The notes beneath the pieces are model-generated. The model made no database searches and had not been told where the DNA came from. It was given only the letters and a program-made list of their open reading frames with translations. From positions 1 through 64,000 of the forward strand of contig NZ_JAQQTD010000001.1 of the NCBI RefSeq assembly GCF_028561755.1: a DNA stretch of 64,000 bases. The letters run 5' to 3'. Below, in pieces: positions 1-64,000 of the stretch (positions are counted from its first letter, which is position 1; every line of letters starts with the position of its first letter). The translations under genes were made by a program, and so were the position numbers. Source of the DNA: Altibacter sp. HG106 (GTDB taxonomy: Bacteria > Bacteroidota > Bacteroidia > Flavobacteriales > Flavobacteriaceae).

Positions 1-156
1 CATTGGCGGGACGGTCACAAGAGTGATCGAAATAAGATATTGACCAATGGTCCCGTAGCTCAGCTGGATAGAGCATCCCGCATTGGCGGGACGGTCACAA
101 GAGTGATCGAAATAAGATATTGACCAATGGTCCCGTAGCTCAGCTGGATAGAGCAT
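1..156 (+). repeat. 80-bp tandem direct repeat containing tRNA-Arg 5' half
   Basis: Positions 1-76 are repeated base for base at 81-156 (period 80). Each unit carries a hairpin remnant, the string ACGGTCACA, a 29-nt AT-rich spacer and then the first half of tRNA-Arg through the D arm. In unit 1 the tRNA half runs into a CCCGC/GCGGG mini-hairpin; in unit 2 it continues into the genuine anticodon arm. The window begins inside the hairpin (CATTGGCGGG), so at least one more unit probably lies to the left. Identity is seen directly; the mechanism (unequal recombination or element insertion) is inference. Confidence 0.9.
49..99 (+). pseudogene. tRNA-Arg 5' fragment with mini-hairpin instead of anticodon arm
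   Basis: Bases 49-76 are identical to the first 28 nt of the intact tRNA-Arg at 129 (5' acceptor strand GGTCCCG and D arm). Instead of the anticodon arm there is a 5-bp hairpin CCCGC-ATTG-GCGGG (77-90) followed by ACGGTCACA, the tRNA variable-region sequence, and then unrelated DNA; no T arm or 3' acceptor strand follows. It cannot make a functional tRNA. It could be a remnant of recombination or one end of a mobile unit. Confidence 0.8.
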
Positions 157-205
157 CTGCCTTCTAAGCAGACGGTCACAGGTTCGAATCCTGTCGGGAT
201 CACCA
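129..205 (+). tRNA. tRNA-Arg (anticodon UCU)
   Basis: A full cloverleaf can be drawn: acceptor 129-135 (GGTCCCG) pairs with 195-201 (CGGGATC, one G-U), D arm AGCTCAGCTGGATAGAGCA, anticodon stem TCTGC/GCAGA around loop CTTCTAA (anticodon TCT), T arm with GGTTCGAATCC, and an encoded CCA at 203-205. It reads AGA (and AGG) codons. It is the only complete tRNA in the window; a strong intrinsic terminator follows directly. Identity is near certain from structure. Confidence 0.97.
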
Positions 206-206
206 T

Positions 207-549
<343 letters not shown>

Positions 550-550
550 T

Positions 551-859
<309 letters not shown>

Positions 860-860
860 T

Positions 861-2033
861 CTATACCTTCTCACAAACCAGCACACTACGCTTTCCAGAG
901 GCTAGCGTAGTAAAGAACAGAAAGTTATTTCCTCCATCTTTGAGCTTCCATTTTTTTCGCAAAACAGCTACTGATTCCGGAAAATTTCGCGTGGTAATGT
1001 GCGCTTTTCCCAAGGCAGATAGCGCGCGCATAGATTGTTTAGAATAGGGGAGTTGCTGAGTGATCTTGAACCTTCTTCCCGGAAATGCAATCAAGGTACG
1101 ATGAGTGTATAAATGGGTATGCGCTGCTAGTTTTTGAACGTTAAAACGTCGTGCAATATCATGAAATACTCCCGCTTTCAGGAGCGCAGCATTGGGTTCA
1201 TAGAGGTAACGATCGGGAGAAGCATAGTTTGCTTCAGACCGATCATAAAATTCAAACCGAAGCGAGTGATCATATTCAGATTGTAAGTTAATCGCAACGA
1301 TTTGAGGGGTTTTCGGTTCAGAATGTTCTATTTTCCAAAGCAGTTCTTTGACTTCATTTTTTACAGCAACTATATGTATTTCCGAAACACATTTCAGCGA
1401 TTGCAACCCTACGTGAAGATCTAACATAGGCGAAGTTTTTACCCATAACGTTTCACATCGCTGCATCAGATAGTCTAAATGCTTAGGAACATTAGGCTCA
1501 CAATCTTCCAAATAGAACACTTTGCCTTTGGTATCGTGACGTCGCGAAGGATCTATATAAATCGCCTCGAAAGTCAAATTTTCAATTCCCTGAAGCCCCT
1601 CATTGCAATGAAGGGAAAGTTGGGTTGCCTGTAAAACAGTAGCATTATGTCGAGATATTTCAGTAAGCGCTGAATCTCGTTCGAACGCGGTGGTTACCAT
1701 CCCTGCTTTTGAGAAATAATAGCTATCCACACCCCAGCCCGCAGTGAGATCGGCGATACTGTTCGCTTTTATGAGAGAAGCTTTATATCGAGCTGTTTCT
1801 TCGGAAGAGGTTTGTTCTAGGTTCACTCTAGGAGGATAGAGTATCCCGCGCGTGTGAAACCAGGTTGGTAACTTTTTCTCAATGCGTCTCCTTCCTTCGA
1901 TCTGCTGCAATACTTCCTGTATAGAGAGCTCAGGAAACGGACTTCCAGAAAAAGCCAAGGCCGAAATATCTCCATCAAATTCATGAATAAACTGTTGAAC
2001 GTCTGGGTCGAGCAAAGCTTCGGAAAAGGACAT
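861..2033 (-). CDS. Class I SAM-dependent methyltransferase, THUMP-like (PG_1098 family)
   Basis: 390 residues. A Rossmann methyltransferase core is visible: motif I DLTAGWG at about 95-101 and a catalytic-loop-like DPSRR at 161-165. The N-terminal ferredoxin-like part and the C-terminal THUMP-like part match the Bacteroidota PG_1098 family. It probably methylates structured RNA, but the substrate is not established for the family. It lies 2 bp downstream of the AI-2E permease gene on the same strand, so the two are likely co-transcribed. The ATG start follows that gap and needs no alternative. Confidence 0.85.
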   Translation of the reverse strand: MSFSEALLDPDVQQFIHEFDGDISALAFSGSPFPELSIQEVLQQIEGRRRIEKKLPTWFHTRGILYPPRVNLEQTSSEETARYKASLIKANSIADLTAGWGVDSYYFSKAGMVTTAFERDSALTEISRHNATVLQATQLSLHCNEGLQGIENLTFEAIYIDPSRRHDTKGKVFYLEDCEPNVPKHLDYLMQRCETLWVKTSPMLDLHVGLQSLKCVSEIHIVAVKNEVKELLWKIEHSEPKTPQIVAINLQSEYDHSLRFEFYDRSEANYASPDRYLYEPNAALLKAGVFHDIARRFNVQKLAAHTHLYTHRTLIAFPGRRFKITQQLPYSKQSMRALSALGKAHITTRNFPESVAVLRKKWKLKDGGNNFLFFTTLASGKRSVLVCEKV

Positions 2034-2035
2034 TA

Positions 2036-3124
2036 CTAAAGGTTTTTCGTCAAGTGTTTCACGATTTTATATTCGGAAAGAAACTCTTTTGAAATCACTT
2101 TAAGGGTAGTGTATACCGGCACAGCGAGAATCATTCCTGCAATACCGAAGACAAAACCTCCCATAAGAATTATAAGGAAGATTTCGAGCGGATGTGATCG
2201 CACGCTCTTTCCAAAGATCACCGGTTGACAGATCAAATTATCGAACAATTGCGCGATGGAATACCCAATTAAGGTAATTACCAATAGCGGTAGTAATTCA
2301 GAAGAGAAATCGGCACCCAAATTATTGGAAATAACAACAAGCATCATGACCACACTTCCCAGCAGAGGACCGAGATAAGGGACGATATTAAGGAAAGCGC
2401 AAATAATGGCAATAGCTAGCGAATTTGAAATATCTAAATAGAGGAGAAGTACAGTATAGAAAAGTGTCAAGATCATTATTTGCAAGAGCAGTCCCATAAA
2501 ATAGCGCGACAATAGCTCTTTTACTTTATCTAACACCCGCAGGAAACGAATCTCCTTTCCCGGCTTAGCAAAAACCGTCACGGCATTCGTTACGATTTCA
2601 TCATCTTTCAATAGAAAGAACGAAATGAACAGTACCGAAAGCAAGCCAATTACAAACGCTCCCACGTTTCCGAAGAAAATATCAATAAAGCTTGGTATGA
2701 TTTCCAAATTAAAGTTTTGAACGTAGCTGGTGTCTTTAATCGCCTCGACTATATCCAGTTGTTGCACGCCCAGATAGTCACTCGCCTGAATATTCAATTC
2801 ATTCAGGTCTTTTTTCACCATCCGAAAATCAATTTCTGAAATATTCTTGCTCTGCTGAACGATAATCGGCACAAACACATATAACAGTCCGACGATCGCC
2901 ATCATCACCACGAGTAGCGTTGTTAAGGATGCGAGCGTACGATGGAATTTAAGGTTGTCTTGTAAGAAAAGGACCATGGGCCGACACAAAAGCGCAATAA
3001 AGGCGGCGATACCAATGTAGAGGATAAGCGCTTTGATTTTGAAAAGCAACCAAACGAGGAGCACTCCTCCTAGCAGGATCCCAATAGCTTTAAGAATTCC
3101 AAACGATATGGTCTTTGCTTTCAC
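2036..3124 (-). CDS. AI-2E family transporter (permease)
   Basis: 362 residues, hydrophobic, about 8 membrane segments: two near residues 10-50, one at about 65-90, then after a soluble loop (about 95-145) segments from 150 to the C-terminus, as in PF01594 proteins. The family includes TqsA-type autoinducer exporters and Na+/H+ antiporters, so the substrate cannot be read from sequence. First gene of a two-gene minus operon with the THUMP-like methyltransferase. A TTG-N22-TATCTTTA promoter lies immediately upstream, giving a very short leader. Confidence 0.88.
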   Translation of the reverse strand: MKAKTISFGILKAIGILLGGVLLVWLLFKIKALILYIGIAAFIALLCRPMVLFLQDNLKFHRTLASLTTLLVVMMAIVGLLYVFVPIIVQQSKNISEIDFRMVKKDLNELNIQASDYLGVQQLDIVEAIKDTSYVQNFNLEIIPSFIDIFFGNVGAFVIGLLSVLFISFFLLKDDEIVTNAVTVFAKPGKEIRFLRVLDKVKELLSRYFMGLLLQIMILTLFYTVLLLYLDISNSLAIAIICAFLNIVPYLGPLLGSVVMMLVVISNNLGADFSSELLPLLVITLIGYSIAQLFDNLICQPVIFGKSVRSHPLEIFLIILMGGFVFGIAGMILAVPVYTTLKVISKEFLSEYKIVKHLTKNL

Positions 3125-3128
3125 AGGC

Positions 3129-3161
3129 TAAAGATACCGAAATCTGACACGGGAATTACAA
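3129..3161 (-). promoter_or_regulatory. Putative Bacteroidota promoter for AI-2E permease operon
   Basis: On the minus strand TTG (3161-3159), 22-nt spacer, TATCTTTA (3136-3129); one mismatch to TAnnTTTG. The start codon is at 3124, so the leader would be only a few nucleotides. The -33 box overlaps the end of the upstream methylase gene. Confidence 0.4.
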
Positions 3162-3662
3162 ATCTTTTGTTAACGCATACAGGGCTATTGCGGTCGCTTG
3201 GATCACATTCATACTACTGTTTTGCCCAAACATAGGAATGTGTAACGATTGGTCCACTACCTTTAAAACGTTTTCTGAAACGCCATGCCGCTCATTTCCA
3301 ATCACTAACGCTAATGATTGTTGCTGCGTTCTTGAAAGTTGCTGAAGCGGGATACTGTCTGTGGTAATTTCTAGTGCATAGACCGGAATTTGTTTGCTTC
3401 GAAATTGCTGAATAATCGCTTGGGAACTAACGTCAGAAACATAGGGTATTCTTCTTACCGTATTTCTTGCGGTTCGTTTTAAGCGTTCCGAATTAAAATT
3501 GATTGATGCATTCGCAAAATAAAGCTGAGTAACACCAAAGGCCTCAGCCAATCGAAAGAGTCCGCCTACATTTGCTGGCGACTGTACCCCGTCGCAAAGA
3601 AGATGAATGCCCGATGAACGATGTTGGAATGGACTTTGCGTGTGTGAGGTTTGACGTCCCAT
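3156..3662 (-). CDS. TrmH/SpoU family RNA 2'-O-methyltransferase
   Basis: 168 residues from the ATG at 3662, matching the length of a compact SPOUT methylase domain. Motifs: early D-x-VQSPANVGGLFRLAEAFG (SAM/RNA-binding motif 1), IGNERHGVSE (motif 2) and the MNVIQATAIALYAL helix (motif 3). It likely methylates a ribose in tRNA or rRNA; the exact site is unknown. The frame is open much further upstream, but that part overlaps the DUF4159 gene and has no SPOUT similarity, so I chose 3662, which lies 4 bp after the DUF4159 stop, as in a coupled operon. Confidence 0.88.
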   Translation of the reverse strand: MGRQTSHTQSPFQHRSSGIHLLCDGVQSPANVGGLFRLAEAFGVTQLYFANASINFNSERLKRTARNTVRRIPYVSDVSSQAIIQQFRSKQIPVYALEITTDSIPLQQLSRTQQQSLALVIGNERHGVSENVLKVVDQSLHIPMFGQNSSMNVIQATAIALYALTKDL

Positions 3663-3666
3663 CCCG

Positions 3667-4308
3667 CTAAAACTCAAAGGCGTATTTAATAATATTGGCC
3701 CCCATCTGCAACGCCTTTTGTCGCACTTCCGGCGGATCATTGTGAATTTCTGGACTTTCCCAACCATCCCCCAGATCACTTTCAAAAGTGTATAACAATA
3801 CGAGTCGGCCTTCCACAGTAATGCCAAGGGCCTGAGGCCGCTTATTGTCATGCTCGTGAATTTTGGGTAATCCTCCCGGGAAGGAATAAGCCGAATTAAA
3901 GATGGGATGATTGCCTGCGAGTTCTGCAAGTTGTTGATCTGGAAATAATTTCTTTATCTCTTTCCGAACATACGTATCCATTCCATAATTATCGTCAATG
4001 TGCAAGAAGCCACCACTAAGCAGGTAGTTTCTAAGGTTTTCGACATCGTCTGACGAAAAGAAAACATTGCCATGGCCCGTCATGTGTACGTAGGGATATT
4101 CAAAAAGATCTACGCTAGACGGCGCTACTGAAGGAATTTGGGTGTCTATAGCCGTTTGTATTTCTTGATTGCAAAAAGAAGCCAAATTAGGCAAGGCAGT
4201 TGGGTTACTATACCAATCGCCGCCGCCGCTGTACTTCAATATCGCGATTTGTTGCGAGTAACTACATGCGCAAACTAAGAGAACTAGGGTAATCAGGATA
4301 TTCCGCAT
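3667..4308 (-). CDS. DUF4159 domain-containing exported protein
   Basis: 213 residues. N-terminal signal peptide (ILITLVLLVCACSYS), then a domain of the DUF4159 type with the features HMTGHG and GGFLHIDDNYG. This class-I glutamine-amidotransferase-like fold is common in Bacteroidota, and the function is unknown. A TTG codon at 4314 would add two residues, but the ATG at 4308 gives a normal signal peptide. It is followed 4 bp later by the SpoU methylase. Confidence 0.85.
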   Translation of the reverse strand: MRNILITLVLLVCACSYSQQIAILKYSGGGDWYSNPTALPNLASFCNQEIQTAIDTQIPSVAPSSVDLFEYPYVHMTGHGNVFFSSDDVENLRNYLLSGGFLHIDDNYGMDTYVRKEIKKLFPDQQLAELAGNHPIFNSAYSFPGGLPKIHEHDNKRPQALGITVEGRLVLLYTFESDLGDGWESPEIHNDPPEVRQKALQMGANIIKYAFEF

Positions 4309-4341
4309 ATTCAAAGGTACAAATCTTCGAATGAAATTTGG

Positions 4342-4539
4342 CTAGAATATTTTACTCGTCATGTCGATATGTAAGTTCCGCGTGAAGCGATCCCAATCAT
4401 TTTTTAGATCGATAGTGGATTGTTCAGCCTTATGATCAAGAAGATTGTGAAGTATCGATTTCATATCCGCCGAAGTGTAAGCATCTTTTGCTTCGTCTTC
4501 TACGGAAGTAGTAGGGTAGGGACCTGAGGAAGTAAGCAT
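4342..4539 (-). CDS. Small hypothetical protein
   Basis: 65 residues, acidic and charged, without signal peptide or membrane segment. I do not recognise a family. Codon use looks plausible, and the upstream ACAAAAAACT resembles leaders of other genes here. It stands 33 bp upstream of the DUF4159 gene on the same strand, so co-transcription is possible. It could still be a chance frame. Confidence 0.5.
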   Translation of the reverse strand: MLTSSGPYPTTSVEDEAKDAYTSADMKSILHNLLDHKAEQSTIDLKNDWDRFTRNLHIDMTSKIF

Positions 4540-5045
4540 AGTTTTTTGTTAGGTTGTATTGGGGAACAAATACAGCGGCAATGTACTATAAAATTGCATT
4601 TCAACCAAAAAAAGTGGTGTTTTAACGATTATATAACAAAAAAGCAACGTGGTTAAGTCTGAATTAACAATTCAACAACCTTATGGGAATACGTAACGAA
4701 GCATATACTTTATTTCTTTCAATTATTTTATTAAATGTGGCACGCCTCATCGGTTGAACGAAACTTAAGGATATCGCAGGAGATGCTCTTGCATTTCATA
4801 GATCTCAACAAAATTCTTGATTCTAACTGCTTTCAGACTTTAAACGAAAACTACCTTCCTTTGTGAGAACGAGACAGCAGAACAGCACCTGTTTTATGCG
4901 TAGTATTCAGACATGTATAGCCGGCACAAACATTTATTTTAGCGTACATTCAAAACGTATTATGAGGTAAACTTTTATCGGGAGGAACTAATCCGCTTTC
5001 TTTTTACCCAAATCCATTGTACATTTAAAATAAATATTAACGCCG
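4540..5045. other. 506-bp AT-rich intergenic region
   Basis: Divergent spacer between the small minus-strand gene and the AraC-type regulator. No convincing open frame, RNA fold or repeat was seen. A TACATTTA near 5020 (one mismatch to TAnnTTTG) could be the -7 box of the regulator gene. Confidence 0.6.
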
Positions 5046-6455
5046 TTGAAAACTATTCCTCGAACATCGCTGATCGTTGTGATTCTCCTTCTCATTTTAG
5101 GAGGATCCACTCAGTTTTCTACAGCACAAAACCAACTCACAGCGAAAGAAATGCGTGCCAAGGCGTTGGAAGCAGCACAACATGAAGATGCTACCACTGC
5201 CGCCTATTTTTTAGACGCCTATATAAAAGAGTCACTAGATGTAGCGGTCATTCAAAACAGTGCGTTCAATTCCATTCGAGAGCAGCCTCCGTTTCAATCG
5301 ATTAACAATCGATATCGAACAAAATTATCTTGGGGCCCTAGTCTGTATATTTACGCCGGACTTATCGGGTTTTTTATTGTCATCCTATTTGCATTTCAGC
5401 GGAAAATTGATCGCGTTTCCACCATTCTTTTAAGTGCGTTGATTTTTATCCACTCTTTCTATATCATACACGTAGGGCTGCACTATATGAATTATAACCT
5501 CTATGCGCCGCACACCTATTCAATGTCCACCGTATTCGCCTTTCTCTATGGGCCTTTATTCTATTTTTACTTTAAACGTATTAAGACGGGGTATTCATTT
5601 CAGTGGAAAGACTTGCTACACCTGTTACCTACTATGGTTTTACTCGTTTATTTCCTGCCTATTTATGTGCTCTCTGCGGAAGAAAAATTAAAAATAATGT
5701 TGGGCGTAGGGAGGTACCCCGATCGGGAATACGGATTGGAAATTTCTTTCGGAAAAATGCTTTCGTTAATTATCTACGTATTCTTTACGGTGCTGTTGTT
5801 CTTGAAAAAACGCAAACACATTGACAATCCGGAGTATCGACCCATTTTCCTCTGGCAACGAAATATCGTAGGGTTTATGGTGGTGTTCACCGTTATCTAT
5901 ACGGTTTATATGCTACTCCTAATCAACTACAGTTCGCCCAGTATCATGTTCCATTTACAGCTGATCACCCTTTCTTCTTTTGTGCTCTATGGGGCGTACG
6001 TGGCCTTTGCCTATCCTAAGACCCTGATGGGATATCAACTAGAAGCGTCTTTTCTGAAATATAAGAATTCTGGCCTTACGGCTTCCTATTCCATAGAACT
6101 GAAAGAAGCGCTGTTAGACCTGCTGGAAAATAAAAAAGTATACCGTGAAAACGGTCTTAACTTGAATTCCCTCGCTGAGCGACTTGGCACCACCCGTCAT
6201 AGTGCTTCCCAGATCATCAATGAACATTTTGATTTAAACTTTTTTGAGCTAATTAATCAATTTCGCATCGAAGACGCCATGCAACAAATGGAAGCGGATC
6301 TTACCGGCCAAAAGAACATCATAGATATTGCATACGACGTTGGGTATAATAATAAGGCTACCTTCAATAAGTCATTCAAAAAGATCAATGAAATGACCCC
6401 CTCTCAATACCGAAAACAACTGAAAAAAAAAGTCTTTGAAGTAGCTGCTTCCTAA
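5046..6455 (+). CDS. Membrane-bound AraC-type transcriptional regulator
   Basis: 469 residues starting at TTG. Order of parts: N-terminal signal/hydrophobic segment (residues 8-27), a short periplasmic region with a GHEDAT-like helical repeat (about 30-90), roughly seven membrane helices (about 100-325), then a C-terminal AraC double helix-turn-helix (about 360-460) ending in the typical IAYDVGYNNKATFNKSFKK and MTPSQYRK signature. It probably senses a signal through its membrane part and controls transcription at the membrane. Target genes are not evident; the neighbours are housekeeping genes on the other strand. Confidence 0.85.
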   Translation: MKTIPRTSLIVVILLLILGGSTQFSTAQNQLTAKEMRAKALEAAQHEDATTAAYFLDAYIKESLDVAVIQNSAFNSIREQPPFQSINNRYRTKLSWGPSLYIYAGLIGFFIVILFAFQRKIDRVSTILLSALIFIHSFYIIHVGLHYMNYNLYAPHTYSMSTVFAFLYGPLFYFYFKRIKTGYSFQWKDLLHLLPTMVLLVYFLPIYVLSAEEKLKIMLGVGRYPDREYGLEISFGKMLSLIIYVFFTVLLFLKKRKHIDNPEYRPIFLWQRNIVGFMVVFTVIYTVYMLLLINYSSPSIMFHLQLITLSSFVLYGAYVAFAYPKTLMGYQLEASFLKYKNSGLTASYSIELKEALLDLLENKKVYRENGLNLNSLAERLGTTRHSASQIINEHFDLNFFELINQFRIEDAMQQMEADLTGQKNIIDIAYDVGYNNKATFNKSFKKINEMTPSQYRKQLKKKVFEVAAS

Positions 6456-6465
6456 CCGTTTCCTG

Positions 6466-7176
6466 CTATTGATTGATCAATGCAATTGTATGACAAGCCA
6501 CAATAGCAGCCGTTTCGGTACGAAGTCGGTAGTTCCCTAAATCAATAAATTGAAACGAGGCGTCATGAGCGGTTTTTATTTCTTCGGAAGAGAAATCGCC
6601 TTCGGGTCCAATCGCAATGACCACCGAAGCTCCAGAGGACACCACATCTTTAAGCTGCTTTTTATTTCCTTCTTCGCAATGCGCTAAAAATAGTGCCGCC
6701 CGGGCATCATGTTGCTTATGAATAAATTCTAAAAACGACTGGGCCTTATTCAATGTGGGCAAATAGGCCCGAAGCGATTGCTTCATGGCGCTTTGTACTA
6801 TTTTTTCATAGCGCTCTGGTTTGATGGTTTTCCGCTCGCTATGATCGCAGTAAATGGGCGTTATTTCCGTGACTCCAATTTCGGTCGCTTTTTCGAGGAA
6901 CCACTCAAATCGATCGTTGAGTTTGGTAGGTGCCACCGCCATATGCAAAGCATAGGGCAGTGGAGGATGTTCGTTGACCTTCAGAATGGCACCCGAACAA
7001 CTTTTTGGCGTCACATGGGTAAGCTCGGCTTCTATAATGAGTCCGTTGCCATTCGTGATCGTAATAACATCCCCTTCCCGTTTTCGCAGTACTTTATGTA
7101 GATGCCTACTTTCTTCTTTTCCGAAGTGAACTTCAGCATCTGAGGAGGTAATATCAGGTTGATAAAACAGTTGCAT
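6466..7176 (-). CDS. rsmE: 16S rRNA (uracil-1498-N3)-methyltransferase RsmE
   Basis: 236 residues, typical RsmE length. N-terminal PUA-like part (HLHKVLRKREGD) followed by a SPOUT domain with GPEGDFSSEE and LRTETAA, the SAM-knot motifs. It methylates N3 of U1498 in 16S rRNA. Lies 5 bp downstream of tsaD on the same strand, so probably co-transcribed with it. Converges with the AraC-type gene, 10 bp apart. Confidence 0.95.
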   Translation of the reverse strand: MQLFYQPDITSSDAEVHFGKEESRHLHKVLRKREGDVITITNGNGLIIEAELTHVTPKSCSGAILKVNEHPPLPYALHMAVAPTKLNDRFEWFLEKATEIGVTEITPIYCDHSERKTIKPERYEKIVQSAMKQSLRAYLPTLNKAQSFLEFIHKQHDARAALFLAHCEEGNKKQLKDVVSSGASVVIAIGPEGDFSSEEIKTAHDASFQFIDLGNYRLRTETAAIVACHTIALINQ

Positions 7177-7181
7177 ACGTA

Positions 7182-8204
7182 TTAAAACTTCATCCGTGGG
7201 GTAGCGGCGATGGCTTGTGATGAAAAATCATTCCGCTCGTATTTCAACTGCCCCACCATGGCGATCATGGCGGCATTGTCGGTACAATATTCAAATTTAG
7301 GAATGTAGGTAGTCCAACCATAGCCTTCTTGCGCCTCTTTTATGGCGTTTCGAACGCCGCTATTGGCCGAAACCCCACCCCCGATAGCAACTTGAGTGAT
7401 GCCGGTTGCTTCTACTGCATTTTTGAGTTTATCCATCAAATAGTCTACAATCGTGAATTGAATACTCGCGCAAATATCATTGATATTTTCGGCTACGAAG
7501 TTCGGGTTCGCCTTTGTTTCTTTTTCGATAAAATACAGCACCGCTGTTTTTAAACCGCTGAAACTGAAGTCCAACGGACTCACTTTTGGCTTCGGAAATG
7601 CAAATCGTTTGGAATCTCCTTGTTGCGCATATTTGTCGAGCAAGGGTCCGCCAGGGTAGGGAAGCCCTAAGAGTTTAGCAGATTTATCAAACGCTTCTCC
7701 CACGGCATCATCCAGCGTTTCTCCGATCACTTCCATGTCAAAATAATCGGTCACTTTAACGATCTGGGTATGTCCTCCGCTAATCGTCATCGCTAAAAAA
7801 GGAAAGGAGGGCGCGGATTGCGATTCTGCCTTGATAAAATGGGCTAAAATATGCGCTTGCATATGATTCACTTCAATCAAAGGAAGCTGTAATCCAAGGG
7901 CTAACGACTTAGCGAAAGAGGTGCCTACCAAAAGCGATCCCATAAGCCCGGGACCTCGTGTAAAAGCTATGGCACTTAATTGATTTTTGTCGATATTTGC
8001 GATACGCAATGCCTGGTGCACTACAGGAACGATGTTTTGTTGATGCGCACGCGAGGCTAGTTCGGGGACGACTCCTCCGTATTCGCGATGAATTTCTTGG
8101 GTAGCCACAACATTAGAAAGCACCCGACCGTTAGCAATAACAGCGGCTCCCGTGTCATCGCAGGAAGATTCAATTCCTAAAATATAGCTTTTGTTATCAG
8201 ACAT
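7182..8204 (-). CDS. tsaD: tRNA N6-adenosine threonylcarbamoyltransferase TsaD
   Basis: 340 residues. ASKHA fold with the metal-binding HMQAH of NHMQAHILAH and the IGGGVSANSG and SFSGLKTA motifs. It transfers threonylcarbamoyl to A37 of ANN-decoding tRNAs together with TsaB/TsaE, which are not in the window. A well-formed promoter (TTG-N17-TAATTTTG) lies 27 bp upstream. Divergent from tamB; first gene of the tsaD-rsmE pair. Confidence 0.97.
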   Translation of the reverse strand: MSDNKSYILGIESSCDDTGAAVIANGRVLSNVVATQEIHREYGGVVPELASRAHQQNIVPVVHQALRIANIDKNQLSAIAFTRGPGLMGSLLVGTSFAKSLALGLQLPLIEVNHMQAHILAHFIKAESQSAPSFPFLAMTISGGHTQIVKVTDYFDMEVIGETLDDAVGEAFDKSAKLLGLPYPGGPLLDKYAQQGDSKRFAFPKPKVSPLDFSFSGLKTAVLYFIEKETKANPNFVAENINDICASIQFTIVDYLMDKLKNAVEATGITQVAIGGGVSANSGVRNAIKEAQEGYGWTTYIPKFEYCTDNAAMIAMVGQLKYERNDFSSQAIAATPRMKF

Positions 8205-8230
8205 AATACCTGGGCACGAAAATTGGTTGA

Positions 8231-8258
8231 CAAAATTAAAACTTTAAAGGCGTATCAA
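8231..8258 (-). promoter_or_regulatory. Promoter for tsaD-rsmE
   Basis: Minus strand: TTG (8258-8256, within a TTTTTTG run), 17-nt spacer, TAATTTTG (8238-8231), an exact match to the Bacteroidota -7 box TAnnTTTG. Predicted transcript start about 20 nt before the tsaD ATG. The -33 box overlaps the probable tamB start. Confidence 0.6.
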
Positions 8259-8298
8259 AAAACTTCGTAAAATAATCATTCGAACGTTTCTAGCGATA

Positions 8299-11200
8299 GT
8301 GATCTTACTTCTTTTGATCATTATCGTTTTTTCTATTCCTGCCGTTCAAACTTATGTTGCTAAAAAAGTTACAGACGACTTGAATGAAACCTACGGTACC
8401 GATATTAACATACACCGTCTGGGGTTAAATTGGAAGGGAGAGGTGGATGTTCGCGAAGTGTATATTGCCGATCATCACCAGGACACCTTAATCTACGCGA
8501 AACGACTGCAAACCAATATTCTTAGTTTTCAGAATCTAATCAGAGGCGATCTTGGCTTCGGAAATATTGACCTGGAAGAGGCCAAGTTGTACGTTAAAAC
8601 ATACCAAGGGGAAGCAGCCGACAATCTTTACATATTTTCAGAAAAATTCAATACGGGACAACCGCCATCCGAAAACCCATTTTCCCTCTTTAGTAACGAT
8701 GTAACCCTCACCAACAGCAAGGTGAAGATCACCGATGAAAACCTGGATACACCGGAAATCTTCAATTTAGATCAGGTGAATATCACCGCCGATGATTTTA
8801 AAATCACAGGGCCTAACATCGATGTGAATATTCTAGACCTCTCCATGGTGGCCCAACGAGGCTTTACGATCGAAGCCCTTCAGTCGAAATTCTCTTACAG
8901 TCTGGAGAAGATGGTCATGGACGATCTCTATCTCAAAACAACGCATTCTACTATTCAAGGCAATATCATCCTAGACTATGCCGAGTCGGGGATGGCCGAT
9001 TTTCAGAATAACGTGACCATCACCGCATCGTTCGATGATACGCAAATAGGCACAAACGATATCAACGCCTTTTACGATGAATTTGGCCCCAATCAAACCC
9101 TATACCTTGATGGATTGCTAGAAGGCACCTTGAATGATTTCAGATTTACAGAAGGGGCTGTCGCCTACGGAAACACCCGAATGTCGGGAACCTTTCGCTT
9201 TCAGAACTTAATTTCCGAGGAGAACAACATTCGAATCGATGCCCGCAATCATTATGTGCGTGCCAATTATTATGATTTACGCCGACTCATGCCACGGGTT
9301 CTCGGAAATTCGTTACCGGAGGTACTAAAAGAGTTCAACTCCATGACCTTGCAAGGAAATACTGTTTTGAATGGCGATGAGCTTACCACCACCAGTATTT
9401 TTAATAGCGGAATTGGGAATGCCGATCTGGATGTGACTATTGGAAACTTTAACGATGTGGATAATGCCTTCTACGACGGAAAAATAAAACTGGACAAATT
9501 AAATCTCGGCACCTTGGCAAACACTTCTTCTTTGGGAACCATCACCGCCAATGTGGAAGTTAATGGAAGAGGATTTTCTCAAAACACTGTAAACACCAGG
9601 GTCTCCGGAAGCATTTCTGCCATTACTTTTGAAGACTACACCTACCAAAATATAACCCTCAGCGGAACGCTTCGCAACCCAGTATTTAATGGTTCCCTGC
9701 GTATTGACGATCCCAATGTGAAATTAAGGTTTGACGGACTTGTAGATGTTTCTAAAGAATTTAACCAATACGATTTTGAGGCCGATGTAGAATACGCCGA
9801 ACTGAATACCCTCAATCTGTTTACCCGAGATAGTATTTCGGTATTTTCAGGAAGAGTGATTATGGACATGGATGGTACCACGATTAATGACGCGGCCGGA
9901 ACTATCGAGTTTGTACAGACCTTCTATCAGAATGAAGAGGAAGATTATTACTTCGACGATTTCCTCATTATATCTAGTTTCGATGGTCCCGAACGAACCA
10001 TTGAGATCATCTCTCCAGATATTATCGACGGGAAGATCACAGGAGAATTTTTAATTGAAGACATTCCGAATCTGTTCCGAAATGGAATTGGAAGTATTTA
10101 CGCCAATTACATTCCCAACGAAGTTACGGTTGATCAATACCTCAATTACGAATTTGAAGTCTACAATAAGATCGTAGAAGTATTCGTGCCACAGTTGCAG
10201 TTAGGCGAGAACACCCGGGTACAGGGATCGGTGGCTTCAGACGAGTCTGAATTTATAATGAATTTCAGGTCACCCATGATCACGGTCTTTGACAATTATC
10301 TTGAGAAAGTCAACATTCAGGTAGATAATGATAACCCTTTGTACAACGCTTACATTTCCATAGATTCCATAGATGCCGGGTTTTATGGTGCGAAAGATTT
10401 CAACTTGATCAACAAAACCCTGAATGACACCCTCTATGTGCGTAGTGAGTTTAAAGGCGGTACCGAAGGGGACGATATTTTTAACCTGTCGTTATACCAT
10501 ACGATTAACCCGGCCGGAAAATCGGTGGTAGGCGTGCGTAAGTCGGATGTCACCTTCAAAGACAACGTTTGGTACATCAACGAAGAGAACAACGATTTGA
10601 ACAAAGTGGTTTTCGACGACAACTTCAGCAATGTACGCATCGATTCGCTGGTAATCAGTCATGAGAACGAATCAATACAACTCGCGGGCGAGGTTCGTGA
10701 CACCGACTATAAAAACATTAAGGCGCAATTTAATAATGTAGATATTGGCAAGATCACGCCGGAAGTAGATAGCTTAGATCTCCGCGGAAACGTGAATGGG
10801 ACGCTACAGTTTTTAGAGCAGAACGGCGCGTATTACCCCAATTCCTCGGTGGTCATTGATAATGTAGTAATTAACGATATCCCATTTGGTGATCTTGACC
10901 TCTTTATTGAAGGAAATGAAGACCTCACGCAATACGCCATAGACATTTCCTTGCTAGATCAGGGCAAAAAACCCTTAAGTGCCGTAGGAACAGTAGATGT
11001 GGCACCCGAAAACCCACAAATTGATCTTACCGTTACGATGGACGCTTTCAACCTGCAAGCTTTTAGTCCGTTTGGTGGCGATGTGATTACCAACATACGC
11101 GGCTTTGCTACCGGAAACGCTCGGGTTACTGGTAATTATAAATCGCCCAACATCGACGGGCGGATTGATTTAGCAAATAGCGGACTCACCATTCCGTATC

Positions 11201-12699
11201 TGAATGTGGATTTTGATATCAGTAACAATACGCCTGTTTTTATTTCAAAAAATGCGCTAGAAATCCGTCCAACCAATATTACCGACACGAAATACAACAC
11301 AGTAGGAACGCTTATGGGAAGTGCCACACACGATAATTTTGGTGACTGGGAACTCGATATGAACATTACCACCAATCGTTTGTTGGTATTAGACACCCCT
11401 CCGGATGAAGACGCCTTGTATTACGGAACCGCCTTTATTAGTGGTGCAGCCGACATTACCGGACCTGTAGATGATTTGGCGATAGATGTGCTCGCCACCA
11501 CCGAAAGTGGGACCACCTTTAAAATTCCGCTAGATGATACCGAGGCCATTGGCGATGACTCCTTTATTCGCTTTTTATCTCCGGAAGAAAAAGAAGCCCG
11601 TATTCGTGGCGAGACTATTTTTCAGGAAGAGGTAAAGGGCTTATCGCTGAACTTCGATCTTGACATTACAGACGAAGCAGAAGTAGAGGTAGTAGTTGAT
11701 AAAGTCAATAATTCCACACTTAAAGGGAGAGGTGCCGGAACCCTACTGATTCGGATCAACACCAACGGTAAATTCCAGATGTGGGGTGAGTTTACGGTGA
11801 TTGAAGGAAATTATGATTTTCGCTACAGCGGAATCATTCAGAAGGAATTTGAGGTGGTTCCAGGAGGTTTTATTGTTTGGGAAGGCGACCCGATTCGCGG
11901 CCGCTTAGACCTGAGTGCGAAATATAAAACCACGGCAAATCCTTCCGTCTTACTGGATAACCCAGGAATCAACCGAAAAATTCCGGTAGAGGTGATTGTC
12001 GACCTCAATGGGCAAATCATCCAGCCCGATCTGGCCTTCCAAATCGAATTTCCGGAAGCGAGTTCTATTGTTAGATCCGAATTAGAATACAAACTTCAGA
12101 ATAGAGAACAACGACAAACACAAGCTTTGTTCTTGGTGTCGACGGGCTCGTTCCAAAGCGATGCAGCGGCCGTACAAAACTCCATCGCCGGTACGTTGGC
12201 CGAGCGAGTAAATGCTATTGTAGCCGATATTTTTGCGGATAGCGATTCTAAATTTAAGGTATTGCCGTACTATCAGCCTGCTACGAGAACGGTAAATCAG
12301 GAAACCGCCGACCAATTAGGGGTACAATTCTCAACTAATATCAGTGAACGCGTGTTGATCAATGGAACGGTGGGGGTTCCGGTAGGAGGGGTAAACGAAT
12401 CTACCGTCGCCGGAGACATTGAAGTACAATGGCTGTTAAATCAGGATGGAAGTCTGCGATTGAATTTCTTCAACCGTCAGGCCGATATTCAATTTATCGG
12501 GGAAGACCAGATCTTTGAACAGGGCGTAGGGGCTTCGTATTCAGTGGACTTTGATACCTTCCGAGAATTAATTCGGAAACTTTTCAATAAAGAACTCACT
12601 TTGGAGTCGGAACTGCAGCCGGTGGTCCCAGACGACAATGAAATTCCCGAAACCTTTCCGGATAGTAATTCCGACGGAATTATAGAAGAAAACGACTAA
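8299..12699 (+). CDS. tamB: TamB/YtfN-like translocation and assembly module protein
   Basis: 1466 residues from GTG. N-terminal membrane anchor, then a very long beta-rich repeat region, then the conserved C-terminal TamB (DUF490) domain from about residue 1100 with GRGAGTLLIRINTNGKF and VIEGNYDF. TamB bridges the inner and outer membranes and is tied to outer-membrane protein assembly and lipid transport. The frame is open back to 8248, and its sequence there (KKLRKIIIRTF) supplies the positive charges expected before the anchor, but no ATG/GTG/TTG occurs upstream of 8299. An ATC at 8254 may be the true start. Converges with ridA, 6 bp apart. Confidence 0.9.
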   Translation: MILLLLIIIVFSIPAVQTYVAKKVTDDLNETYGTDINIHRLGLNWKGEVDVREVYIADHHQDTLIYAKRLQTNILSFQNLIRGDLGFGNIDLEEAKLYVKTYQGEAADNLYIFSEKFNTGQPPSENPFSLFSNDVTLTNSKVKITDENLDTPEIFNLDQVNITADDFKITGPNIDVNILDLSMVAQRGFTIEALQSKFSYSLEKMVMDDLYLKTTHSTIQGNIILDYAESGMADFQNNVTITASFDDTQIGTNDINAFYDEFGPNQTLYLDGLLEGTLNDFRFTEGAVAYGNTRMSGTFRFQNLISEENNIRIDARNHYVRANYYDLRRLMPRVLGNSLPEVLKEFNSMTLQGNTVLNGDELTTTSIFNSGIGNADLDVTIGNFNDVDNAFYDGKIKLDKLNLGTLANTSSLGTITANVEVNGRGFSQNTVNTRVSGSISAITFEDYTYQNITLSGTLRNPVFNGSLRIDDPNVKLRFDGLVDVSKEFNQYDFEADVEYAELNTLNLFTRDSISVFSGRVIMDMDGTTINDAAGTIEFVQTFYQNEEEDYYFDDFLIISSFDGPERTIEIISPDIIDGKITGEFLIEDIPNLFRNGIGSIYANYIPNEVTVDQYLNYEFEVYNKIVEVFVPQLQLGENTRVQGSVASDESEFIMNFRSPMITVFDNYLEKVNIQVDNDNPLYNAYISIDSIDAGFYGAKDFNLINKTLNDTLYVRSEFKGGTEGDDIFNLSLYHTINPAGKSVVGVRKSDVTFKDNVWYINEENNDLNKVVFDDNFSNVRIDSLVISHENESIQLAGEVRDTDYKNIKAQFNNVDIGKITPEVDSLDLRGNVNGTLQFLEQNGAYYPNSSVVIDNVVINDIPFGDLDLFIEGNEDLTQYAIDISLLDQGKKPLSAVGTVDVAPENPQIDLTVTMDAFNLQAFSPFGGDVITNIRGFATGNARVTGNYKSPNIDGRIDLANSGLTIPYLNVDFDISNNTPVFISKNALEIRPTNITDTKYNTVGTLMGSATHDNFGDWELDMNITTNRLLVLDTPPDEDALYYGTAFISGAADITGPVDDLAIDVLATTESGTTFKIPLDDTEAIGDDSFIRFLSPEEKEARIRGETIFQEEVKGLSLNFDLDITDEAEVEVVVDKVNNSTLKGRGAGTLLIRINTNGKFQMWGEFTVIEGNYDFRYSGIIQKEFEVVPGGFIVWEGDPIRGRLDLSAKYKTTANPSVLLDNPGINRKIPVEVIVDLNGQIIQPDLAFQIEFPEASSIVRSELEYKLQNREQRQTQALFLVSTGSFQSDAAAVQNSIAGTLAERVNAIVADIFADSDSKFKVLPYYQPATRTVNQETADQLGVQFSTNISERVLINGTVGVPVGGVNESTVAGDIEVQWLLNQDGSLRLNFFNRQADIQFIGEDQIFEQGVGASYSVDFDTFRELIRKLFNKELTLESELQPVVPDDNEIPETFPDSNSDGIIEEND

Positions 12700-12705
12700 A
12701 GTCCC

Positions 12706-13089
12706 TTACTTCGAAGCGATCATCGAGATCTCTACATTTACATATTTCGGCAAGTTAGCAACCTCTACCGTTTCCCGAGCAGGAGCCGTCGCTTCCGAAG
12801 CAAAATAGGAAGCATACACCTCATTGATCGCCGCGAAATTTTCCATATCACTCACAAAAATGGATGTCTTGATAACGTCTTCGAAATCCATGGAAGCTTC
12901 AGCAAGGACAGCCTGTAAATTTTTCATGACCCGATGCGTTTCATCTTTAATGTCTTGTGTTTCTAATGCGCCTGTTTCCGGATGTAATGCGATTTGTCCG
13001 GAAGTGTATAAAAATCCGTTTTTAAGTACCGCCTGACTGTAAGGACCAATGGGTGCCGGGGCGTTTGCCGTTTGAATGATTTTTTTCAT
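12706..13089 (-). CDS. ridA: RidA family protein (reactive intermediate deaminase)
   Basis: 127 residues, standard Rid length. Typical signatures are visible: NAPAPIGPYSQAV at the N-terminus, SGQIALHPETG, and the catalytic Arg in TAPARETVEV. RidA hydrolyses 2-aminoacrylate and related enamines to keto acids. It lies 14 bp downstream of lptD on the same strand and is probably co-transcribed; the pairing has no obvious functional logic. Confidence 0.95.
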   Translation of the reverse strand: MKKIIQTANAPAPIGPYSQAVLKNGFLYTSGQIALHPETGALETQDIKDETHRVMKNLQAVLAEASMDFEDVIKTSIFVSDMENFAAINEVYASYFASEATAPARETVEVANLPKYVNVEISMIASK

Positions 13090-13103
13090 TGTAGTTTTCT
13101 TTA

Positions 13104-15854
13104 TTAGAGTCCGCGATCAGGCTCTCGACGCTGATCGTACTTGATATCTTTCAAAATACTCGCCTTGATATTGATAAGGAAATACCAAGAGGTATTACGC
13201 GCACCAATAGGAGTCCATTGGAAACTCATCTGCCAGCTTTCCAAATCTCTTTGAAAGCGCAGTTGTGTCAAGGTAACCCCTTTATTAGTAAAATCATATC
13301 CCGAAGACACCCCAACGCTCCAACGCGGCGATAGTTCAACATTCGAGCTGAACATCAGCGATTGAGAGGAAATTCGATTCTCTCTGGCGTTGTTTGAGTA
13401 GGTTAGGGTATAGGCCAAGCGCAGATTCCAGGGCACTGTATAGTCGTACCAACTACTCCCCAGCTTGTTGGTGGTGGCGCGGTCGTCCCTATCGATATTC
13501 CTATTAAAATCATCGGTATCTCCAAACAAGTCATCGGGCCGCCCTCCATTTCTAAAGGTATCATTATCGAACCGGTTGGGATCTCGGTCGCCCTCATCGT
13601 CGGTAACTCGTTCAAAATCTTTGCTAGAGAAGGAGTAGTTCAAACTAATGTTTCCAGCAGTTAAGCGAAACAGGCTTCCTCCATTATTGATGTTCCATTC
13701 ATCGATCATGCGATTGTTATTGTCAAGCGCATAAGGATTTAGCGTACCATTAAAATTGAGGTCTAGTTTATCTACTATGGGAAGCCCTCCTCGTACCTGA
13801 ACCGGACTTAATTTCAAAGAATCTTGTGAAAACGAGTAGCCCGACGTCAAATTAAAGTTGTTTAATAACGTGATTTTCTTGGGCTCGGTGGCCGTTGTAT
13901 CGGGATTGCGGACTTTAGCCTCTAAGGTATTGCTGATACCAAAAGACAAGCCACTGGAGTATTGCGCACTTGGCGCTCCAAATAAAGTGTTCTGAAATCT
14001 TGAATACTGTACTACTTCGTCGACTACTTCTGGGTCTATGGAAGGGATCGTATACTCGTCAAAGAATTGATCGAAACCGGGGGAGATGGAGTAGGAAATC
14101 GAAGGTCGAACCACATGCCGGATGGCTTCAATTTTCTTCCCCTTTCCAAAATTAAAGGTTCCGTAGAGCGTGGTTCCTAGATTCGTAGAAAAATTATAGG
14201 TACGGTAACTATCAAAACCGCGAACGGTATCTCGAACCACAGCCCCGGCTCCATTATTCGCCTCTGGATCAAAACGCTGCGGAAACACAGTCCCTACCCA
14301 CGTTTCTTGATAGGTAGTACCGGCAGTAGCACTCAAATATTTTAAGATCTTGAAGTTGGTACTTATAGGGATGGTATGCTGTGCACCTAGTTGCGCAGTG
14401 TCGAACATCTCACTTTTGAAAAAAAGCGAATCGGTGGTTTGAATGCGGTTCTGTGCGGAAACATCGTATTGTAAATTGATATTTTGTAAAATTCCCTTTT
14501 TCGTTCCAGTCTTTGGAGCGAATGGAAAGATCCTAGCAATGTTGGCGGTCACATTGGGGAGCGACATGGTGATTTCCTGAGTATTGGTATTCTGGGTATG
14601 TGTTGCCGCTGCTTGAATGTTAATTTCAGGTTGGGTCTCAAAGGTTTTGCTATAGGAAACCGAAGAGCTTAACGTATTCACCAACGAACTGGCGTTGTTG
14701 TTCTGGTTGATAGATTGCGTGAAATACCGACTACTACCCAGGTTGACAGAAGCCGAGAAACGGGACAGCGGACTCGATTTTGGGTCTTGCTGATGCGTCC
14801 AGCGAATGTTGTATACAGAGCTTTCACTAAAATCGGGAAAACCACGTTCACTGTTGATCAGATTTTCATATCGAACACTAATGTTTCCGCGAAACTTATA
14901 CCGCACCGCATACGACGACTCTCCCCGTAGCCCATAACTTCCGTTCGTATAATAATCGCCCAGAAGCGTTAAATCTACATAATCACTGATCGCAAAGTAA
15001 TATCCTCCATTCTGAAAGAAAAAACCTCGGTTGTTGTTATCCCCAATGGTGGGAATGATAAATCCAGAAGTGCGATCTTCAGTTAAAGGGAAGTACGCGA
15101 AAGGGAGTCCGATAGGCGTGGGCACATCGGCAATGTACATGTTGGTAAGACCTGTAACGATCTTTCGTTGGGGAACAAATTTGGCTTTCCTTGTATAAAA
15201 ATAATATTCGGGGTCTTCGATGTTTTCAGAAGTGGTAAACTTTACCTTGCTTAGGTAATAGACCGAGTCATTCTCTTTTTTGGTGGTTTCTGAAATCACT
15301 CGGAACCCATTTTGCTCGGTTCTTGAGTTATATACCAACGCCTTTTGAGTGTCAAAATTAAACCGAATGGAATCGGGACGTACTTCATTAGTCGCCTGTT
15401 TGAAGATAGGAAGTTGTGTATAAACCCCGGCACTATCTATTCCTTTCGCGTATACTTCGCTCTTGCTGTAATCAAAAATGATCAATCCCGCGTCAATACG
15501 CATGTCGCCATAGATAACATAGGCCTCATTGTACATGTATATTTTATTCTCTTTTCGGTCTAAATACACATAATCTTCACCGTAATAATCCACAATATCG
15601 GTAAGTACTTCCTCAGACTGTGGCTGTACCGAGTCGGTCCGTACGGTATCTGCTACCCGTTCGTTAGTGTCGGGTAGTATGGAGTCTACGGGAATCGTAA
15701 TAGTTTCCGAAGGCGGAATACTGTCTCGCTCTGTTTCAGCGGGAATATTGACATCGTTCTTAGGAGGAATGTCCTGTCCGTACGCCGCAACGCTCAGCAA
15801 CCCGATACTGAAAACTAAGGGGATCACTCTCAAATAATACCGTATACGCTGCAC
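13104..15854 (-). CDS. lptD: LPS-assembly protein LptD-like outer-membrane protein
   Basis: About 916 residues from the GTG at 15854. Signal peptide (IRYYLRVIPLVFSIGLLSVAAYG), a Pro/Thr-rich linker, an N-terminal OstA-like beta-jellyroll (about 75-200, with a Y-SKSEVYAKGIDS strand), then a large C-terminal beta-barrel region ending near the terminus. It should insert lipopolysaccharide in the outer leaflet. The frame extends to an ATG at 15941, but that adds about 29 residues before the signal peptide. A TACTTTTG box on the minus strand at 15909-15902 fits a start near 15854 better. Followed by ridA. Confidence 0.85.
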   Translation of the reverse strand: MQRIRYYLRVIPLVFSIGLLSVAAYGQDIPPKNDVNIPAETERDSIPPSETITIPVDSILPDTNERVADTVRTDSVQPQSEEVLTDIVDYYGEDYVYLDRKENKIYMYNEAYVIYGDMRIDAGLIIFDYSKSEVYAKGIDSAGVYTQLPIFKQATNEVRPDSIRFNFDTQKALVYNSRTEQNGFRVISETTKKENDSVYYLSKVKFTTSENIEDPEYYFYTRKAKFVPQRKIVTGLTNMYIADVPTPIGLPFAYFPLTEDRTSGFIIPTIGDNNNRGFFFQNGGYYFAISDYVDLTLLGDYYTNGSYGLRGESSYAVRYKFRGNISVRYENLINSERGFPDFSESSVYNIRWTHQQDPKSSPLSRFSASVNLGSSRYFTQSINQNNNASSLVNTLSSSVSYSKTFETQPEINIQAAATHTQNTNTQEITMSLPNVTANIARIFPFAPKTGTKKGILQNINLQYDVSAQNRIQTTDSLFFKSEMFDTAQLGAQHTIPISTNFKILKYLSATAGTTYQETWVGTVFPQRFDPEANNGAGAVVRDTVRGFDSYRTYNFSTNLGTTLYGTFNFGKGKKIEAIRHVVRPSISYSISPGFDQFFDEYTIPSIDPEVVDEVVQYSRFQNTLFGAPSAQYSSGLSFGISNTLEAKVRNPDTTATEPKKITLLNNFNLTSGYSFSQDSLKLSPVQVRGGLPIVDKLDLNFNGTLNPYALDNNNRMIDEWNINNGGSLFRLTAGNISLNYSFSSKDFERVTDDEGDRDPNRFDNDTFRNGGRPDDLFGDTDDFNRNIDRDDRATTNKLGSSWYDYTVPWNLRLAYTLTYSNNARENRISSQSLMFSSNVELSPRWSVGVSSGYDFTNKGVTLTQLRFQRDLESWQMSFQWTPIGARNTSWYFLINIKASILKDIKYDQRREPDRGL

Positions 15855-15982
15855 GTTTACCAACCTAGAATTTTGTAATTTTGGCTTAGTTTTTGACCGC
15901 TCAAAAGTACATATATTTTTTGGGCTATTATTTTTAATCATTAGTTTTTAAAATAGCGATACCCATAAGACGTTATACCTTT

Positions 15983-17107
15983 ATGAAAACGAAACTTTTT
16001 GGCTTTCTTATATGCGCTTTCTGCTTCGGAATCTTTTCCATACAGGGAGCATCCCTCAATAATAATACCCAAAAACCCTTCGTGGTGGTTTTAGACGCCG
16101 GACATGGCGGACATGACAGTGGGAATACCGGAAACGGTTACAAAGAAAAAGACATTGCCCTACAGATCATTTTAGAAGTGGGGAAAGCCCTGGAAAAGCA
16201 ACCGGGTATACGGGTTATCTATACCCGCAAGACTGACGTTTTTATCGACTTGTGGGAACGCGGCGCCATTGCCAATAGGGCAGATGCCGACTTGTTTGTG
16301 AGTGTGCATTGCAACGCCCATAATAGTCAGGCCTACGGAACCGAAACCTGGGTCTTGGGGCTGCATGCCAACAAGCGCAACATGGAAGTTGCGAAAAAAG
16401 AAAACGAGGTGATTTTCTTAGAGGAAAACTACGAGGAAAAATACGCCGGATACGACCCAAATTCTCCGGAATCCTTCATCGGGCTCACCTTAATGCAGGA
16501 AGAATATTTGGATCAAAGCATAATGTTGGCCGGACTTATTCAAAACAACTTTACGAATACGCTAAAGCGTAAAGATCGAAGCGTAAAACAAGCCGGGTTT
16601 ATTGTGCTTCATCAAAGTTACATGCCTAGTGTTTTAGTGGAAACTGGTTTTTTGACCAACAATAAAGAAGGCGCCTATCTCAACTCCAAAAAAGGCCAAC
16701 GCGAAATGGCTGAAGCTATTTCAGATGCGGTACTGCGGTATAAAAAGAATATTGAGCTAAGCACCAGTAAAACCAGGGATCCCGTTATTACTGAAGAAGA
16801 GATCGAAAAGGCGATTTCAGAAACAGAGACAAAAGAATACAAAGACGTCAACTTTAAAGTGCAAATTTTGGCCAGCAGTAAGCGAATGGACACCAAACCT
16901 TCCAATTTTCAGGGGTTGAAGGAAATTTCAAGGGATAAAGAAGGTGGACTCTATAAGTACTACTACGGCGACACCTCCGATTATAATAAAATTACCCTAA
17001 TGAAAACCTTTGCGCAAGAGAAAGGGTATCCTTCGGCATATATCGTAGCCTTTAAAAAAGGTGAAAAAGTTAAACTTTCCCAAGTGTTAACATCCAACGA
17101 TAAATAG
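15983..17107 (+). CDS. N-acetylmuramoyl-L-alanine amidase with SPOR-like C-terminus
   Basis: 374 residues. Signal peptide (FGFLICAFCFGIFSIQG), Amidase_3 domain from about residue 35 to 250 with zinc-site motifs DAGHGGHDSG, SVHCNAH and the catalytic Glu in VLVETGFLTNN, and a C-terminal region (about 290-365) resembling a SPOR-type septal peptidoglycan-binding repeat. It cleaves the amide bond between MurNAc and the stem peptide in the periplasm, likely during division. Divergent from lptD; followed by the MCE gene after about 55 bp. Confidence 0.92.
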   Translation: MKTKLFGFLICAFCFGIFSIQGASLNNNTQKPFVVVLDAGHGGHDSGNTGNGYKEKDIALQIILEVGKALEKQPGIRVIYTRKTDVFIDLWERGAIANRADADLFVSVHCNAHNSQAYGTETWVLGLHANKRNMEVAKKENEVIFLEENYEEKYAGYDPNSPESFIGLTLMQEEYLDQSIMLAGLIQNNFTNTLKRKDRSVKQAGFIVLHQSYMPSVLVETGFLTNNKEGAYLNSKKGQREMAEAISDAVLRYKKNIELSTSKTRDPVITEEEIEKAISETETKEYKDVNFKVQILASSKRMDTKPSNFQGLKEISRDKEGGLYKYYYGDTSDYNKITLMKTFAQEKGYPSAYIVAFKKGEKVKLSQVLTSNDK

Positions 17108-17132
17108 GGTAGCGTATTGAATTTTTTATTTC

Positions 17133-17140
17133 TAAATTTG
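17133..17140 (+). promoter_or_regulatory. Possible -7 box upstream of mlaD
   Basis: TAAATTTG, an exact TAnnTTTG match about 24 bp before the TTG start at 17164. The only upstream TTG (17117-17119) is too close (13 nt), so the -33 element is doubtful. Confidence 0.3.
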
Positions 17141-17163
17141 TTAGGTATAAAAAACAATTGCTA

Positions 17164-18114
17164 TTGAAACTTTCTAGAGAAGTTAAAACCGGAATTCTTG
17201 CAGTCTTGGCCATACTGCTGCTCATCTTTGGCTATAACTATTTAAAAGGATCGAATCTTTTTATTGAGAGTCGGGTGTTCTACGTAAAATACGATAACGT
17301 GGAAGGACTGTCAAAGGCGGCTCCTGTGACCATCAATGGTTTTCAGGTGGGAAAAGTACAGGAAATCGGCTTTGCGAATAAGGCTGGCGGACTGGTCGTT
17401 GCCTTCACTGTTGATAAGGAATTCGAATTTTCCCGAAACAGTTTGGTGCAGATCTATAGCAGCGGGTTGATTGGTGGAAACAATCTGGCCATTGTCCCGG
17501 AATACAACCCTAATAATATTGCGCAATCGGGAGACACCCTAAACGGAGAGATCGCTCAAAGTCTGCTGGACGCGGTTACCGGAACACTCGGGCCGCTGGA
17601 ACGTAAAGTGAATGGAACCTTGGCCACCGTAGATAGTCTATTGATCAACATCAATACCGTTCTCGATGACGAAACCAAAGAAAATTTAAAGTCGGCTATC
17701 GCTAACCTCAATGTTACCGCGCGTAACTTCGGAAGTGCTTCTAAACAGCTAGACGGACTTTTAGCGAACAATAGCGACAAATTAGATAATACTTTTACCA
17801 ATCTGGATATCACTGCATCCAACTTTGCGAAATTATCAGACTCACTCGCGCAAATCGAAACAGGACAAATGGTTCGCGATCTGGAAACGGTAACCTCTAA
17901 GCTCAACGCCATTGTTTCAGACGTTGACAACGGAAAGGGAAGCATTGGAAAACTGCTGAAGGACGAACAACTTTACAATAATCTGGAAGGGGCTACCCGC
18001 CAGATGGAGCAACTTATTCAAGATATCAAACTCAATCCGAAACGATACGTGCATTTATCGGTCTTCGGTAGGAAAGCGAAAGAGTACGAACCTCCCGCTG
18101 ATCCAGATCAATAA
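17164..18114 (+). CDS. mlaD: MlaD family protein (MCE domain)
   Basis: 316 residues. Starts KLSREVKTG, then a membrane anchor (ILAVLAILLLIFGYNYL), an MCE domain at about 35-115 (YDNVEGLSKAAPVTINGFQVGKV) and a C-terminal helical region (about 140-300) rich in coiled-coil-like Asn/Leu repeats. MlaD-type proteins bind lipids and work with an ABC permease and ATPase in phospholipid transport between membranes. Two TTG codons are in frame; 17164 gives the family N-terminus MKLSREVKTG. The permease and ATPase are not in the window. Followed 9 bp later by the Fe-S oxidoreductase. Confidence 0.9.
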   Translation: MKLSREVKTGILAVLAILLLIFGYNYLKGSNLFIESRVFYVKYDNVEGLSKAAPVTINGFQVGKVQEIGFANKAGGLVVAFTVDKEFEFSRNSLVQIYSSGLIGGNNLAIVPEYNPNNIAQSGDTLNGEIAQSLLDAVTGTLGPLERKVNGTLATVDSLLININTVLDDETKENLKSAIANLNVTARNFGSASKQLDGLLANNSDKLDNTFTNLDITASNFAKLSDSLAQIETGQMVRDLETVTSKLNAIVSDVDNGKGSIGKLLKDEQLYNNLEGATRQMEQLIQDIKLNPKRYVHLSVFGRKAKEYEPPADPDQ

Positions 18115-18123
18115 TCAACCAAC

Positions 18124-19446
18124 ATGCAGTATCTTCCGAACATTATATTTTTAGTGGCCTTGGTCCTGGGCATTGGTTATTTTACCAAAAATATCCGCAA
18201 GGTCATCCGCAATATAAAACTGGGAAGGGCAGAAGACCATTCCGATCATACCAAAGAACGCTGGAGTAATGTAGTGCGTATCGCCCTAGGACAATCAAAA
18301 ATGGTAGTGCGTCCCATTGCCGGGATCCTGCACATTATTGTGTATGTAGGCTTTATTATTATCAACATCGAGGTTTTGGAGATCATTATTGATGGTATCT
18401 TCGGAACCCATCGCATCTTCGCATTCTTAGGCCCGGTGTACGACTACCTGATCGCTTCCTTTGAAATACTGGCATTTTTGGTATTACTTGGGGTGATCTT
18501 CTTTTGGACGCGAAGAAATATTCAGAAAATAAGACGGTTCTGGGCCAACGAAATGAAAGGATGGCCAAAGAATGACGCTAATTACATCCTTTATTTTGAA
18601 ATGGTGTTGATGGTTTTGTTCTTAACCATGAACGCAGCCGACCTTCAATTACAACGTCTGGGCGCCGAACATTATGTGGAGGCCGGAATGTATCCCGTGA
18701 GTCAGTATTTCCTGCCCCTGCTAGACAGCCTCTCGGAAGGAACGCTTATCCTAATCGAGCGCACCGCCTGGTGGTTGCACATCTTAGGGATCTTAGTATT
18801 CTTAAATTACCTCTACTTTAGTAAGCATCTACATATTATGCTGGCGTTTCCTAATGTGTACTTCGGAAGAGTGGTTCCCAAAGGGAAGTTTAATAACTTG
18901 GCTTCTGTCACCAAGGAAGTTGAATTGATGATGGACCCCAACGCCGATCCTTTTGCAGCGCCTGCTGATGACGCCGAGGCACCCGCAAAATTTGGTGCGA
19001 GTGACGCCATGGATCTGAGTCGGGTGCAACTTTTAAACGCCTATACTTGCACCGAATGTGGCCGATGCACCTCTGAATGTCCTGCCAATCAAACCGGAAA
19101 GAAATTATCGCCGCGAAAGATTATGATGGATACGCGCGATCGGATGGAGGAAATAGGAAAGAATATTGATAAGCACGGCGAGTTCCAACCGGATGGTAAG
19201 CAATTGTTAGATGATTATATTACCCGAGAGGAACTTTGGGCTTGTACCACCTGCAATGCATGTGTAGAAGCCTGTCCCGTAAGTATTGACCCCTTGTCTA
19301 TTATTATGGACATGCGACAGTATTTGGTCATGGAACAATCCGCGGCACCAAACGAATTAAATGTTGCCATGACCAACATTGAAAATAACGGTGCCCCGTG
19401 GCCGTACAATCAAATGGACCGTTTAAACTGGAAAAACGAAGCGTAA
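18124..19446 (+). CDS. Membrane (Fe-S)-binding oxidoreductase subunit, HdrD/GlpC-like
   Basis: 440 residues. N-terminal part has about five membrane helices (first at 4-21, others to about 240), resembling NarI/HdrE-type cytochrome or quinone-interacting segments; the C-terminal part carries two 4Fe-4S motifs, CTECGRCTSECP from residue 309 and CTTCNACVEACP at about 375. With the CCG-domain protein encoded two genes downstream it forms the two halves of a heterodisulfide-reductase-like electron-transfer unit. The electron donor is unknown. The stop codon TAA shares its last A with the ATG of the HAD gene. Confidence 0.88.
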   Translation: MQYLPNIIFLVALVLGIGYFTKNIRKVIRNIKLGRAEDHSDHTKERWSNVVRIALGQSKMVVRPIAGILHIIVYVGFIIINIEVLEIIIDGIFGTHRIFAFLGPVYDYLIASFEILAFLVLLGVIFFWTRRNIQKIRRFWANEMKGWPKNDANYILYFEMVLMVLFLTMNAADLQLQRLGAEHYVEAGMYPVSQYFLPLLDSLSEGTLILIERTAWWLHILGILVFLNYLYFSKHLHIMLAFPNVYFGRVVPKGKFNNLASVTKEVELMMDPNADPFAAPADDAEAPAKFGASDAMDLSRVQLLNAYTCTECGRCTSECPANQTGKKLSPRKIMMDTRDRMEEIGKNIDKHGEFQPDGKQLLDDYITREELWACTTCNACVEACPVSIDPLSIIMDMRQYLVMEQSAAPNELNVAMTNIENNGAPWPYNQMDRLNWKNEA

Positions 19447-19880
19447 TGAAACGAGAAGAAGCAGAGAAGTTACTGCACGAAAAAGTAGAACAAGGCGAAC
19501 AGGTAAGTCCGGTGCTCCCTAAAGGAGTGAAGAACTACCTGATTGATATTGATGGAACCATCACCGAGGATGTTCCCAATGAACAACCGGAACGAATGGC
19601 TACATGCGAACCCTTTCCAGACGCGCTTCGCACATGTAATAAATGGTACGAACAAGGACATCTCATCTGTTTCTTTACTTCCCGAACCGAAGATCATCGT
19701 GAGGTTACGGAATCCTGGCTTGAAAAGCACGGATTTAAGTATCACTCCCTGCTCATGGGAAAACCGAGAGGGGGAAATTACCATTGGATTGACAATCACT
19801 TGGTGAAAGCCACACGGTATAAAGGAAAGTTCACCGATTTGGTAGAGAAAGAAGTGACCATTCAAGTGTTTAAAGAATAA
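19446..19880 (+). CDS. HAD-like phosphatase family protein
   Basis: 144 residues. DxDGT motif at residues 34-38 (LIDIDGTIT), a second HAD motif FFTSRTEDH (S/T and R) and a late KPRGGNYHWIDNH with Lys and Asp. Close relatives in flavobacteria are often labelled phosphoheptose isomerase, which the sequence does not support; I see no SIS domain. It lies between two Fe-S genes with 1-nt overlap on the left and a 3-bp gap on the right, so it is translated with them. Substrate unknown. Confidence 0.8.
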   Translation: MKREEAEKLLHEKVEQGEQVSPVLPKGVKNYLIDIDGTITEDVPNEQPERMATCEPFPDALRTCNKWYEQGHLICFFTSRTEDHREVTESWLEKHGFKYHSLLMGKPRGGNYHWIDNHLVKATRYKGKFTDLVEKEVTIQVFKE

Positions 19881-19883
19881 GTT

Positions 19884-20675
19884 ATGAGTGATTCATTACA
19901 CGTTCCTACAATGGCAGAGTACGCTGCGGAAGGCAAACAACCCGAGGTTCTCTTTTGGGTGGGCTGTGCCGGAAGTTTCGATGACAGAGCCAAAAAGATC
20001 ACCAAAGCATTTGTAAAACTCTTACACAATGCCGGTGTTGACTTTGCCGTACTGGGTACCGAGGAAAGCTGTACGGGAGATCCTGCAAAACGAGCCGGAA
20101 ACGAATTTTTATTCCAGATGCAGGCCATGATGAATATTCAGGTACTCAATGGATACGAAATAAAGAAGGTGGTAACGGCTTGTCCGCATTGCTTTAATAC
20201 CATCAAAAACGAGTATCCCGGATTGGGTGGAAACTACGATGTCGTGCATCATACCCAATTTTTAAAATCACTGCTGAATGAAGGCCGACTCAAAGTAGAA
20301 GGGGGTAGTTATAAGGGAAAGAAAATCACCTTTCATGACCCTTGCTATTTAGGAAGAGCCAATAATGAATACGAAGCACCACGCGAGTTACTTCAAAAAT
20401 TAGAAGTAGAGCTTGTTGAGATGCGTCGCTGCAAGTCACGCGGACTCTGCTGCGGGGCAGGGGGTGCACAAATGTTCAAAGAACCTGAAAAGGGAGACAA
20501 AGATGTAAATATTGAACGTACCGAAGAAGCGCTTGAAACACAGCCTGAGGTAATTGCCGCGGGGTGTCCCTTTTGTAACACCATGTTAACCGATGGCGTA
20601 AAAGCTTCAGAAAAGGAAGGCAGTGTGCAAGTGATGGACGTGGCTGAAATGATTGCGAACGCCAAAGACCTGTAA
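19884..20675 (+). CDS. CCG-domain (Fe-S)-binding protein, HdrB/LutA-like
   Basis: 263 residues. Two cysteine-rich CCG-type motifs: WVGCAGSFDDRA with TACPHCFNTIKNEYP, and HDPCYLGRANNEY with LCCGAGGAQM, which bind an unusual cuboid Fe-S cluster in HdrB and related proteins. It probably partners with the membrane Fe-S protein encoded upstream. Followed by the next gene 1 bp after its stop. The HAD gene separating the two halves appears to be part of the same transcript. Confidence 0.9.
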   Translation: MSDSLHVPTMAEYAAEGKQPEVLFWVGCAGSFDDRAKKITKAFVKLLHNAGVDFAVLGTEESCTGDPAKRAGNEFLFQMQAMMNIQVLNGYEIKKVVTACPHCFNTIKNEYPGLGGNYDVVHHTQFLKSLLNEGRLKVEGGSYKGKKITFHDPCYLGRANNEYEAPRELLQKLEVELVEMRRCKSRGLCCGAGGAQMFKEPEKGDKDVNIERTEEALETQPEVIAAGCPFCNTMLTDGVKASEKEGSVQVMDVAEMIANAKDL

Positions 20676-20676
20676 A

Positions 20677-21162
20677 ATGTTAGTACCCTTTTCAGAACTG
20701 CCAGATGAATCAAGAATTTGGATCTATCAATCTAACCGAAAACTTTCCGAAGAAGAGGTTCGATATATCGAACAAAAAACAGAAGTCTTTCTCACCCAAT
20801 GGACCGCCCATGGCGCGAATTTAGAAGCAGGATTCGAGCTGAAGCACGATCGTTTTATTGTCATAGGACTCAATCAAGAAAATGCTTCTGCCTCCGGGTG
20901 TAGTATCGATGCCTCAGTACATTTCATTCAATCGTTAGAGCAACAATTCGATATCGATCTTCTCGATAAGATGAACGTTACGTTTTATACAGGCGATTTT
21001 ATAGCCCACAAAAGTTTGGCCGATTTTAAGAAAATGGCCAAGAATCGATCCGTTTCTCCTAACACCATTGTTTTCAACAATTTAGTAACGAATAAAGGAG
21101 AGTATAAAGACCATTGGGAAGTACCCGCCAAAGACAGTTGGCACAGTCGATTTTTAGCATAG
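20677..21162 (+). CDS. Conserved hypothetical protein
   Basis: 161 residues, soluble, acidic. Homologues are often named ABC transporter ATPase, but there is no Walker A, ABC signature or Walker B, so that name should not be carried over. The ATG at 20677 is 1 bp after the CCG gene and better than the in-frame start inside that gene. It completes the four-gene Fe-S operon. Function unknown. Confidence 0.8.
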   Translation: MLVPFSELPDESRIWIYQSNRKLSEEEVRYIEQKTEVFLTQWTAHGANLEAGFELKHDRFIVIGLNQENASASGCSIDASVHFIQSLEQQFDIDLLDKMNVTFYTGDFIAHKSLADFKKMAKNRSVSPNTIVFNNLVTNKGEYKDHWEVPAKDSWHSRFLA

Positions 21163-21181
21163 TTTTTGTATCTTTCTGGGC

Positions 21182-24118
21182 ATGATAAAAGCCCTCGTAA
21201 CCTCACTTTTTATTGGTGCTGTCACATTCGTTTCAGCCCAACAAATCAACCCATTAACAGTACCCGAAGACCTGGCCAATCAACAACGCTGGGTTGATAG
21301 TGTGTATGGGACTATGTCACTTCAAGAAAAGATTGGGCAGTTATTCATGGTCGATGTCTTTTCAAGTGATCCACAAGCCAAGATCGATAAGGTGAATGAT
21401 CTGATTGACAACTACTACATCGGAGGCGTTATTTTTTCTAAAGGAGGCCCGATGCGACAAGCGAAACTGAATAACGCCTTTCAGGAACGCTCTAAGCTCC
21501 CATTAATGATCGGGATGGACGCCGAATGGGGGTTGGCCATGCGATTGGACTCTACCTTTGCCTACCCATGGAATATGACCCTGGGAGCCATTCAGGAAGA
21601 TCGCATCGTCGAATTAGTAGGAAAGCGGATTGGAGAACATTCCAAGCGCCTGGGAGTACATATTAATTTTGCTCCTGTAGTGGATATCAATACCAATCCA
21701 AAAAATCCCATTATCGGAAATCGCTCCTTCGGTGAGGATAAAGAAAATGTAACCAGAAAAGCCCTAGCGTTCATGAAAGGAATGCAGTCGGCTGGAGTAT
21801 TGGCAAACGCAAAGCATTTCCCGGGACATGGCGATACCGACACCGATTCACATAAAACACTGCCTACTATCGACTTTAGTGAGACCCGTATTGATTCAGT
21901 CGAATTGTATCCTTACCAACGATTGATTCAGGAAGGATTGAGCAGTGTGATGGTGGCCCACTTAAATGTTCCTGCCTTGGAATCAAGAGATGGCTATCCT
22001 TCTTCCATTTCAGAAAAAATCGTGAATGACAAATTGCTGGGAGAACTGGGCTTCAACGGTCTGGTGTTTACCGACGCCCTAAACATGAAAGGAGCCTCTA
22101 ATTTCAGCGAACCCGGAGAAATCGACCTGGCGGCCTTTCTTGCCGGAAATGATGTCTTGTTGATTTCCGAAGATATTCCCAAGGCACATCAATTGCTCGT
22201 AAATGCCTATCGCGAAGAGCGTATCACCGAAAAACGACTCCAGCGATCAGTTAAAAAGATTCTGTTTGCCAAATACAAGGTCGGACTGCACGACTACCAA
22301 CCGGTAGTGACCGATTATCTGGTGGAAAACCTGAATGCCCCGATCGATGAAGTGCTTAATGAAGAAGCCATGGAAAATGCACTCACCGTAGTGAAAAACA
22401 CCAACGCATTGCTACCCATCAAAGAGCTCAAGAACAAACGATTTGCCTATGTAAATTTCGGAGACGATTCGGGAGCCACCTTTCTCAATGAGTTGCGAAA
22501 TTACACCAAAGTAGATTGGGTACGCGCGAACAATCTAGAACAGTACCTTGATCGACTGAAAGGCTATGACCATGTGATCATCGGTTTTCATCGCTCGAAC
22601 GACAATCCGTGGAAGTCGTATGAATTTTCTGATAAAGAATTGGTATGGCTGTATGAGATTGCTCGTACCAACAACGTCATTTTAGATGTGTTTACACGGC
22701 CTTATGCGCTCTTAGACCTAAAAACGACTACGAATATTGAAGGGATTATCGCTTCCTATCAAAATAGTGAAGTGGCTCAGGCGCTCTCAGCACAACTTAT
22801 TTTCGGCGCTCGCAAAGCGGGAGGAACGCTTCCGGTGAGTGTGGGTGAGACCTTTCCCGCCGGAACAGGGATTGATACACCTAGCTTGCGCCGCTTGCAA
22901 TATGGAACTCCGGAAAGTGTTGGACTAAACCGTGAAAAACTGAAAAAGATCGACACCTTGGCCCGCTCAGGGGTTTGGGGCGCGATGATGCCCGGAGCCC
23001 AAATATTGGTGGCGCGCAAAGGTAAGGTGGTCTATCGCAAAAACTTTGGATACCACACACAAGACCGAAAAATTAGGGTTCAAGACGATCACCTCTATGA
23101 TATTGCATCCATGACCAAAATACTTGCCGCACTTCCTATGGTGATGGAATTGATGAACCGCGGTGTGATCTCCATGGATACGAAACTGTCTGAAATGCTT
23201 CCGGAATATGCCAATTCTAATAAAAAGGACATCCGCCTGCAAGACATGCTTTCACACTACGCGCGCTTAACGGCCTGGATTCCGTTTTATACGAAAACCC
23301 TGGATACCGTCACGGGAGGTCCGGCTTCAGCATATTATTCACGTACCAAAAAAGAAGGGTTCGATGTGCAGGTAGCTGAAAATATGTATATGCGAAACGA
23401 TTATCAAGATTCTATTTTCAGCCGAATAAAAGATAGCGATCTTCGAAATAGATTGAGCTATAAGTACAGTGACTTACCCTTTTATATTCTGAAGAAATAT
23501 CTGGAAGAATTCTATGGAACGCCATTAGAAGACTTGGTGCAGAGTCATTTTTACCAACCCATGGGAATGAATTTTACTACCTACAAACCCCTGGAAAAAT
23601 TTTCGAAGGCAGACATTGTTCCTACAGAAGAAGACAGCTATTTTAGAATGCAGAAAGTTCATGGATATGTACACGACCAGGGAGCCGCTATGTTAGGCGG
23701 AGTAAGCGGTCATGCAGGCCTCTTTAGCAACGCCAATGATGTTGCTAAAATCATGCAAATGTACTTGTGGAAAGGATTTTACGGAGGGCAACGATTTTTT
23801 GAACCAGAAACCATTGATGCTTTTAACACCTGTTATTATTGTGAAGAAGACGTCCGAAGAGGTGTAGGGTTCGACAAGCCTCAGTTGGGAGAATCGGGCC
23901 CCACTTGCGGGTGTGTATCTATGACAAGTTTTGGGCACAGCGGTTTTACCGGTACCTTTACCTGGGCCGATCCGGAGGAAGAAGTAGTGTATGTGTTTCT
24001 TTCGAATAGAACCTATCCCACTGCCGACAATCGCATGTTAATTAGCAGTGACTTACGCAGCAGAATACAACAGGCTATATACGAAGCCATAGAACCCCAA
24101 AACGACGACGAATTATGA
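21182..24118 (+). CDS. GH3 beta-N-acetylhexosaminidase fused to a beta-lactamase-type serine hydrolase
   Basis: 978 residues. Signal peptide, then a GH3 N-terminal domain (about 30-370) with the NagZ-type KHFPGHGDT loop (Lys211-His212, His216, Asp218) and the probable nucleophile Asp298 in FTDALNMKGA, then a GH3 C-terminal-like domain (about 380-560), then a beta-lactamase/CubicO domain (about 590-960) with SxxK at Ser643-Lys646 (SMTK). NagZ-like activity would remove GlcNAc from muropeptides, and the second domain may act on a peptide or ester. Likely periplasmic. The ATGA overlap with bshA couples the two genes. Confidence 0.9.
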   Translation: MIKALVTSLFIGAVTFVSAQQINPLTVPEDLANQQRWVDSVYGTMSLQEKIGQLFMVDVFSSDPQAKIDKVNDLIDNYYIGGVIFSKGGPMRQAKLNNAFQERSKLPLMIGMDAEWGLAMRLDSTFAYPWNMTLGAIQEDRIVELVGKRIGEHSKRLGVHINFAPVVDINTNPKNPIIGNRSFGEDKENVTRKALAFMKGMQSAGVLANAKHFPGHGDTDTDSHKTLPTIDFSETRIDSVELYPYQRLIQEGLSSVMVAHLNVPALESRDGYPSSISEKIVNDKLLGELGFNGLVFTDALNMKGASNFSEPGEIDLAAFLAGNDVLLISEDIPKAHQLLVNAYREERITEKRLQRSVKKILFAKYKVGLHDYQPVVTDYLVENLNAPIDEVLNEEAMENALTVVKNTNALLPIKELKNKRFAYVNFGDDSGATFLNELRNYTKVDWVRANNLEQYLDRLKGYDHVIIGFHRSNDNPWKSYEFSDKELVWLYEIARTNNVILDVFTRPYALLDLKTTTNIEGIIASYQNSEVAQALSAQLIFGARKAGGTLPVSVGETFPAGTGIDTPSLRRLQYGTPESVGLNREKLKKIDTLARSGVWGAMMPGAQILVARKGKVVYRKNFGYHTQDRKIRVQDDHLYDIASMTKILAALPMVMELMNRGVISMDTKLSEMLPEYANSNKKDIRLQDMLSHYARLTAWIPFYTKTLDTVTGGPASAYYSRTKKEGFDVQVAENMYMRNDYQDSIFSRIKDSDLRNRLSYKYSDLPFYILKKYLEEFYGTPLEDLVQSHFYQPMGMNFTTYKPLEKFSKADIVPTEEDSYFRMQKVHGYVHDQGAAMLGGVSGHAGLFSNANDVAKIMQMYLWKGFYGGQRFFEPETIDAFNTCYYCEEDVRRGVGFDKPQLGESGPTCGCVSMTSFGHSGFTGTFTWADPEEEVVYVFLSNRTYPTADNRMLISSDLRSRIQQAIYEAIEPQNDDEL

Positions 24119-25248
24119 ACATCGCTATAGTATGTTATCCCACCTTCGGTGGAAGTGGAGTAGTAGCTACAGAATTAGGCATCGCCTTAGCCGACAACGG
24201 ACACGAAGTCCATTTTATTACCTACAAGCAGCCTGTAAAGCTAGAACTACTGTCTCACAATATTCATTTTCATGAGGTTTCGGTTCCGAAGTACCCTTTG
24301 TTTCAATACCAACCCTACGAACTGGCGCTCTCAAGTAAGCTGGTGAATATGGTAAAGCTTCACAAGATAGATCTGCTACATGTTCACTATGCCATACCGC
24401 ATGCCTATGCCGGATATATGGCAAAGAAAATGCTGGAAGAAGAGGGTATTCACATCCCCATGGTCACTACGTTGCACGGTACCGATATTACACTGGTTGG
24501 AAATCATCCGTTTTATAAACCTGCGGTGACCTTTAGCATCAATAAAAGCGATGTAGTGACTTCGGTTTCAGAAAGTTTAAAAGAGGATACACTGCGTTTA
24601 TTCGATACGGAAAAGGAGATTCACGTAGTTCCAAACTTTATTGATGTGACGAAATACAAGCACACATTTTCCGATTGCCAGCGGGAAATGATGGCCGAAG
24701 ATCACGAAAAGATAATTACCCATGTAAGCAACCTGCGAGCGGTAAAGAGAATTACAGATGTTTTGGAGGTTTTTTATAAGGTTCAGGAGCAAATTCCTGC
24801 GAAATTGATCATAGTAGGAGAGGGGCCCGAGAAAGTGCCGGCCGAAGAATGGTGCGACGAACACGGAATTGGCAAGAAAGTCATTTTTCTGGGGAATAGT
24901 AGCGAGGTAAATAAAATTCTATGTTTTAGCGATTTGTTTTTGCTTCCTTCAGAAAAGGAGAGTTTTGGACTCGCAGCGCTGGAAGCCATGGCCAGTGGTG
25001 TTCCGGTGATCTCTACCAACACAGGCGGCCTCCCGGAAGTGAATGAACACGGAGTAAGTGGATTTCTTAGTGATGTAGGCGATGTGGCCGATATGGCCGA
25101 GAATGCATTGAAGATCTTATCAGACAGTAAAGAACTTCTTCGATTTAAGATACAGGCCAAAGAGGCAGCGAAACGATTTGAAACTAAAAATATCGTTCCC
25201 CTCTACGAAGAGGTATATGATAAAGCGATGAAACAGGTGACCCCATAA
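24115..25248 (+). CDS. bshA: N-acetyl-alpha-D-glucosaminyl L-malate synthase BshA
   Basis: 377 residues. GT4 glycosyltransferase with N-terminal YPTFGGSGVVATELG, the HYAIPHAYAGYMAKK region, TTLHGTDITLVG and the C-terminal EKESFGLAALEAMASG UDP-sugar motif, all characteristic of BshA. It couples UDP-GlcNAc to L-malate, the first step of bacillithiol synthesis. This implies that the organism uses bacillithiol as low-molecular-weight thiol; bshB and bshC are not in the window. Overlaps the preceding GH3 gene by 4 nt (ATGA) and is followed by a bidirectional terminator. Confidence 0.93.
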   Translation: MNIAIVCYPTFGGSGVVATELGIALADNGHEVHFITYKQPVKLELLSHNIHFHEVSVPKYPLFQYQPYELALSSKLVNMVKLHKIDLLHVHYAIPHAYAGYMAKKMLEEEGIHIPMVTTLHGTDITLVGNHPFYKPAVTFSINKSDVVTSVSESLKEDTLRLFDTEKEIHVVPNFIDVTKYKHTFSDCQREMMAEDHEKIITHVSNLRAVKRITDVLEVFYKVQEQIPAKLIIVGEGPEKVPAEEWCDEHGIGKKVIFLGNSSEVNKILCFSDLFLLPSEKESFGLAALEAMASGVPVISTNTGGLPEVNEHGVSGFLSDVGDVADMAENALKILSDSKELLRFKIQAKEAAKRFETKNIVPLYEEVYDKAMKQVTP

Positions 25249-25252
25249 AAAA

Positions 25253-25278
25253 AGTCCCTTCTTCAAGGGACTTTTTTA
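25253..25278. terminator. Bidirectional intrinsic terminator
   Basis: AGTCCCTT (25253-25260), loop CTTC, AAGGGACT (25265-25272), flanked by A runs on the left and T6 on the right. It serves bshA on the plus strand and the barrel protein gene on the minus strand. Confidence 0.9.
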
Positions 25279-25303
25279 TTTCTTATTCTTACGATATGTG
25301 TTA

Positions 25304-25789
25304 CTAGAATTGATAGCGCACTCCTAACGCGATATCAAAATCGACGTCATCGTTGAAATCTCCAAATCCAATTTCCGGACGGAAATCTAATGACAATAGC
25401 AGCGGAAAGTCAAAATCATATTCTATTCCGATGTCTCCGGCAGCGTAAAGATAGGTTTCGGTATCATCTTCGAAGCCTGGTATGTCATCATCAAAATCAA
25501 CTTGAGCTACACCCCCACCAGCACCAACGTACCAATTAAAGCCACCATCAATATTCCATACCCATTGATACAGCGCAGTTAGTCGATAGGCATCAAAACT
25601 GCTATTGCTGCGCCAGCCCAGATCAAATTCCAATCGGTTTTCAGTATTTAGGTAACGCTGATAACTGATCTCAGTACCAAAACCATCACTGTCCCCCAAA
25701 CGGAGTCCGATGGCATTCTTGCGTTCCTGTGCCTGGGTCATCCCAGCAAAAGCTATACAAGCAATAACAGTAAACAATATTCGCTTCAT
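25304..25789 (-). CDS. Outer-membrane beta-barrel-like protein
   Basis: 161 residues. Signal peptide ILFTVIACIAFAGMTQAQ, then alternating strands ending in the terminal GVRYQF, a C-terminal aromatic typical of outer-membrane barrels. Eight-strand porin-like or OmpW/OmpA-like barrel is likely; the role is unknown. It has its own promoter (TTG-N16-TACATTTG) and a terminator shared with bshA. Confidence 0.75.
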   Translation of the reverse strand: MKRILFTVIACIAFAGMTQAQERKNAIGLRLGDSDGFGTEISYQRYLNTENRLEFDLGWRSNSSFDAYRLTALYQWVWNIDGGFNWYVGAGGGVAQVDFDDDIPGFEDDTETYLYAAGDIGIEYDFDFPLLLSLDFRPEIGFGDFNDDVDFDIALGVRYQF

Positions 25790-25817
25790 AATTATTTGGT
25801 TTTTAAGGTTTGCCTCA

Positions 25818-25844
25818 CAAATGTAATTCAGTAACCCATGTCAA
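25818..25844 (-). promoter_or_regulatory. Promoter for barrel protein gene
   Basis: Minus strand TTG (25844-25842), 16-nt spacer, TACATTTG (25825-25818), an exact TAnnTTTG. The predicted leader is about 20 nt to the ATG at 25789. Confidence 0.5.
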
Positions 25845-25926
25845 TTAGTTAACGTACTACTAAGGTTTTGTGTATAATTTGCCAATATTATGTTGAAAAA
25901 ACCGCCGCCTTCACTACTTTTACGAT

Positions 25927-28863
25927 ATGTCAACTCCGCCTTTCGATGCCCTTCGTTCCCGCCTTGACGGAGAATGTTTCACAGACGAACTTCATCGACA
26001 AATCTATGCGACAGATGCCTCCATCTATCGTAAGCTTCCGCGCGCCGTAGTGCTTCCTAAAAACGAAGAAGACCTTCAAAAGATCCTTGAATTTTCGGTA
26101 GAACACCATATTCCCATCGTGCCACGAGCGGCCGGTACGTCACTGGCAGGACAATGTGTGGGCGAGGGAATCATTGTGGACGTATCTAAGTATTTTACCG
26201 GCATCGGTTCCGTCAATACAAGCAATAAAACCATTACGGTTCAACCGGGCGTCATTCGAGATGAGCTCAACAAAGCGATTGCCTCAAGCGGCCTCTTTTT
26301 CGGTCCTAATACCTCTACAAGCAATCGTTGTATGATAGGAGGGATGGTTGGAAACAATAGTAGTGGGACGACTTCCATCAAATATGGAGTAACACGCGAC
26401 AAAGTGTTGGCGATTACCGGATATCTATCAGACGGAACGAAGATCTCCTTTTCGGAAATGACCGCGGAAGCATTTCATGAGAAACGCAAACTTCCTACTA
26501 AAGAAGGCGCAATTTACCAGACCTTGTATACTGAATTATCTAAACCCGAGGTACAGCAGGGAGTGGCTCACTATTTTCCGAAACCTGAGATCCATAGACG
26601 CAATACAGGCTATGCCATTGATCGCTTGTTGGAATCTGAGGTTTTTTCCGATACGGATAAACGCATCAATCCGTGTCATTTGATTTGCGGGAGTGAAGGC
26701 ACCTTGTTCTTTATTACAGAGATCACCTTACAATTAGATCCTTTGCCACCTACCTTTACAGCCATGGTAGTGCCACAGTACAATTCCTTATCAAATTGCC
26801 TGAATGACGTGGTCATCGCCATGCAACACGATCTGTATGCCTGCGAAATGATGGATGACGTGATCCTCGATTGTACGAAGAATAACAAAACCTATGAACC
26901 CTATCGCTTTTTCGTTTCTGGGGAACCGAAAGCCTTGTTACTGTTAGAAGTAAAAGACGACTCCCGAATCGGACTTGAAGAAAAAGTAGCCGCCTTACTC
27001 ACGTCACTTTCTAAAAGTAAACTGAGCTACACAGCGCCGGTACTAACAGGTATTGAGATCGATCAAGCCATGGAGTTGCGGAAGGCGGGACTCGGACTCC
27101 TCGGAAATATGATAGGCGATAACAAAGCGGTGGCTTGTATTGAAGATACCGCGGTGGCTCTGTCTGATCTACCATCGTACATTGAGGAATTCACCCAGCT
27201 AATGGATAGCTTTCAACAACAGGCAGTGTACTATGCTCATGCCGGAGCTGGAGAATTACATCTACGCCCGATTCTGAATCTAAAAAAGCCTGAAGGTATC
27301 GCGCAACTGAGAAAGATCACTACAGAAGTCGCCAAACTCACACAGCGATACCAAGGTTCCTTTTCAGGAGAACACGGAGATGGTATCGTTAGAGCAGAGT
27401 TCTTGCCCATGCTGGTTGGAGAAGCGGTTTTTCAAAGTTTAAAAGCTATCAAAAAGGCCTTCGATCCTAATCATCTTTTAAATCCGGGAAAAATAACTGA
27501 TGCGTGGCCCATGGACGCCTCGCTGCGAACTGATCCTGATCGGGAAACACCAGCGGCACCTACCTTGATGAACTTTGACGACTCTTTAGGCATTACCCGA
27601 CTCGCTGAAAAATGCAACGGCAGTGGAGATTGTCGCAAAACGGCAGCGGCTCCCGGCGCCATGTGTCCAAGCTATCACGTTACCAAGAACGAAAAAGATT
27701 CCACCCGAGGCAGGGCCAATGTGCTGCGGGAGACATTGTATGGAAACCAACAGAAGAATGCCTTTGATTCAGAAGCCCTCAAAGCGGCTTTTGATCTGTG
27801 TATCGGTTGTAAGGCCTGCGCTTCAGAATGCCCCAGCAATGTTGATATGGCCACTGCTAAGATTGAATTCTTATACCAATATCAAAAAACAAATGGAACC
27901 ACTACAGCGACCAAACGTTTTGCTAAAAGCCGCAATTACCAAGCCCTTATGGCACGTTTCCCGGCCTTTTCACGTTGGATATTACAGCAAAAAATAACGG
28001 CTGCCTGGATCAAAAATAGCAGTGGAATTGCCCCCGAAAGAAGCCTACCATTGCCTTCAACCAAAACTTTTAGTAAAATTCATAAAAAACTGTCTTACAA
28101 CATGTTAAAAAAAACAAAAAGAACTGTTTTTTTGTATGTAGATGAGTTTAGCAATTACGCAGATAGTGAAATCGCGCTTGATGCCTTTGAGTTGCTTCGG
28201 TCACTACAGTATGAAGTTGTTGTGGTGCATGGCTTAGATAGTGCGCGCGCGCTTTTGAGCAAAGGGTTTTTAGAAGAAGCCCAGCGACACATCAACAAGA
28301 CACTCTCGGTCCTTACGTCTAGGCTGAATGATACTGATGTTCTTCTCGGAATAGAACCTTCAGCCATTCTTGGATTTCGGGATGAGTTTTTGCGTCTTGC
28401 GGAAGATCGAACTACTGCGCAGTTCGTTGCAGATCGCAGCTTTTTGATTGAAGAATTCTTAGCAGCCGAAATCGCAACAGGAGCGATTACTTCAGATGCT
28501 TTTACTTCCGAAGAAAAAAATATTAAAATACATGTTCATTGCCACCAAAAAGCTTTGAGTACTTCAAAGGCAACTTTTGACGTGTTGAACCTCCCTGTAA
28601 ATTATCACCCTACGCTGATTCCTTCGGGATGCTGCGGAATGGCCGGTAGTTTTGGATATGAAAAAGAGCATTACAAACTGAGCATGAGTATAGGGGAGCT
28701 CAAATTGTTTCCAGCCGTTCGGAAGGCTTCGCAAGACACCCTTATTGCCGCAAATGGCACGAGTTGTCGGCATCAAATCAAGGACGGTACTCAACGCGAG
28801 GCATTGCATCCCGTCAGTATTCTACGACAAGCCCTTGTTCAATTCGGCAAAAGCCGAGAGTAA
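25927..28863 (+). CDS. FAD-linked oxidase / Fe-S fusion dehydrogenase (GlcD-GlpC type)
   Basis: 978 residues. N-terminal FAD-binding PCMH domain (about 35-260, with PRAAGTSLAGQCVG), FAD-oxidase C-terminal domain (about 270-530, GEHGDGIVRAEF), then a ferredoxin-like part with CIGCKACASECP at about 625 and a CCG domain ending in SGCCGMAGSFGYEKEHY. The build is that of a 2-hydroxy acid dehydrogenase such as D-lactate, glycolate or D-2-hydroxyglutarate dehydrogenase; which one cannot be read from sequence. Its 3' end overlaps the converging LpxH-like gene by 42 bp. Confidence 0.92.
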   Translation: MSTPPFDALRSRLDGECFTDELHRQIYATDASIYRKLPRAVVLPKNEEDLQKILEFSVEHHIPIVPRAAGTSLAGQCVGEGIIVDVSKYFTGIGSVNTSNKTITVQPGVIRDELNKAIASSGLFFGPNTSTSNRCMIGGMVGNNSSGTTSIKYGVTRDKVLAITGYLSDGTKISFSEMTAEAFHEKRKLPTKEGAIYQTLYTELSKPEVQQGVAHYFPKPEIHRRNTGYAIDRLLESEVFSDTDKRINPCHLICGSEGTLFFITEITLQLDPLPPTFTAMVVPQYNSLSNCLNDVVIAMQHDLYACEMMDDVILDCTKNNKTYEPYRFFVSGEPKALLLLEVKDDSRIGLEEKVAALLTSLSKSKLSYTAPVLTGIEIDQAMELRKAGLGLLGNMIGDNKAVACIEDTAVALSDLPSYIEEFTQLMDSFQQQAVYYAHAGAGELHLRPILNLKKPEGIAQLRKITTEVAKLTQRYQGSFSGEHGDGIVRAEFLPMLVGEAVFQSLKAIKKAFDPNHLLNPGKITDAWPMDASLRTDPDRETPAAPTLMNFDDSLGITRLAEKCNGSGDCRKTAAAPGAMCPSYHVTKNEKDSTRGRANVLRETLYGNQQKNAFDSEALKAAFDLCIGCKACASECPSNVDMATAKIEFLYQYQKTNGTTTATKRFAKSRNYQALMARFPAFSRWILQQKITAAWIKNSSGIAPERSLPLPSTKTFSKIHKKLSYNMLKKTKRTVFLYVDEFSNYADSEIALDAFELLRSLQYEVVVVHGLDSARALLSKGFLEEAQRHINKTLSVLTSRLNDTDVLLGIEPSAILGFRDEFLRLAEDRTTAQFVADRSFLIEEFLAAEIATGAITSDAFTSEEKNIKIHVHCHQKALSTSKATFDVLNLPVNYHPTLIPSGCCGMAGSFGYEKEHYKLSMSIGELKLFPAVRKASQDTLIAANGTSCRHQIKDGTQREALHPVSILRQALVQFGKSRE

Positions 28864-29667
28864 GCCAGAGGATACATCCTCTTCCTCATCCGGAACGTTG
28901 AGATCAGGTTCAGGTCGAAGATGCGGAGTCCCCTCGCCGTGGGTATACAGTTGCCAACGTTCGTTATTGTATTCTAAGGCAGTCAGATTTTCAATCCAAT
29001 CGCCACTATTCAAATAAGTACATTCTCCTTTTTCGTTGGAAACCGTTTTAATGATGGGTTGGTGAATGTGACCGCATACTACGAAATCGTATTCATTCTC
29101 AATGGCCAGATCGGTGGCTGTTTTTTCAAAATTATTAATGAATTTCACCGCTCCTTTTACGCTATTCTTGATTTTCTTGGACAACGAATACTTTTCGCGC
29201 CCCAGTTTTTGCAACACTACATTTACGAAACGATTGAAGAGTATAAGCAGGTCGTACCCCCAACCGCCTAATTTTGCAATCCATTTGGTATGTTGTATCG
29301 AAGCATCAAAAACGTCACCATGAAAGAACCATGCTTTTTTACCATCGATGTTGAGCACTAATTTATCTAGGATATAGATGTTTCCCATTTTGGTATCGCT
29401 GAAGCGACGAAGTTTCTCATCGTGATTACCGGTAAGATAATAGACACGAGTGCCTTTTGCCGCGAGCGCTACGATCTTTTTAATGACTTGCAGGTGGGCC
29501 TTGGGAAAGTAGCGTTTTCGAAATTGCCAGATGTCAAAAATATCGCCGTTAAGGATCAACTTTTTGGGTTTTACGCTGTTAAGGTAATTCAATACTTCCT
29601 TCGCATGACAGCCGTAAGTACCCAAGTGAACGTCTGAAATAACAACAATTTCGATCTTTCTTTTCAC
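28822..29667 (-). CDS. UDP-2,3-diacylglucosamine diphosphatase-like metallophosphoesterase
   Basis: 281 residues. Calcineurin-like motifs in order: SDVHLGTYG, NGDIFD, TGNHDEK, FFHGDVFD and CGHIHQP, giving a di-metal site. The length and the HGDVFD element fit the LpxH-like group that cleaves UDP-2,3-diacylglucosamine in lipid A synthesis in Bacteroidota. Converges with the dehydrogenase gene and overlaps it at the 3' end. No partner gene in the operon. Confidence 0.85.
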   Translation of the reverse strand: MKRKIEIVVISDVHLGTYGCHAKEVLNYLNSVKPKKLILNGDIFDIWQFRKRYFPKAHLQVIKKIVALAAKGTRVYYLTGNHDEKLRRFSDTKMGNIYILDKLVLNIDGKKAWFFHGDVFDASIQHTKWIAKLGGWGYDLLILFNRFVNVVLQKLGREKYSLSKKIKNSVKGAVKFINNFEKTATDLAIENEYDFVVCGHIHQPIIKTVSNEKGECTYLNSGDWIENLTALEYNNERWQLYTHGEGTPHLRPEPDLNVPDEEEDVSSGLLSAFAELNKGLS

Positions 29668-29838
29668 GCCTTCTTTTGGGATACAAAGATTTTTATTCTA
29701 CCCACAACCGAGATTACGAGAACGTTACCAATTGCTGTCGAGAAGGTTATAAATTTCATTCGCATTTATCGTGAATATTACGTGGGATGCTTATTTTTAC
29801 GTTCAAATTGGAACCCATACCTTTGAGAAAACCATAGC

Positions 29839-30903
29839 ATGGCGGGAAATACTTTCGGAACGCTTTTTAAAATTACAACCTTTGGCGAATCGCATGGCGA
29901 GGCTATAGGCGGGATTATTGATGGTTGCCCAGCGGGTATTTCGATCGATTTTGAAGCAGTGGAACGTGAGATGCAGCGCAGGAAACCGGGACAGTCTGCC
30001 ATTGTAACGCAGCGTAAGGAGCCCGATAGCGTACAATTCGTATCGGGTATTTTTGAAGGAATCACAACGGGCACCCCCATCGGATTTATCATTCAGAATA
30101 CCAATCAGAAGTCGAAGGACTATTCACACATAAAAGACACGTATCGCCCCTCACACGCCGATTATACCTACGATCAAAAATATGGACACCGGGACTACCG
30201 CGGTGGCGGACGGTCCTCAGCTCGGGAAACAGCTTGTCGGGTTGCTGCCGGGGCTATTGCCAAACAACTCCTGAAAAATATAGAAATTCAGGCCTTTGTA
30301 AGTGGAGTAGGTGAGTTGGAACTAAAATCACCTGAAGGCATTACCAATTTCTCAACTATTGAAGATAATCCAGTTCGTTGTCCGGATCCTACTCTGGCTT
30401 CGGAAATGGAAACATATATCAAAAAAATTCGCAAGCAAGGAGATACCGTGGGTGGACGCATCACATGTATCGTCAAAAACGTTCCCGCGGGTCTGGGAGA
30501 ACCCGTCTTCGATAAATTACACGCTCAATTGGGAAAAGCGATGCTGTCCATCAATGCGGTAAAAGGCTTTGAATACGGCAGCGGTTTTTCGGGTACACGC
30601 ATGAAAGGAAGCGATCACAACGATGCTTTTGATGCAAACGGAAGTACCAAAACCAACTTTAGTGGCGGTATACAAGGTGGCATTAGCAATGGCGAAGCTA
30701 TTTATTTCAACGTGGCTTTTAAGCCGGTTGCCACCTTAATGCAAGATCAGGAAACCATCACTTCGAAAGGAGATACCGTGGTCATGCAAGGAAAAGGAAG
30801 ACATGATCCTTGTGTGGTTCCGCGTGCGGTACCCATCGTAGAGGCCATGGCGGCTCTTGTATTGGCAGATCAACTTCTGCTTCACAAAACCTCTAAACTG
30901 TAA
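29839..30903 (+). CDS. aroC: Chorismate synthase
   Basis: 354 residues. Signatures: [16 protein letters not shown] at the N-terminus, [20 protein letters not shown] and [17 protein letters not shown] in the middle, GSDHNDAF near the C-terminal third, all FMN/EPSP-binding. It converts 5-enolpyruvylshikimate 3-phosphate to chorismate. TACCTTTG (29818-29825), an exact -7 box, lies just before the ATG, giving a very short leader. The dicarboxylate symporter gene follows after 9 bp. Confidence 0.97.
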
Positions 30904-30912
30904 CAACTACCT

Positions 30913-32214
30913 ATGAAGAAATTAGCATTACACTGGCAAATCTTATTGGGAATGGCACTGGGTGTCGTATTCGCCTTAATTCTCACAAATTTTAGTTGGG
31001 GAGACGATTTTATTGGCGACTGGATCAAGCCCTTCGGAACGATTTTTATCAATGCCTTAAAACTGATTGCAGTACCCCTAATTCTTGCCTCTCTAATAAA
31101 AGGGGTATCTGACCTAAAAGATATTTCCAGCCTTTCTCAAATGGGATTGCGCACCATACTCACCTATGTTTGCACCACCGTGATCGCCGTAACCATTGGT
31201 TTACTGGTAGTAAATGCTGTACAACCGGGCGCCACTATTGGAGAAGATACGAGAGACGAACTGGTAGAAGCTTATGGAGGTGAGGCCGAAGCCAGGCAAT
31301 TAGAAGCTCAAAAGCAAAAGGATGCAGGCCCGTTACAGGCCTTGGTCGATCTGGTTCCTGAAAATATTATCGGAGCCTCTTCCAGCAATCGCAACATGCT
31401 TCAGGTAATCTTCTTTGCTATCTTCTTTGGCATCGGACTCATACTGATTCCTGAAAAAACGGCCAAACCCGTTAAAGACTTTTTTGATGGTTTCAATGAA
31501 GTGATTCTGAAAATGATCGATCTTATTATGCTGGCCGCACCCTACGGTGTGTTTGCTTTACTGGCGGCTTTGGTCGTGGAAGCGCCCAGTGCCGACTTGT
31601 TTGCTGCCCTTGGTATGTACGCCTTGTGCGTGGTGGGTGGATTGATTTTGATGATTGGAGTGTATGTGCTACTCGTGTGGATATTCACAAAAAGGAGTCC
31701 GAGTTTCTTCTTAAACGGAATTAGCCCGGCACAACTATTAGCCTTTTCCACCAGCTCGAGTGCTGCTACCTTGCCGGTGACCATGGAACGCGTAGAAGAG
31801 CATCTGGGCGTTAAGAAAGAAGTAACGAGTTTTGTACTTCCTATTGGCGCTACCATCAATATGGATGGTACTAGTTTATACCAAGCCGTAGCGGCCGTAT
31901 TTATTGCTCAGGCCTTCGGAATGGATCTTACTATCGGCACACAACTCGGGATCATTGTAACGGCTACCTTAGCCTCCATTGGTTCTGCGGCAGTACCCGG
32001 TGCAGGTATGGTGATGTTGGTAATCGTTTTGGCTCAGGCAGGAATCCCTGAAGCGGGCTTAGCCTTGATCTTTGCCGTAGACCGACCCTTAGACATGTGC
32101 CGAACGGTAGTGAATGTAACCGGTGACGCTTCGGTCTCCATGATGGTGGCCAAATCCCAAGGAAAACTTGGCGATCCTGCGGTCAAAGATTGGGATGATA
32201 ACTATAAAAAGTAA
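30913..32214 (+). CDS. Dicarboxylate/amino acid:cation symporter
   Basis: 433 residues, DAACS (GltP/GltT) family. Membrane helices throughout, with the serine-rich reentrant motif AFSTSSSAATLPVT, the MDGTSLYQAVAA motif and the NVTGDASVSMMVA substrate loop. An insertion at about 110-140 is charged (EAEARQLEAQKQ). It takes up C4-dicarboxylates or acidic/neutral amino acids with Na+ or H+. Directly behind aroC and likely transcribed with it. Confidence 0.93.
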   Translation: MKKLALHWQILLGMALGVVFALILTNFSWGDDFIGDWIKPFGTIFINALKLIAVPLILASLIKGVSDLKDISSLSQMGLRTILTYVCTTVIAVTIGLLVVNAVQPGATIGEDTRDELVEAYGGEAEARQLEAQKQKDAGPLQALVDLVPENIIGASSSNRNMLQVIFFAIFFGIGLILIPEKTAKPVKDFFDGFNEVILKMIDLIMLAAPYGVFALLAALVVEAPSADLFAALGMYALCVVGGLILMIGVYVLLVWIFTKRSPSFFLNGISPAQLLAFSTSSSAATLPVTMERVEEHLGVKKEVTSFVLPIGATINMDGTSLYQAVAAVFIAQAFGMDLTIGTQLGIIVTATLASIGSAAVPGAGMVMLVIVLAQAGIPEAGLALIFAVDRPLDMCRTVVNVTGDASVSMMVAKSQGKLGDPAVKDWDDNYKK

Positions 32215-32322
32215 AACCACCACAAAACCGTAATATTTTCATAACTTAGATGGGAGAAAAGTTTCTTACTCTTACACTCCCCAATAATTTTGAAGTAATC
32301 TACTGGCTTCATTTGAGAAGTT

Positions 32323-33822
32323 ATGAAACACATTATTTTAAGACTCCTATGTCTAAGCATAGGAATCGCTACCTATTCACAGGTTGGAATCAATACTGTA
32401 ACCATAAGTGATGCCGCTGTTCTTGATATCGCGAGCTCATCAGATGGAATAACTTTCGGAGGCTTTCACATCCCACATGTAAGCCTCGCAGAGCGTAACA
32501 GTATTTCAGTTTCCGCAGCAGATGATGGATTGATGGTTTATCTTTCCGAAGGAGACACACGCTGCGTTCAACTCTACAACGCTACAGAAGATCAATGGGA
32601 AAATGTTTTTTGCATGCCTGTTAACGAAGCACCAACGGCCGATCCTGTTTCAGTATCGGGTGCTTCCTACGATGTGGGGGTGCCCCTAAATGGCATTTAT
32701 ACCTATGCAGACAATGAAGGCGATCCTGAAGGAACTTCAACTTTTCAATGGTATCGTGCGGATGACGCCTTAGGAACCAATAGTGTTGCTATTTCTGGGG
32801 CAACCGGAAGCACCTACACACCGGTGCCCGCGGATATCGGATTTTATGTAAGTTTTGCTGTCATTCCTATCGCTACCACGGGTACCATTACGGGAATAGA
32901 AACCTTTAGCGGTTATGGCGGCCCGGTGGACGCGAATGACCCTCCAGTAGCCTCTTCGGTGTCGAACACCGGTTGCTATATTGCAGGAGAAACGCTTACA
33001 GCAACATACACGTATAGTGATGATGAAGGCGATCCGCAAGGCGCCTCCACCTTCCAATGGTATCGAGCAGTAGATGCTTCAGGCACTGGCGCTTCAGCCA
33101 TTGTTGGGGCAACTGCCAGCACCTATACCTTACAGGCTGCTGATATCGCTCAATTTATTGCCGTAGAAGTAACACCGGTGGCAACGTCAGGCACCTCTCC
33201 GGGTGTGGCTGTGGTTTCCGACTATAATGGTCCCATATCAGGTACGGGTACTTGTGGCCCAACACTACTCGGAATTCAAGATTTTGAACCTACACCGGCC
33301 ACACCCACATTAGGCTACGTAGAAAATGATCCGGGCACCCTTCAAACGGGTATAGGAACCGCACCTGCGAGTCCGACCTACATAGACACCCGCAGTTATG
33401 GTGCTCAAAATGATTATGTAGATATGGATTTTGGTCCTGTAGATGCTTCGGCATATACAGATGTTACTTTAAACGTACGATTGGCCGCGTTTTCCATGGG
33501 TAGTACTACGAATGGTTTGGATGCAACCGACTACGTAGATCTGTACGTTAGCGTAGACGGAGGCGTGACGTTTTCATACGAAATGGAGATTACGGGAAGC
33601 GGCAATGCCCGCTTTGATTTTACGGCAGCGGGAACACAAACGATTGCCTACGACGGCGATGGAACGCCACAAAGTTTTTCAGCAACCACGGGAGCTCCAA
33701 TTACCTATCTGGAGATCACAGGAATTCCTAATTCGGCGAATTTGGTCATTGGGGTAGTCATGAATACTAATAGTAACAGCGAATTGTGGGTGATTGATAA
33801 TGTGGAACTCTATGGAAACTAA
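32323..33822 (+). CDS. Secreted protein with tail-fibre-like head and Ig-like repeats
   Basis: 499 residues. Signal peptide, then a VGINT...AVLDIASS...GFHIPHVSLAERNSI...DGLMVYLSEG domain (about 20-100) of the kind found at the head of many flavobacterial surface proteins, two Ig-like repeats (about 104-205 and 206-305), and a C-terminal jelly-roll-like domain (about 325-499). No type IX secretion tail is visible. The next gene starts within its last codons and shares the head domain. Adhesin or surface role is inference. Confidence 0.75.
   Translation: MKHIILRLLCLSIGIATYSQVGINTVTISDAAVLDIASSSDGITFGGFHIPHVSLAERNSISVSAADDGLMVYLSEGDTRCVQLYNATEDQWENVFCMPVNEAPTADPVSVSGASYDVGVPLNGIYTYADNEGDPEGTSTFQWYRADDALGTNSVAISGATGSTYTPVPADIGFYVSFAVIPIATTGTITGIETFSGYGGPVDANDPPVASSVSNTGCYIAGETLTATYTYSDDEGDPQGASTFQWYRAVDASGTGASAIVGATASTYTLQAADIAQFIAVEVTPVATSGTSPGVAVVSDYNGPISGTGTCGPTLLGIQDFEPTPATPTLGYVENDPGTLQTGIGTAPASPTYIDTRSYGAQNDYVDMDFGPVDASAYTDVTLNVRLAAFSMGSTTNGLDATDYVDLYVSVDGGVTFSYEMEITGSGNARFDFTAAGTQTIAYDGDGTPQSFSATTGAPITYLEITGIPNSANLVIGVVMNTNSNSELWVIDNVELYGN
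32632..33240 (+). repeat. Two in-frame ~300-bp Ig-like repeats
   Basis: Within the secreted protein gene two units (roughly 32632-32937 and 32938-33240) both read NxPPV/APTA...YTYxDxEGDPxGxSTFQWYRAxDA...GATxSTYTxxxADI. The DNA has diverged clearly, so this is an old duplication and not a recent one. Confidence 0.7.
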
Positions 33823-34741
33823 GAAACCCTATATAGCAATCGTATTCTTGCTCTTTATGATGGTTGGAAACGCACAGGTAGGTGTGAATACGCAAACCCC
33901 AAGCACCGCGGCCTCCTTGCATCTTGAGTCCTTAAATGTGCGAACCATGGAATACGGTGGGTTTAAGATGCCAGTGGTTACTGAGGCGCAACAAGCCAGT
34001 ATTCCGCTTTCCTCCACGAATAATGATGACGACGGTCTCATGATTTTTGTGAATGATCCTGTAACGGGGAAGCAGTGTTGGGAAATCTATGATGCCTTTG
34101 CGCAATTATGGCGCAGCATCTATTGTTTCAATTGCAATGGGGATGTTTTGTATGCCGAAAATTTTGACGCCTACGTAGACAACACAGGTATCACAGGTGA
34201 CAGTGCGAGCAATGGCGATTATCCTGGCGGCGTGTCTCAATGGACGCTGACCAGCTTTCAAAGTTTCGGAAGCAGTATTCCCGATGTGCCAGGCACCTTA
34301 CTAGATGATGAAGATTATGCGTTGGTTATTGGAGGGCAATTGGAGTGCCGTGACACCAACGGTAGCCTGGTATTTCAATCTACAGCCTTTCCTATTAGCG
34401 GGTATGATGAGGTTTTTATTTCGGTAGACGTTAGCGAATCAGGGACGCTGGAATACATTCCGGCCTTTCATGCCAACGACTTTAATTGCGGTGAAAATGA
34501 GTCCGATTTCGTCGATATATCCTACTCAGTAGATGGGGGCGCGACTTTCACAGAAATACCCGATTTTGGTGGTCTGGGTTCCACAAATCATACATTGATC
34601 GATGACTTGAGCAGCACCGTGACGGTCACGCAACTAGTTACTGGACTTTCGGCCAGCACGATGATCTTACGCATTCAGCTTCAGAACTGGGCGGCTTCTG
34701 AATATTATTTCATAGACAACATTGAAGTAACCTGCAATTAG
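33812..34741 (+). CDS. Secreted protein related to its upstream neighbour
   Basis: 309 residues from the ATG at 33812, which overlaps the previous gene by 11 bp. Signal peptide (IAIVFLLFMMVGNAQ), head domain VGVNTQTPSTAASLHLES...GGFKMPVVTEAQQASIP...DGLMIFVND (about 20-105), then a C-terminal beta-sandwich-like domain with several Cys and acidic calcium-type loops (about 110-309). No recognised enzyme. Likely exported with the partner encoded upstream. Confidence 0.72.
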   Translation: METKKPYIAIVFLLFMMVGNAQVGVNTQTPSTAASLHLESLNVRTMEYGGFKMPVVTEAQQASIPLSSTNNDDDGLMIFVNDPVTGKQCWEIYDAFAQLWRSIYCFNCNGDVLYAENFDAYVDNTGITGDSASNGDYPGGVSQWTLTSFQSFGSSIPDVPGTLLDDEDYALVIGGQLECRDTNGSLVFQSTAFPISGYDEVFISVDVSESGTLEYIPAFHANDFNCGENESDFVDISYSVDGGATFTEIPDFGGLGSTNHTLIDDLSSTVTVTQLVTGLSASTMILRIQLQNWAASEYYFIDNIEVTCN

Positions 34742-34760
34742 CGGATTCGCAGATTTTTCT

Positions 34761-34790
34761 TTTGATAGCCTTTCAGAATTACTATCTTTA
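34761..34790 (+). promoter_or_regulatory. Putative promoter of the ATP-grasp/QEGLA operon
   Basis: TTTG (34761-34764), 18-nt spacer, TATCTTTA (34783-34790; one mismatch to TAnnTTTG). The leader would be about 20 nt before the ATG at 34816. Confidence 0.5.
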
Positions 34791-34815
34791 ATATTCATCT
34801 CGAAACGAAAGAAGT

Positions 34816-35844
34816 ATGAATGTTTGTTTTATTATGTATCCTTGGGAAGAAATCGATCCCGATAACGACTCCACCTTGGCCCTTATTCACGAATTCGTGA
34901 AACGCGGTCATGGAATGGCGATTACCACCCCCGCGAATCTCACTATACGAGACAGTGTGGCCTTCGCCTTTAGTAAATGCGTTAAGCGCATGGAAAAGGT
35001 TCCTAAATCCCTAAAAGGGTTTCACAAGCAAACCAAATTCTACGATGAAATGCTTCCTATGGCCGGCTTTGATGTGGTGGTATTGCGAAGCAATCCACCG
35101 TTAGACATGATCATGCTCAACTTTTTAGACAGTGTGAAGGATGATGTGTTCATTATGAATGACCTAGACGGAATTCGTCGGGCCAACAACAAACTGTATA
35201 CGGCTGTATTTGAGAATGAAGATATGGAAATCATTCCGAAGACCCACGTTACAAAGAATAAAGAATACCTCAAAAAAGTAATCAAAGAAGGACCGGAACG
35301 AATGATCCTAAAACCCTTGAACGGTTACGGAGGCTCTGGAGTAATTTTGATCGAAAAACGAGCGATGAAAAGTATTAATTCGTTGTTAGACTTCTATATC
35401 GACAATAAGGATGGCACCACTAATTATGTGATCCTTCAAGATTATATTGAAGGAGCAGACCAGGGAGATGTACGCATACTATTACTTAATGGTCAGCCTA
35501 TTGGCGCGATGCGCCGTGTTCCTGGGGACGAAGATCACCGAAGCAATATCAGTGCCGGGGGCTCGGTTCAGAAGCATTCCTTAACTAAACAAGAAAAAGA
35601 ACTCTGTCGAAGAATTGGACCGAAATTGGTGAACGACGGACTCTATTTTGTGGGGATCGATGTGATTGGCGGTAAACTCGTGGAAGTAAATGTTATGTCA
35701 CCTGGAGGCATTACTTATATGAACAAAGTTTATAAAACCAGAGTGCAGGAAAAGATCATCGATTTCGTAGAAGATAAAGTATTGGAACGCGTCAATGCCT
35801 TCGAACGGCGCCAAAAATTACGTAAAACGGTAAGCGAAGCCTAA
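34816..35844 (+). CDS. GshB-like ATP-grasp ligase (annotated as glutathione synthetase)
   Basis: 342 residues. N-terminal PreATP-grasp (FIMYPWEEIDP), then the ATP-grasp fold with MILKPLNGYGGSGVILI, the metal-binding E-x-N of VEVNVMSPGGI and the conserved R-x-P-G-D-E-D. This is a real member of the prokaryotic glutathione synthetase family. However, gshA is absent nearby and bshA is in the same window, so the product may be another amide-linked compound. The next gene's ATG overlaps its stop by 1 nt (TAATG). Confidence 0.85.
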   Translation: MNVCFIMYPWEEIDPDNDSTLALIHEFVKRGHGMAITTPANLTIRDSVAFAFSKCVKRMEKVPKSLKGFHKQTKFYDEMLPMAGFDVVVLRSNPPLDMIMLNFLDSVKDDVFIMNDLDGIRRANNKLYTAVFENEDMEIIPKTHVTKNKEYLKKVIKEGPERMILKPLNGYGGSGVILIEKRAMKSINSLLDFYIDNKDGTTNYVILQDYIEGADQGDVRILLLNGQPIGAMRRVPGDEDHRSNISAGGSVQKHSLTKQEKELCRRIGPKLVNDGLYFVGIDVIGGKLVEVNVMSPGGITYMNKVYKTRVQEKIIDFVEDKVLERVNAFERRQKLRKTVSEA

Positions 35845-36668
35845 TGAAAAAATGGTCTGTTCAACAAATGGTGCAAGCGATTGAGGCACAAAAGTGTTTT
35901 GAAGCCGTCGCAGAAGATTATTCCTTCACCCTTAAAATTAACGAATACACACCCTATGTTTGCGGGGCCGTGCACGACGGACATCAATTTCGTCGTGAGC
36001 TATGGGACAATTGTATCCATACCGAATATGAGCGTTGGTTTGAAGAAGACCCGTGCACCAAAGCCTTTGTTGATGCGATGCCTATCGTGATCTCCGGAAA
36101 TGACAGTCGGTTTGAATACGACCTCAACCGCGATCCGGAGAACGCTATTTTTGACACGGCATGGGGCAAGAAGCTATGGAAAGAACCCCTTTCAGAAGCA
36201 GAAAAGGCGATCAGTTTAGAAAAGCACCATCAGTTTTATCAGGTAGTTCACGTCTTGATCGACACCTTAGAAAAAATTCACGGAACGGTGGTCGTGTATG
36301 ATATACATAGCTATAACTGGCGACGATGGGATCGGGAGGTTCCAGTGATCAACTTAGGGACTTCGAATATCGACAACGATCGTTTCGGTAATTCGGTAGA
36401 GGCGTGGCGCACTTCTCTGGCCAAGTTAGAATTACCAGGGGTTGCAAGTACTACATCGCGAATTAACGATACCTTCTTCGGAAATGGTTATTTTCTCAAA
36501 TACATTACCGAAAATTTCAAAAATACCTTAGTTTTGGCAACTGAATTCAAGAAAATTTATTGCGATGAAACGCGACAGGTCATCTATCCTGAAGTGGTGT
36601 CCGCAATAGCGGCACAGCTTCCGAAGAAAATCAAGGAGCATGCCGCACATTTTCAAGAGACGGTATAA
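35844..36668 (+). CDS. N-formylglutamate amidohydrolase family protein
   Basis: 274 residues. The HutG-like family features are VPHDG-type VHDGHQ, FEEDPCTKAF, YDIHSYNWR and the basic DLNR motif. Members are zinc amidohydrolases that remove formyl or acyl groups from glutamate or related amino acids. The coupling to an ATP-grasp ligase upstream and a QEGLA protein downstream suggests it acts on a peptide-like conjugate made by this operon, which is inference. Confidence 0.82.
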   Translation: MKKWSVQQMVQAIEAQKCFEAVAEDYSFTLKINEYTPYVCGAVHDGHQFRRELWDNCIHTEYERWFEEDPCTKAFVDAMPIVISGNDSRFEYDLNRDPENAIFDTAWGKKLWKEPLSEAEKAISLEKHHQFYQVVHVLIDTLEKIHGTVVVYDIHSYNWRRWDREVPVINLGTSNIDNDRFGNSVEAWRTSLAKLELPGVASTTSRINDTFFGNGYFLKYITENFKNTLVLATEFKKIYCDETRQVIYPEVVSAIAAQLPKKIKEHAAHFQETV

Positions 36669-36674
36669 AAGCAC

Positions 36675-37838
36675 ATGAGGTACCCGGAGAGCGTCAAAGA
36701 AACGTATCCAAACGTAGTGAGGATTGATCATAACCTGAATGAACTGGTTAAGAAGATCGAACTCCTCAACTACGTGAACCCAATCAATATCGAACAGGAA
36801 AAGCGAAACTTCTTCGCGTCCAAATACAACGTAAATCCATCATTTCGATACCGGAAAGTCGATTTTGACGCGCATAAACTTCAGCAACAATTGTTCTCAC
36901 AAGACATCGATAGCATTCGGGATGAAGTCACGAGAGCTTTCTACCGCGATGTGATTTATGATTATTCGGGCTTAATTCAATGTGTAGAGACCGTAGGGCA
37001 GGGGGAGAAATTTTATTATAACTCTTTGAAATCCTTCGGAACCCCTACCGATAAAGATGTAGAGAACGCGCGTTTTATTCTTCATTTTGAAGATGATGCC
37101 TACGATCAGGAAATGTTTCCGGTGTTTAACGCTTCCGAAGCCGCTGCCTACTTCGAAGAATTCGTGAAGCGGTACGATTTTGAGCTAAACATCAAGTACT
37201 CCACAAAAATTTCCGCAGCAGCAATGGTCCTTAATAATATTCAGACCTTAGTGCTGAAAAAGAACCATCATTTTAGCGCCAATCAATTGAAAGTGCTGGC
37301 GAACCATGAAATTGGCGTCCATTTAGTTACCACTTACAACGGACTAAATCAATACCTGAAGATATTCCACAACGGCTTTCCGAAGAACGTCGAAACTCAG
37401 GAAGGACTGGCTGTTTTCAGCGAATATATGAGTGGTTGCCTTACCTTATACCGACTCAAAGAGTTGTCCTATAGGGTACTAGCGACCGACAGCCTTCGCA
37501 AAGGATTTTCCTTTTGTGATACCTTCGACCTGTTGCACAATCAATACAAGCTCAATCGTGAAGAATCGTACAATATAGCCTTACGGGCACATCGCGGAGG
37601 CGGGTTTACCAAAGACCATTTATACCTCACTGGCTTGAAAAAAATCTACGAATGGCATAAAAAAGGAAAAAGTCTCACTCCGTTGCTCAGCGGAAAAGTT
37701 TCTTTGGCGTATGCGCCGGTACTGGAGCAATGGTATCAACAAGATATGGCGCTTGAAAACCGCTATGACAACGTAGCTTTCGAAAGCAATCAAAACAGCA
37801 ATCAGAAAGTATCTTTCATCCTAGAAAATCTGCGGTAA
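36675..37838 (+). CDS. QEGLA motif / DUF1704 protein, MATCAP-like metallopeptidase family
   Basis: 387 residues. Contains an HExxxH motif (His211, Glu212, His216) and the eponymous QEGLA motif (Gln242-Ala246). The family is called flavohemoglobin expression-modulating in bacteria; the human relative KIAA0895L/MATCAP is a tubulin tyrosine carboxypeptidase with the same HExxxH site, so a C-terminal peptide bond is a plausible target. It is 6 bp downstream of the amidohydrolase. The bacterial substrate is not known to me. Confidence 0.85.
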   Translation: MRYPESVKETYPNVVRIDHNLNELVKKIELLNYVNPINIEQEKRNFFASKYNVNPSFRYRKVDFDAHKLQQQLFSQDIDSIRDEVTRAFYRDVIYDYSGLIQCVETVGQGEKFYYNSLKSFGTPTDKDVENARFILHFEDDAYDQEMFPVFNASEAAAYFEEFVKRYDFELNIKYSTKISAAAMVLNNIQTLVLKKNHHFSANQLKVLANHEIGVHLVTTYNGLNQYLKIFHNGFPKNVETQEGLAVFSEYMSGCLTLYRLKELSYRVLATDSLRKGFSFCDTFDLLHNQYKLNREESYNIALRAHRGGGFTKDHLYLTGLKKIYEWHKKGKSLTPLLSGKVSLAYAPVLEQWYQQDMALENRYDNVAFESNQNSNQKVSFILENLR

Positions 37839-38240
37839 TTATAAGAATTTGGCTTTCAGTTCTGGCGTAGGGATCATACAACTCTCCTTTTTTCCGTACC
37901 ATTTGTAACGGTTCTTTGCGATATAATCGTAGACCCAATTTCGGATAAATTTAGGAACGATCATAAATCCGTATAGTAGCGGCCAGCCTCCGGTAAGATA
38001 TTTAGCAATATTTAGTGCTGCGGAAGATTTGGTGTATGCCTTTCCATTTGAAATCAAGATGATAGAGTCGGTTTCTGAAGGATCAATATCATAGCGTTTC
38101 AGATAGGTTTGTCCAATGGTTTCTTGCAGTGCAGTAAATCGGAAACGGTCTTTGGAGTCTCGTTTTATTACGAATAGCACCGAACTATTGCAAAGGTTGC
38201 AAACCCCATCAAAAAGGATGATTTTTTTTTCCTGATCCAT
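37839..38240 (-). CDS. DCC1-like thiol-disulfide oxidoreductase family protein
   Basis: 133 residues from the ATG at 38240. DxxCxxC motif FDGVCNLCNSSV near the N-terminus, then a RDSKDRFRFTALQ stretch and a helical tail, as in DUF393 proteins of thioredoxin-like type. The frame is open upstream to 38396, but an excellent promoter at 38248-38278 places the transcript start at about the ATG, so the short form is real. The mRNA would be nearly leaderless. Redox partner unknown. Confidence 0.85.
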   Translation of the reverse strand: MDQEKKIILFDGVCNLCNSSVLFVIKRDSKDRFRFTALQETIGQTYLKRYDIDPSETDSIILISNGKAYTKSSAALNIAKYLTGGWPLLYGFMIVPKFIRNWVYDYIAKNRYKWYGKKESCMIPTPELKAKFL

Positions 38241-38247
38241 AGAACCA

Positions 38248-38278
38248 CAAAGATACGAAGGTTTTATAGGGCGTTCAA
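38248..38278 (-). promoter_or_regulatory. Promoter with near-zero leader for the DCC1-like gene
   Basis: Minus strand TTG (38278-38276), 20-nt spacer, TATCTTTG (38255-38248), exact TAnnTTTG. The predicted start is 5-7 nt downstream, at 38241-38243, which is practically the ATG at 38240. Confidence 0.65.
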
Positions 38279-38415
38279 GTATTCTAACAAATCCTGTCCC
38301 TTTTGAAGATGGCGCTTCTTTTGAAGGGTTTTTATTATTTAGAAGCGTATCAGTAATATTACAAACAGGGAAGCGAGTCCTGAATCGTGATGACACCTAG
38401 GTATGATACTGCCGT

Positions 38416-40575
38416 TTACACTTTTTCAAGTTCTTCTAAGCGTACATCCGCAGTAAACTGCCCGTAATTTACGATCGCCTTTTTCTTTTCAATGGTGTCG
38501 ATCGTACCAATGGCCCTTCCGTCTATCATTCGAACGCGATCGCCTACTTTAAGGGCTACTTTGGGTTTCGGTGGAGGTGCTTTTTTCGCTTCTTCTTTTT
38601 TCTTTTTCTTTTCTTTTCGAATAACATCCACTTTCTTCTCCACCTCTTGTTCCACCGCTTTTTTCTTTGCCTTTTGTTGCTGTTTTTGCTTCCGCGGAAC
38701 TTTTTTACGCTTGCTATTCTCGGTCATTACTAGTTTGAATAGCTCATCCAGTAATTGTCGCTTCCGTTTGTTATTGAAATACGATTCGGCCAGGCTATCC
38801 ACTTTTCGACCCAAAGAGATCATTTTTTGGTTGCTGTCGTATAATTCTTGATAGCTTTCTAATTTTTCCTGGATCTTGGTGTTAATCTCTTCCAATTGCT
38901 TGTATTCCTGTTGTGCTTTCTTTTCGGAAGTCTGCAAAGAGGCAGCCGTCTCACGAACCTTTGAGCGCTCCTTTTGCAGATTAGCAATGGTCTTATCAAA
39001 ACGAACCTTTCCGCGTTCGATCTTCTTCTTCGCCTTATTAATTAAACTGTACGGGATTCCATTTTTCTGAGCGACTTCAAAGGTGAAGGAAGATCCTGCT
39101 TCTCCCAGTTGAAGTTGGTACAGCGGCAACAAGCTTTTCCGATCAAATTGCATGTTGGCATTCACGGCATGCGGCAGTTCATTGGCCAAAAGCTTCAGAT
39201 TGGTATAATGCGTGGTAATAATTCCGAAGGCTTCGCGCTCATAAAATACTTCCAAGAATATTTCTGCCAGGGCACCGCCCAGTTCCGGATCGCTTCCCGT
39301 TCCGAATTCGTCAATAAGGAATAAACTTTCCGAATTACACTTCTTTAGAAATTGATTCATTTTTTTCAGCCGATAGCTGTAGGTGCTCAGGTGGTTTTCA
39401 ATGGATTGATTGTCACCAATATCCGTAAGGATACGTTCAAAGAAGCAACATTCGCTCTGAGGTTCTACGGGAATCAGCATTCCCGATTGTAACATGACTT
39501 GTAACAGCCCCACCGTTTTAAGCGTAATACTTTTTCCGCCGGCGTTTGGACCGCTAATAACGATCACCCGTTTATCGGGCTGTAGTTCGATGGTCTGTGG
39601 GTAGGTAGTTTCCTTGCGTTTTTTATTAGCCAGAAGAAGTAACGGGTGATAGGCGTCTTTTAAAAAGAGTCGTTTGTTGTTGGTAAGAATTGGTACCACG
39701 CCATCGAGTTCCAGGGCGTACTTAGCCTTGGCATGAAACACGTCAATTTGAATCAAATAGTCCTGATAGGATCGAAGCAGGGAAGCATACGGACGCACAT
39801 GCTCGGTAAGCGCACGCAAGATCTTTTTTATTTCCTCCTTTTCCTCATATTCCAAGTGACTCAGTTCATTGGCATATTCTAAGGTTTCCTGGGGTTCTAC
39901 ATACACGATACTACCCGTCTTTGATTGGCCTAACACCGCGCCTTTTACTTTTCTGCGATGCATTGCTTTAACGGCCAGCACACGTCGATTATCCATAACC
40001 GACTCCCTTATATCATCCAAATAATCTTTAGGAGCATAATTGGATAAAGCACGCCCAAAAGAAGCGTTGATCTGCGACTTCACGTGTTGTAATCGTTTGC
40101 GAATCGCTGCGAGTGCTTCGGAAGCAGTATCTTTCACCGCTCCGTAGCGATCTATTTTTTCATGGATCGCAGTGGCTATGGTTGCTGTGTAGGTTATCTG
40201 TGCGGAAAATTCCTGAAGGTATCGGTAAAATTCTTCGTATTTCTGAAAGAATCGAAGCAAGTCTTTTGTCGTTTCACAAACCGAAACAATTCGTCGGAAG
40301 GAGGAAATCTCCAAAACGCTATTTTCAATGGTCAGTAAGTGAAGCTCTTTCTCCAACGCATCAAAGCCATGGTTAGGAATGCGATTATCTGAATTAAAAG
40401 ACGCCACAAATTCTTTTACACGGTTCAATTCTGGTGCGATAGCTTCCGTATCCTTAAAGGGTTTGATATCTAGAACAGCCGATTTCCCCAAGTCGGTAAT
40501 TGTCTTGGCGGCCATTTGCTGGAGTACCGTGTGGAATTCAAGATCTTGTAAGGTCTTTGCGTGTATTCGAACCAT
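38416..40575 (-). CDS. mutS2: MutS2 family DNA-binding ATPase, without Smr domain
   Basis: 719 residues. MutS core/clamp helices (about 10-300), P-loop ISGPNAGGKSITLKT, Walker B LFLIDEFGTGSDPELGG, a coiled coil (about 510-620) and a very Lys-rich linker followed by a short KOW-like C-terminus (VGDRVRMIDGRAIG). The Smr nuclease domain of the Bacillus protein is absent, as usual in Bacteroidota. It may suppress recombination or rescue stalled ribosomes. Its probable promoter lies inside the start of ung. No partner gene. Confidence 0.92.
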   Translation of the reverse strand: MVRIHAKTLQDLEFHTVLQQMAAKTITDLGKSAVLDIKPFKDTEAIAPELNRVKEFVASFNSDNRIPNHGFDALEKELHLLTIENSVLEISSFRRIVSVCETTKDLLRFFQKYEEFYRYLQEFSAQITYTATIATAIHEKIDRYGAVKDTASEALAAIRKRLQHVKSQINASFGRALSNYAPKDYLDDIRESVMDNRRVLAVKAMHRRKVKGAVLGQSKTGSIVYVEPQETLEYANELSHLEYEEKEEIKKILRALTEHVRPYASLLRSYQDYLIQIDVFHAKAKYALELDGVVPILTNNKRLFLKDAYHPLLLLANKKRKETTYPQTIELQPDKRVIVISGPNAGGKSITLKTVGLLQVMLQSGMLIPVEPQSECCFFERILTDIGDNQSIENHLSTYSYRLKKMNQFLKKCNSESLFLIDEFGTGSDPELGGALAEIFLEVFYEREAFGIITTHYTNLKLLANELPHAVNANMQFDRKSLLPLYQLQLGEAGSSFTFEVAQKNGIPYSLINKAKKKIERGKVRFDKTIANLQKERSKVRETAASLQTSEKKAQQEYKQLEEINTKIQEKLESYQELYDSNQKMISLGRKVDSLAESYFNNKRKRQLLDELFKLVMTENSKRKKVPRKQKQQQKAKKKAVEQEVEKKVDVIRKEKKKKKEEAKKAPPPKPKVALKVGDRVRMIDGRAIGTIDTIEKKKAIVNYGQFTADVRLEELEKV

Positions 40576-40631
40576 AATTTATCCTCCGCCACAGCGGAAT
40601 ACTGTTGGGTAATGATTATTTTTAACTCCCA

Positions 40632-40658
40632 CAAAAATACATAGAATGCCCATAACAA
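40632..40658 (-). promoter_or_regulatory. Putative mutS2 promoter overlapping ung start
   Basis: Minus strand TTG (40658-40656), 16-nt spacer, TATTTTTG (40639-40632), an exact TAnnTTTG. The -33 box is in the fourth and fifth codons of ung. Confidence 0.42.
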
Positions 40659-41320
40659 TTGAAGCCGGTTGGAAGGAAGTCTTACAACAAGAATTTGAGC
40701 AACCCTACTTTCAAAATCTTATCGCTTTTGTAAAGGAAGAGTATCGCCAACACCGCTGTTTTCCTCCCGGACCTGAAATATTTTCAGCCTTCGATCATAC
40801 TCCTTTTTCTGAAGTTACGGTTGTGATAATTGGGCAGGACCCCTATCACGGACCCCGACAGGCAAACGGTCTCTGTTTTTCTGTACACAAGGAAGTGCCG
40901 CATCCACCATCCTTACAGAACATTTTTAAAGAAATTGAAACGGATATGGGAATTCCGATACCTACATACGGCGACCTAACGGCGTGGGCAGCACAAGGTG
41001 TACTTTTATTAAATGCTACCTTAACCGTACGAGCACACCAAGCCGGAAGTCACCAGAATAAAGGCTGGGAACAATTTACAGACGCGGTCATTCAACAGGT
41101 CTCACAAAAAAAAGAAGGAGTCGTATTTCTATTATGGGGTGGGTATGCGAAGAAGAAAGGGGCGAAGATTGATCGAAGTAAACACCTGGTGTTAACCAGT
41201 GGCCATCCATCTCCCTTGAGCGCCAATAGAGGGTATTGGTTTGGAAATCGTCATTTCAGCAAGACGAATACGTATTTAAAGCAACAAGGAAAATCGCCAA
41301 TTAACTGGAAGATCGACTAA
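40646..41320 (+). CDS. ung: Uracil-DNA glycosylase
   Basis: 224 residues, normal family-1 UDG length. The water-activating motif GQDPYHGP is at 63-70 (Asp65), followed by the LLNATLTV strand and the TSGHPSPLS leucine-loop motif near the C-terminus. It removes uracil from DNA for base excision repair. Divergent from mutS2. Confidence 0.97.
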   Translation: MPITIEAGWKEVLQQEFEQPYFQNLIAFVKEEYRQHRCFPPGPEIFSAFDHTPFSEVTVVIIGQDPYHGPRQANGLCFSVHKEVPHPPSLQNIFKEIETDMGIPIPTYGDLTAWAAQGVLLLNATLTVRAHQAGSHQNKGWEQFTDAVIQQVSQKKEGVVFLLWGGYAKKKGAKIDRSKHLVLTSGHPSPLSANRGYWFGNRHFSKTNTYLKQQGKSPINWKID

Positions 41321-41323
41321 GGC

Positions 41324-41428
41324 TTATTTCTTTTTTACTTGATTGCGATCTGGGTCATTACAGCTGAATTGTAACAGCAAGAAATTGGTTACTAACAAGC
41401 TCCCGATAATGATTAAAAATGTCGTCAT
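41324..41428 (-). CDS. 34-residue single-span membrane peptide
   Basis: MTTFLIIIGSLLVTNFLLLQ, then a polar tail with one Cys and a KKK end. One strong membrane helix with a short charged tail; ATG start and TAA stop are clear. It fills the gap between ung and the solute-binding gene and ends 3 bp after ung. I recall similar short peptides in flavobacteria but cannot name a family. Real small gene or chance frame; the composition favours a gene. Confidence 0.5.
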   Translation of the reverse strand: MTTFLIIIGSLLVTNFLLLQFSCNDPDRNQVKKK

Positions 41429-41481
41429 ACCTTTCGAGTTTACACTACGAAGATGCAAGGCAGTTGTAAAGGTTGCGTCTT

Positions 41482-42336
41482 TTAGTTAAAAAAATGTACT
41501 ATTTCTTCGGAAGGGATCGAACGCTCAATCAATTCGAGGGCAACTAATGTCTCTTGAACCGTTTCTATTTGTGCCAAAGGTACTTGGGCCTGCGACCATT
41601 CGGTAAGGGCAAGCCATTGCCGAATATCCTCAATTTTCTGGTCGTATCGTTCTGCTAAAAGAACGTCGATGGTGTCGCGTTCCTTGAAGTGGGTTGTATA
41701 CCGATTGATTGTATTTAGAATGTGTTGGACACTTTCGGGATCTTCGGATAGAAATTCAGTTCGAACCGCGATCACAAAGCAGGGCCAGGGGGTAGGGCAT
41801 TCACCAACGAGTCGGAAAGGCCCGTCATCTACATAGGGCTTGGTGGTAAACTTTTCCCACATAAAATAATCTCCTTCTCCCTTCGGAAGCGCTACTAACG
41901 CTCCTTCCAAGTCATTCACTACGGTAAGCTCCACGTCCGTAGGATCCCACCCTTGTTGCTGCGCATTTACGAACGCCATAAGGTGTGAGCCTGAGCCAAA
42001 CCTGCTGATCGCGGCTGTCGTTCCTTGCAGTTCTGAAATACTGTGATATGGGGAGTTTTTCGCTACGTGAATTCCCCAAAGCAACGGGGAGTCCACAAAA
42101 CCCTGGACGATCTTACTGGGATTTCCCAAGGCAATATCTCGAATAATTCCTTCGGTCAAAATCACCGCCATGTCAATGGTACCCTCCCGCAGGGCTTTAT
42201 TCATCTGTCCCGTACCTCCGTAGAAATCCTGCCACCGCAAATTGATCCCAAATTGATGATATTCTTTATCGCGTAGACTTAGATACCAGGGGTAGTTAAA
42301 ATGTTCTGGTACGCCACCAATGGTTATTTTCTTCAT
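41482..42336 (-). CDS. Solute-binding-protein-like protein without signal peptide (Ca3427-like)
   Basis: 284 residues. The sequence follows the periplasmic binding-protein type 2 fold (GGVPEHFNYPWYLSLRDKEY, then GTTAAISRFGSGSHL), as in the NrtA/SsuA and Ca3427-like groups. It has no signal peptide or lipobox, so a cytoplasmic protein is likely. It may bind a small anion or pyrimidine-like ligand. It overlaps the upstream nucleoside phosphorylase by 4 nt. Enzyme or binding function is not established. Confidence 0.8.
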   Translation of the reverse strand: MKKITIGGVPEHFNYPWYLSLRDKEYHQFGINLRWQDFYGGTGQMNKALREGTIDMAVILTEGIIRDIALGNPSKIVQGFVDSPLLWGIHVAKNSPYHSISELQGTTAAISRFGSGSHLMAFVNAQQQGWDPTDVELTVVNDLEGALVALPKGEGDYFMWEKFTTKPYVDDGPFRLVGECPTPWPCFVIAVRTEFLSEDPESVQHILNTINRYTTHFKERDTIDVLLAERYDQKIEDIRQWLALTEWSQAQVPLAQIETVQETLVALELIERSIPSEEIVHFFN

Positions 42337-43202
42337 GATACCAGTGTTTCTAAAGTATGAATAATGAGTCTGTCTATCGTCTTTTCAGGATGGTTACTAA
42401 AGGCACCTGTAGCGCGATTTGCCAAGATCGCATTTAAGGAAATAGCGCTATGTCCCAGTAATTTCGACATGGCGTAGATTCCGGAGGTTTCCATTTCCAG
42501 GTTGGTAATTCGCTGTTGTTGAAACTCGAAAGCGCCTAATTTTTGGTTCATTTCAGCATCTTCTAGTGCTAATCGGAGTCGGCGCCCTTGCGGACCGTAA
42601 AATCCTACATTGGTAGCGGTTACGCCATGGGTAAAAGAATCTTGCTGAAACAGCTTTTGCAATGATACGTCTGCTGCGACTACATAGGGAGAAGCCTTTT
42701 GTTCAGACCATTGCATATGAGTCATAAAGGCTTCTGCAAAATCTTCCTCCAGCAACGCTTTCCCCGCGTAAAACCAAATGAGATTATCGAAACCAATCGC
42801 TTTTTCAGAAACCAACCAGGAATCCACGGGTATGTCTTTCTGAATGGCTCCAGAGGTGCCAATTCTAATAAACTGCAAGGGCGTATGTTGCTCCTTAACC
42901 TTTCTACGGTCAAAATCGATGTTTACCAGCGCATCCAATTCATTAAAAACGATGTCTATATTATCGGTGCCGATACCGGTAGAGATAACGGTTAATTTCT
43001 TACCGCGATACATTCCGGTTTGCGTTTTAAATTCGCGTTTTTGGACAGCTACCTCGATGGAATCAAAATGCCGTGTAATGGAAGTCACCCGATCTGGATC
43101 GCCTACGGTGATGATAGTGGACGCGATATCACCTGGAGCAAGATTTAAATGATAAATAGTTCCGTCTGGGTTTAGTATTAATTCTGAAGCCGCTAAACTC
43201 AT
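42333..43202 (-). CDS. Nucleoside phosphorylase (uridine phosphorylase-like)
   Basis: 289 residues. PNP/UDP-family features are GDPDRV near the N-terminus, STGIGTDNI, RIGTSGAI and the late NLEMETSGIYAMS with the ribose-binding Glu-Met-Glu. It cleaves a nucleoside with phosphate to base and ribose 1-phosphate; the base is probably uracil or a purine. It overlaps its upstream SUI1 neighbour and its downstream neighbour by 4 nt each, so translation is coupled. Confidence 0.88.
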   Translation of the reverse strand: MSLAASELILNPDGTIYHLNLAPGDIASTIITVGDPDRVTSITRHFDSIEVAVQKREFKTQTGMYRGKKLTVISTGIGTDNIDIVFNELDALVNIDFDRRKVKEQHTPLQFIRIGTSGAIQKDIPVDSWLVSEKAIGFDNLIWFYAGKALLEEDFAEAFMTHMQWSEQKASPYVVAADVSLQKLFQQDSFTHGVTATNVGFYGPQGRRLRLALEDAEMNQKLGAFEFQQQRITNLEMETSGIYAMSKLLGHSAISLNAILANRATGAFSNHPEKTIDRLIIHTLETLVS

Positions 43203-43528
43203 CCCCCCACACGCTTTACCCGAAATCCTTTATCTTTCAGAAACTCCATAATTTCCTTGCGGTAATCGCCCTGGATAATGATTGTTTCATTTTTGAAACT
43301 ACCCCCAACGCCCAGCATGGTTTTTAATTCTTTCGCGAGCTGCTTGAAATCAGATTTCGCGCCGTTATACCCATCGATAATGGTAATCGGCTTTCCTTTG
43401 CGTTTTTCGTATTTGCACAACAACGGATCGTCTTGAAGCCACACCGTACTTGGAGTTTCTTCTTGTTCTTCGGAAGGCTCCGGCTCGTGGTCCGGAAACA
43501 ATTTTTTCAATTGATCTTCGAGGTCCAT
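43199..43528 (-). CDS. SUI1/eIF1-like translation factor (YciH type)
   Basis: 109 residues. The C-terminal SUI1 domain (about 40-109) has the family signature in KPITIIDGYNG, LAKELKTMLGVGGSFKNETIIIQGDYR and the final FRVKRVGG. Eubacterial YciH proteins influence start-codon selection but are not essential. The acidic N-terminus (EEQEETPST) is a low-complexity tail. It is the second gene in the four-gene operon starting with the 2OG oxygenase, with a 4-nt overlap to the phosphorylase. Confidence 0.9.
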   Translation of the reverse strand: MDLEDQLKKLFPDHEPEPSEEQEETPSTVWLQDDPLLCKYEKRKGKPITIIDGYNGAKSDFKQLAKELKTMLGVGGSFKNETIIIQGDYRKEIMEFLKDKGFRVKRVGG

Positions 43529-43529
43529 C

Positions 43530-44480
43530 CTACTTTTTTATGAGTCCGATTTCCACCAAGCGCTGGTGTAAAAACTCACCCGCCGTAATATCGGGATAGG
43601 CTTTTGGATGCTCTTTGTTGACACATTGTTCTAGGCAATTAAGCTTCATGTCGCTGCGAGGATGCATGAAGAAGGGGATGCTATATCGAGGGGTGTCCCA
43701 TTGATCGCGAGGAGGATTCACAACGCGGTGAATGGTAGAGCGCAACTTATTATTGGTGTGACGCTCTAGCATATCGCCCACATTGATCACCAATTCGTCT
43801 TCAGCGGGAATAGCATCAATCCATTCGCCATCTTTGCGCAACACTTGGAGTCCGCCTGTGGAGGCACCCATTAATAAAGTAATAAGATTGATGTCCCCAT
43901 GTGCTCCTGCCCGTACCGCTCCTTTCGGCTCTTCGGTAATAGGAGGGTAGTGGATGGGTCGTAAAATGCTATTACCGTTGGAGGCCCAATGATCGAAATA
44001 ATGTTCATCGAGTCCAATGTACAACGCCAGTGCACGCAACACATAGATACCGGTTTTTTCTAGCATTCGATACGCTTCCATTCCCGTGTGATTAAAATCT
44101 TTCAGTTCTTCCACCTGCACGTTCTCTGGATAGCTATCGGGGAGGTTGGCATCTTCATCGGGCTCCTGCCCAAAATGCCAGAACTCTTTCAAGTCGCCTT
44201 CTTTTTTTCCTTTTGCATGCTCTTTTCCGAAAGAAACATAACCGCGCTGTCCGCCAAGCCCTTCAATTTCATACTTCTTCTTTACTTCTACGGGAAGTGC
44301 AAAAAACGCTTTCACTTCTTTATAGAGTTCTTCCACTAAGGCATCGCTCAAAAAATGATTTTTTAAAGAAACAAAACCAATCTCTTCATATGCGGTTCCG
44401 ATTTGTGTGACAAATTGCTGCTTTCGTTTGGGATCGTCTGAGAGGAAATCAGCTAAATCTACACTAGGTATGTTGTTCAT
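43530..44480 (-). CDS. 2-oxoglutarate/Fe(II)-dependent dioxygenase (isopenicillin N synthase family)
   Basis: 316 residues from the ATG at 44480. DIOX_N part (IPSVDLADFL), then the 2OG-Fe(II) oxygenase jelly roll with metal residues in AGAHGDINLITLL (His-x-Asp) and a distal His in LERHTNNKLRSTIHRV plus RYSIPFF (2OG-binding Arg). The substrate is unknown; flavobacterial members are conserved. A TATATTTG box (minus strand 44510-44503) lies 22 bp upstream. First gene of an operon with SUI1, nucleoside phosphorylase and the binding-protein-like gene, 1 bp gap. Confidence 0.88.
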   Translation of the reverse strand: MNNIPSVDLADFLSDDPKRKQQFVTQIGTAYEEIGFVSLKNHFLSDALVEELYKEVKAFFALPVEVKKKYEIEGLGGQRGYVSFGKEHAKGKKEGDLKEFWHFGQEPDEDANLPDSYPENVQVEELKDFNHTGMEAYRMLEKTGIYVLRALALYIGLDEHYFDHWASNGNSILRPIHYPPITEEPKGAVRAGAHGDINLITLLMGASTGGLQVLRKDGEWIDAIPAEDELVINVGDMLERHTNNKLRSTIHRVVNPPRDQWDTPRYSIPFFMHPRSDMKLNCLEQCVNKEHPKAYPDITAGEFLHQRLVEIGLIKK

Positions 44481-44603
44481 AATTCTCGTTTTTAACAAAC
44501 TACAAATATACCAAATATCCTCGGCACTTCCGAAGCGAAAAAAAACGTAAAAATCATTTACCATGCGCGATTTTTTCTACTTTTGAATAACTCAATACGA
44601 TCC

Positions 44604-46607
44604 ATGGAACACCAAAAAACATCCGCTCCAATATTCGACTATTCCACCTACGAGCTTGCACCCGAAATACTATTAGATCTTTATAAGGGTATTTTGCTCC
44701 CTCGAATGATCGAGGAAAAAATGCTCATCTTACTTCGACAGGGAAAGATCTCCAAATGGTTTAGCGGAATCGGCCAAGAGGCCATTTCTGTAGGAGTGGC
44801 ATCGGTACTTCAGAAGGAGGAATATATTTTACCAATGCATCGAAATCTCGGTGTTTTTACCATGAGAGACATCCCTTTATATCGCTTATTCGAGCAATGG
44901 CAAGGCAAGGCAAATGGTTTTACCAAGGGGCGGGATCGCAGCTTTCACTTCGGAACCCAAGAATACAATATTGTGGGTATGATCTCTCACTTGGGTCCAC
45001 AATTTGGCGTAGCCGACGGAATTGCTTTAGGAAATCTCCTTAAGAACAATGGGCAGGTTTGCGCCGTTTTTACCGGTGAAGGCGGCACCAGCGAAGGAGA
45101 CATACACGAAGCGCTTAACGTTGCTTCGGTATGGCAACTCCCTGTACTGTTTTGTATTGAGAATAATGGCTACGGTCTCTCAACTCCTACCGAAGAACAA
45201 TACCGTTGCGAGCACTTAGCCGATAGGGCACAAGGATACGGAATGGAATCACATATCATAGAAGGTAACAATATCGTAGCGGTGTATGGTAAACTGAAAG
45301 AAATTGTGGAGGACATGCGACAGCATCCAAAACCCGTATTAGTAGAGTTTAAAACCTTCCGGATGCGCGGTCACGAAGAGGCGAGCGGTACAAAATATGT
45401 GCCTCAGAACCTTATGGATCATTGGGAAGAAAAAGATCCCGTACGCAACTTTGAGCGGTACTTGATGGAAACCGGTATCCTTTCAGAAACCAAGAACGAA
45501 ACCTACAAAACCACTATAAAAAACGAAATCGACAAGCATCTGGAGCTTGCTTTTAACGCGCCTGAGATTATACCTTCGTTACCCGAGGAACTCACCGATG
45601 TTTTTCACCAAGACGAAACTCCGGAAGTGCCTCCGGCTACGGAAACCAAGGAAATCCGACTTGTAGATGCTATCTCTGAAGGCTTGCGCCAATCGATGGA
45701 ACAGCACGATAATTTGGTGATCATGGGGCAGGACATTGCCGAGTACGGTGGTGTTTTCAAAATCACAGAAGGCTTTGTAGAAGTCTTCGGAAAGGATCGC
45801 GTTCGAAACACTCCTATATGCGAATCGGCGATCGTTTCAGCAGCCATGGGACTTTCTATCAATGGATTTAAAGCGGTAATGGAAATGCAATTTGGCGATT
45901 TCGTGACTTCCGGGTTCAATCCTATCGTGAACTATTTAGCGAAGAGTCATTATCGCTGGAATCAAAAGGCAGACGTGGTAATCAGAATGCCATGTGGCGC
46001 CGGAGTAGGAGCAGGTCCGTTTCACAGTCAGACGAACGAAGCCTGGTTTACCCACACACCCGGATTAAAAGTAGTGTATCCGGCCTTCCCTTACGATGCC
46101 AAAGGCTTATTGGCTAGTGCCATTAATGACCCGAACCCGGTGCTTTTCTTTGAGCACAAGGCCTTGTATCGCAGTATTCGGCAGGAGGTGCCAACCGATT
46201 ATTATACGCTTCCGCTAGGCAAGGCAGCGTCTATTAAAGAAGGAACACAACTGAGCATTATCACTTACGGAGCCGGCGTACATTGGGCCATGAAAGTAGT
46301 GGATAGTGTAGCTGTTTCCGCAGATATCATAGACCTGAGAACATTGACACCCTTAGATACAGAAGCCATTTTTGCCTCTGTCCGCAAAACGAATAAGGTC
46401 ATAATTCTTCAAGAAGATTCCTTGTTTGGAGGCATTGCTTCCGATATCGCTTCGCTTCTGGCAGAACATTGTTTTGAAGCATTGGATGCGCCCATTAAAA
46501 GAGTGGCTAGTTTGGAGACCCCCATTCCGTTCGCTAAAGCATTAGAAGAACAGTATCTTCCTAAAGAACGGTTAAAGGAGGCTATACACGAGTTGCTCGC
46601 TTATTAA
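44604..46607 (+). CDS. Fused alpha-ketoacid dehydrogenase E1 (alpha-beta)
   Basis: About 667 residues from the ATG at 44604. N-terminal E1-alpha half (about 20-330) with thiamine-diphosphate motif GEGGTSEGDIHEALN, and a C-terminal E1-beta transketolase-like half (about 350-667) with EYGGVFKITEGFVE and the CESAIVSAAMG region. Such fusions form branched-chain or pyruvate-type dehydrogenase E1 in Bacteroidota. No E2 or E3 gene is nearby. A TACTTTTG -7 box (44578-44585) is upstream. The TTG at 44583 is too close to that box to be the start. Confidence 0.93.
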   Translation: MEHQKTSAPIFDYSTYELAPEILLDLYKGILLPRMIEEKMLILLRQGKISKWFSGIGQEAISVGVASVLQKEEYILPMHRNLGVFTMRDIPLYRLFEQWQGKANGFTKGRDRSFHFGTQEYNIVGMISHLGPQFGVADGIALGNLLKNNGQVCAVFTGEGGTSEGDIHEALNVASVWQLPVLFCIENNGYGLSTPTEEQYRCEHLADRAQGYGMESHIIEGNNIVAVYGKLKEIVEDMRQHPKPVLVEFKTFRMRGHEEASGTKYVPQNLMDHWEEKDPVRNFERYLMETGILSETKNETYKTTIKNEIDKHLELAFNAPEIIPSLPEELTDVFHQDETPEVPPATETKEIRLVDAISEGLRQSMEQHDNLVIMGQDIAEYGGVFKITEGFVEVFGKDRVRNTPICESAIVSAAMGLSINGFKAVMEMQFGDFVTSGFNPIVNYLAKSHYRWNQKADVVIRMPCGAGVGAGPFHSQTNEAWFTHTPGLKVVYPAFPYDAKGLLASAINDPNPVLFFEHKALYRSIRQEVPTDYYTLPLGKAASIKEGTQLSIITYGAGVHWAMKVVDSVAVSADIIDLRTLTPLDTEAIFASVRKTNKVIILQEDSLFGGIASDIASLLAEHCFEALDAPIKRVASLETPIPFAKALEEQYLPKERLKEAIHELLAY

Positions 46608-46617
46608 TACTTTAACA

Positions 46618-46650
46618 TTTGCTGTTAAACTTCGCACAAACATAGTTTTA
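46618..46650 (+). promoter_or_regulatory. Putative promoter for DUF1328 gene
   Basis: TTTG (46618-46621), 21-nt spacer, TAGTTTTA (46643-46650; one mismatch to TAnnTTTG). Start about 46657, leader about 47 nt to ATG 46704. Confidence 0.42.
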
Positions 46651-46703
46651 CCGCCTCGTTTTTGATGTACTTTAGAACTACTAATCATTAAAAACTAGAA
46701 ACT

Positions 46704-46865
46704 ATGTTACGCTGGATTATTATTTTTCTGATCATCGCTTTAGTTGCCGCTGTCTTTGGATTTGGTGGAATTGCTGAAGGAGCCACAGACATCGCTCAAA
46801 TCATTTTTTACATTTTCATTGTACTGCTGGTACTTTCCTTACTATCGCGTTTATTCAGAAGATAG
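46704..46865 (+). CDS. DUF1328 (YtjA-like) small membrane protein
   Basis: 53 residues: [20 protein letters not shown], then [12 protein letters not shown] and a second membrane span ending in LSRLFRR. It matches the widespread two-span DUF1328 family in length and in the G-G-I-A-x-x-A-T-D-I-A motif. Function unknown; members are linked to stress in enterobacteria. It lies 33 bp before the lipoprotein gene. Confidence 0.9.
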
Positions 46866-46898
46866 AAACGACACAAATTTTAATCTAAACCAACACTT

Positions 46899-47378
46899 AT
46901 GAAAAAAGTACTTGCAGTTTTGCTGTTGGCGTTTGTTGCCTTTGGCTGCGGAACCCCAAAAACAGTGAAAGAATCTAAACGAGTAATAAAAGGGTACTGG
47001 AGCCTGAACAACATCTCTTACAGCGAATCCGGTACATACAACGTCACACTCCTCAACGACACCTCTAAAGAATGTTTTGAAGGGAGTACGTGGCGGTTTA
47101 TTCCGAATAATAACACCGGGATCTACACGGTCAACAATGGGAACTGTCCCACAGGAGATCGTAACTTTATCTTTACGATACAAGAAGTTGATCCGGCAAC
47201 GGGACTGTATGATTTCCTTCTGAAGCCTACGATGAAACGCGGAAAACCCGATGATTCAGTAGGATTCCGATTAAACCTTACCCAACTTACCGAAAATACG
47301 ATGCGTTGGGAGCAGACCGTATCTGTAGAAGGAGCGCCCTTTACTATTTATATGAACTTTACTAAAATTGAAGAATAA
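46899..47378 (+). CDS. Lipocalin-like lipoprotein
   Basis: 159 residues. Lipobox in VLLLAFVAFGC with Cys17 as lipidation site. The mature part is a beta-rich lipocalin-like fold: KGYWSLNNISYSESGTYNVTL, GSTWRFIPNNNTGIYT and a late strand FTIYMNFTKIEE. Outer-membrane anchored, ligand unknown. Its TAA overlaps the ATG of the OmpA gene (TAATG). Confidence 0.85.
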   Translation: MKKVLAVLLLAFVAFGCGTPKTVKESKRVIKGYWSLNNISYSESGTYNVTLLNDTSKECFEGSTWRFIPNNNTGIYTVNNGNCPTGDRNFIFTIQEVDPATGLYDFLLKPTMKRGKPDDSVGFRLNLTQLTENTMRWEQTVSVEGAPFTIYMNFTKIEE

Positions 47379-48088
47379 TGAAGACTTTTTTTAAGAATAT
47401 ATCCATAGTTGCGTTAGCCGTTGTGTTTACGGCGAGTTTCGTAAGTTGCGAAGCGACGCGTAATGCCAACAACAAACAGAAAGGTGCCGTTATCGGCGCT
47501 GCCGGTGGTGCCATTTTAGGTGCGATCATCGGAAATAACGCCGGGAAAGGCGGAAATGGAGAAATTGGAGCCGTTATCGGTGGTGTTGTTGGAGGTACAG
47601 CCGGTGTGCTCATTGGTGATAAAATGGACAAACAAGCGCAGAAGATTGAGCAGGAGATACCCGGCGCTCAAGTAGAGCGTGTAGATGACGGAATCGTTGT
47701 GACCTTCGATGAGAATAGTGGTGTGTACTTCGACACCAATAAATACAATATCAATGCAGCCTCTCAGGAAACGCTCAACAAATTAGCTGCGGTACTAGTA
47801 GAATATCCAGATACCGACGTACTCGTGGTAGGACATACCGATAGTACGGGTACCGATGCCTACAACATGGAACTATCGAAAAACCGTGCGTATGCGGTAA
47901 CCAATTATTTCACCCAAAATCGCGGACTGAGTTCTGGACGCTTTACAACCAACTGGTTTGGCGAACAGAGCCCGATTGCAGACAACAGCACCGCCGAAGG
48001 TCGTGCTCAAAACCGCCGTGTGAACGTAGCCATTGTACCGAACGAAAAAATGGTGCAAGACGCTGAAAGAGAAGCAAGCGGAAACTAA
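47378..48088 (+). CDS. OmpA family lipoprotein with glycine zipper
   Basis: 236 residues. Lipobox TASFVSC, a glycine-zipper region (about 32-80, GAAGGAILGAIIGNNAG and repeats), then an OmpA_C peptidoglycan-binding domain (about 110-220) with DVLVVGHTDSTG and the NRRVNVAI end. It likely anchors the outer membrane to peptidoglycan. Coupled to the lipocalin-like gene, and followed by a terminator. Confidence 0.93.
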   Translation: MKTFFKNISIVALAVVFTASFVSCEATRNANNKQKGAVIGAAGGAILGAIIGNNAGKGGNGEIGAVIGGVVGGTAGVLIGDKMDKQAQKIEQEIPGAQVERVDDGIVVTFDENSGVYFDTNKYNINAASQETLNKLAAVLVEYPDTDVLVVGHTDSTGTDAYNMELSKNRAYAVTNYFTQNRGLSSGRFTTNWFGEQSPIADNSTAEGRAQNRRVNVAIVPNEKMVQDAEREASGN

Positions 48089-48109
48089 GCATTCGCCTTG
48101 CCAAATTTA

Positions 48110-48140
48110 AAACCCGTCAGACCTACATGGCGGGTTTTTT
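48110..48140 (+). terminator. Intrinsic terminator after ompA-like gene
   Basis: AAACCCG (48110-48116) / CGGGTTT (48131-48137) with further Ts. It separates the lipoprotein pair from the polyketide cluster and covers the open frame upstream of the oxidoreductase ATG at 48166. Confidence 0.75.
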
Positions 48141-48165
48141 ATTTGATATATTTACCGTTCGCGCT

Positions 48166-49284
48166 ATGAAGTCATACGATATTATCATTATTGGAGGAGG
48201 CTTGGCCGGACTCTGTTGTGCTGTTCATCTGGCACAAGAGGGTGTCGCGGTCTGTTTGCTTGAGAAAAATACGTATCCGCATCACAAGGTTTGTGGAGAG
48301 TATATCTCCAATGAAGTGGTAGGTTATCTCAAACGCCTGGGTGTCGATCCGCTCAAAGAGGGAGCGGTGGCTATCAAAGAATTACATTGGTCAACTGCCA
48401 ATGGCAAAGACGTGTGCATCGATCTTCCGTTGGGTGGCTTCGGAATGAGTCGCTTTGCCTTAGACTATTTACTATTTAAAAAAGCCTCTGAGCGCGCAGA
48501 GGTGCGGCAGGCGACAGTTATCGATGTGGCATTCCAGAACGATACCTTCACAGTGACAACCCAGGCTGGAGATTCTTTTGAAGCAGGCTTCGTGGTCGGC
48601 GCCTTCGGAAAACGATCAGGCTTGGATAAGGTCTTACAGCGCTCTTTTATTGAAAAGCGAACCTCCTGGATGGCGGTAAAAGGTCATTATAACTACGAAT
48701 ATCCCGAGCATCGGGTGGGTCTTCATACGTTTGAAGGCGGGTATTGCGGTCTCTCGCGAACCGAATCCGGCAGCGTGAATGCCTGTTACCTGGCGACTGT
48801 TCCTTCTTTCAAAAAAAGTGGAAGTCTGAAACACCATCAACAGCAAGTGGTTTCCAGTAATCCTATTTTGTATCGTTTCTTTTCAGAAGCCACACCGCTC
48901 TTTGACGCGCCCCTTACCATCAGTCAGATTTCCTTCGCCCGTAAACCTCCCGTAGAACAACATATTTTCATGGTGGGCGATAGTGCCGGACTCATTCATC
49001 CGCTGTGCGGAAATGGCATGGCGATGGCTATTCATGGGGCAAAAATTTTCTGTGAATTATTTGTACATGCATCCAAAACAGGCACCATCATTCGGCAGCA
49101 ATTGGAACAGGAATACGAGAGAAAATGGGCTGACACCTTTTCGAGCCGCCTACGTACTGGAAGTTACATTCAGCAACTACTCCTTCGTCCGTTCTGGGCA
49201 AATGCAGGGTATCAAGTGGTGCGGGCAGTACCCGGACTCCTCAAAAAAGTGATTCAACAAACCCATGGAGCACCGCTGGCATAA
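48166..49284 (+). CDS. FAD-dependent oxidoreductase (UbiH/geranylgeranyl-reductase-like)
   Basis: 372 residues. N-terminal FAD motif IIIGGGLAGLCCAVHLA, the second FAD motif in MVGDSAGLIHPLCGNGMAMAIHGA, and no membrane anchor. This is a flavoprotein monooxygenase or reductase of the PHBH superfamily. In the srs pathway of Streptomyces, a flavin hydroxylase acts after the type III PKS, so a ring-hydroxylation role is plausible here. The methyltransferase gene starts 1 nt before its stop ends (TAATG). I use the ATG at 48166 since the earlier start lies in the terminator. Confidence 0.85.
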   Translation: MKSYDIIIIGGGLAGLCCAVHLAQEGVAVCLLEKNTYPHHKVCGEYISNEVVGYLKRLGVDPLKEGAVAIKELHWSTANGKDVCIDLPLGGFGMSRFALDYLLFKKASERAEVRQATVIDVAFQNDTFTVTTQAGDSFEAGFVVGAFGKRSGLDKVLQRSFIEKRTSWMAVKGHYNYEYPEHRVGLHTFEGGYCGLSRTESGSVNACYLATVPSFKKSGSLKHHQQQVVSSNPILYRFFSEATPLFDAPLTISQISFARKPPVEQHIFMVGDSAGLIHPLCGNGMAMAIHGAKIFCELFVHASKTGTIIRQQLEQEYERKWADTFSSRLRTGSYIQQLLLRPFWANAGYQVVRAVPGLLKKVIQQTHGAPLA

Positions 49285-49997
49285 TGGTTCAGTTTTCATC
49301 AACATATCGATCAAAGGAGGCTGAAATCATGGACGATTTCGAACTACACGGTGCCGAAATGCAACAACTTTTAACCGATCTGAAGACCGTCAACCGCTTG
49401 CTGGGAGGAAATGAGGTGACACTTTCCGGTATTGAACAATTGCTTCCGAAGCACCCTTTAACAAGGCCAATCACCATTTTAGATGTGGGCTGTGGCGATG
49501 GTGAAATGCTCCGACAGTGCGCACGTTATTTCCGAAGCAAAAATCAAGAAATTAAGTGTCTGGGCATTGATGCGAATCCGCATATTCTGGAGGAGGCCGC
49601 AACCCGTTCGGCCGATTTTCAAAACATTCGCTTTCAAAAGCATGATGTGTTTTCTACAAACGCCTCATTACCGCCATTCGATATTGCCTGCTGCACCTTA
49701 TTCTTGCATCATTTTAAGAATGACCAAATTCGTTTGCTCTTACAACAGTTCAGTGAGCAAGCCGCCCTGGGAGTAGTGGTTAACGATCTTGCCAGAAATC
49801 GTTGGGCATTTGAGTTGTTTAAACTATTTGGTTCTCTATTTTTGAAAAGTAAGATCGCAAAACACGACGGATTGGTTTCCGTAGCGAGAGGATTTAAAAA
49901 AGAAGAATTATTGGAACTGAGCAATACGATTGAAGGACACCATCAGATCACCCTGAAATGGGCATTTCGATACCAATGGATAATCACAAAACTATGA
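49284..49997 (+). CDS. SAM-dependent methyltransferase of the type III PKS cluster
   Basis: 237 residues. Motif I ILDVGCGDGEMLRQC at about 70-84 and motif II ACCTLFLHHF at about 130-140 of a class I fold. Probably methylates the polyketide product or its oxidised form on oxygen or carbon. It begins at the TAATG junction with the oxidoreductase and ends in a 4-nt overlap with the type III PKS, which argues for one transcript and coordinated synthesis. Confidence 0.85.
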   Translation: MVQFSSTYRSKEAEIMDDFELHGAEMQQLLTDLKTVNRLLGGNEVTLSGIEQLLPKHPLTRPITILDVGCGDGEMLRQCARYFRSKNQEIKCLGIDANPHILEEAATRSADFQNIRFQKHDVFSTNASLPPFDIACCTLFLHHFKNDQIRLLLQQFSEQAALGVVVNDLARNRWAFELFKLFGSLFLKSKIAKHDGLVSVARGFKKEELLELSNTIEGHHQITLKWAFRYQWIITKL

Positions 49998-51046
49998 GCG
50001 TACACATTCCTGCAGTGGCTAAACAGCTACCTCCGTACACGAGAAATACTTCGGAAATACTTCCGTTTGTAGAAATGTGGATGAGCGGGCAAGACAAACG
50101 ATTCCAGCGTAAGGTGATGAAGATCTTTGAAGGCGCTGGAGTAGATCGCCGCTACGCCATCATGGACGCACCCGATGTTTTTGAGCATACCTCTTTTGAA
50201 GCGCGAAACGAGCTGTATGTGGAGGCAATGAAAAAATTAGGCAAACAATCGCTTGAGAAAGCCTTGCAAAAAGCGCAGTGGAATCCAAAAGAGATAGATT
50301 TTATAATCACCGTGAGCTGCACAGGCATCATGATTCCTTCCGTAGATGCGTATCTGATCAACGAATTGGGCATGCGACAAGATATCGTTCGCTTGCCGGT
50401 TACCGAAATGGGCTGCGCGGCCGGTATCTCGGGAATGATCTATGCCTATCAGTTTTTAAAAGCGAATCCCGGGAAGCGCGCTGCCGTGATCGCTCTCGAA
50501 TCGCCTACCGCCACCTTTCAATGGAATGATTATTCGATGGTAAACATTGTTAGCGCCGCTATTTTTGGCGATGGTGCGGCCTGTGTGCTATTGTCTTCTG
50601 AAGAAAATGCCACCGGACCCAAAATTATCGATGAAGGGATGTATCACTTTTACGATGCTACCCACATGATGGGCTTTAAATTGGTGCATAGCGGACTCCA
50701 AATGATCTTAGATAAATCGGTCCCGGAAACGATCGCAACACATTTTCCGAAAATCATTCATCCATTTTTAGAACGCAATGGAAAAACAATTGAAGACGTA
50801 GATCATTTGATCTTTCATCCGGGCGGGAAGAAGATCGTGCAAACCGTTGAAGACTTATTCGGAAGCCTCGGTAAAAATATTGATGATACAAAGGCCGTTC
50901 TCAAAGAATACGGAAATATGAGCAGCGCAACGGTACTATATGTTTTGGAACGTTTCATGGACCGAAACCCGGAACCGGGCAGTTTAGGGATTATGCTCAG
51001 TTTTGGACCTGGATTCTCGGCCCAACGGATCTTATTAGAGTTTTGA
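49994..51046 (+). CDS. Type III polyketide synthase (chalcone/stilbene synthase-like)
   Basis: 350 residues. Catalytic triad Cys141 (TEMGCAAG), His275 (FHPGGKK) and Asn308 (YGNMSSATV) are in place, as in PhlD-, ArsB- and SrsA-type enzymes. It condenses malonyl-CoA onto an acyl starter to give resorcinols or pyrones. The start is the ATG at 49994, which overlaps the methyltransferase stop; an upstream start is possible but unneeded. The adjacent fatty-acyl modules suggest a long-chain ACP-bound starter. The product is unknown. Confidence 0.92.
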   Translation: MSVHIPAVAKQLPPYTRNTSEILPFVEMWMSGQDKRFQRKVMKIFEGAGVDRRYAIMDAPDVFEHTSFEARNELYVEAMKKLGKQSLEKALQKAQWNPKEIDFIITVSCTGIMIPSVDAYLINELGMRQDIVRLPVTEMGCAAGISGMIYAYQFLKANPGKRAAVIALESPTATFQWNDYSMVNIVSAAIFGDGAACVLLSSEENATGPKIIDEGMYHFYDATHMMGFKLVHSGLQMILDKSVPETIATHFPKIIHPFLERNGKTIEDVDHLIFHPGGKKIVQTVEDLFGSLGKNIDDTKAVLKEYGNMSSATVLYVLERFMDRNPEPGSLGIMLSFGPGFSAQRILLEF

Positions 51047-51047
51047 T

Positions 51048-51824
51048 ATGACACAACAATCAATAAAAAATCAGTGGGCGTTAGTAATAGGGGGCAGTAG
51101 CGGACTCGGTTGGGCGTCTGCCGCTCAGTTAGCGGAGGACGGATATCATCTGTGCATTGTGCATCGCACTCGTAGAAGTGCCTTAAAAGAGTTTGAAGCA
51201 AAAGCGCTCGCCTTAGAAGAACACGGTATACAAGTTCTCCAATTCAATCAAAATGCGTTAGCAACAGAGACCATTAATAAGGTGCTTTTGGAACTCCCAA
51301 AACAGTCCGTTGCCGTCCTAATCCACAGTATTGCCAAGGGAAGCTTGAAGCCTATGAATACGTCTGAGGGAGCGTTACAGATTGAAGATCTCAATATTAC
51401 CTTGCACGCTATGGCTACGAATTGGTACCAATGGACACAATTGGCCATTAACACAGATCGCTTGGCGCATTCGGTGTGTAATGTGGCCTTTACTAGCGAA
51501 GGAAACAATAAGGTTTGGCCCGGATATGGGGCCGTATCTGCTGCCAAAGCTACTCTGGAAGCCTTAATGCGTCAAATGGCGGTAGAATTTGCCCCCAAGG
51601 GAATTCGCACCAATTGTATTCAGGCAGGAACCACCATAACCCCTTCGTTTGAAATGATCCCGGGGAGTGAGCAATTGGCTAAAATGGCGGAAAAAAGAAA
51701 TCCGTTTCAGCGACTCACAACGCCTAAGGACATCGGAAATGTGGTTTCCATACTTTCTTCGGAAAAAGGAGCCTGGATCAATGGTACCGTACTCATAGCC
51801 GACGGTGGCGAACACTTGCGCTAA
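51048..51824 (+). CDS. SDR family enoyl-ACP-reductase-like protein
   Basis: 258 residues. Rossmann motif GGSSGLGWASA, then YGAVSAAK, in which Tyr and Lys are separated by six residues (Tyr-x6-Lys), the FabI/FabL spacing rather than the Tyr-x3-Lys of ketoreductases. Ends WINGTVLIADGG. It would reduce enoyl-ACP in a dedicated acyl chain pathway. Lies 1 bp after the type III PKS and overlaps the dehydratase by 1 nt. Confidence 0.82.
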   Translation: MTQQSIKNQWALVIGGSSGLGWASAAQLAEDGYHLCIVHRTRRSALKEFEAKALALEEHGIQVLQFNQNALATETINKVLLELPKQSVAVLIHSIAKGSLKPMNTSEGALQIEDLNITLHAMATNWYQWTQLAINTDRLAHSVCNVAFTSEGNNKVWPGYGAVSAAKATLEALMRQMAVEFAPKGIRTNCIQAGTTITPSFEMIPGSEQLAKMAEKRNPFQRLTTPKDIGNVVSILSSEKGAWINGTVLIADGGEHLR

Positions 51825-52273
51825 TGACAAAAAAGTTTCAATACATACTCGATCAGCTGCCCTACAAAGCACCCTTTCGCTTTATTGATCATCTCACGCA
51901 TGTGGATGAAGAGGGTGCGTCAGGCACCTTCACATTTTCAGAAACCTTAGATTTTTATCAGGGTCATTTTGTAAACCATCCGGTTACCCCCGGAGTGATC
52001 CTCACCGAATGTATGGCGCAAATTGGGGTGGTATGCTTAGGACTTTTTTTAGCCGCTTCGGAAAAACTCTCTGATACGGCTACCGTCGCACTTAGTGAAA
52101 CGAATATTGTATTTCATAAAGCGGTATTTCCGGGAGAAAAGGTGTTTGTTGCCTCAGAGAAAGTATACTTCCGCTTCGGAAAGCTAAAATGTAAGGTGCG
52201 CATGAAGAATACCAAGGAGGAAGTCGTTTGCCAGGGCACTATTAGTGGCATGTTAATTCAACCAGACTTATGA
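51824..52273 (+). CDS. FabZ-like 3-hydroxyacyl-ACP dehydratase
   Basis: 149 residues, hot-dog fold. The motif GHFVNHPVTPGVILTECMAQ keeps the catalytic His and Glu but has Val-Asn-His in place of the usual Pro-Gly-Arg. It dehydrates 3-hydroxyacyl-ACP. Its 3' end overlaps the ketosynthase by 4 nt. Located between the reductase and the ketosynthase, so part of a small fatty acid synthase type II set. Confidence 0.88.
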   Translation: MTKKFQYILDQLPYKAPFRFIDHLTHVDEEGASGTFTFSETLDFYQGHFVNHPVTPGVILTECMAQIGVVCLGLFLAASEKLSDTATVALSETNIVFHKAVFPGEKVFVASEKVYFRFGKLKCKVRMKNTKEEVVCQGTISGMLIQPDL

Positions 52274-53541
52274 AACCACGCATTGTTATCACCGGACTGG
52301 GAATCGTTGCTCCCAATGGAGTGGGTTGCACCAACTTTGAAGCCGCTTTGCGTTCGGGAAGCTCGGGCATTCGTTTTTTTCCGGAGTTAGAAGCCTTGAA
52401 GTTCTCATGCCAGATAGGAGGGAAGCCGCCTCTTACGCAAAACATCATAGACGCCAATTTGTCTGCGCTACAGCAACGGAACTTTAATGCCAACGGAATT
52501 CTATACGGAATCATTTCCGGAATGGAAGCCTTACGAGATGCCAATATACGCCCTGCCACTGCCGAGGAAGATCCGTTATGGAACCTCGGGATCATCTTTG
52601 GAACGGGCACAAGTGGTGTTGACAAGTTTCGCGAAGCCATCTACCAGGTAGATGATAAAAAAGTACGTCGATTAGGAAGCACTACGGTGGTTCAAACGAT
52701 GGCTAGCGGTATTAGTGCCTATTTGGGAGGCATGATAGGTGCCGGAAATCGAGTTACCACCAACTCGGCTGCCTGTGCCACCGGCACCGAAGCCTTGCTT
52801 CTTGGGTATGAACACTTGGTGGCCGGAAAAGCAAGGCAAATGCTCTGTGGTAGCTGCAGTGATGACGGTCCGTATCTCTGGGGTGGTTTTGATGCCATGC
52901 GCGTCACCACCTGGAAATACAATGATGCACCAGAACAGGGCTCGCGGCCCTTGAGTGCTTCCGCCAGTGGATTTGTTCCTGCAAGTGGTGCCGGAGCCTA
53001 CGTGCTAGAAACCCTGGAAAGCGCCAAGGCAAGAGGCGCTACAATGTACGCGGAAGTACTGGGAGGCGCCATCAATAACGGTGGGCAACGCCTTGGTGGT
53101 AGCATGACCGCTCCTAACAACACGGCGGTGCAACGTTGCATCATCGATGCACTTAGTAATAGCCAGGTTTCCGCTTCAGAAATCGATTATATCAATGGGC
53201 ATTTAACGGCGACCGTTAAAGATCCGGTAGAAATAGACAATTGGTGCAAAGCGTTGCAACGTTCCGGAGCGGACTTCCCCTATATCAACTCGCTCAAAGG
53301 AATGATCGGGCATGGCTTGGCGGCAAGCGGTAGTATGGAAATTGTTGCTAGCCTACTTCAGTTAAAACACAACTTTATTTTCCCCAATGTAAATGCAGAA
53401 GATCTTCATCCGGATATTGAAAATCAAGTGGATAGCGATCGCATTCCGAGAAACACTTTAGAAATTCCGCTAACCACCGTGGCAAAAGCGAGTTTCGGTT
53501 TTGGAGATGTCAACGCGTGTGTTATCTTTAGAAAAATTTAA
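52270..53541 (+). CDS. Beta-ketoacyl-ACP synthase, FabF-like
   Basis: 423 residues. Cys169 in NSAACATGTEAL, His311 in YINGHLTAT and His348 in LKGMIGHGLAAS form the C-H-H triad, so it is an active ketosynthase and not a chain-length factor. The first His motif, NGHLTAT, departs from the usual NAHGTST. It elongates an acyl-ACP, presumably the starter for the type III PKS. Overlaps the dehydratase by 4 nt and is followed 6 bp later by the ACP. Confidence 0.9.
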   Translation: MKPRIVITGLGIVAPNGVGCTNFEAALRSGSSGIRFFPELEALKFSCQIGGKPPLTQNIIDANLSALQQRNFNANGILYGIISGMEALRDANIRPATAEEDPLWNLGIIFGTGTSGVDKFREAIYQVDDKKVRRLGSTTVVQTMASGISAYLGGMIGAGNRVTTNSAACATGTEALLLGYEHLVAGKARQMLCGSCSDDGPYLWGGFDAMRVTTWKYNDAPEQGSRPLSASASGFVPASGAGAYVLETLESAKARGATMYAEVLGGAINNGGQRLGGSMTAPNNTAVQRCIIDALSNSQVSASEIDYINGHLTATVKDPVEIDNWCKALQRSGADFPYINSLKGMIGHGLAASGSMEIVASLLQLKHNFIFPNVNAEDLHPDIENQVDSDRIPRNTLEIPLTTVAKASFGFGDVNACVIFRKI

Positions 53542-53547
53542 AACTCC

Positions 53548-53805
53548 ATGACCACCGAACGGATTTACGCCAAATTACTTCCCATTATTCAAAATTATTT
53601 ACCTGAAGATGTTTCTCCAGATGAGGTTGACCCCGATAAGGATCTCACCCGAGAACTGAATATCAATTCGGCACATCTGGTGGATGTGGTTTTAGACGTG
53701 GAAGACGCTTTTGATATTGAGTTTGCAAATGACGATATGGAAAGTTTGCGCACCGTAAACGACGCCATTAAGATCATTCAGAAGAAACTCAACCAAGATG
53801 CCTAA
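53548..53805 (+). CDS. Acyl carrier protein
   Basis: 85 residues, acidic, four-helix pattern. The phosphopantetheine serine is Ser41 in INSAHLVDVV, where the usual Asp-Ser-Leu is replaced by Asn-Ser-Ala-His-Leu. It carries the growing acyl chain for the ketosynthase, dehydratase and reductase encoded just upstream. TerC begins 2 bp after its stop. The altered motif suggests a specialised ACP with its own partner proteins. Confidence 0.88.
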   Translation: MTTERIYAKLLPIIQNYLPEDVSPDEVDPDKDLTRELNINSAHLVDVVLDVEDAFDIEFANDDMESLRTVNDAIKIIQKKLNQDA

Positions 53806-53807
53806 GC

Positions 53808-54575
53808 ATGGAAGGACTTTTTACTCCCGAAAACTTCATAACACTTGCGCTCCTAACCCTACTTCAAGCGGTTCTAGGGCTCGATAATTTATTATACATC
53901 TCGATTGAGTCGAAGCGCGCGCCCCTTGAAAAACAGAAGAAAGTGCGCCAATTGGGCATCGGGCTCGCCATTGTGCTGCGTATTGTACTGTTGTTCGTTT
54001 TATTGCGACTTATCGAATTGTTTCAAGATCCCTTCTTCGGAATTCACGGGAACGGTATTTTTGAAGGTGATTTTAACTTACACAGCATCATTGTTTTATT
54101 TGGCGGCGTATTTATCATGTATACAGCTGTAAAAGAGATATTACATATGATGACTATCGAAAAGCATCAAGCTGAAGCTGCTAAACCAAAATCGGTGGGC
54201 ATGATTATAACCTCCATTGTGATCATGAATCTGGTGTTTTCCTTCGATTCTATTCTGGGCGCTATTGCCCTGACGGATGTCTTTTGGGTGATGGCAACAG
54301 CGATCGTTATTGGTGGATTGCTCATGATCTGGCTCAGTGGAAAAGTCACCGAATTCTTAAAAAAGAATCGGATGTATGAGGTACTCGGACTCTTTATTTT
54401 GTTGATCGTCGGGGTTATGTTGCTTTCGGAAGGAGGACATATTGCCCATTTAAAACTCTTCGGAAACGAGGTTACACCTATGAGCAAAACGACCTTCTAT
54501 TTTGTCATTGCGGTCCTGGTGCTTATTGATATTGTGCAAAGTCGCTATCAGAAAAAACTCAACCAACAATTGTAG
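53808..54575 (+). CDS. TerC family membrane protein (YkoY/YgdQ-like)
   Basis: 255 residues, about seven membrane helices with the two TerC signatures VLGLDNLLYIS and LVFSFDSILGAIAL; the Asp residues in these helices likely bind a metal ion such as Mn2+ or Ca2+. Members export metals or assist metallation of exoenzymes. Only 2 bp separate it from the ACP gene, so it may be co-transcribed with the polyketide cluster by accident or by design. A second TerC protein is encoded at 62775. Confidence 0.9.
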   Translation: MEGLFTPENFITLALLTLLQAVLGLDNLLYISIESKRAPLEKQKKVRQLGIGLAIVLRIVLLFVLLRLIELFQDPFFGIHGNGIFEGDFNLHSIIVLFGGVFIMYTAVKEILHMMTIEKHQAEAAKPKSVGMIITSIVIMNLVFSFDSILGAIALTDVFWVMATAIVIGGLLMIWLSGKVTEFLKKNRMYEVLGLFILLIVGVMLLSEGGHIAHLKLFGNEVTPMSKTTFYFVIAVLVLIDIVQSRYQKKLNQQL

Positions 54576-54578
54576 CCA

Positions 54579-55808
54579 ATGGAAAGCGGGGGCTTAGAAC
54601 GTACTCCGAAGCGACTTGCGGTTAAACTTAGCGCGGCGGGCGAACGCATTGTGCGCAGTGGACACCCTTGGATCTTTTCTAAACATATCGTAAAGTGCAA
54701 AGAAGGAGGGAAGCCGGGTGATATTGCGGTAATATTTGGGCAACAGTCGAATACCGTCATGGGAATAGGTCTCTTTGATCCGCTTTCTCCCATACGCATA
54801 AAAATGATACACGCAAAAGGACCTGCCCTCCTCGACAGCACCTTTTTTTCAGAAAAAATAGCAAAAGCCAAACACTTACGCACGCCGCTCTTAGCCACCC
54901 AAACCAATAGTTACCGACTCTTATTCGGAGAGAACGACGGACTCCCGGGTCTCATTGCAGATGTCTTCGATAAGGTGCTTGTCGTAAAACTTTATTCGGC
55001 CATTTGGATTCCATTTCTTAATACTATACTGCCACTCTTGGAAGAACAGGCCCAAACGGAAACTACCGTGATCCGCCTCAATAGAATGCTTCAGAAACAT
55101 CCCCAATCTGGACTTTCGGAGGGGATGCTTTGGACGGGCACACTGCCTTCAGAAACCATTCCGTTCCTGGAACATGGGATTAAATTTCAAGCCAATGTCA
55201 TCAAAGGACACAAAACCGGGTATTTTTTAGACCATCGTCACAATCGGAAACGCGTAGGCGAAATGGCTCGAGGAAAGACGGTTCTAGACGTTTTTTCGTA
55301 TGCCGGAGGATTTTCCGTACACGCCTTGGCAGGGGGTGCAACAGAAGTAACGAGTGTTGATATTAGTGCGCAAGCGCTCGCCGTCGCAGAAGAAAATGCA
55401 GCCCTCAATAGTTTCAGTGGCACGCATGAGACGGTAGCCGGAGATGCCTTTGAGGTTTTGGAACAATGGGTTTCCGAAGGAAGAACGTTCGATATGGTCG
55501 TGATCGACCCTCCCAGTTTTGCAAAGCGCGCTTCAGAAATTCCGAAGGCTATCAAAAAGTACCATCAATTAGCCCTTTTGGGAGCGCAACTCGTAGCGCC
55601 CCAGGGAACGCTTGTATTGGCCTCTTGCTCATCCCGTATAAAAGCAGATCAATTCTTCGAAATTAACAACACCTCTTTACAGCGTTCGGGTAGCATCTTC
55701 AGCTTGGTTCATACGACAAGACACGATATTGATCATCCCGTCACCTTTCCGGAAGGTTGGTATTTGAAGTGTGGTTATTACAGAAAAGATAAAGAATCTA
55801 GGGAATAG
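54579..55808 (+). CDS. Class I rRNA methyltransferase, RlmI/RlmK-like with PUA domain
   Basis: 409 residues. N-terminal PUA domain (about 10-85, KLSAAGERIVRSGHPWIFS), a middle EEHEE-type part, then a Rossmann methyltransferase with VLDVFSYAGGFSVHAL and the catalytic VIDPPSFAK. It probably makes 5-methylcytosine in 23S rRNA (RlmI, m5C1962 in E. coli). Begins 3 bp after terC on the same strand; housekeeping function. Last gene of the plus run; converges with the PD40 lipoprotein. Confidence 0.92.
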   Translation: MESGGLERTPKRLAVKLSAAGERIVRSGHPWIFSKHIVKCKEGGKPGDIAVIFGQQSNTVMGIGLFDPLSPIRIKMIHAKGPALLDSTFFSEKIAKAKHLRTPLLATQTNSYRLLFGENDGLPGLIADVFDKVLVVKLYSAIWIPFLNTILPLLEEQAQTETTVIRLNRMLQKHPQSGLSEGMLWTGTLPSETIPFLEHGIKFQANVIKGHKTGYFLDHRHNRKRVGEMARGKTVLDVFSYAGGFSVHALAGGATEVTSVDISAQALAVAEENAALNSFSGTHETVAGDAFEVLEQWVSEGRTFDMVVIDPPSFAKRASEIPKAIKKYHQLALLGAQLVAPQGTLVLASCSSRIKADQFFEINNTSLQRSGSIFSLVHTTRHDIDHPVTFPEGWYLKCGYYRKDKESRE

Positions 55809-55834
55809 GCGTCTTATTCCCCCTCTACGTCCCC

Positions 55835-56731
55835 TTAATTTTTAGGTCTTATATCTTCAATGATCTCGGTACTCACCCAGAATATGTCTGCATTTTCAAA
55901 AGCGTCTGACCCCATATTTCTATGAAAAAAAAGATATTTCCCGTCTGGTGTGACGGAAGCCGCCGCTTCCCAAGCCTCCGTATTGACCCTATCGCCTAGA
56001 TTGAGTGCCTTTCCCCAAGAACCATCTTGTTGCCGAAAGCTAATGTAGATGTCTGAATTACCCTTTCCGTCTTCTCGTTCACTGTCCCAAATCAAATACG
56101 TTTCATCGGGAGCAATAAAGGGATGTGCCGTCCTACTTCCTGAATTAATTTCTTCGCCGAATGCTTTTGGGCTTTGACGCACGCCATTTTTCAAAACAGA
56201 ATATTGAATGGTGCCAATGGTATCTCTTTCATCAAAAACATAGGTTCCTAATTTAGAAGCAGAAAGGCGCATGATGGGTAAGGTATCGAAAGGAGCTGGA
56301 AGTTCTTTTATTTCAGACCATTCACCATCTTTATTGCGATTCTTATACCTTCTGCCTAAGTGCATGGTTTTACCATCTGGAGAAAAGATGGGCTGGCCAA
56401 CCCGTGCGGAAATAACGCTATCTTTCCATTCACCATCGTGATCTTGAATAAGAACAAACTGCTGACTTGGTTTTCCTTCCTCATCGATTACTTCTCTGAT
56501 AAAATAAAACTCTTTTAAATCAGGAGTAATAGCTCCACCATATTCCCAACCCTGTGTGGTAACTATTCCAGGAGCGAAAGGTTCGGGCATTGGTCCAGGT
56601 GGTTTTTGGCCAAGATACAGACGCTCTTCGGCTGTTGCATCTTTGTTTTTTCTATCGTCTCCATTTGTCTTACAAGCCGTTAGAGCCAGTAAAAGTAGGA
56701 ACGTTGAGATGTTGAATAAATGATTTTTCAT
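55835..56731 (-). CDS. PD40/TolB-like beta-propeller lipoprotein
   Basis: 298 residues. Lipobox LLLLALTAC with Cys20, then repeated WD40-like PD40 blades: IFSPDGKTMHLGRRYK, PFIAPDETYLIWDSERE, SVTPDGKYLFFHRNMG. A similar set of proteins is common in flavobacteria and is exported to the outer membrane; the role is unknown. Its ATG overlaps the stop of the decayed sigma gene (ATGA). Confidence 0.85.
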   Translation of the reverse strand: MKNHLFNISTFLLLLALTACKTNGDDRKNKDATAEERLYLGQKPPGPMPEPFAPGIVTTQGWEYGGAITPDLKEFYFIREVIDEEGKPSQQFVLIQDHDGEWKDSVISARVGQPIFSPDGKTMHLGRRYKNRNKDGEWSEIKELPAPFDTLPIMRLSASKLGTYVFDERDTIGTIQYSVLKNGVRQSPKAFGEEINSGSRTAHPFIAPDETYLIWDSEREDGKGNSDIYISFRQQDGSWGKALNLGDRVNTEAWEAAASVTPDGKYLFFHRNMGSDAFENADIFWVSTEIIEDIRPKN

Positions 56732-57090
56732 TGTGTGTATAGTTGTGGTCTTACTTTTTCTGTAAGATTTATTCGTATTCTTTCGTTCATGTAAACAACT
56801 AGTTCTTTGAATTCAAAACGCTCTAAGAATAAGTATTTACGCTTTTTCTCCTTGCGGAAATCCTGAATTGCAACATTCAACGCAACTGGGTACATCTCTA
56901 ATGAAAACTTAGAGGCTCCCCGAAACGATGAATAGGTTTTCCAAAGTTGCAGCACAATTTCTTGAAACGAATCTTCTCGATGCGTCTTATTATCACAGTA
57001 CATCCTACAGTCCTTGTGACTGACTCCTTGAAACCCATCTACTCGCTTGACAACTGAATCTTCTGATATTTTTTGTTCCAACAAAAGCAA
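56728..57090 (-). pseudogene. Truncated, decayed ECF sigma factor
   Basis: 120 codons from a TTG. Residues about 24-88 match sigma-70 region 2 of flavobacterial ECF factors (HKDCRMYCDNKTHREDSFQEI, then LQLWKTYSSFRGASKFS and a FRKEKKRK end). Two core positions are changed, STWMYR to SLEMYP, and region 4 is missing; the tail has no family resemblance. A working ECF factor needs region 4. I call it a pseudogene, but the ATGA overlap with the lipoprotein gene leaves a small chance that it is a functional fragment. Confidence 0.62.
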
Positions 57091-57149
57091 CTAGGTTACA
57101 ACTATTGGTTGCAGTTGACACTCAATAATTATAACCGAGCAGTGTTTTT

Positions 57150-58496
57150 TCAGATTCCCTTCAACACTATCGATAACACTAAAACACTCGCAAAGCCAGT
57201 AAACGCCAATAAAGTGGTCATCACCGTCCAACTCTGAAAGGTTTGTTTTTCATTCATTCCCAAATACTTACTAACCAACCAAAAGCCACTATCGTTTACG
57301 TGGGATAGGATGGAAGCACCTGCTGCGATGGCAATTACTAGCAACGCTTTGTCCGTTGCTCCGGAATCTGCCAGCAACATGGGCGCAGTTACTCCCGCGG
57401 CGGTAATCATGGCAACCGTAGCAGACCCCTGTAGGATACGCACTAAGGCAGCCACAATAAAGGCAAACACAAGGGTGCTAAGACCTAAATCTGAGAAATA
57501 CGTGGCGAGCATGTCGCCTGCGCCTGTAGTAATAAGCGTTTCCTTGAAAACGCCACCTGCTCCGGTGAGAAGAATGATGACGCCAGCAGGAGCCAAAGAA
57601 CGCGTGGTAATATTCTGAAGTGCCTTTCGGGACGTCCCGCGACGAACTCCCAGCACATACCAGGCCAATAGATTTGCCAAAATAAGTGCCACAAAGGGGT
57701 GGCCTATCATTTGAAGCCAGTTGGTAACCGTTTCGGGAAGCCAATTGCGACCTATCGGACTATTTAATAGCGTGTTACACACAATAAGAATAATGGGAAG
57801 GCCGATGATCACAAAAATCACTCCCACCGATGGCAACTGATGGCGCTTTTCGCTATTCTCAAAACCTTCCGGCGCCGAGATATGAATTCGATTGGCGATA
57901 TACTTTCCGAAGAGCGGACCACTCACGATGGCCGTTGGAATTCCTACTATAAATCCAAAGACAATCACCCAGCCGAGATCAGCATTCAGAATGTCCGCCA
58001 CTGCCACCGGACCCGGCGTTGGAGGAATAAAGGCATGCGTGATAGCAAGTCCGGCCAACAAGGGAATTCCGTATAGTAAAAGCGACTTTTTAGACTTGCG
58101 TTGAAGCGAATAAATAAGCGGCACCAGGATAATAAAAGCGACGTCGAAGAAAACCGGAATGGCTACAAAGAACCCGGTACCCATCAATGCCCAGGCGGTA
58201 TTCTTATTCTTTGTTTTGTTCAGCAAAAATCCAGCAACGGCTTCCGCGCCACCACTGTGTTCTAAAATAGCACCGAACATGGCACCGAGTCCGACGACCA
58301 CCGCTACAAACCCCAAGGTATTGCCCATTCCTGTTTTTATGGTGTCAATAATGGCGAGAGGCGGCATGCCGGCCAGGATCCCCACCAGAATACTGGCGAT
58401 CAACAAGGCGATAAACGCTTGCATACGAAATTTCAAGATGAGTATCAGCAGCACGGCAATCCCCGCGCCTATGGCAAGTAGTAAGGTACTATCCAT
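57150..58496 (-). CDS. gntP: Gluconate:H+ symporter GntP family
   Basis: 448 residues from the ATG at 58496, with about 12 membrane helices and the GntP-type signatures PPTPGPVAVADIL and LSHVNDSGFWLVSKYLGM. It imports gluconate. The frame runs further upstream, but that part overlaps gnd and is hydrophilic, so I use 58496. It overlaps gnd by 8 nt and follows it in the operon gntK-gnd-gntP. Confidence 0.93.
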   Translation of the reverse strand: MDSTLLLAIGAGIAVLLILILKFRMQAFIALLIASILVGILAGMPPLAIIDTIKTGMGNTLGFVAVVVGLGAMFGAILEHSGGAEAVAGFLLNKTKNKNTAWALMGTGFFVAIPVFFDVAFIILVPLIYSLQRKSKKSLLLYGIPLLAGLAITHAFIPPTPGPVAVADILNADLGWVIVFGFIVGIPTAIVSGPLFGKYIANRIHISAPEGFENSEKRHQLPSVGVIFVIIGLPIILIVCNTLLNSPIGRNWLPETVTNWLQMIGHPFVALILANLLAWYVLGVRRGTSRKALQNITTRSLAPAGVIILLTGAGGVFKETLITTGAGDMLATYFSDLGLSTLVFAFIVAALVRILQGSATVAMITAAGVTAPMLLADSGATDKALLVIAIAAGASILSHVNDSGFWLVSKYLGMNEKQTFQSWTVMTTLLAFTGFASVLVLSIVLKGI

Positions 58497-59895
58497 TTGA
58501 GTCGTTCCAATTGGTGGTAAATGATGCTGTGTCGGGATGATCTTTTCGACGATAGGTATGTCCGCCAAAACTATCTCGTTGCGCTTGAATTAAATTTGAA
58601 GGTAACGATACTGAAATTATTGTATTCCAGTAATTTAGAGCGTTTGAAAAACAAGGGATTGGAATCGCACTCTCCAGAGAAACAGCAACCACCTCTTTGA
58701 GGGCAGAAACGCCTTTCTTTCGGTGCTCGTCATAGGCTGAAGCAAGCAGCAGGTCGTTTTCCTTTTCAAGGGTTTCAGATATTGTGACCATCAGTTTTGA
58801 AGCGAGAATACAGCCGTTGGTCCAAACTCTTGTGATTTCCTGAAGCGAACAATTCCATCCGTAATGGTTAGAAGCTATTTGTAGCAACTGCAAGCCTTCA
58901 TGATGATTTAGCAAACGGGCCCATTGGTAGGCATGACGTAATTCTGTTGGCGACAGATCCGTTACTGTTCCGGAAGTAGGGTTTTGCAATTCAGACCAGG
59001 CGGAACGTTTCTTTTTGAACGTCGATAAGGATCTGGCAAACAAGGCTGCGGCTGTAAATGTAGCCGGAGCTCCTAACTCGGTTGCTGCCTGCACCGTCCA
59101 GCTTCCCGTTCCTTTGGCCGCTGCTTGGTCGCAAACCAGTTCCAAGAGCGGTTTGCCTGCTTCTTTTTTTCGAAGAATGGCGATGGTGGTTTCCAGTAGA
59201 AAGCTTTGTGCTTCGCCTTGATTCCATTCTGAAAGGAGGTCGGCCATCGCGTCTTGTGACATATGCGGCCGAAGCAGCGCGTAGACTTCACTTAGCAATT
59301 GCATTTCGGCATATTCAATTCCGTTGTGAACCATTTTCACAAAATGGCCACAGCCTTGCGGTCCTAAATAGGACACGCATGGTGTACCGAAACGATCTTT
59401 AGCCGCAATGCTTTGTAAGATGGGTTCTATAAGATAATAGTCTGAATAGCGCCCCCCAACCATCATAGACGGGCCGTTTCGCGCCCCCTGTGCACCCCCG
59501 GATATGCCTACGCCAAAAAAGGAGATGCCCTCCTTCTGAAGGTCTCCGCAGCGTCTAAAGGTATCTTTATAATGAGAATTTCCCCCGTCAATAAGTATAT
59601 CGCCTTTGTCGAGTAGGGGAGTGAGTTGATTGATCACGCTGTCTACGGCAACTCCTGCTGGAATCATCATCAAGATTCTCCTGGGTTTGATTAGCGAAAT
59701 TATGAAGTCGGTTAACACCGTATGTCCTTGGACAGCTGCCCCTGAATGGCGCTGCAAAAACTTCGGAATCACGCTCGCTTCTTCACCTTCCGAACGGTTG
59801 AAAACCGATAGGGAAATGCCTTTCTCTATGGTGTTGCTCGCAAGATTTGCTCCCATGACACCCAAGCCTATGATGCCAAATTCAGCTTTTTTCAT
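58489..59895 (-). CDS. gnd: 6-phosphogluconate dehydrogenase (decarboxylating)
   Basis: 468 residues. NADP motif GLGVMGANLASN, GGNSHYKDT, and the catalytic KMVHNGIEYAEMQ region. It oxidises 6-phosphogluconate to ribulose 5-phosphate and CO2. Middle gene of the gluconate operon: it overlaps gntK by 14 nt at its start and gntP by 8 nt at its end. Full length. Confidence 0.96.
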   Translation of the reverse strand: MKKAEFGIIGLGVMGANLASNTIEKGISLSVFNRSEGEEASVIPKFLQRHSGAAVQGHTVLTDFIISLIKPRRILMMIPAGVAVDSVINQLTPLLDKGDILIDGGNSHYKDTFRRCGDLQKEGISFFGVGISGGAQGARNGPSMMVGGRYSDYYLIEPILQSIAAKDRFGTPCVSYLGPQGCGHFVKMVHNGIEYAEMQLLSEVYALLRPHMSQDAMADLLSEWNQGEAQSFLLETTIAILRKKEAGKPLLELVCDQAAAKGTGSWTVQAATELGAPATFTAAALFARSLSTFKKKRSAWSELQNPTSGTVTDLSPTELRHAYQWARLLNHHEGLQLLQIASNHYGWNCSLQEITRVWTNGCILASKLMVTISETLEKENDLLLASAYDEHRKKGVSALKEVVAVSLESAIPIPCFSNALNYWNTIISVSLPSNLIQAQRDSFGGHTYRRKDHPDTASFTTNWNDSNG

Positions 59896-60370
59896 ACAAG
59901 GAGTATTGGGTTACTATTGTTGAAACAAGGGCTTCCGGTGAATGGGTTACTGCCAGGTGCAGTGCATTTTCCGGCACTTCCAACGTATCAAATTGCGATT
60001 TCAACAGGGACGGAGGCATGTAATGGTCTGTGCGTTGCTGTAATCGTTGTACGATGGTGTCGTAATCACCTTGTAAGTACACCCAAAACGCAGCACGAGT
60101 GGGATCTAGTAGGTTACGGTACCTGTGTTTTAATGCGGAGCAGGCGAGTACCGCTTCCCCTTTCTCTGACCACGTTTGGATACGGTTCGCCAAGAGGCGC
60201 AACCAAGGTTCTCGGTCGGTATCGTTCAAAGAATTTCCGCTTTGCATTTTCTGTACATTTTCTTCGGGGTGGAAGTCATCTGCATCGTAAAAGGGAGCGT
60301 CTAGTTTTTGGGCCAAAAGCGATCCTACCGTTGTCTTTCCGCAGCCACTAACACCCATAATTACAATCAA
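59882..60370 (-). CDS. gntK: Gluconokinase
   Basis: About 163 residues from TTG 60370. P-loop GVSGCGKTTVGS at the N-terminus, DADDFHPEENVQKM, and the ACSALKHRYR and QGDYDTIVQRL features of the GntK family. It phosphorylates gluconate to 6-phosphogluconate. The frame is open to 60415 (TTG), and ATG 60358 would start inside the first beta strand, so TTG 60370 (LIVIMGVSG) is the best choice. First gene of the gluconate operon; no GntR-like regulator is seen. Confidence 0.9.
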   Translation of the reverse strand: MIVIMGVSGCGKTTVGSLLAQKLDAPFYDADDFHPEENVQKMQSGNSLNDTDREPWLRLLANRIQTWSEKGEAVLACSALKHRYRNLLDPTRAAFWVYLQGDYDTIVQRLQQRTDHYMPPSLLKSQFDTLEVPENALHLAVTHSPEALVSTIVTQYSLYEKS

Positions 60371-60513
60371 AAGTTCTGTTTTAAAAAAGAAGCTACAAGA
60401 TACACAGAATTTCAATTCTTTTAAAAGCCTGTTAATGGGGGCGTTAAAGAGTTTTAAAAGCCCTCGGAATACGGTATTGAAGCGGTATCTTCTAATTATA
60501 AAATTATTACGTT

Positions 60514-60888
60514 ATGAAAAAGATATTGTTACTAGGATTATTACTCATTGCCACAGGGGCTTTCGCACAAGATGCTTTTCTTCAGAAGGACAACGACGAA
60601 ATGGAAGCCAGAGCCGAAGTTTTGACACAACGATACAATGAAGAACTAGCGCTTACACCCAAGCAAATGACCTTATTTCAGAAGAAGGTAGAGGAATTTC
60701 TAATACGTGCCGAATCCATTCGAATGAAAACCGAAGGAAAGAACGAGATGGATGCTTTGGCTGAACTTCAGATTCAAGAAATTACTGAAATGAACAATGT
60801 GCTTACGCAGCCACAAATGGACTTGTATAAAAAGATGCGGCCCGTTATGCAACCTATAGGCGAAGTTTCGAGCAAGGATAAAATGTAA
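60514..60888 (+). CDS. Small periplasmic protein, Spy/CpxP-like helical type
   Basis: 124 residues. Signal peptide ILLLGLLLIATGAFAQ, then a charged helical protein with ELALTPKQMTLFQKKVEEF and MNNVLTQPQMDLYKKM, two LTPxQ-like motifs that recall Spy/CpxP repeats. No family can be fixed with certainty. A terminator follows directly. Possible envelope chaperone. Confidence 0.7.
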   Translation: MKKILLLGLLLIATGAFAQDAFLQKDNDEMEARAEVLTQRYNEELALTPKQMTLFQKKVEEFLIRAESIRMKTEGKNEMDALAELQIQEITEMNNVLTQPQMDLYKKMRPVMQPIGEVSSKDKM

Positions 60889-60912
60889 GCAGACAACGAG
60901 AGAATAAAAGCG

Positions 60913-60943
60913 AAAAGCGCAGTTAATACTGCGCTTTTCTTAT
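60913..60943. terminator. Intrinsic terminator
   Basis: 11-bp perfect stem AAAAGCGCAGT (60913-60923) / ACTGCGCTTTT (60928-60938), loop TAAT. Acts for the Spy-like gene and, on the minus strand, for the ArsC-like gene. Confidence 0.9.
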
Positions 60944-60967
60944 AGGGAGTTGTTCGTGGGAGAACGG

Positions 60968-61426
60968 TTATTTAAATTTTTCATCTTTGGTGGTTGATTC
61001 GATGGTCGGGTCGTCTGTGTGCATCGTTTTCTTGAGTCCGGCAGAATCTACTTCGAAAAACTCCATGATCTCGGTGGGATTTTCAATCTGCTTCATGGTT
61101 TCTCCATTGATGGCGATAGGTTGGGTAAGTACTTCATTATTATTCTGAAGGATCTTTACCCAATCTTCAGTGTTATAGTCAGATCGGTCGGTGTCATCAT
61201 CCTTCAAAACGCGTTTATCTACCAAATCGCCCACCTTTACGTTAAGGCCATCAGCAATTTCTGCCCATTGGGTTCCCGTTACCTTTACTTTTGCAATATC
61301 AATTTCATGAATCTTCTCACTGATCCCTTGTAAGTAACTAAGCGTGTGTTTTCCCACTCTTGTGTTACTGCTATACACTAAGGTAAGCTGTTTGTCGTCT
61401 CTTGCGAGTACTGCCATATCTTCCAT
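60968..61426 (-). CDS. ArsC/Spx-like thioredoxin-fold protein without catalytic cysteine
   Basis: 152 residues. The stretch LVYSSNTRVGKHTLSYL and the later LTQPIAINGETMKQI follow ArsC/Spx-type proteins, but the Cys-x2-Cys or single Cys expected after the first strand is replaced, and no Cys remains in the protein. It is therefore not an arsenate reductase. The 1-bp gap to the hibernation factor gene suggests co-transcription. Function unknown; a regulatory or binding role is possible. Confidence 0.75.
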   Translation of the reverse strand: MEDMAVLARDDKQLTLVYSSNTRVGKHTLSYLQGISEKIHEIDIAKVKVTGTQWAEIADGLNVKVGDLVDKRVLKDDDTDRSDYNTEDWVKILQNNNEVLTQPIAINGETMKQIENPTEIMEFFEVDSAGLKKTMHTDDPTIESTTKDEKFK

Positions 61427-61427
61427 C

Positions 61428-61730
61428 TTAATGAGTTTGCATCTTTTCTTTCCGCTTCTGTAGTTGACGCTTCAATTCATTATACGATTCACTAACAGAT
61501 TTTTCAAAACTATCATTCGATGCTTCTGCAAATATACGAGGTCCGGGAGCACTTAAACGAATATTACAGATTTTTCCGGTTTCGTCGCTTGAAGTGTTCT
61601 CCGTTTTGAAGAATACATCGGCCCGTACGATAAAATCGTATCGGTTAAACAATTTTTCTAATTTCTTAGCGGTAAAAATTTCCAGCGCATCGCTAGCTGA
61701 CACCTTATCATATTCAAAGTTGATGTTCAT
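61428..61730 (-). CDS. raiA: Ribosome hibernation promoting factor (HPF/YfiA family)
   Basis: 100 residues, short HPF form. YfiA fold: MNINFEYDKVSASDAL, FNRYDFIVRADVFFK, and the basic helix KSVSESYNELKRQLQKRKEK. It binds the 30S subunit and inactivates ribosomes under stress. Strong promoter upstream (TTTG-N19-TATCTTTA). First gene of a pair with the ArsC-like gene. Confidence 0.93.
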   Translation of the reverse strand: MNINFEYDKVSASDALEIFTAKKLEKLFNRYDFIVRADVFFKTENTSSDETGKICNIRLSAPGPRIFAEASNDSFEKSVSESYNELKRQLQKRKEKMQTH

Positions 61731-61747
61731 AATTATTGATTTTCCTT

Positions 61748-61778
61748 TAAAGATACAATAGGAGAGAGGGGAGGCAAA
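61748..61778 (-). promoter_or_regulatory. Promoter for raiA
   Basis: Minus strand TTTG (61778-61775), 19-nt spacer, TATCTTTA (61755-61748; one mismatch to TAnnTTTG). The leader is about 12 nt to the ATG at 61730. Confidence 0.6.
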
Positions 61779-61896
61779 ATTTTTAATAGTTCTTTGTGAA
61801 AAAACCCCTCAAAATTCCTGCGATGCGTTAAATGTTTTGTAATTGTTTTTCGAAGCCAAACACAGTCGTTACTTTTAGAAAACTAAAAAGAAAAAA

Positions 61897-62508
61897 ATGG
61901 CTGAAACACTTGAAAAGATTAAAAAAGTAACTCCAACCGAATTTGACATTCATCCGTTGCTAGCATCCCGATGGAGCTCTAGAGCATTCGATTCGAAAGC
62001 GCTTACGGAAGAAGATATCCACGTGCTGTTGGAGGCAGGACGATGGGCCCCTAGCAGTAACAATCTACAACCCTGGCGGATTGTTTGGGGATTGAAGGGA
62101 ACAGAAACCTATGATCGCATTTTTGATTGTCTCGTGGAATTCAATCAAGGTTGGGTCGACGGCGCTCCCGCTTTGTGGTTAGGAGCCATTAAAACCGATA
62201 TGAAAAAGGGGGAAAAAGAAAACTTTCATGCGCTTCATGACCTCGGTCTTTTTATGGGGAACGTGGTAACTCAGGCACAATCTATGGGAATTGCCGCGCA
62301 TCAAATGGCCGGACTTGATTTTGAGAAGGCGAAGAAAGAGTTTGGTTTTCCGGAAAATTATCATGTAGCTACCGCCACGGCCTTCGGGTATTATGGAGGA
62401 GACCCAGAAACGCTTTCCGAAGACCTACAAGAAGAAGAACTTAAAACAACACGCGAACGCAAGTCGCAAACCGAATTTGCCTTCAACGGAAATTTCAAAA
62501 AAGACTAA
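61897..62508 (+). CDS. Nitroreductase family protein
   Basis: 203 residues. FMN-binding signatures are RWSSRAFDSKALTEED near the N-terminus, EAGRWAPSSNNLQPWR and ATAFGYYGGDPETLSE at the C-terminus. It reduces nitro or quinone compounds using NAD(P)H. Followed 2 bp later by a small gene on the same strand. Confidence 0.92.
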   Translation: MAETLEKIKKVTPTEFDIHPLLASRWSSRAFDSKALTEEDIHVLLEAGRWAPSSNNLQPWRIVWGLKGTETYDRIFDCLVEFNQGWVDGAPALWLGAIKTDMKKGEKENFHALHDLGLFMGNVVTQAQSMGIAAHQMAGLDFEKAKKEFGFPENYHVATATAFGYYGGDPETLSEDLQEEELKTTRERKSQTEFAFNGNFKKD

Positions 62509-62510
62509 TT

Positions 62511-62720
62511 ATGGAAAAAACAAGAAAACAAAAGAAGCACGCCGACTTCCAAGATGCGTACCGCAGATCTTCCAATTTCAATAAAACAACCAAAAAGGAG
62601 GATTTTCAACCGGGAGATAATGGAGAGTTAACCTTAGCTCAAAAAGAAGAACGTGATGCTAAGAAAATTGCCGATGCGATGAAGCATTTGGAAGATGAAG
62701 ATACAGACGAGAACAGTTAG
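62511..62720 (+). CDS. Small hypothetical, highly charged protein
   Basis: 69 residues, nearly all charged or polar (Lys, Glu, Asp), without membrane segment; ends in EDEDTDENS. Likely disordered. It is 2 bp after the nitroreductase gene and followed by a terminator, so it is probably translated. Family unknown. Confidence 0.7.
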   Translation: MEKTRKQKKHADFQDAYRRSSNFNKTTKKEDFQPGDNGELTLAQKEERDAKKIADAMKHLEDEDTDENS

Positions 62721-62737
62721 TGAATTGTGTTTTGGTT

Positions 62738-62775
62738 AAAACGGCGGTATTTGTAACAGAATATCGCCGTTTTTT
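62738..62775. terminator. Intrinsic terminator
   Basis: AAAACGGCGGTAT (62738-62750) / ATATCGCCGTTTT (62761-62773), G-U and short mismatch inside, with Ts on the plus strand and As on the minus strand. It separates the nitroreductase pair from terC. Confidence 0.85.
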
Positions 62776-63758
62776 TATGAGGGTAAATGAGGGTCGTCGG
62801 TAGGAGAGGGGTTGGTTTCGGAAGGCGGTTCATGGATATAGATCGATGCCAGAACACCACCCAAAAGAGCCACCGCGATAACAGCCAAAGAGGCCCATTC
62901 CGGAATTTCGATATGGTGTGAAAAGATCATTTTGAGTCCGACAAACGTCAGGATCGCCACCAGGCTATAGTTGATATATCTAAATTTCTGAAGCATTCGA
63001 GAGATCAGGAAATACATAGAACGGAGCCCCAGTATCGCCAGTATATTAGAACTGAATACTAAGAAAGGATCGGCGGTAATGGCGAGGATGGCGGGAATAC
63101 TGTCGAGCGCAAAAAGTACGTCCGTCAGTTCGATGACGATTAACGCCAGAAAAAGGGGAGTGGCCATGCGTTTCCCCATTTTTCGGATAAAAAATTTGTC
63201 GCCTTCGGTATGGTGTGTGACGGCGAAGAATTTCCGCACCCAGCGATAGACCTTCGAATCTTTCGGATTAAAATCCTCTTCGCTATCAGACCGCAGCATC
63301 TTGTAGGCCGTATAGAGCAGAAAGGCTCCGAAAACATAAATAATCCAGTCGAATTTATTGATGAGCGCTACACCAAAGAGAATCATGAGTCCGCGAAACA
63401 CCACCGCGCCTAGTATTCCCCAAAAAAGTACTCGATGTTGGTATTTGCTGGGAATATTAAAAGACGAAAAGATAATCGCGATCACAAATACATTGTCGAT
63501 GCTCAGCGATAACTCTATCAAATACCCTGTGATGTACTTAAGTGTTGCGTTAGGAGGCGTGAGGTTGGTGGGATTCTCGACGAGACCGTTTTGAAAAAGC
63601 AAATAGATGACCCCTGAAAATGCTAGGGCAAAGGATACCCAGACGGTGGTCCAGATAGCGGCCTCTTTGGTCTTAATGACATGTGCCTTTCGGTTAAAAA
63701 CACCTAAATCTAAGGCAAGAAAGATAATTATGAGCGCGATAAAAGCAGTCCAGATCAC
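62775..63758 (-). CDS. TerC family membrane protein (Alx-type)
   Basis: 327 residues from GTG. Nine or more membrane helices with two TerC signatures, IELSLSIDNVFVI and ELTDVLFALDSIPAIL; Asp and Asn in the helices are metal ligands in the family. Alx-type members export Mn2+. A TATTTTTG -7 box (minus strand 63784-63777) lies just upstream, while the -33 part is weak. The (GTTA)10 array begins 50 bp upstream of that box. Converges with the nitroreductase pair. Confidence 0.93.
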   Translation of the reverse strand: MIWTAFIALIIIFLALDLGVFNRKAHVIKTKEAAIWTTVWVSFALAFSGVIYLLFQNGLVENPTNLTPPNATLKYITGYLIELSLSIDNVFVIAIIFSSFNIPSKYQHRVLFWGILGAVVFRGLMILFGVALINKFDWIIYVFGAFLLYTAYKMLRSDSEEDFNPKDSKVYRWVRKFFAVTHHTEGDKFFIRKMGKRMATPLFLALIVIELTDVLFALDSIPAILAITADPFLVFSSNILAILGLRSMYFLISRMLQKFRYINYSLVAILTFVGLKMIFSHHIEIPEWASLAVIAVALLGGVLASIYIHEPPSETNPSPTDDPHLPS

Positions 63759-63834
63759 GAGCGGTTGGTTTTACGGCAAAAATACGGCGACCGTTCGGGA
63801 AACTGTTTTAGAGAAATGTTAAGGTTGGGGGTTG

Positions 63835-63874
<40 letters not shown>

Positions 63875-63885
63875 AGATATGAGAA

Positions 63886-63981
63886 AAGAGACAAGAGGCA
63901 AGAGACGGGAAGTAGGATGTAGGACGTAGGATGTAAGAGAAAGAAGAAGCAGCTTAGTGAATTGGTGAATTAGTGAGTCGG
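63886..63981 (+). repeat. Three successive triplicated short motifs
   Basis: AAGAGAC/AAGAGGC/AAGAGAC (63886-63906), TAGGATG/TAGGACG/TAGGATG (63913-63933), then TGAATTGG/TGAATTAG/TGAGTCGG (63958-63981). Purine-rich, no gene. The region from 63785 to the end of the window holds no coding sequence apart from the end of the promoter area. Confidence 0.7.
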
Positions 63982-64000
63982 AAGCGTATAGCAGGACCAT

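Follow-up and report, generated by a model that had tools for sequence, protein, structure and literature searches.

What lipid, if any, is made by the seven genes at 48166-53805 is the question raised by this locus of Altibacter sp. HG106, which lies in a window of 64,000 nucleotides (the whole stretch of DNA analysed) and combines a type III polyketide synthase (PKS) with two tailoring enzymes and genes for acyl-chain synthesis. Type III PKS clusters account for 9 to 11% of predicted biosynthetic clusters in Flavobacteriaceae (PMC7440613; PMC10734526), and the available passages of these two papers name no product for them. A full-text literature search, with subscription papers mostly outside its coverage, returned no paper that ties the cluster to a product, in agreement with the preliminary description, which had considered the product for this lineage not established.

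The genes are co-directional on the plus strand according to both ORF positions and profile identities (Table 1). Four of the six junctions overlap by 1-4 nt and the remaining two are gaps of 1 and 6 nt, in keeping with the earlier account of one strand of mostly overlapping genes. The 5′ edge of the operon is taken to be a terminator-like hairpin, which has the longest stem listed in a scan that is weak alone (12 sites versus 10.1 expected in shuffled sequence). The reading frame of the flavoprotein (FADox) is already open from 48127, and its start was placed at 48166 because the additional 5′ stretch overlaps the hairpin; the PKS frame is open from 49958, and most aligned relatives start at the residue matching 49994. 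The upstream genes for a branched-chain keto-acid dehydrogenase E1 (44583-46607) and an OmpA-like protein were rejected as pathway members: the cluster occurs in other lineages that lack them, and the hairpin lies in between. A sigma-70 promoter scan was uninformative (9 found versus 14.2 expected).

Table 1. Positions in the window of the operon genes and of the upstream hairpin
Feature	Position	Strand	Assignment and details
Hairpin + T run	48109..48138	+	Terminator-like; 3′ of upstream OmpA-like gene; 11-pair stem, 8-nt loop, T-rich tail
FADox	48166..49284	+	FAD-dependent oxidoreductase, class A monooxygenase/halogenase fold; probable ring hydroxylase
MT	49284..49997	+	Class I SAM-dependent methyltransferase; probable ring methylation, O or C
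PKS	49994..51046	+	Type III polyketide synthase; Cys141, His275, Asn308, Phe228
SDR	51048..51824	+	FabL/FabI type (Y-x6-K); probable enoyl-ACP reductase
FabZ	51824..52273	+	FabZ-like 3-hydroxyacyl-ACP dehydratase; His48, Glu62
KS	52270..53541	+	FabF/FabB-like ketosynthase; Cys169, His311, Lys343, His348; Leu312 after first active His
ACP	53548..53805	+	Acyl carrier protein; phosphopantetheine Ser41, INS context instead of DS

All seven gene identities given earlier are borne out by Pfam matches above cut-off: both PKS family domains exceed the curated value (PF00195, 75.7 bits; PF02797, 70.9 bits; cut-off 27 each), as do PF00109, PF07977, PF00550, PF13561, PF13649 and PF01494 among the seven proteins. 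Alignments likewise confirmed the active-site residues already named for the PKS (Cys141, His275 and Asn308, counted from 49994) and for the KS (Cys169, His311 and His348). Two other identities were considered for the PKS. DpgA was the best NCBIfam name (171 bits, cut-off 425) and was rejected, the score being meaningless because the same model gave 144-187 bits for five other bacterial PKSs and 116 for a sixth; on the DarB model NF053539 the PKS scored 21.3 bits (cut-off 550).

A PKS match is present in 142 of 397 sampled Flavobacteriaceae genomes. The best 80 PKS matches gave 72 named loci with enough flanking sequence, and at 71 of these the PKS clade belongs to a single conserved set of genes, with all seven in order in 53 and the SDR alone missing in 18; one locus is broken. 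The order was the same in 12 of 12 family regions, which were chosen for having the PKS. Ten close-kind regions outside the family included six with all seven genes, two without the SDR, and two (L106 and L108) in which no ACP match was found. Other phyla were covered by the named scan, of which the best 80 matches were kept, and by a plasmid collection, in which the best PKS match was 34% identical and the KS had no match at 1e-70. Among sequences above the score cuts in 102 loci, the catalytic residues are invariant in the PKS (C/H/N, 102/102), KS (C/H/K/H, 96/96), FabZ (H/E, 100/100), SDR (S/Y/K, 81/81) and ACP (Ser, 95/95). The order of the cluster and the invariance of its residues exceed chance.

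The last four genes had been proposed to build the acyl starter. A private set on its own ACP is indeed present, but it is incomplete as a factory. The SDR shows Y-x6-K, the pattern of enoyl reductases (81/81), and has FabL as best PDB relative, which leaves the cluster without its own ketoreductase; an acyltransferase or malonyl transferase and an acyl-CoA ligase are also absent from the cluster. Ketoreduction and malonyl transfer must therefore come from elsewhere, and the SDR itself is the gene missing from 18 of the 72 loci. The KS has an unusual GHLT motif and the ACP an INS motif. The AlphaFold model of the KS has a mean pLDDT of 77.3, with segments 114-146, 165-167 and 211-233 below 50; one low-pLDDT segment sits just before the active Cys169. 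A phosphopantetheinyl transferase homolog lies 3′ of the ACP in 49 of the 72 named loci (within 45 nt in 47), PF01648 was confirmed for four of these homologs, and the HG106 genome encodes a single PF01648 protein.

The SDR-FabZ-KS-ACP genes, often accompanied by the transferase, also occur whole or in part at 11 loci without a window-type PKS. Two of these (L257 and L258) have dar genes beside them and group together in a KS tree with only two outgroup rows, the filter having kept one of the own-genome ketosynthases; the remaining nine stand with other partners or with none that is obvious. To judge from these gene neighbourhoods, the four genes form a portable cassette, and its place beside dar genes would tie it to resorcinol formation by another pathway. 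Elsewhere in the HG106 genome, several ketosynthases share a region of their own with DarB, which lies at C19:192043-193167. We tentatively propose, as a possibility well short of even, that this Bacteroidota cassette, with its own phosphopantetheinyl transferase and GHLT-type KS, plugs into unrelated ring formers (a private type III PKS clade or DarB) and in about one third of Flavobacteriaceae yields a methylated quinone-type lipid beside menaquinone and flexirubin.

Operons in which a PKS adjoins a methyltransferase and an FAD oxidoreductase (three-gene operons) are associated with alkylresorcinols, hierridins and polyketide quinones in the available passages of PMC10896814, PMC9927152 and PMC8086630. 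Against the tailoring enzymes of such operons in Bacteroidota, FADox scored 188-323 bits and MT 101-200 bits, compared with 24 and 28 bits for their next matches in the HG106 genome. Nearer relatives of both enzymes than those of SrsABC belong to three-gene operons of Bacteroidota and Alphaproteobacteria, in a comparison set that lacked the characterised HidA/HidB and PkqB/PkqC sequences; the FADox of a Deinococcus three-gene operon gave no blastp match at 1e-4. Resolution is poor in the trees of both tailoring enzymes. In larger quick trees no single branch split the two operon kinds for MT, whereas for FADox they lay on opposite sides of a single branch (93). A geranylgeranyl-reductase role for FADox, although the best NCBIfam model, fell below cut-off (100 of 158.8 bits) and was rejected, the fold matches listed being halogenases and monooxygenases; a family outside that list may still fit. 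GxGxxG is present in 11 of 13 and 16 of 18 sequences in two FADox sets, some of which were entered with a trimmed start. FADox is probably a ring hydroxylase and MT probably methylates the ring on O or C. According to the part of PMC10896814 available, the role of the oxidoreductase in such an operon is unknown and the methyltransferase resembled a C-methyltransferase, unlike HidA, so the tailoring reactions cannot be read off from these relatives.

We favour, at somewhat better than even odds, a lipid whose phenol ring, methylated and further hydroxylated, bears a long alkyl chain and is of the resorcinol, hydroquinone or benzoquinone type; the alkylresorcinol or quinone-type lipid suggested earlier is thus the likeliest product, as we infer from the gene content. 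In the proposed pathway the ACP would receive phosphopantetheine from the neighbour-encoded enzyme in many relatives and from the single PF01648 protein of the genome in HG106. The KS, FabZ and enoyl-reductase-type SDR, together with housekeeping malonyl transferase and FabG, could then lengthen an acyl chain on the ACP, and the PKS would take over this chain from the ACP, or alternatively from CoA, add about three malonyl units and close the ring. The flavoprotein would hydroxylate the ring and MT methylate it, the order and site of these steps being conjectural, and the product would presumably reside in the membrane.

The ancestry of the PKS bears on two other readings. The locus might be an ordinary three-gene polyketide-quinone or hierridin operon whose PKS merely diverged after the gain of four fatty-acid genes, which would suit the homology of FADox and MT between the two operon kinds and the finding that, once outside rows were added, neither kind formed one side of a branch in the tree of either enzyme. 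We consider this very unlikely, since a single clade of the window PKS and the three-gene PKSs was rejected (p-AU 0.00845, softer than face value because of long branches, the addition of L211 to the tested group only after the tree had been seen, and support of 74/86 for the window clade in the first tree) and the Bacteroidota three-gene PKSs side with those of Deinococcus, Falsirhodobacter, Sphingobium and Novosphingobium. The phylogeny suggested as a check thus sets the window PKS apart, in a separate clade and not as an ortholog of the three-gene enzymes as far as trees can tell, yet its nearest side is mixed. By score and tree the closest PKSs are one that neighbours an ICMT gene and that we take to be BpsA-like (208 bits, 33.7% identity, the best plasmid-row relative), an R. 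etli PKS, presumably RePKS (191 bits), Pks11, the best PDB relative and named an alpha-pyrone synthase (176 bits), and CylI; union of the window clade with this side was not rejected (p-AU 0.565). Because pyrone makers are among them, the product may instead be an alkyl-alpha-pyrone, with MT capping the pyrone hydroxyl and the flavoprotein modifying the pyrone or the chain, which we regard as unlikely. The site corresponding to ArsB Trp281/ArsC Gly284, placed by the nine-residue spacing to Met293 given in the part of PMC6274091 available, is putatively Phe228 in the window and is Phe in 101 of 102 members of the clade, which would favour a pyrone. This site was dropped as a predictor of the ring because it varies further in alignments, where Pks11 carries Trp, CylI has Leu and the solved SCO1206 enzyme has Tyr; ArsC (3VS8) was not among the best 60 matches listed in each PDB search. 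Neither tree nor residue decides the ring, as CylI, presumably resorcinol-forming, lies on the same side and the pyrone synthase Pks11 itself has Trp. The relationship of FADox and MT to three-gene operons, a group that includes resorcinol producers (PMC10896814), argues against a pyrone.

Two further readings concern the chain and the flavoprotein. The cassette might yield an unsaturated or polyene chain and hence a polyenyl phenol pigment resembling the aryl polyenes, as suggested by the 18 of 72 loci that retain KS and dehydratase while lacking the reductase, in 13 of which FabZ lies within 74 nt of the PKS (the gap is 180-1647 nt in the other five). This is distinctly unlikely, as the SDR, where present, is of the enoyl-reductase type and a ketoreductase is not retained, which is opposite to the pattern in aryl polyene clusters, and the genome has the separate region of ketosynthases and DarB. 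It is also very unlikely that the flavoprotein acts as a halogenase, which would make the product an alkylphenol carrying chlorine or bromine. The closest solved sequences to FADox are halogenases (CmlS, 96 bits), the best structural match to its model is PltA (Z 36.3, rmsd 2.8, 359 aligned) and the first seven rows of that search are halogenases or related, which places the model somewhat nearer to phenol/pyrrole halogenases than to hydroxylases, but aromatic hydroxylases score about 3 Z lower over the whole chain (3-hydroxybenzoate 6-hydroxylase, Z 33.2), and the halogenase fingerprint WxWxIP was detected in none of the 13 and none of the 18 sequences of the two FADox sets.

With the phenolic lipid as the preferred product, the cluster looks like a widespread yet unexplained lipid pathway of flavobacteria. 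Our results point to the genes for expression and separate this clade from the three-gene type that shares its tailoring genes. A quinone product would be a second redox lipid in a major group of marine bacteria, a resorcinol would be a new envelope lipid, and the cassette could be used as a building block in the production of acyl-ACP starters.

As in the three-gene operons for polyketide quinones of Mycobacterium and Streptomyces, hierridin of cyanobacteria and alkylresorcinol of planctomycetes, the PKS here adjoins a methyltransferase and an FAD oxidoreductase, and in Bacteroidota operons of that layout both tailoring enzymes are clear homologs of those of the window, but the three-gene PKSs are of another clade. 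Thirty loci with such distant PKSs gave no FabZ or ACP match, only a weak KS match (29%) 3-4 kb beyond FADox in L113 and L114 and a weak SDR match in L113 and L212. The likeness to Streptomyces SrsABC drawn earlier holds for the presence of PKS, methyltransferase and flavoprotein but not for the class of the methyltransferase, as SrsB is of the ICMT type, which was seen beside some other PKSs examined, whereas all eight Pfam matches of MT are to class I methyltransferase-type models and none to ICMT. In the pairs that we assign to the BpsA-BpsB type, the PKS is the nearest among the plasmid rows compared but the isoprenylcysteine-type methyltransferase is of a different family; the PKS-ICMT regions of Lysinibacillus and Stenotrophomonas have no flavoprotein, KS or ACP annotated beside the pair. 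Plasmid pLA3 of Novosphingobium pentaromativorans has adjacent ACP, KS, type III PKS and flavoprotein genes, as in the window, but represents an independent pairing because its PKS belongs to the three-gene clade and its KS is only 24% identical, with HGT instead of GHLT.

The cassette itself recurs in two dar/flexirubin clusters (L257 and L258), together with the phosphopantetheinyl transferase and divergent from the dar genes. There the ring comes from DarB (632 bits in L257, cut-off 550), whereas the window cluster lacks a DarB-type ketosynthase. A comparable logic is seen in the Azotobacter ars operon (ArsA-ArsD), in which a dedicated fatty acid synthase with multidomain subunits feeds alkylresorcinol- and pyrone-forming type III PKSs. 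Acyl groups on the ACP domain of ArsA are handed directly to ArsB and ArsC, so a type III PKS can accept its starter from an ACP (PMC6274091, in the part available). The ars synthase carries its ACP as a domain, whereas the window has separate small proteins (KS, FabZ, SDR and ACP) in place of multidomain subunits, free-standing type II enzymes that would lean on the housekeeping system.

The seven genes that the preliminary description had claimed for the cluster, encoding an FAD oxidoreductase (FADox), a methyltransferase (MT), a type III PKS, an SDR, FabZ, a ketosynthase (KS) and an ACP, are all there as stated, and profile searches upheld their family assignments. The operon probably starts at 48166, with a terminator-like hairpin directly 5' that overlaps a longer FADox reading frame. 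Four gene junctions overlap by 1-4 nt and the remaining gaps are 1 and 6 nt. The genome contains a single PF00195 match. A gene for a TerC-type membrane protein begins 2 nt past the ACP gene and is followed by an rRNA methyltransferase gene. Given this spacing, and since the terminator scan listed no terminator between the ACP and TerC genes, transcription may continue into TerC, a neighbour missing in many relatives.

Active sites were surveyed in sequences above set scores, drawn from 102 loci. The catalytic residues are kept throughout: Cys, His and Asn of the PKS (102/102), Tyr and Lys (Y-x6-K) of the SDR (81/81), His and Glu of FabZ (100/100), Cys, His, Lys and His of the KS (96/96) and the ACP serine (95/95). 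Two motifs depart from the usual form. In the KS, Leu instead of the usual Gly comes directly after the first catalytic His (GHLT) in 96 of 96 sequences, and the residue before the ACP serine, usually Asp, is Asn in 95 of 95. The best curated model for the SDR is the FabL enoyl reductase (125 bits, below the cut-off of 328), as is its best solved relative; because the SDR is nearest to these enzymes, ketoreduction is probably supplied from outside the cluster.

PKS matches (E <= 1e-22) occur in 142 of 397 genomes and 92 of 237 genera of the family, one of them (G173) in two pieces, and all are of the close kind (identity 59% or more) except that of one genome, G095 (31%). A class-wide sample gave matches in 110 of 395 genomes at 111 places, of which 26 are close-kind (at least 51% identity) and 85 distant (25-35%). 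A named scan returned at least 553 PKS relatives, of which the best 80 were retained; these include Altibacter, Aureisphaera, Aequorivita, Ulvibacter, Psychroserpens, Winogradskyella, Lacinutrix, Aquimarina, Polaribacter, Gelidibacter and Flavobacterium. On a 5.3-kb contig labelled Candidatus Nitrotoga (L201), a PKS of 75% identity lies with FADox, MT, FabZ and KS matches; its assignment to that MAG is probably a binning error.

Gene order is strongly conserved. The seven genes are ordered alike in 12 of 12 family regions, with inserts in some. Among the 72 of the best 80 named loci with sufficient flank, 53 contain all seven in order and 18 contain six, without the SDR, the exception being L192 (FADox, MT, PKS and SDR only); PKS-to-FabZ spacing in those 18 is at most 74 nt in 13 and 180-1647 nt in five. 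In close-kind regions of other families, six of ten have all seven genes, two lack the SDR (L102, L119) and two have no ACP match (L106, L108). A phosphopantetheinyl transferase homolog lies 3' of the ACP in 49 of the same 72 loci, and four such homologs were verified as PF01648. TerC occupies this place in the window, no match to the transferase was seen in the window's nearest relatives, and the genome encodes one PF01648 protein. An exporter-like gene 3' of the transferase (L036, L038, L105, L154, L172, L175, L178, L180 and L185; 6 of the best 80 named loci) suggests lipid export, and a second MT match near the cluster (L101, L105, L171, L177 and L190) hints at doubly methylated products.

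Coordinates of the cluster and of features in compared loci (L) and on another contig of the same genome (C19)
Feature	Sequence	Positions	Strand	Detail
Seven-gene cluster	window	48166-53805	+	
Terminator-like hairpin	window	48109-48138		
TerC-type gene	window	53806-54578		
Exporter-like gene	L036	3407-5653		MMPL/HAE3 family (PF03176, 88 bits)
Exporter-like gene	L038	2616-4856		
IS200-type Y1 transposase gene	L038	7533-8090		PF01797, 30 bits; between FabZ and SDR, cluster otherwise complete
Second MT match	L101	14108-14767		
Second MT match	L105	7629-8291		
KASIII-type gene	L263	1532-2524		PF08541, 54 bits
Probable flexirubin/dialkylresorcinol cluster	C19	183416-196462		several ketosynthase matches around DarB
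DarB gene	C19	192043-193167		646.7 bits (cut-off 550)

The SDR-FabZ-KS-ACP cassette also occurs, in complete or partial form, apart from a window-type PKS. A KS-based search found 11 loci (L257-L267, 10 genomes) with no window-type PKS in the stretch inspected, although three lie on contigs below 10 kb, where a PKS past the contig end is possible. All 11 have KS and ACP matches, nine FabZ, seven a phosphopantetheinyl transferase match and six a cassette-type SDR. GHLT is present in all 16 cassette KSs of the KS tree and absent from both outgroup rows; the ACPs of L260 and L261 read LDS, not INS, and the cassette therefore does not always carry the ACP motif. In L257 and L258 the cassette is divergent from dialkylresorcinol (dar) genes: L257 encodes DarB (632 bits, cut-off 550), DarH (454 bits, cut-off 300) and a putative DarA that matched no model in the profile search, and homologs of each, 64-75% identical, occur in L258. 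This link to DarB makes a resorcinol-type product likelier than the PKS tree alone would. With the DarB cluster on C19, the genome would hold two resorcinol-type systems. Elsewhere the cassette is surrounded by glycosyltransferase and asparagine-synthase genes (L265), adjoins asparagine synthase (L266) or lies beside a family 2 glycosyltransferase (L259, L260) or a GNAT-type gene (L259, L261). L263 has a KASIII-type gene inserted between FabZ and KS, whereas at other loci a type III PKS lies upstream. No obvious partner gene was seen in L262 or L264.

Thirty distant-PKS loci were inspected (29 of the 85 class-wide places and one from the family sample). Both MT and FADox homologs are present in 21, MT alone in one and neither in eight; FabZ or ACP matches occur in 0 of 30, and weak KS and weak SDR matches lie farther away in two each. 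In those 21, identity to the window proteins is 29-44% for MT and 34-44% for FADox versus 25-31% for the PKS. The PKS phylogeny sets the window clade apart (support 100/100; 74/86 in an earlier, larger tree with the bootstrap still unsettled). PKSs of three-gene operons (PKS, MT and FADox) cluster with Deinococcus, Falsirhodobacter, Sphingobium and Novosphingobium sequences, and a third side holds BpsA-like, R. etli, Pks11 and CylI enzymes. Uniting window-type and three-gene PKSs was rejected (p-AU 0.00845), a value softer than it appears given long branches and one row (L211) included post hoc, with the tree already seen, in groups defined from gene context; union with the BpsA side was not rejected (p-AU 0.565). 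In FADox and MT trees with outside rows, no single branch separates either kind from the rest; three alphaproteobacterial sequences lie outside, and the Deinococcus row has a very long branch. Larger quick trees placed the two kinds on opposite sides of one branch (93) for FADox and did not so split them for MT. Our reading is that a single tailoring pair has been joined to two distinct PKS lineages. A plasmid labelled Stenotrophomonas rhizophila nearly matches a Lysinibacillus plasmid in gene neighbourhood (L240/L241; PKS, ICMT, GTP-binding protein, rpmG), and its label may be wrong.

By sequence and predicted fold (mean pLDDT 87.8), FADox lies among class A monooxygenases and halogenases, with matches to PltA (Z 36.3), 3-hydroxybenzoate 6-hydroxylase (33.2) and p-hydroxybenzoate hydroxylase (32.8). 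The halogenase fingerprint WxWxIP was absent from all 13 and all 18 FADox sequences searched. Ring hydroxylation by FADox would be consistent with hierridin B, which is O-methylated and carries a hydroxylation at position 4 (PMC10896814, as excerpted), and with the polyketide quinones of Streptomyces and mycobacterial operons (PMC9927152, as excerpted).

Surveys put type III PKS clusters at 9% (PMC7440613) and 10.74% (PMC10734526) of Flavobacteriaceae clusters, at least one such cluster occurs in each Aquimarina genome studied (PMC9323603) and a PKS with 69% identity to one from Zobellia galactanivorans is described (PMC6139392); the excerpts of these four papers give no product. According to excerpts of PMC10896814, planctomycete PKSs of three-gene operons yielded pentadecyl- and heptadecylresorcinols when expressed, and adding the Gimesia maris methyltransferase and oxidoreductase gave one methylation, judged C-linked, the oxidoreductase's role being left open there. 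The ArsA ACP domain provides acyl groups accepted by ArsB and ArsC (PMC6274091, in part). We infer the ring type and a direct hand-over from the ACP in the window cluster. The pathway itself is real and conserved, looks active and has no assigned chemistry. Its PKS clade and portable type II acyl cassette set it apart as a new variant among type III PKS lipid clusters.
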